Shown here one piece after another: positions 1 through 14,983 of a DNA stretch of 14,983 nucleotides (the stretch's first letter is position 1; each line of letters opens with the position of its first letter). The notes under the pieces were generated by a model, which was not told the DNA's origin, made no database searches, and saw only the letters and a program-made list of their open reading frames with translations. The translations under genes and the position numbers were made by a program. This DNA is from Gammaproteobacteria bacterium (lineage in GTDB: Bacteria > Pseudomonadota > Gammaproteobacteria > Immundisolibacterales > Immundisolibacteraceae). The stretch is from contig DQBD01000217.1 of the NCBI GenBank assembly GCA_003526065.1, positions 605 to 15,587 of the forward strand, given 5' to 3'.

Positions 1-566
1 CGCAGCATGCGCACCGGATCCTCTCGGTAGCGCGCTTCCGGCTCACCGATGGTGCGCAGCCGCCGCGCGGCGATGTCCTCCAGCGCGCCGACGTGGTCGA
101 TGAGCGAGAAATCCTCGATGCGGTAGTACAAGGCGTTGACGGTGAAGTCGCGGCGGATCACGTCCTCCTCGCGCGTGCCGTAGACGTTGTCGCGCAGGAT
201 GCGATCGCCGTCCAGGCGCGCATCGGCGTCATCCTCGGCCTTGTCGTGGGAGGCGCGGTAGGTGGCCACCTCGATGATTTCCGGCCCGTAGTGCACGTGC
301 GCCAGACGAAAGCGCCGGCCGATCAGTCGACTGTTGCGGAAGGTGGCCCGCACCTGCTCGGGCAGTGCGCTGGTGGCAACGTCGAAGTCCTTGGGGGTAA
401 CCCCAAGCAATAGATCGCGCACGCCCCCGCCGACAAGGCAGGCCTCGAAGCCGGCCTTGTGCAAGCCGTACAGAACGTTCAGCGCGTTCTTGCTGATCTG
501 GGCGCGGGAAATGGAGTGATCGCTGCGGGGCAGGATACGCGGGTGACCGAGTAAGGGTTCCGGCAT
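1..566 (-). CDS. pcnB: Poly(A) polymerase I (PcnB), N-terminal 188 residues, cut by the window edge
   Basis: This gene encodes the enzyme that adds 3' poly(A) tails to RNA and so promotes RNA decay. The visible part is the nucleotidyltransferase head. The glycine-rich motif [10 protein letters not shown] lies at about residues 46-55. It is followed by KDFDVATSA at 59-67, where D60 and D62 are the metal-binding aspartates. [11 protein letters not shown] spans 138-148, and REDPVRML at the edge begins the region shared with CCA-adding enzymes. The leader [16 protein letters not shown] and the [17 protein letters not shown] stretch look like PcnB rather than tRNA nucleotidyltransferase, but the C-terminal RNA-binding domain that would settle this is outside the window. 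The ATG at 564-566 is the only plausible start, with only a weak Shine-Dalgarno sequence. In E. coli folK follows pcnB; what follows here cannot be seen. Confidence 0.9.
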
Positions 567-615
567 AGGTCTCGTGGTGACGGTGTACGCAGGGGCGGGA
601 AATCTGCCCCGACTG

Positions 616-644
616 TCGCAATAGGCCGTGTGCTGGGCTATAGT
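616..644 (+). promoter_or_regulatory. Probable sigma70 promoter of tRNA-Glu
   Basis: A good -10 element, TATAGT, lies at 639-644. At 17 bp upstream is a weak -35, TCGCAA (616-621), matching only three of six consensus positions. The predicted start near 651 leaves a leader of about 19 nt before the tRNA at 670, which is typical. The -10 is clear; the -35 is inferred from spacing. Confidence 0.45.
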
Positions 645-669
645 ATCAGCTTGCCTTCGCAAGCCGCCG

Positions 670-745
670 GCTCCCTTCGTCTAGTGGCCCAGGACGTCGC
701 CCTCTCACGGCGAAAACAGGGGTTCGAGTCCCCTAGGGAGCGCCA
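670..745 (+). tRNA. tRNA-Glu (anticodon CTC)
   Basis: This is a complete 76-nt tRNA that closely resembles the E. coli tRNA-Glu sequence. The acceptor stem is GCTCCCT (670-676) paired with AGGGAGC (735-741), followed by discriminator G742 and an encoded CCA at 743-745. The anticodon stem TCGCC (697-701) pairs with GGCGA (709-713). The loop CTCTCAC puts the anticodon CTC at 704-706, reading GAG codons. The T arm carries GGTTCGAGTCC. Many bacteria have only the TTC isoacceptor, so the CTC form suits a GC-rich genome rich in GAG codons; a TTC copy should exist elsewhere. Confidence 0.97.
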
Positions 746-751
746 CACACA

Positions 752-798
752 CCGGCGCTGCAAGACGCCGGCATGCAGCCGCATGCCGGCCGGGCATG
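752..798 (+). terminator. Overlapping GC-rich hairpins between tRNA-Glu and the thioesterase gene
   Basis: The strongest element is a perfect 10-bp stem, GCCGGCATGC (767-776) paired with GCATGCCGGC (781-790), with loop AGCC. It shares bases with a preceding stem (CCGGCG 752-757 with CGCCGG 766-771) and a following stem (CATGCC 782-787 with GGCATG 793-798), so neighbouring stems exclude one another. No T-tract follows, so an intrinsic terminator is only a possibility. The structure could also mark the end of the tRNA transcript for processing, or act on the thioesterase leader that starts downstream. Confidence 0.4.
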
Positions 799-833
799 TC
801 TTCCAAGATTGGGATCACTCCCGCCCCGCTCAA

Positions 834-837
834 GAGG
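834..837 (+). promoter_or_regulatory. Ribosome binding site that decides the thioesterase start
   Basis: AGAGG (with flanking AAGAGGTGA) lies 7 nt before the GTG at 845. It favours that GTG over the in-frame ATG at 773, which lies inside the hairpin region and has no Shine-Dalgarno sequence. Confidence 0.7.
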
Positions 838-844
838 TGACCGC

Positions 845-1249
845 GTGGTCGACCCGGTACTCGCCGGCAGCGAACCGGCCATCCGTGTGCTGGCGATGCC
901 CGCCGACACCAACCCCACCGGCGACATCTTCGGTGGCTGGATCATGGCGCAGATCGACCTGGCCGGCGGCATTGTCGCCAGCCGCCGCGCGCGCGGCCGG
1001 GTGGTCACCGTGGCCATGAACGCCTTCGAGTTTCACGAGCCCGTGTTCGTCGGCGACCTGGTCAGCTGCTACGGCCGGGTGGTGCGTGTCGGCCGCACCT
1101 CGCTGACCCTGCACCTGGAAGCCATCGCCGAGCGTGCCTCCGACCCTGGCCTGCTGGTCAAGGTAACCGAGGCCACCGCCACCTTTGTCGCCGTCGACGA
1201 CCAACGCCGGCCACGGCCCGTGCCGCCGGAAGCGATCAGTCCAGCCTGA
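845..1249 (+). CDS. YciA-like acyl-CoA thioesterase (hotdog fold)
   Basis: The 134-residue product matches the short single-hotdog acyl-CoA thioesterases of the YciA type (E. coli YciA is about the same length). These cytoplasmic enzymes hydrolyse acyl-CoA to free acid and CoA, recycling CoA and limiting acyl-CoA build-up. The diagnostic stretch is ADTNPTGDIFGGWIMAQID at residues 20-38; N23 and the acid D38 sit at the expected active-site positions. FHEPVFVGDLV at 63-73 follows. The GTG start is chosen for its Shine-Dalgarno sequence and because it gives the family length. The 3' end overlaps the convergent amidohydrolase gene by 14 bp, so the two transcripts must be complementary at their ends. 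Substrate chain length cannot be read from the sequence. Confidence 0.88.
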   Translation: MVDPVLAGSEPAIRVLAMPADTNPTGDIFGGWIMAQIDLAGGIVASRRARGRVVTVAMNAFEFHEPVFVGDLVSCYGRVVRVGRTSLTLHLEAIAERASDPGLLVKVTEATATFVAVDDQRRPRPVPPEAISPA

Positions 1250-2318
1250 AAAACCGCCGCGCATTGTCGCCGAGCAGCTTGTTCTTCTCCTCCAGCGTCA
1301 ACTCCGGCTGCGCGTAGGCCGCCTCGATTTCCTTGCGCACGGCGCGAAAGTCCACTTCGTGCGGGTAGTCGGTGGAAAAGGCGAATGCATCCGCCCCAAC
1401 GCGCTTGATCAGATACGGCAGCGTGGCCTCCCCCGGCTCGCAGCCAATCAGTACCTGCCCACTGCCCAGATAGTGCTCGAAGGTGCGGTACGCGCCCATC
1501 ATGCCCAGTTCCGCGTTGCGCGCCATCCGATCCAGCAGCACCGTGGTCCAGCCACAGCCGCCCTCGGCGAACGCCACGCGCAGGGCCGGATAGCGCTCGA
1601 ACACGCCGTTGTGGATCATCGAAACGGCCGCAATCATCAACCCCATCGGGTGATGGATGACATGCGAGGACAGGATCGAATTGACCGACGCCAGCCCCAG
1701 GCCCACGTTCGATCCGCCGTGCACGCCCAGCACACACCCCAGGTTGGCGGCCTCCTCGTAGATCGGCCAGTAGTACTCATGCCCGAGATCCAGCGGCAGG
1801 CCGGTGGACGGCAACATGGCACCCGGCAGGTCCAGCTCCTTAACCGCCCGGCGCAGCTCCTGCACCGCCGCCGAAGGCCTTTGCATTGGAATCAGCGCCA
1901 TCGGCAGCAGCTTGGCGCTGACACGCCGGTAGCGGTCGGCCACATAGTCGTTGTACGCCTGGCATACGGCGACCGCGTATGCCTCCTCGCGAAGCTGACC
2001 GACCGTCAACCCTTCGCTGGTGTACATCACCGAGTAATCGACGTTGGCGTTGGCCAGAAACTCGAGCCAGTCCTCGGCCGACCCCTTGCGGTGCGTGCTC
2101 GCCAGCTGCTGGTCGCCCATCACGCCGTGTTCGGCCTTGAACACCTCGGGATTCGGCCAGTGCACGCCATCGAGCGTTGGAAACGGGGTGCGAAAAAAGG
2201 TCTGCGGATTCAGGCAAAGTTCGCGCACTGACGGATGCGCGTACTCGGCCATTTCGGCCAGTGATTCCATGATGTGGCCATCGGCATCGACAGCCGGACG
2301 CAGGGCAGCGGCATCCAT
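1236..2318 (-). CDS. Metal-dependent amidohydrolase (amidohydrolase-related family, Amidohydro_2)
   Basis: The 360-residue cytosolic protein belongs to the TIM-barrel amidohydrolase group that includes ACMSD-like decarboxylases and hydratases of aromatic catabolism. The first metal motif reads DADGHIME (11-18): the first histidine of the usual DxHxH is replaced by D13 while H15 is kept, a variation common in this subgroup. Further expected ligands are H200 (LGVHGGSN) and D317 (FSTDYPH). AEGGCGWTTVLLDRM (251-265) is also typical. GGAGGA upstream gives a good Shine-Dalgarno sequence for the ATG at 2318. The likely chemistry is hydrolysis or non-oxidative decarboxylation of a small carboxylic or aromatic acid; the substrate is unknown. 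The upstream SMP-30-like hydrolase on the same strand may act in the same pathway, but 251 bp and a separate promoter lie between them. Confidence 0.85.
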   Translation of the reverse strand: MDAAALRPAVDADGHIMESLAEMAEYAHPSVRELCLNPQTFFRTPFPTLDGVHWPNPEVFKAEHGVMGDQQLASTHRKGSAEDWLEFLANANVDYSVMYTSEGLTVGQLREEAYAVAVCQAYNDYVADRYRRVSAKLLPMALIPMQRPSAAVQELRRAVKELDLPGAMLPSTGLPLDLGHEYYWPIYEEAANLGCVLGVHGGSNVGLGLASVNSILSSHVIHHPMGLMIAAVSMIHNGVFERYPALRVAFAEGGCGWTTVLLDRMARNAELGMMGAYRTFEHYLGSGQVLIGCEPGEATLPYLIKRVGADAFAFSTDYPHEVDFRAVRKEIEAAYAQPELTLEEKNKLLGDNARRFFRLD

Positions 2319-2344
2319 GGTCTCTCCTCCATCACCCGCATCGG

Positions 2345-2373
2345 TTTATTGAACGATCGTTATTTTCTGTGAC
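2345..2373 (-). promoter_or_regulatory. Promoter of the amidohydrolase gene with an embedded palindromic operator
   Basis: On the minus strand a -35-like GTCACA (2368-2373) and a -10-like AATAAA (2345-2350), each 4/6 to consensus, are separated by exactly 17 bp. A perfect 10-bp palindrome, AACGATCGTT (2352-2361), sits wholly within the spacer. Predicted transcription starts near 2338, about 20 nt before the ATG. The segment is markedly more AT-rich than its surroundings. A dyad placed between -35 and -10 is the classic position for a repressor, and ACGATCGT-cored sites are common among TetR-family operators. No regulator gene lies in the window, so the binding protein is inferred only as a type. 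Confidence 0.55.
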
Positions 2374-2569
2374 GTTAGCGCGCGGCACCCACCTTGGCAA
2401 GCACCTTGGAAGCGCTCACATCCGCGCGTGGACCGGCCTCCTTTGCCAACCCGATCGCCGCCCGCGGTGGCCGGTCGGCGCCAAGAACGCGCCTGACGAT
2501 GCACCGCGCCGGCTCTCGCCCGACGCCGCAAACCCCGCTCGCCACGCCCCCAGCGCCTGCCCACCGGAC
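2374..2569 (-). other. Non-coding gap with an in-frame open extension of the SMP-30-like gene
   Basis: After the SMP-30 stop (TGA, 2570-2572) the same minus-strand frame stays open for about 64 codons until TAA at 2375-2377. The translated extension ends in a protein-like tail (…SKVLAKVGAAR) but has no recognisable domain. The SMP-30 protein already ends naturally (DVPGAGSP), so this is probably untranslated. It could be the remnant of a lost gene. No convincing terminator was seen. Confidence 0.3.
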
Positions 2570-3424
2570 TCACGGAGAGCCGGCACCGGGCACATCCACC
2601 TCCAGCACTTCCACGCGAGCCGTGGAGTCGCCACCGGCCAGGCGTTCCACGTCGGTATCCGCCGTCACCATGAACAGCGTGCGGCCATCCACACCCCCAA
2701 GGTTGCAGGCCACCGCCCGCCGATTGTTCAGGGACACACGGTCGGTGATCCGCCCGCCGGACTCCACGCGCAGGAACGCATCGCCAACGAAGGCGCTTGC
2801 CCACACCGCCCCGGCCGCATCCAGACAGATACCGTCCGGCGCGCACTCACCCAGATCGGCGAACACACGCCGGTTGCGCAGCGTGTGGCCATCGATGTCG
2901 AACGCGGTCAGGCGATGCGCGAAGGTCTCGGCCACGATCAGCGTGGCGCCATCGGGCGTCACCGCCATGCCATTGGGAAAGTTCAGGTCGTGCGCGACCG
3001 CCCTGACCCGACCGTGGACGTCGACATGATGCAGGGCGGTCAGGCAACCGGCGGCATTACCGAAAAGGTCGAATCCGAAGTTGCCGACGAACACCCCACC
3101 GTCCGGCGCCCTCACCATGTCGTTGACGTCACCGGCGACGTGGCCCGACAGGTCGGCAAACGGCTCCGTTCGGCCATCCGGCCAGCGTCGCAGCAGGCGA
3201 CGATCGCGCATCGACACCACGAGCAGGCTGCCATCGGCCAGGAACGCGAGCCCCGACGGCCGGCCGGCCGGCAACTCGACCACGGTCTGCGCCTGCCCCA
3301 TGGCCGGCACGCGAAGCACGCGGCCACCGAACATGTCGGACAGCCACAGGGCCCCATCGTGCCAACGCGGACACTCCCCGAACACCAGACCCGACAGATA
3401 AATCTCGGTCACCGGTTCCCGCAT
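2570..3424 (-). CDS. SMP-30/gluconolactonase/LRE-family hydrolase
   Basis: The 284-residue product has the full length and repeat pattern of the six-bladed beta-propeller SMP-30 family, whose members hydrolyse sugar lactones or other esters with one divalent metal ion. The four metal positions are visible: E17 in FGECPRWH, N101 in GDVNDM, N151 in NFPNGMAV, and D197 in APDGICLD. The C-terminal strand VEVLEVDVPGAG is typical. No signal peptide is seen, so it is probably cytoplasmic. A strong purine-rich Shine-Dalgarno sequence (GAGGGGGGGAG) precedes the ATG at 3424. It diverges from the acyltransferase gene and lies upstream of the amidohydrolase on the same strand. Substrate is uncertain; such genes often sit in sugar-acid or aromatic catabolic clusters. 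Confidence 0.88.
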   Translation of the reverse strand: MREPVTEIYLSGLVFGECPRWHDGALWLSDMFGGRVLRVPAMGQAQTVVELPAGRPSGLAFLADGSLLVVSMRDRRLLRRWPDGRTEPFADLSGHVAGDVNDMVRAPDGGVFVGNFGFDLFGNAAGCLTALHHVDVHGRVRAVAHDLNFPNGMAVTPDGATLIVAETFAHRLTAFDIDGHTLRNRRVFADLGECAPDGICLDAAGAVWASAFVGDAFLRVESGGRITDRVSLNNRRAVACNLGGVDGRTLFMVTADTDVERLAGGDSTARVEVLEVDVPGAGSP

Positions 3425-3550
3425 CGCGCTCCCCCCCTCGTTGCCGGCGCGGCGCTCATGTCGCCGCCGTGCACCGGTATCATTGCACCGTTTTTCGTCC
3501 CCGGCTGGCGTCCGGTCCGGGGTGTTGCCAGTCCACCCGGCTCATTTCGG

Positions 3551-4474
3551 TTGAATCCAGTTCTACTGTCCGCGCAGCGACTGTCGTTCGCCGCGCTGGT
3601 CGCGCTCATCCGCGCCATGCCCAATCCGCGGGCACTGCGTTACCTGTGCCTGCTGATGGCCGCGTCGATGCGTCCGTTCGGCGCGTCGTGGCGACGCCTG
3701 GTGCAACGCAACCTGCGCCTGGTGTATGGCGACACGCTGCCAGCCCCCCAACAGCGCGCCATCGCCCGCGGGGTGTTCGAGCACTCCGCGCGCGGCTTCG
3801 CCGAATTGTTCTGGCTACCCCAGGAACACGGCATGACCGTGGCGGACTGGTGCGACGTGGAGGGGCTCGAACACATCGACGCCGCCCTGGCCGCCGGCAA
3901 GGGAGTGCTGCTGGCCACCGCACACATCGGCGGCTGGACCCTGCTGCCGCGCTACCTCCAGGAACGCGGGCAAAACACCGGTTCGCTGCTGCGCCTGCCC
4001 AGCAACCCCGTGGCCAGCGCCGGCGAGGCGCAGGCGTGCGAGCGCATGGGCCTCACCTTCTACAACACGCCCCTGAGCCGCGAACACGCACACGCCTGCC
4101 TGAGACTGTTGCGCAACAACGGCGTGCTGTTCATCGTCGCCGACCGTCGCTCGGCCGACGTGAAGGTCGATTTCCTGGGCCAGCCGGCCTGGTGCGCCAC
4201 CGGCACCGCATCGCTGCATCTGCGCACCGGCGCCGCCATCGTCCCGGCGTACGCCCGCCGCGAGGGCGACCGCCACCGCTTGGTGTTCGAGCCAGCGCTG
4301 CAGGTCGCGGCCAGCGGCGATCGCAAGGCCGACGAGCGCGCCATCACCGCCGAGTTGCACCGCATCTTTGGAACCTGGGTGCGGCGCCATCCCGAGCAAT
4401 GGATGTGGAACCATAACCGCTGGCGCCCACGCCGCAGTGAGATGAGGGAGCACGGGAATGAACATCGCCAATGA
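3551..4474 (+). CDS. LpxL/HtrB-like lysophospholipid acyltransferase family protein lacking the catalytic acid
   Basis: The protein resembles the inner-membrane acyltransferases that add secondary acyl chains to lipid A or related lipids. Family features from the TTG start are a hydrophobic N-terminal segment (about residues 11-41), WRRLVQRNLRLVYG at 47-60, a core block ATAHIGGW around 122-129, RTGAAIVPAY at 225-234 and HPEQWMWNHNRW at 280-291. The family's HX4(D/E) dyad is broken: H125 is present but the acidic position is T130. D198 is followed by R where DQ is usual. The start is uncertain: TTG 3551 gives 307 residues, about LpxL size, while ATG 3458 would give 338; neither has a good Shine-Dalgarno sequence. 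The 3' end overlaps the next gene by 17 bp, so the two are probably co-translated. Membership of the family is clear, while activity and acceptor are not. Confidence 0.8.
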   Translation: MNPVLLSAQRLSFAALVALIRAMPNPRALRYLCLLMAASMRPFGASWRRLVQRNLRLVYGDTLPAPQQRAIARGVFEHSARGFAELFWLPQEHGMTVADWCDVEGLEHIDAALAAGKGVLLATAHIGGWTLLPRYLQERGQNTGSLLRLPSNPVASAGEAQACERMGLTFYNTPLSREHAHACLRLLRNNGVLFIVADRRSADVKVDFLGQPAWCATGTASLHLRTGAAIVPAYARREGDRHRLVFEPALQVAASGDRKADERAITAELHRIFGTWVRRHPEQWMWNHNRWRPRRSEMREHGNEHRQ

Positions 4475-5933
4475 ATTGATCGACGCCGCCCGGCGTTGGC
4501 CGGACACCACGGCACTCCTTTTCGACAACCAGCGCATCAGCTTCGACTCGGTGGCGCGACAGGCCGGTCAGTGGCAGGCGAGCCTGCGGCGGCGTGGCGT
4601 ACAGGCGGGCGACCGCATCGCCATGCTGCTGCCCAACGGCCCCGAGTTTGCCTTCGGCTATTACGCAACCGTGGCGCTGGGTGCCGTGTTCGTGCCGCTG
4701 GATCCGGCGCTCAAGGCGGACGAGCTGGCCGGCATCCTCGACGACCTGCAACCCCGCCTGCTGGTCGCGGCCGACCGCCTTCGGGGCGTGGTGCACGACG
4801 CCCTCGCACTGAAGCAACACTCGCTGGACGTGCATACCCCCGACGAGATCGCCGGCGACACGCCGGCACCGTTCGAACCGGTCCCGGTGCAGGCGGACAG
4901 CGCCACGGCCGTGATCCTCTACACCTCCGGCACGGTCGGCGGCCCCAAGGGCGTGATGCTCAGCCACGACGCGCTGACACCGTCCATGCACGCCATGATC
5001 GACGTGCTGGCTTGCCGGCCCGGTGACGTGTACGGCTTTGCGGTGCCGATGTCGCACATTTCGGGCCCCATGCTGCTGGGCATCGCCATGCGCAGCGGCA
5101 TGACGCTGCTGCTGTTCGAACGGTTCGCACCCGGACGCTTCCTGGACGACGCCGAGCGTCACGGCATGACCTTGTCGCACATGGTGCCGCCCATGGCGCA
5201 CGCCCTGCTGCACAACCGCGGCGCGCACCGCCTGACGACATTCCGCGCACTGGTGACCTTCGGCATGACCGCCTCGCCGGAGATGCTGCATCAATTCCAT
5301 GCCCGCTGGCCGCATATCGGCCTGTCATCCGGCTACGGACTGACCGAGACCGGCCCGCTGGTGACCCTGGGGCCGGCGACCTTCCCTGACGACAAGTTCG
5401 GCGCGGTCGGCAAGCAGCTCGACTACGCAGGCATCCGCCTGGTCGAGGACGACGGCAGCGACGCGCCGACCGGTGGCAGCGGCGAGGTGTGGCTGTCCGG
5501 CCCGACCCTGATGCAGGGCTACTGGCGGCGCCCGGAACTGACCGCCGAAATGATGCCCGACGGCTGGTTTCGTACCGGCGATATCGGCATGTTCGACGCC
5601 GAGGGCTACCTGTGGATTCAGGGCCGCAAGAAGGACGTCATCAACGTCGCCGGCCTCAAGGTCTACGCCCCGGAAGTCGAGGACGCCATCTACAAGCATC
5701 CGGCCGTGGCAGAGGTGGCGGTACTGGGCGTCACCGGCGGCCTCAAGGGCGAAGCCGTGAAGGCGGTGGTGGTGCCCAAGGAAGACACCGCGCTGGCCGC
5801 CAGCGACATCGTCGAGCACTGCCGCAGCCTGCTGGCCGAGTACAAGGTGCCGCGCCTGGTGGACATACGTGCCGAGTCACTGCCGCGCTCGCGCACCGGC
5901 AAGATCAACAAGGAAGCGTTGCGCAAGGCCTGA
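4458..5933 (+). CDS. AMP-dependent synthetase/ligase (acyl-CoA synthetase-like)
   Basis: The 491-residue adenylate-forming enzyme would activate a carboxylic acid with ATP to an acyl-AMP and pass it to CoA or a carrier. Motifs in order: P-loop-like YTSGTVGGPKGVMLSH at 155-170 (V160 replaces the usual T), SGYGLTETGP at 291-300, WFRTGDIG at 370-377, the hinge region GRKKDVINVAGLKVYAPEVE at 389-408, and the C-terminal PRSRTGKINKEAL with catalytic K482. Length and motif set fit fatty- or aryl-acyl-CoA ligases. The ATG at 4458 has a good Shine-Dalgarno sequence, GAGGGAG (4444-4450), inside the end of the acyltransferase gene. The overlap suggests that the ligase activates the acid which the acyltransferase-like protein uses or modifies; this is inference. 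Substrate is unknown. Confidence 0.9.
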   Translation: MNIANELIDAARRWPDTTALLFDNQRISFDSVARQAGQWQASLRRRGVQAGDRIAMLLPNGPEFAFGYYATVALGAVFVPLDPALKADELAGILDDLQPRLLVAADRLRGVVHDALALKQHSLDVHTPDEIAGDTPAPFEPVPVQADSATAVILYTSGTVGGPKGVMLSHDALTPSMHAMIDVLACRPGDVYGFAVPMSHISGPMLLGIAMRSGMTLLLFERFAPGRFLDDAERHGMTLSHMVPPMAHALLHNRGAHRLTTFRALVTFGMTASPEMLHQFHARWPHIGLSSGYGLTETGPLVTLGPATFPDDKFGAVGKQLDYAGIRLVEDDGSDAPTGGSGEVWLSGPTLMQGYWRRPELTAEMMPDGWFRTGDIGMFDAEGYLWIQGRKKDVINVAGLKVYAPEVEDAIYKHPAVAEVAVLGVTGGLKGEAVKAVVVPKEDTALAASDIVEHCRSLLAEYKVPRLVDIRAESLPRSRTGKINKEALRKA

Positions 5934-5939
5934 TCTGAC

Positions 5940-5971
5940 GCTGGGCGGTGCCGGACGCGGCATCGCCCAGC
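5940..5971 (+). terminator. Strong hairpin after the acyltransferase-ligase pair
   Basis: A 14-bp stem begins 7 nt after the ligase stop: GCTGGGCGGTGCCG (5940-5953) pairs with CGGCATCGCCCAGC (5958-5971), with loop GACG. The only imperfection is one G·U pair (5948 with 5963), which would be a C-A mismatch in a minus-strand transcript, so the hairpin fits plus-strand termination better. There is no T-tract, so it is not a textbook intrinsic terminator. It separates this pair from the convergent GNAT gene. Confidence 0.5.
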
Positions 5972-6055
5972 CACCCGTGCCGCCCCCCGAGAACGGCCCC
6001 GCGCCGGGCACGGCACCGGCGTGTGGATCGGCCAGCCGACATCCCGTGGCGGGCC

Positions 6056-6081
6056 TTCGGCTCAATGCTTCGGCTCAATGC
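6056..6081. repeat. 13-bp perfect tandem duplication at the GNAT gene end
   Basis: TTCGGCTCAATGC occurs twice in direct succession (6056-6068 and 6069-6081). The right-hand copy contains the GNAT stop codon (6075-6077 on the minus strand), and the extra copy lies just beyond it, so the coding sequence is not altered. This looks like a slippage duplication. Confidence 0.95.
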
Positions 6082-6506
6082 CGCACGGTCAGATGCATCG
6101 CCACATGCGCGATGCCCGCTTCGAGAAACGCGTCACCTTCGGCGATGAAGCCGGCCGCCTCGTAGAACCCGCGGGCCCGCACCTGGGCATGCAGGTGCAA
6201 CTGCGCCATACCCAGGCGCTGTCCCAGCTGCACCGCCGCCTCCAGCAAGCGACGGCCGACCCCCTGCCCGCGCGCACCGCGCAGCACCGCCATCCGCCCG
6301 ATGTGGGCGTCCGGCAAGAGCCGCGCGCAGCCGACCGGTAATCCGGCGGCATCGCGCGCCAGCAGGTGCCACGCGCCCGCATCGCGGCCGTCCACCTCCA
6401 CCGCCTCCGGCACCCCCTGCTCGTCGATGAACACAGCGCGACGGACGGCCAGCAGTTCGGCGGCGTGCTGCATCCAGCGCACCTGGGAGACGGTGTAGGG
6501 CGGCAT
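6075..6506 (-). CDS. GNAT-family N-acetyltransferase
   Basis: The 143-residue protein is a single GNAT domain transferring an acetyl group from acetyl-CoA to an amine. VRRAVFIDEQGVPEAVEVDG at 21-40 is characteristic of the small YjcF-like subgroup. IGRMAVLRGARGQGVGRRLL at 69-88 contains the pyrophosphate-binding R/Q-x-x-G-x-G loop (RGQGVG), and ARGFYEAAGF at 111-120 is the usual C-terminal motif. The ATG at 6506 precedes the conserved fold; its Shine-Dalgarno sequence is weak. It diverges from the flavin oxidoreductase gene across 63 bp and converges on the ligase gene. Acceptor substrate is unknown. Confidence 0.86.
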   Translation of the reverse strand: MPPYTVSQVRWMQHAAELLAVRRAVFIDEQGVPEAVEVDGRDAGAWHLLARDAAGLPVGCARLLPDAHIGRMAVLRGARGQGVGRRLLEAAVQLGQRLGMAQLHLHAQVRARGFYEAAGFIAEGDAFLEAGIAHVAMHLTVRH

Positions 6507-6569
6507 AGGGCAGGCAAGACGGGTTGTTAAACTGGCGCCATTCAAGCACGAAGCGGACCCGCCCTCCCA

Positions 6570-7595
6570 ATGACTCTCAAGCTCAGCGTTACCGACCAAT
6601 CCCCCATTCACGACGGCGGCCCGCCGTCGCGCGGCCCGCGCGACAGCCTGCGCCTGGCCCAGGCCTGCGAACGCTTCGGCTACCACCGTTACTGGCTGGC
6701 GGAGCACCACAACACGCCCGGTTACGCCGGCCCGTGTCCGGAAATCCTGATCGGCCACATCGCCGCCCACACCCGTCGCATCCGTGTCGGCAGCGGCGGC
6801 GTGATGCTGCCGCACTACCCGCCGTACAAGGTGGCGGAAACCTTCCGCATGCTCGAAGTGCTGTACCCGGGGCGCATCGATCTCGGCCTGGGCCGCGCGC
6901 CCGGTGGCGACGGCATGGCCACCGCCGCCCTGGCCTACCCGCGCCAGCCGATCAGTTCGGACATGTACCCGCGCCAGGTGTTCGACCTGATGGGCTATCT
7001 GAACAACGACCTGCCGCCGCAGCACCCGTTTCACGGCATCCGTCTGGTTCCCGACGACGGCGGCGTGCCGCAAGTCTGGATGCTCGGCTCCAGCGGCGGC
7101 AGCGCCGAGGTGGCCGGCCAGCTCGGCAGCGGCTTCGTACTGGCGCTGTTCATCGGCACCCATGCCCGCTCGCCGGCCATCGTGGAGGCCTATCGCCGGG
7201 CCTTCCAGCCGTCGAAGAACGTGCCGCAGCCGCGCGTCATGATCGCCGTCGCCGCGGTATGCGCGCCGACCCGCGAGGAAGCCATGCGCATCGCCAGCAC
7301 GCGCAGCATGTGGATTCATCAGGCCCTGGCGCGCGGGCGCATCATCGACCTGCCGACCCCGGACGAGGCCGAGCGCCTGGCCGCCGCCATGAGCCCCGGC
7401 GAACGGGCGCAGTACGAGCAGGTGCTCGAACACTCGGTGATCGGCACGCCGGACGACTGCCGCCAGCAGATCGAGGCCCTGGCCGCCGAGTACGACACCG
7501 ACGAGGTCAGCGTGGTCACGGTGACCTACCACTACGCCGACCGCGAGCGGTCCTATGAACTCCTGGCCAAGGCGTTCGGTCTGACCGACCAGTAA
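6570..7595 (+). CDS. LLM-class flavin-dependent oxidoreductase (bacterial luciferase-like)
   Basis: The 341-residue TIM-barrel protein belongs to the single-component luciferase-like family that uses reduced FMN or F420 to oxidise a substrate. The N-terminal LSVTDQSP (5-12), YWLAEHHNTPG (41-51), RIRVGSGGVMLPHYPPYKVAE (70-90, conserved core) and PGRIDLGLGRAPGGDG (100-115) are hallmarks of the 'luciferase family oxidoreductase, group 1' subfamily. The C-terminal VIGTPDDCRQQI (290-301) is also typical. The ATG at 6570 has no strong Shine-Dalgarno sequence; a -10-like TAAACT lies at 6528-6533. The stop is only 29 bp before the trehalose cluster, with no visible terminator, so it may head that transcript. 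Substrate is unknown; a direct role in osmolyte metabolism is not evident from sequence. Confidence 0.88.
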   Translation: MTLKLSVTDQSPIHDGGPPSRGPRDSLRLAQACERFGYHRYWLAEHHNTPGYAGPCPEILIGHIAAHTRRIRVGSGGVMLPHYPPYKVAETFRMLEVLYPGRIDLGLGRAPGGDGMATAALAYPRQPISSDMYPRQVFDLMGYLNNDLPPQHPFHGIRLVPDDGGVPQVWMLGSSGGSAEVAGQLGSGFVLALFIGTHARSPAIVEAYRRAFQPSKNVPQPRVMIAVAAVCAPTREEAMRIASTRSMWIHQALARGRIIDLPTPDEAERLAAAMSPGERAQYEQVLEHSVIGTPDDCRQQIEALAAEYDTDEVSVVTVTYHYADRERSYELLAKAFGLTDQ

Positions 7596-7624
7596 GCCAT
7601 CACCGGAGACCCCGCCCACCGCCC

Positions 7625-8290
7625 ATGCCCGAGCCGACCGAGTTCATCGTCAAGGACTGCGCCCTGGTCACCCTGGCCACCGGGGTGCGCGCGCAAAGCC
7701 TGACGGCGCTGCGCGAGGGACTGCTGGGCGTACCGGCGGACAGTGTCTATCACCACTTCTGGGGTGGCCTGCTCGGCACGCGTTTCGACGATCCCGAGTT
7801 CAACAACGACTTCGCCGCCTGGGTGCGCCACGCCCTGCACGACCTGCCCCTGGCCGAGCGCCTGGCGGTGATCGACCCGGCCCAGTTCGTCGACGCCGAG
7901 GCCCTGCGCCAGGAGGTGCTGGAAGTGGTCGAGCAGCGGCTGGACGAACTGGACACGCCACTGTGGGCACCGCGCGATCGCCAGTTCAGCTTCGTGCGCG
8001 GGCAGGTCGTGGTGTTCGACACCGGGCGTCGCCTGAGCGAGGCGCACGAGCTGGTGCAGGTGTTGCCGCAGCTGTCGCCGGGCAGCGTGTTCTACCACGT
8101 CATCGACGCGCGCAGCCGGGCGCCGCAGAGCTGCGACGACTTCAGCTCCTGGCTGCGGGAGCTGCCCGACAGCCACGACACCCTGCTCGCGCGCCTGGCC
8201 GACATCGACCCCTACTTCGTCACCCTGGCCGAGCTGCGCCAGCAATACATCGACGTGATCACGTCGCACTTCGGCGGTGCATCGTCATGA
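7625..8290 (+). CDS. DUF5752 family protein, two internal repeats, partner of trehalose synthase
   Basis: The 221-residue protein resembles the uncharacterised DUF5752 family, often seen next to TreT-like glycosyltransferases. It consists of two related halves of about 100 residues (about 7-106 and 121-216). Shared positions include DSVYHH at 39-44 with GSVFYH at 153-158, NDFAAW (61-66) with DDFSSW (171-176), IDP (83-85 and 194-196) and LRQ (94-96 and 204-206). No signal peptide, membrane span or catalytic motif of a known enzyme is visible. The ATG at 7625 precedes the conserved FIVKDCALVTLATG; the nearest Shine-Dalgarno-like GGAGA is about 15 nt away, which is too far. Its stop overlaps the treT start as ATGA, so the two are probably coupled and perhaps form a complex. 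Function is unknown; a regulator or subunit of TreT is an inference. Confidence 0.8.
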   Translation: MPEPTEFIVKDCALVTLATGVRAQSLTALREGLLGVPADSVYHHFWGGLLGTRFDDPEFNNDFAAWVRHALHDLPLAERLAVIDPAQFVDAEALRQEVLEVVEQRLDELDTPLWAPRDRQFSFVRGQVVVFDTGRRLSEAHELVQVLPQLSPGSVFYHVIDARSRAPQSCDDFSSWLRELPDSHDTLLARLADIDPYFVTLAELRQQYIDVITSHFGGASS

Positions 8291-9528
8291 GTGCCCTGCT
8301 CGACAGCTATGCCGACGTCGCCGGCGCCGACGTGGTACAGCACCTGCGCCAGCTGGCGGCGCCGCTGCGCGGGCTGAAGATCGTCAACATCAACTCCACC
8401 CGTGCCGGCGGCGGAGTGGCGGAGATCCTGCACAAGCTGGTGCCGCTGATGCAGGCGCTGGAACTGGACGTGCGCTGGGAGGTGATCACCGGCGGCGGTG
8501 CCTTCTACCAGTGCACCAAGGCCATGCACAACGCCCTGCAGGGCCAGCCGGCGCCGTTGTCCGAGGCCCTGCTGCGCGCCTACGAACAGACCAACGCCGA
8601 CAATGCCGAAACGCTGGCGCCGGTGCTGCGCGACGCCGACGTGGTGTTCATCCACGACCCGCAGCCGGCGGCGCTGCTGCGGTACCTGGGCGAGCGCAAG
8701 GGCAAGTGGATCTGGCGCTGCCACATCGATGCCAGTCATCCGCAACGCAGCGTGTGGCGCTACCTGCGCGAGTTCATCGCCGATTACGACGCCAGCGTGT
8801 TCTCGCTGGCCGACTTCGCCCGCCCGCTGCCGCATCCGGTGTACCTGGTGCCGCCCAGCATCGACCCGCTGAGCGAGAAAAACCGCGACCTGCCGGCCTG
8901 GCAGGTGACCGAGGCCTGCCAGCGGCACCAGGTCGACTCCGAACGGCCGCTGATGCTGCAGGTGTCGCGTTTCGACCGCTTCAAGGACCCGCTCGGCGTG
9001 ATTGCCGCCTACCGCCTGGCCCGCCAGTTCATGCCGGCACTCCAACTGGTGCTGGCCGGCGGCAGCGCCGATGACGACCCCGAAGGCGCCGCCGTGCTGG
9101 AGGAAGTGCACGCGGCCGCCGCCGGCGACGACGACATCAAGGTGCTGCTGTTGCCCTCCGACGCGCACCTGACCATCAACGCCCTGCAACGGGCGGGGCA
9201 GTTCGTGCTGCAGAAATCCCTGCGCGAGGGTTTCGGGCTGACCGTGACCGAGGCCATGTGGAAGGGCAAGCCGGTCATCGGTGGCGACACCGGCGGCATC
9301 CGCCTGCAGGTCATCAATCACCACACCGGTTTTCTGGTCAGCACGCCGGAAGGCGCCGCGCTGCGCGTGCGCTATCTGCACCAGCGTGGCGACATCGCCG
9401 CCGAGATGGGCGCCAAGGCGCGCGAGTTCGTGCGCGAGAACTTCCTGATCACCCGCCAGCTGCGCGACTACCTGACGCTCGTCACCAGCGTCCTGCATGC
9501 CAGGGAGGGCCGGCTTGAGCTCAGCTGA
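8287..9528 (+). CDS. treT: Trehalose synthase, TreT-type glycosyltransferase (GT4)
   Basis: The 413-residue retaining GT-B glycosyltransferase matches TreT, which joins NDP-glucose and free glucose to make trehalose in one reversible step. Key stretches are NSTRAGGGVAEILHKL (36-51; glycine-rich loop), VVFIHDPQPAAL (119-130), WIWRCHIDAS (141-150), VSRFDRFKDP (226-235), and LQKSLREGFGLTVTEAMWKG (308-327, with the E-x7-E signature), then PVIGGDTGGIRLQ. HDPQPA and WRCHID are especially TreT-like. The start codon overlaps the upstream stop in ATGA; the end overlaps otsB by 14 bp. The protein is cytoplasmic. A related sugar-phosphorylase or other GT4 role cannot be excluded, but the neighbours (otsB, otsA) support trehalose. 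Confidence 0.87.
   Translation: MSALLDSYADVAGADVVQHLRQLAAPLRGLKIVNINSTRAGGGVAEILHKLVPLMQALELDVRWEVITGGGAFYQCTKAMHNALQGQPAPLSEALLRAYEQTNADNAETLAPVLRDADVVFIHDPQPAALLRYLGERKGKWIWRCHIDASHPQRSVWRYLREFIADYDASVFSLADFARPLPHPVYLVPPSIDPLSEKNRDLPAWQVTEACQRHQVDSERPLMLQVSRFDRFKDPLGVIAAYRLARQFMPALQLVLAGGSADDDPEGAAVLEEVHAAAAGDDDIKVLLLPSDAHLTINALQRAGQFVLQKSLREGFGLTVTEAMWKGKPVIGGDTGGIRLQVINHHTGFLVSTPEGAALRVRYLHQRGDIAAEMGAKAREFVRENFLITRQLRDYLTLVTSVLHAREGRLELS
9502..9509 (+). promoter_or_regulatory. Ribosome binding site selecting the TTG start of otsB
   Basis: AGGGAGGG inside the 3' end of treT lies 5-6 nt before the TTG at 9515. The in-frame ATG at 9497 lies upstream of this site and has no comparable sequence, so TTG is the better start. 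Confidence 0.65.
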
Positions 9529-10327
9529 TGGCGGCCGATTGCTGACGACGTTCTGGGCCCAGCTGGCGACAGCACAGCGGACACTGCTGCTGCTGGACTA
9601 CGATGGTACGCTGGCGCCGTTCACCCTCGACCCGGCCGACGCCCACCCCTACCCGGGCATCACAGGGGCCCTGGAGCGGTTGCTGGCGCTTCCGACGTCG
9701 AGCAATCGGCTGGTCATCGTCAGCGGCCGCTGGCTCAGGGACCTGCGTCCGTTGCTGGGCATCGACCACGGCCTCGAAATGTGGGGCTGCCATGGCCGCG
9801 AGCGGCGCCTGCCGGATGGGCGGCACAGCCTCACGCCGCTGCCGGAAGCCGCCGTGCGAGCCCTGGCCGAGGCCGATGCCTGGGAGACCATGGCGCGTCG
9901 GTTGGGCGGACGCGTGGAGCGCAAACCGGCGTCGCTGGCCTTCCATTGGCGTGGCCTGCCGGCGGACCGACACGAAGCGCTGCGCCAGGCGCTGGCGCAA
10001 CGCTTCGCCGAACTGCCGGAAAACAACACACTGGCCTGGCATGACTTCGACGGCGGCGTCGAACTGCGCGTGCCCGGCCGCGACAAGGGCGACGTGGTGC
10101 GCACGCTGCTGGCGGAAGCACCGCCCGGCGCGCCCACGCCACGCATCGCCTACCTGGGCGACGACCTCACCGATGAGGACGCGTTCAAGGCTCTCGGCGA
10201 GCAGGGCCTGTCGGTACTGGTGCGGCCCGAGTACCGACCCACCGCGGCGCAGCTGTGGCTGCGCCCACCCGAAGACCTGCTCGCCTTCCTCCACCGCTGG
10301 GCCGACATACGGGAGCAGACTGGATGA
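9515..10327 (+). CDS. otsB: Trehalose-6-phosphate phosphatase (HAD superfamily)
   Basis: The 270-residue cytosolic enzyme removes phosphate from trehalose 6-phosphate, completing the OtsA/OtsB route. HAD motif I is LLLLDYDGTLAP (24-35), with nucleophile D28 and acid D30. Motif II is VIVSGR (67-72), followed by the family-typical GCHGRERR (91-98). The motif III lysine is probably K191 in PGRDKGD, and motif IV is YLGDDLTDEDAF (213-224). Length is typical for OtsB. The TTG start is chosen for its Shine-Dalgarno sequence (ATG 9497 would add six residues). It overlaps treT by 14 bp and shares ATGA with the channel gene. It lies upstream of otsA rather than beside it. Confidence 0.93.
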   Translation: MSSADGGRLLTTFWAQLATAQRTLLLLDYDGTLAPFTLDPADAHPYPGITGALERLLALPTSSNRLVIVSGRWLRDLRPLLGIDHGLEMWGCHGRERRLPDGRHSLTPLPEAAVRALAEADAWETMARRLGGRVERKPASLAFHWRGLPADRHEALRQALAQRFAELPENNTLAWHDFDGGVELRVPGRDKGDVVRTLLAEAPPGAPTPRIAYLGDDLTDEDAFKALGEQGLSVLVRPEYRPTAAQLWLRPPEDLLAFLHRWADIREQTG

Positions 10328-11449
10328 CTTTGAGCGAGATCGACTGGGGCAACGCGACCTGGACCGAGTGGATGCAGGTCAGCGTCCTCGGCAACCCGCT
10401 GGCCGCCTGGGCCATCGCCGTGGTCTTGATTTTCCTGGTGGCCACCGTGCTGCCCGTGGTCAAGGGCTTCATCGGGCGGCGCCTGCGCAAGCGGGCCCAG
10501 AACAACGGCGCCGTCATGAGTCGCTATCTGGCCGAGATCGTGGCGGGCACGCGCGCCAGCGTGATGCTGGTCGTGGCGGTGTTCATCGGCGCGCGGGCAG
10601 TCGACCTGTCGCCCAAGCTCGACGCGGCCCTGATCGGCATCACCGCCGTTGCCCTGCTGCTGCAGGCGGCGCTGTGGGCGCAGCGCGCGCTCAACGTGTG
10701 GCTGCGACGCTACCGCGAACAGGCACTGACCGAGGATGCCGGGGCCGCCACCACGGTCGGCGTCCTGAGCTTCGTGGCGCGCACCGTGCTGTGGTCCGTG
10801 GCCCTGTTGATGATCCTGGACAACCTGGGCTTCGACATCACGGCCCTGGTGGCCAGCCTGGGCATCGGCGGCATCGCCGTCGCCCTGGCGGTACAGAACG
10901 TGCTCGGCGACCTGTTCGCGTCGCTGTCGATCGCGCTCGACAAACCGTTCGTGGTCGGCGACTTCATCATCGTCGGCGACCTGCTGGGCACGGTCGAGCA
11001 CGTCGGCCTGAAAACCACCCGCGTACGCAGCCTGTCCGGCGAACAACTGGTGTTCGCCAACACCGACCTGCTCAGCAGCCGGATCCGCAACTTCAAGCGC
11101 ATGTTCGAGCGGCGCGTGGTGTTCAAGTTCGGCGTGCTCTACAGCACGCCGCGCCAGGCGCTGGCCGAGATTCCCAAGGTGGTGCGCAAGATCGTCGAAA
11201 CGCAGGAGAAAGTGCGGTTTGACCGCGCTCACTTCTTCGCCTTCGGTGACTCCTCACTGGATTTCGAAGTGGTTTACTACGTGCTCGACCCCGACTACGG
11301 CCGGTACATGGATATCCAGCAGGCCATCAACCTGGCGATGATCGATCGGTTCGCCGAAATGGACGTCGACTTCGCCTTCCCGACCCGCACGCTGCACGTT
11401 GAGTCGCTGCCGGCCGCCGCGCCGGCCGGCGCCGCAGCAACCGGAGGCG

Positions 11450-11457
<8 letters not shown>
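10324..11457 (+). CDS. MscS-family small-conductance mechanosensitive channel
   Basis: The 377-residue inner-membrane protein would open under membrane tension to release small solutes upon osmotic downshock. Hydrophobic spans appear at about 28-48, 78-92, 103-126, 148-166 and the pore helix 172-205. The pore helix ITALVASLGIGGIAVALA plus VQNVLGDLFAS has the glycine/alanine packing typical of MscS. It is followed by the beta domain (KPFVVGDFIIVGD at 207-219, VEHVGLKTTRVRSLSGE at 224-240, VFANTDLLSSRIRNF at 243-257). With about five spans it is larger than E. coli MscS (three spans, 286 residues), closer to YbdG/YnaI-type homologues. The C-terminus is alanine/glycine rich. It is joined to otsB by ATGA and overlaps otsA by 8 bp, suggesting a role in releasing trehalose and other solutes. 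Confidence 0.92.
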
Positions 11458-12936
<1,479 letters not shown>

Positions 12937-12961
<25 letters not shown>

Positions 12962-13533
12962 ACGGTGCCGGGCCCCGTATCCCCGCGACTGGCGCGCAGC
13001 AGGTTCACAAACAGCGCCCCCTGCTCCAGGGCATCGTCCAGCGCCACGTGCGTGTGCGGCAGATTGGGGTCGAACCACGCGCGGGGCATGTGCCGCTTGG
13101 TCGTTTGCCGAAACTCGCACCCGAGCACCGCCATCGCGAAGCTCTTGATGTCGAGTGCGGAGAAGCCGAACGGGTTGTCACCGACGAAACGCGCCAGATA
13201 CCAGCCCACAAACGAGAAATCGAACGTCACCGGGTAGCCGACGAACACCGGCCGCCCCGGCAACGCGCGCAGCCAGGCCACGTACTCCGGCAGCGCCTCG
13301 GCGGGCGCGCGCAGATTCCGCCGGCAGGCCGCCCATGCCTGCGGCTGGTCAGCCCAGAACTGGGCGGTGCGTGGATTGACCTTGGCGCCGGGCAGCGTCT
13401 CCAGGTTGGCGCTCCAGGTGGCGACCAGACGTCCATCCGCCAGATAGGCCGCCGAGCCCAGGCTCAGCATGGAGTTCTCGCCGGGCAGGAAGCCGTCTGT
13501 CTCGATGTCGGTACTGACGTAGACCTCCGCCAC
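12937..13533 (-). CDS. DnaQ-like 3'-5' exonuclease (DEDDh type)
   Basis: The 198-residue protein is a stand-alone exonuclease domain. The DEDDh residues are visible: D9 and E11 in [10 protein letters not shown]105 in PVTFDFSFV, and H162 with D167 in [12 protein letters not shown]. No polymerase or other domain is attached, and the enzyme may trim DNA or RNA ends. The GTG start at 13533 follows a GAGG Shine-Dalgarno sequence that overlaps the msrB stop region; the gap to msrB is 6 nt, so the two are cotranscribed. The last 25 bp overlap the end of otsA on the other strand. The C-terminal tail ([12 protein letters not shown]) looks unstructured. Whether it acts on DNA or RNA cannot be told. Confidence 0.82.
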
Positions 13534-13539
13534 AACGCC

Positions 13540-13941
13540 TCACTCGCCGGCTGGATCCAGCTGCAACGACAACGAATTGATGCAATAGCGCAGACCGGTC
13601 GGCTGAGGCCCGTCCGGAAACACGTGCCCCAGGTGCGAACCGCAGCGGGCGCAGTGCACCTCCACCCGCTGCATGCCATGACTGGTGTCGACCTCGGTGC
13701 CCACCACACCGGCCGCCGCCGGCTCCCAGAAACTGGGCCAGCCGCTGCCGGAGTCGTACTTGGTGGCGGCGTCGAACAGCGCCTCGCCACACCCGGCGCA
13801 GCGGTAGGTGCCGGGAGTCTTCTCGTCCCAGTACTGGCCGGTAAAGGCCCGCTCGGTGCCTTTTTGCCGACACACCTGGTACTGCTCCGGCGTCAGCTGC
13901 TCACGCCATTCGGCGTCGGTGGTGGGGATACGCTTGGTCAT
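13540..13941 (-). CDS. msrB: Peptide-methionine (R)-S-oxide reductase MsrB
   Basis: The 133-residue enzyme reduces the R form of methionine sulfoxide in oxidised proteins. The four zinc cysteines are C48 and C51 (CAGC) and C97 and C100 (CARC). SGSGWPSF (64-71), [10 protein letters not shown] (103-112) and RYCINSLSL (118-126) are family signatures, with catalytic C120. Cysteine rather than selenocysteine is used. The ATG at 13941 has GTGGAG about 8 nt upstream, and the length is that of free-standing MsrB. There is no signal peptide, so it is cytoplasmic. It is followed after 6 nt by the exonuclease gene and preceded, 73 bp away, by the Rieske-domain gene. Confidence 0.96.
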
Positions 13942-14014
13942 GACTCGAACTCCACAGCCGCCGCGCGCGATGGCCACGGCAAAAAAGATCCGCCGGACAG
14001 CACGCCCGGGGACA

Positions 14015-14641
14015 CTACCAGAAAGCCCACAGCCGACCCTCCTGTTCGCGATGCGCCAGCGCCCGCAACGGGCGGTTGCCCTTGGCCACACACGCACCGG
14101 TGGCCAGATCGAACACCCAGCCGTGGCGCGGACAGGTCAGCCGCTCGCCCTCGCAGGCCAGCTCGGGAATGTTCGTGCTCTGGTGCGGGCAACGGGCGTC
14201 GTAGACCATGAGATCACCGTCCAGGTGGCTGACGAAGACCGCCCGCCCGTCCACCTCGCAGCGCACCGTGCCACCCACCGGCAGGTCGGCCAGCGGCAGC
14301 AGTGCGTGCCAGTCCGGCGCGTGACCGAGCTGGTCGACGCGAAACTCGGGCAGGTCCATCGCCAGCAACTGGTCGACCGCCCATACAACGCGCGTCAGTC
14401 CCAGCATGGGAAAGGCCATCAGCAAGGCGTCGAGCACCTCGTCGGCGCTGGCGCCGGTGCGCAGTGCCCGCGTCAGGTACTGTCGAAAGCCGCGCTCGGT
14501 CTGCGCATGGACCTTGCCGATCAGCGAAATCAGCGCCCGTGTCTTGGGATCCAGCCGGCGGCCGGCCATCTTCAGGAAACTGAAGTACGCCTGCATTGCC
14601 TCCGGGCGCGCCTGCAACAGGTAATCGAGAGCCTGGCTCAT
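14015..14641 (-). CDS. Carboxymuconolactone decarboxylase-like domain fused to a Rieske [2Fe-2S] domain
   Basis: The 208-residue protein has two parts. Residues about 8-95 resemble the all-helical carboxymuconolactone decarboxylase/AhpD family ([14 protein letters not shown] … [20 protein letters not shown]), but the CxxC found in AhpD-like redox members is absent (HAQTERGF at that place). Residues about 110-208 are a Rieske ferredoxin-like domain with ligands C151, H153 (CPH) and C170, H173 (CPRH), 16 residues between H153 and C170. The C-terminal [17 protein letters not shown] is typical. The ATG at 14641 is the best start although its Shine-Dalgarno sequence is weak; a longer frame up to 14737 runs into sequence that looks intergenic. 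The Rieske part likely passes electrons to an unidentified partner. Confidence 0.8.
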
Positions 14642-14724
14642 GAGCAGTGGGTCGGTAGGTGCATTGGGGCCGATTATGACCCCCTGCCCCGGTAAACTGC
14701 GACCGTCACTCAGGGGGAAGCACC

Positions 14725-14983
14725 ATGGAACTGGCACTGGCCGGCAAGGTCGGCCTGATCACTGGCGCCAGCGCCGGCATCGGCCGCGCCACCGCGCAGG
14801 CACTGGCCGCCGAAGGCGTCGGCCCCGGCGACCGGGTCGCCGGCTTCATGCCCAACATGCCTGAAACCATCATCGCCATGCTGGCCGCCACCTCGCTGGG
14901 CGCGGTCTGGTCCTCCTGCTCGCCCGATTTCGGCGCGAAAGGCGTACTCGACCGCTTCGGCCAGATCGGGCCGAAGGTGGTGT
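14725..14983 (+). CDS. Chimeric frame: SDR N-terminus joined to acetoacetyl-CoA synthetase interior, partial
   Basis: From the ATG at 14725, preceded by a strong AGGGGGAAG Shine-Dalgarno sequence, the first ~31 residues are a short-chain dehydrogenase N-terminus: a beta strand, then the NAD(P)-binding TGASAGIG (13-20) and a helix. After ALAAEGV the frame continues, without interruption, as the interior of an acetoacetyl-CoA synthetase: [15 protein letters not shown] (33-47), [12 protein letters not shown] (60-71) and [12 protein letters not shown] (75-86). The second strand and the rest of the SDR fold are missing, as are the first part of the synthetase and its start. The protein as read cannot be a normal member of either family. 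An assembly misjoin at a short shared sequence is the simplest explanation; a real deletion fusion is the alternative. The reading frame runs off the window. Confidence 0.75.

Follow-up and report, generated by a model that had tools for sequence, protein, structure and literature searches.

The window, the whole stretch of 14,983 nucleotides that was analysed, ends in an open reading frame that passes in frame from the start of a short-chain dehydrogenase (SDR) to the interior of an acetoacetyl-CoA synthetase (AACS). Judged by comparison with related genomes, this frame is very probably the chimeric end of a sequence contig and not a gene fusion. In the close relatives G268 and G156, both parts are found as separate and intact genes. 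The odd length of the window and the presence of open frames at both of its ends suggest that the end of the window is also the end of the contig. The features considered are listed in Table 1.

Table 1. Features of the window that bear on the join, with two further features
Feature	Positions	Strand	Evidence or remark
Rieske/CMD two-domain protein gene	14015..14641	-	Pfam Rieske 2.7e-12, CMD 2.5e-6; divergent neighbour used as synteny anchor
Intergenic region between the divergent Rieske/CMD and SDR genes	14642..14724	.	Arrangement common to G268 and G156 (blastn)
Genuine 5′ end of the SDR gene (residues 1–31 and two bases of codon 32)	14725..14819	+	adh_short; DNA alignment to relatives
Stretch coding a 10-residue peptide possible in either family	14791..14820	+	Join lies inside it or at its right edge
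Foreign tail of 164 bp, internal AACS, open at window end	14820..14983	+	NF002937 1.5e-30; AACS of relatives 82% (amino acids)
Gene cluster	7625-12961	+	Contiguous in G268 and G156
tRNA-Glu (CTC)	670-745	+	

Composition of the Terminal Frame

The frame (14725-14982, plus strand) starts with ATG and comprises 86 codons, and it is still open where the window ends. Residues 1–32 are of SDR type, and the remainder is internal AACS sequence. Pfam adh_short matches residues 8–32 of the frame (E 8.2e-5; 22.6 bits, below the cut-off of 26.6) and matches the first 33 residues alone at E 5.8e-5. Two SDR models of NCBIfam, PRK06125 (residues 1–33, E 4.1e-8) and PRK06172 (the first ~32 residues), also match this part, as do SDR chains of the PDB. 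The TGxxxGxG nucleotide-binding motif of the SDR family (PF00106) is present as TGASAGIG at residues 14–21; the rest of the Rossmann fold and the catalytic region are absent beyond residue ~32, and the likeness to SDRs ends after position 14819.

The second part is matched by AMP-binding (residues 22–86, E 2.6e-12), by the acetoacetate--CoA ligase model NF002937 (residues 22–85/86, E 1.5e-30) and by TIGR01217 (residues 24–86, E 2.9e-28; profile positions 128–190 of 652), the matches to the two AACS-family models spanning profile positions 128–191. The TIGR01217 score of 98.4 bits, set against a whole-protein cut-off of 520.9, is that expected of a fragment. Since the window stops at 14983, the frame does not reach the C-terminal part that follows profile position ~190. 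The top PDB match of the frame is acetoacetate-CoA ligase 4wd1 (residues 24–85, E 2.2e-20). Residues ~31 to 86 thus correspond to the internal segment specific to this family, whereas the ~130 N-terminal residues that precede this segment in acetoacetate--CoA ligases are absent and are replaced by SDR sequence. The match scores of both halves are far above chance. The in-frame switch from SDR to AACS that had been proposed in the sequence-only reading is confirmed by these Pfam, NCBIfam and PDB matches, as well as by the alignment of columns described below.

Position of the Join

The window stems from an Immundisolibacter-like gammaproteobacterium. A total of 369 genomes of the class were sampled, among which G268 and G156, also Immundisolibacter-like, were the nearest whole genomes found; both belong to one family group of 7 genomes. 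The glycosyltransferase of the window (8278-9528) has copies of 81% identity in G156 and G268, the nearest among the 369 genomes. All matches in G268, which we take to be I. cernigliae, are on a single contig of 3,243,537 bp.

In both relatives, the orthologue of the Rieske/CMD gene (80–81% identical in amino acids; 82–83% over the matched part) stands divergent to an intact SDR gene of 262 aa. The N-terminus of the window frame is closely similar to this SDR (82% in amino acids) and has the same divergent neighbour. However, the SDR of the relatives continues as SDR past LAAEGV and beyond the position of window base 14819, whereas the window frame switches to AACS there. At the DNA level, the SDR genes of G268 and G156 are 83% and 80% identical, respectively, to the window frame over query bases 1–95. 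The alignment of the window with each relative begins in the Rieske/CMD gene, crosses the intergenic region, enters the SDR gene and stops at 14819, after GAAGGCGT.

When the columns are compared, the window follows the SDR genes of G268 and G156 as far as base 14819, and beyond it the AACS genes of these two genomes. The AACS columns agree with the window from GGCGT (14815-14819) onward, and at the join itself only this GGCGT is common to the window and to the SDR and AACS genes of both relatives; the next four bases (14820-14823) are unlike either gene. The switch had been placed at 14800-14822, within the codons for LAAEGV, which is right. The 164 bp that follow this base amount to about one short read.

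SDR and AACS Genes in Related Genomes

At E <= 1e-15, a single AACS match was obtained in each of G268 and G156, a separate open frame of 669 aa. In G268, the AACS gene (minus strand) lies at ~241.5 kb and the SDR gene (plus strand) at 2,202 kb, so that the two, in opposite orientations, are separated by 1.96 Mb in one direction and by 1.28 Mb in the other; in G156, AACS is on contig C15 and SDR on contig C1. A scan of open stretches for the SDR glycine motif in the 19.9 kb around AACS in G268 and G156 found none, and tblastn of the G268 SDR against the same surroundings gave no match at E <= 1e-3.

The sequence-only reading had considered a deletion between the two genes possible, on the supposition that they are often neighbours. 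This is not borne out by the surroundings of AACS in G268 and G156 or by the distance in G268. Because the two genes of G268 lie 1.96 Mb apart on opposite strands, a plain deletion there cannot join them head to tail, and deletion between neighbouring genes was rejected on the grounds of distance, orientation and neighbourhood in these relatives. The same reading had also held misassembly to be at least as likely as deletion, which is upheld and can be put much more strongly, as SDR and AACS are intact and apart in the relatives.

A real rearrangement in this strain (inversion, translocation or deletion) might have connected the SDR gene's 5′ end with the interior of AACS, so that a disrupted or hybrid gene remained. 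In favour of this, the frame stays open through the join, and gene order in this group shifts elsewhere, the Rieske/SDR pair of G268 lying ~0.4 Mb from the glycosyltransferase cluster. Nevertheless, such an event is very unlikely, given the opposite strands and the distance of 1.28–1.96 Mb in G268, the lack of any SDR detected near AACS, the position of the join just 164 bases from the window end and the finding of such a join in none of 31 AACS loci. Its product would hold only the first strand and the glycine motif of an SDR and would lack the N-terminal part of AACS, and no function would be expected of it. There is only an extremely slim chance that a strain-specific rearrangement has set the SDR promoter and the first 31 codons before a truncated AACS, with a genuine transcript and perhaps an AACS of altered N-terminus as the outcome.

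The probability that the frame encodes a functional SDR–AACS fusion protein is close to negligible. The open reading frame alone speaks for such a protein, and its SDR part consists of 31 residues without the catalytic Ser-Tyr-Lys region that is a feature of the SDR family. Of the 391 protein relatives found for the 86-aa frame, 120 were listed, all from candidates of about 47–150 aa and so shorter than the ~550 aa of a full-length fusion; none of these 120 has the SDR motif. The motif was likewise absent upstream of the AACS segment in all 31 AACS loci, a subset (68 of the 369 genomes had AACS matches), and in every one of the 31 at least 132 open residues precede the segment. The motif pattern used recognises the window's own motif and that of 89 of 120 listed SDR relatives, and is not exhaustive.

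A Peptide Common to Both Families

The 10-residue peptide at the join (30 nt) occurs exactly in two of the 120 listed SDR relatives (P0244 and P0246) and in one of the 120 listed AACS fragments (P0064), and is thus rare in both families. P0246 carries the name 'SDR family oxidoreductase [Immundisolibacter sp.]'. Shorter forms are more frequent in SDRs: 57 of 120 listed SDR relatives have LAAEGV, against 2 of the AACS fragments (120 listed). The GVGPGD of the window recurs in 10 of these 120 fragments. The earlier suggestion that the LAAEGV stretch could occur in both parents therefore holds, as it is seen in SDR relatives and in AACS fragments alike. By these comparisons, SDR and AACS genes can have up to ten residues alike at this place, or 30 nt if the codons agree, which is within the range of short assembly words. 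A long word common to the true parents is possible. A join driven by a repeat inside the window was rejected: no tested word (12, 14, 16 or 20 bases) spanning the junction is repeated there.

Proposed Origin of the Join

In the proposed explanation, the real gene would code for an ordinary SDR, some 260 aa long, and would be oriented divergently to the Rieske/CMD gene. The sequence would leave this gene at base 14819 or shortly before it and jump into an AACS gene located elsewhere, in the same or another genome, at a point where both genes have a word in common (up to 10 residues, 30 nt). The crossing could have been made in the graph of the assembler, at the common word, or by a single chimeric read or library molecule that bridged it; a chimeric molecule joined at a microhomology would look alike. 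The actual parents presumably have such a word in common, and presumably no cell carries the join. The join would be in frame because the codons are common to both genes, and, with the frame kept in this way, its openness is no sign of selection.

According to a passage in a study of viral genomes from metagenomes, contig ends that are misassembled could represent chimeric contigs or PCR-formed chimeric reads (PMC4270193). Compared with the contig ends described in that passage, the window likewise has foreign sequence at its extreme end, and there would be no difference in principle.

In all likelihood, the frame holds no biological novelty and is not a biological feature. A gene caller would report either a partial acetoacetyl-CoA synthetase or an SDR, and both labels, together with the linkage that they imply, would be wrong; the comparisons support the earlier warning that the transfer of annotation from either half would mislead. 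The case matters as a caution only: in scans of metagenome contigs, in-frame chimeric tails that arise at codons common to unrelated families can mimic fusion proteins.

Source of the AACS Segment

The AACS segment of the window is 82% identical in amino acids to AACS of G268 and G156. Among G268, G156 and G374, this segment is 91–96% identical and the glycosyltransferase 93–97% identical (165 residues only for G374). Since the tail, at 82%, is as distant from these relatives as the window glycosyltransferase, at 81%, it may stem from the same genome, and it is as would be expected of the AACS of that genome. A clearly foreign organism was considered as its source but gained no support: relative to G268, AACS (82%) is no outlier beside the glycosyltransferase (81%). 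Several other genomes of the class reach 80–84% in the AACS segment, and 84% was the highest identity in the class-wide AACS search (369 genomes, 68 of them with a match at E <= 1e-20).

A plasmid search with the whole frame matched 96 records, none of them with a query coverage of 80% or more; all 20 matches listed begin at query base 69 or later, which is the AACS part. The SDR start gave no match in the plasmid search.

Closer Relatives and Linkage in the Window

Over 99% of its length, the glycosyltransferase of the window shows 100% identity to P0121, a protein named glycosyltransferase [Immundisolibacter sp.], for whose cluster a contig of 26,230 bp is given. With the G268 SDR as query, an intact SDR of 261 aa (P0266) was found that agrees with 28 of the first 31 residues of the window frame, the highest N-terminal agreement among the 120 relatives listed. 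The exact 31 residues occur in none of the listed intact SDRs (best, 28 of 31), in a protein database clustered at 90%, where the species' own SDR allele could be hidden in a cluster. The longest contig of P0266 is 23,708 bp, and the same figure of 23,708 bp is given for P0122, a 93% homologue of the window glycosyltransferase. Most simply, the equal figures mean that P0266 and P0122 lie on one contig, which would have the gene linkage of the window together with an intact SDR. They suggest that the linkage over 12937-14983 in the window is real.

In G268 and G156, msrB flanks the glycosyltransferase cluster on the opposite side, so that the gene order over 12937-14983 of the window differs, and the Rieske/SDR pair is about 0.3–0.4 Mb from that cluster.

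Other Features of the Window

The Rieske/CMD protein has 200-odd residues, in which a CMD (carboxymuconolactone decarboxylase-like) domain is followed by a Rieske [2Fe-2S] domain. Its first 15 related loci, at 50–61% identity, are in contigs with titles of Burkholderiales type, gammaproteobacterial or spirochaete. These loci were left out of the synteny comparison because of this level of identity and because the 18 other window queries were unmatched there at E <= 1e-3.

The gene cluster at 7625-12961 encodes a TreT-like glycosyltransferase (NF041139, E 3e-116, below the cut-off of that model), a putative OtsB-like frame, an MscS-type channel, an OtsA-like synthase and a 221-aa protein that no NCBIfam model matches at E <= 1e-10. 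In composition it resembles a cassette for a compatible solute of the trehalose type, combined with a mechanosensitive channel.
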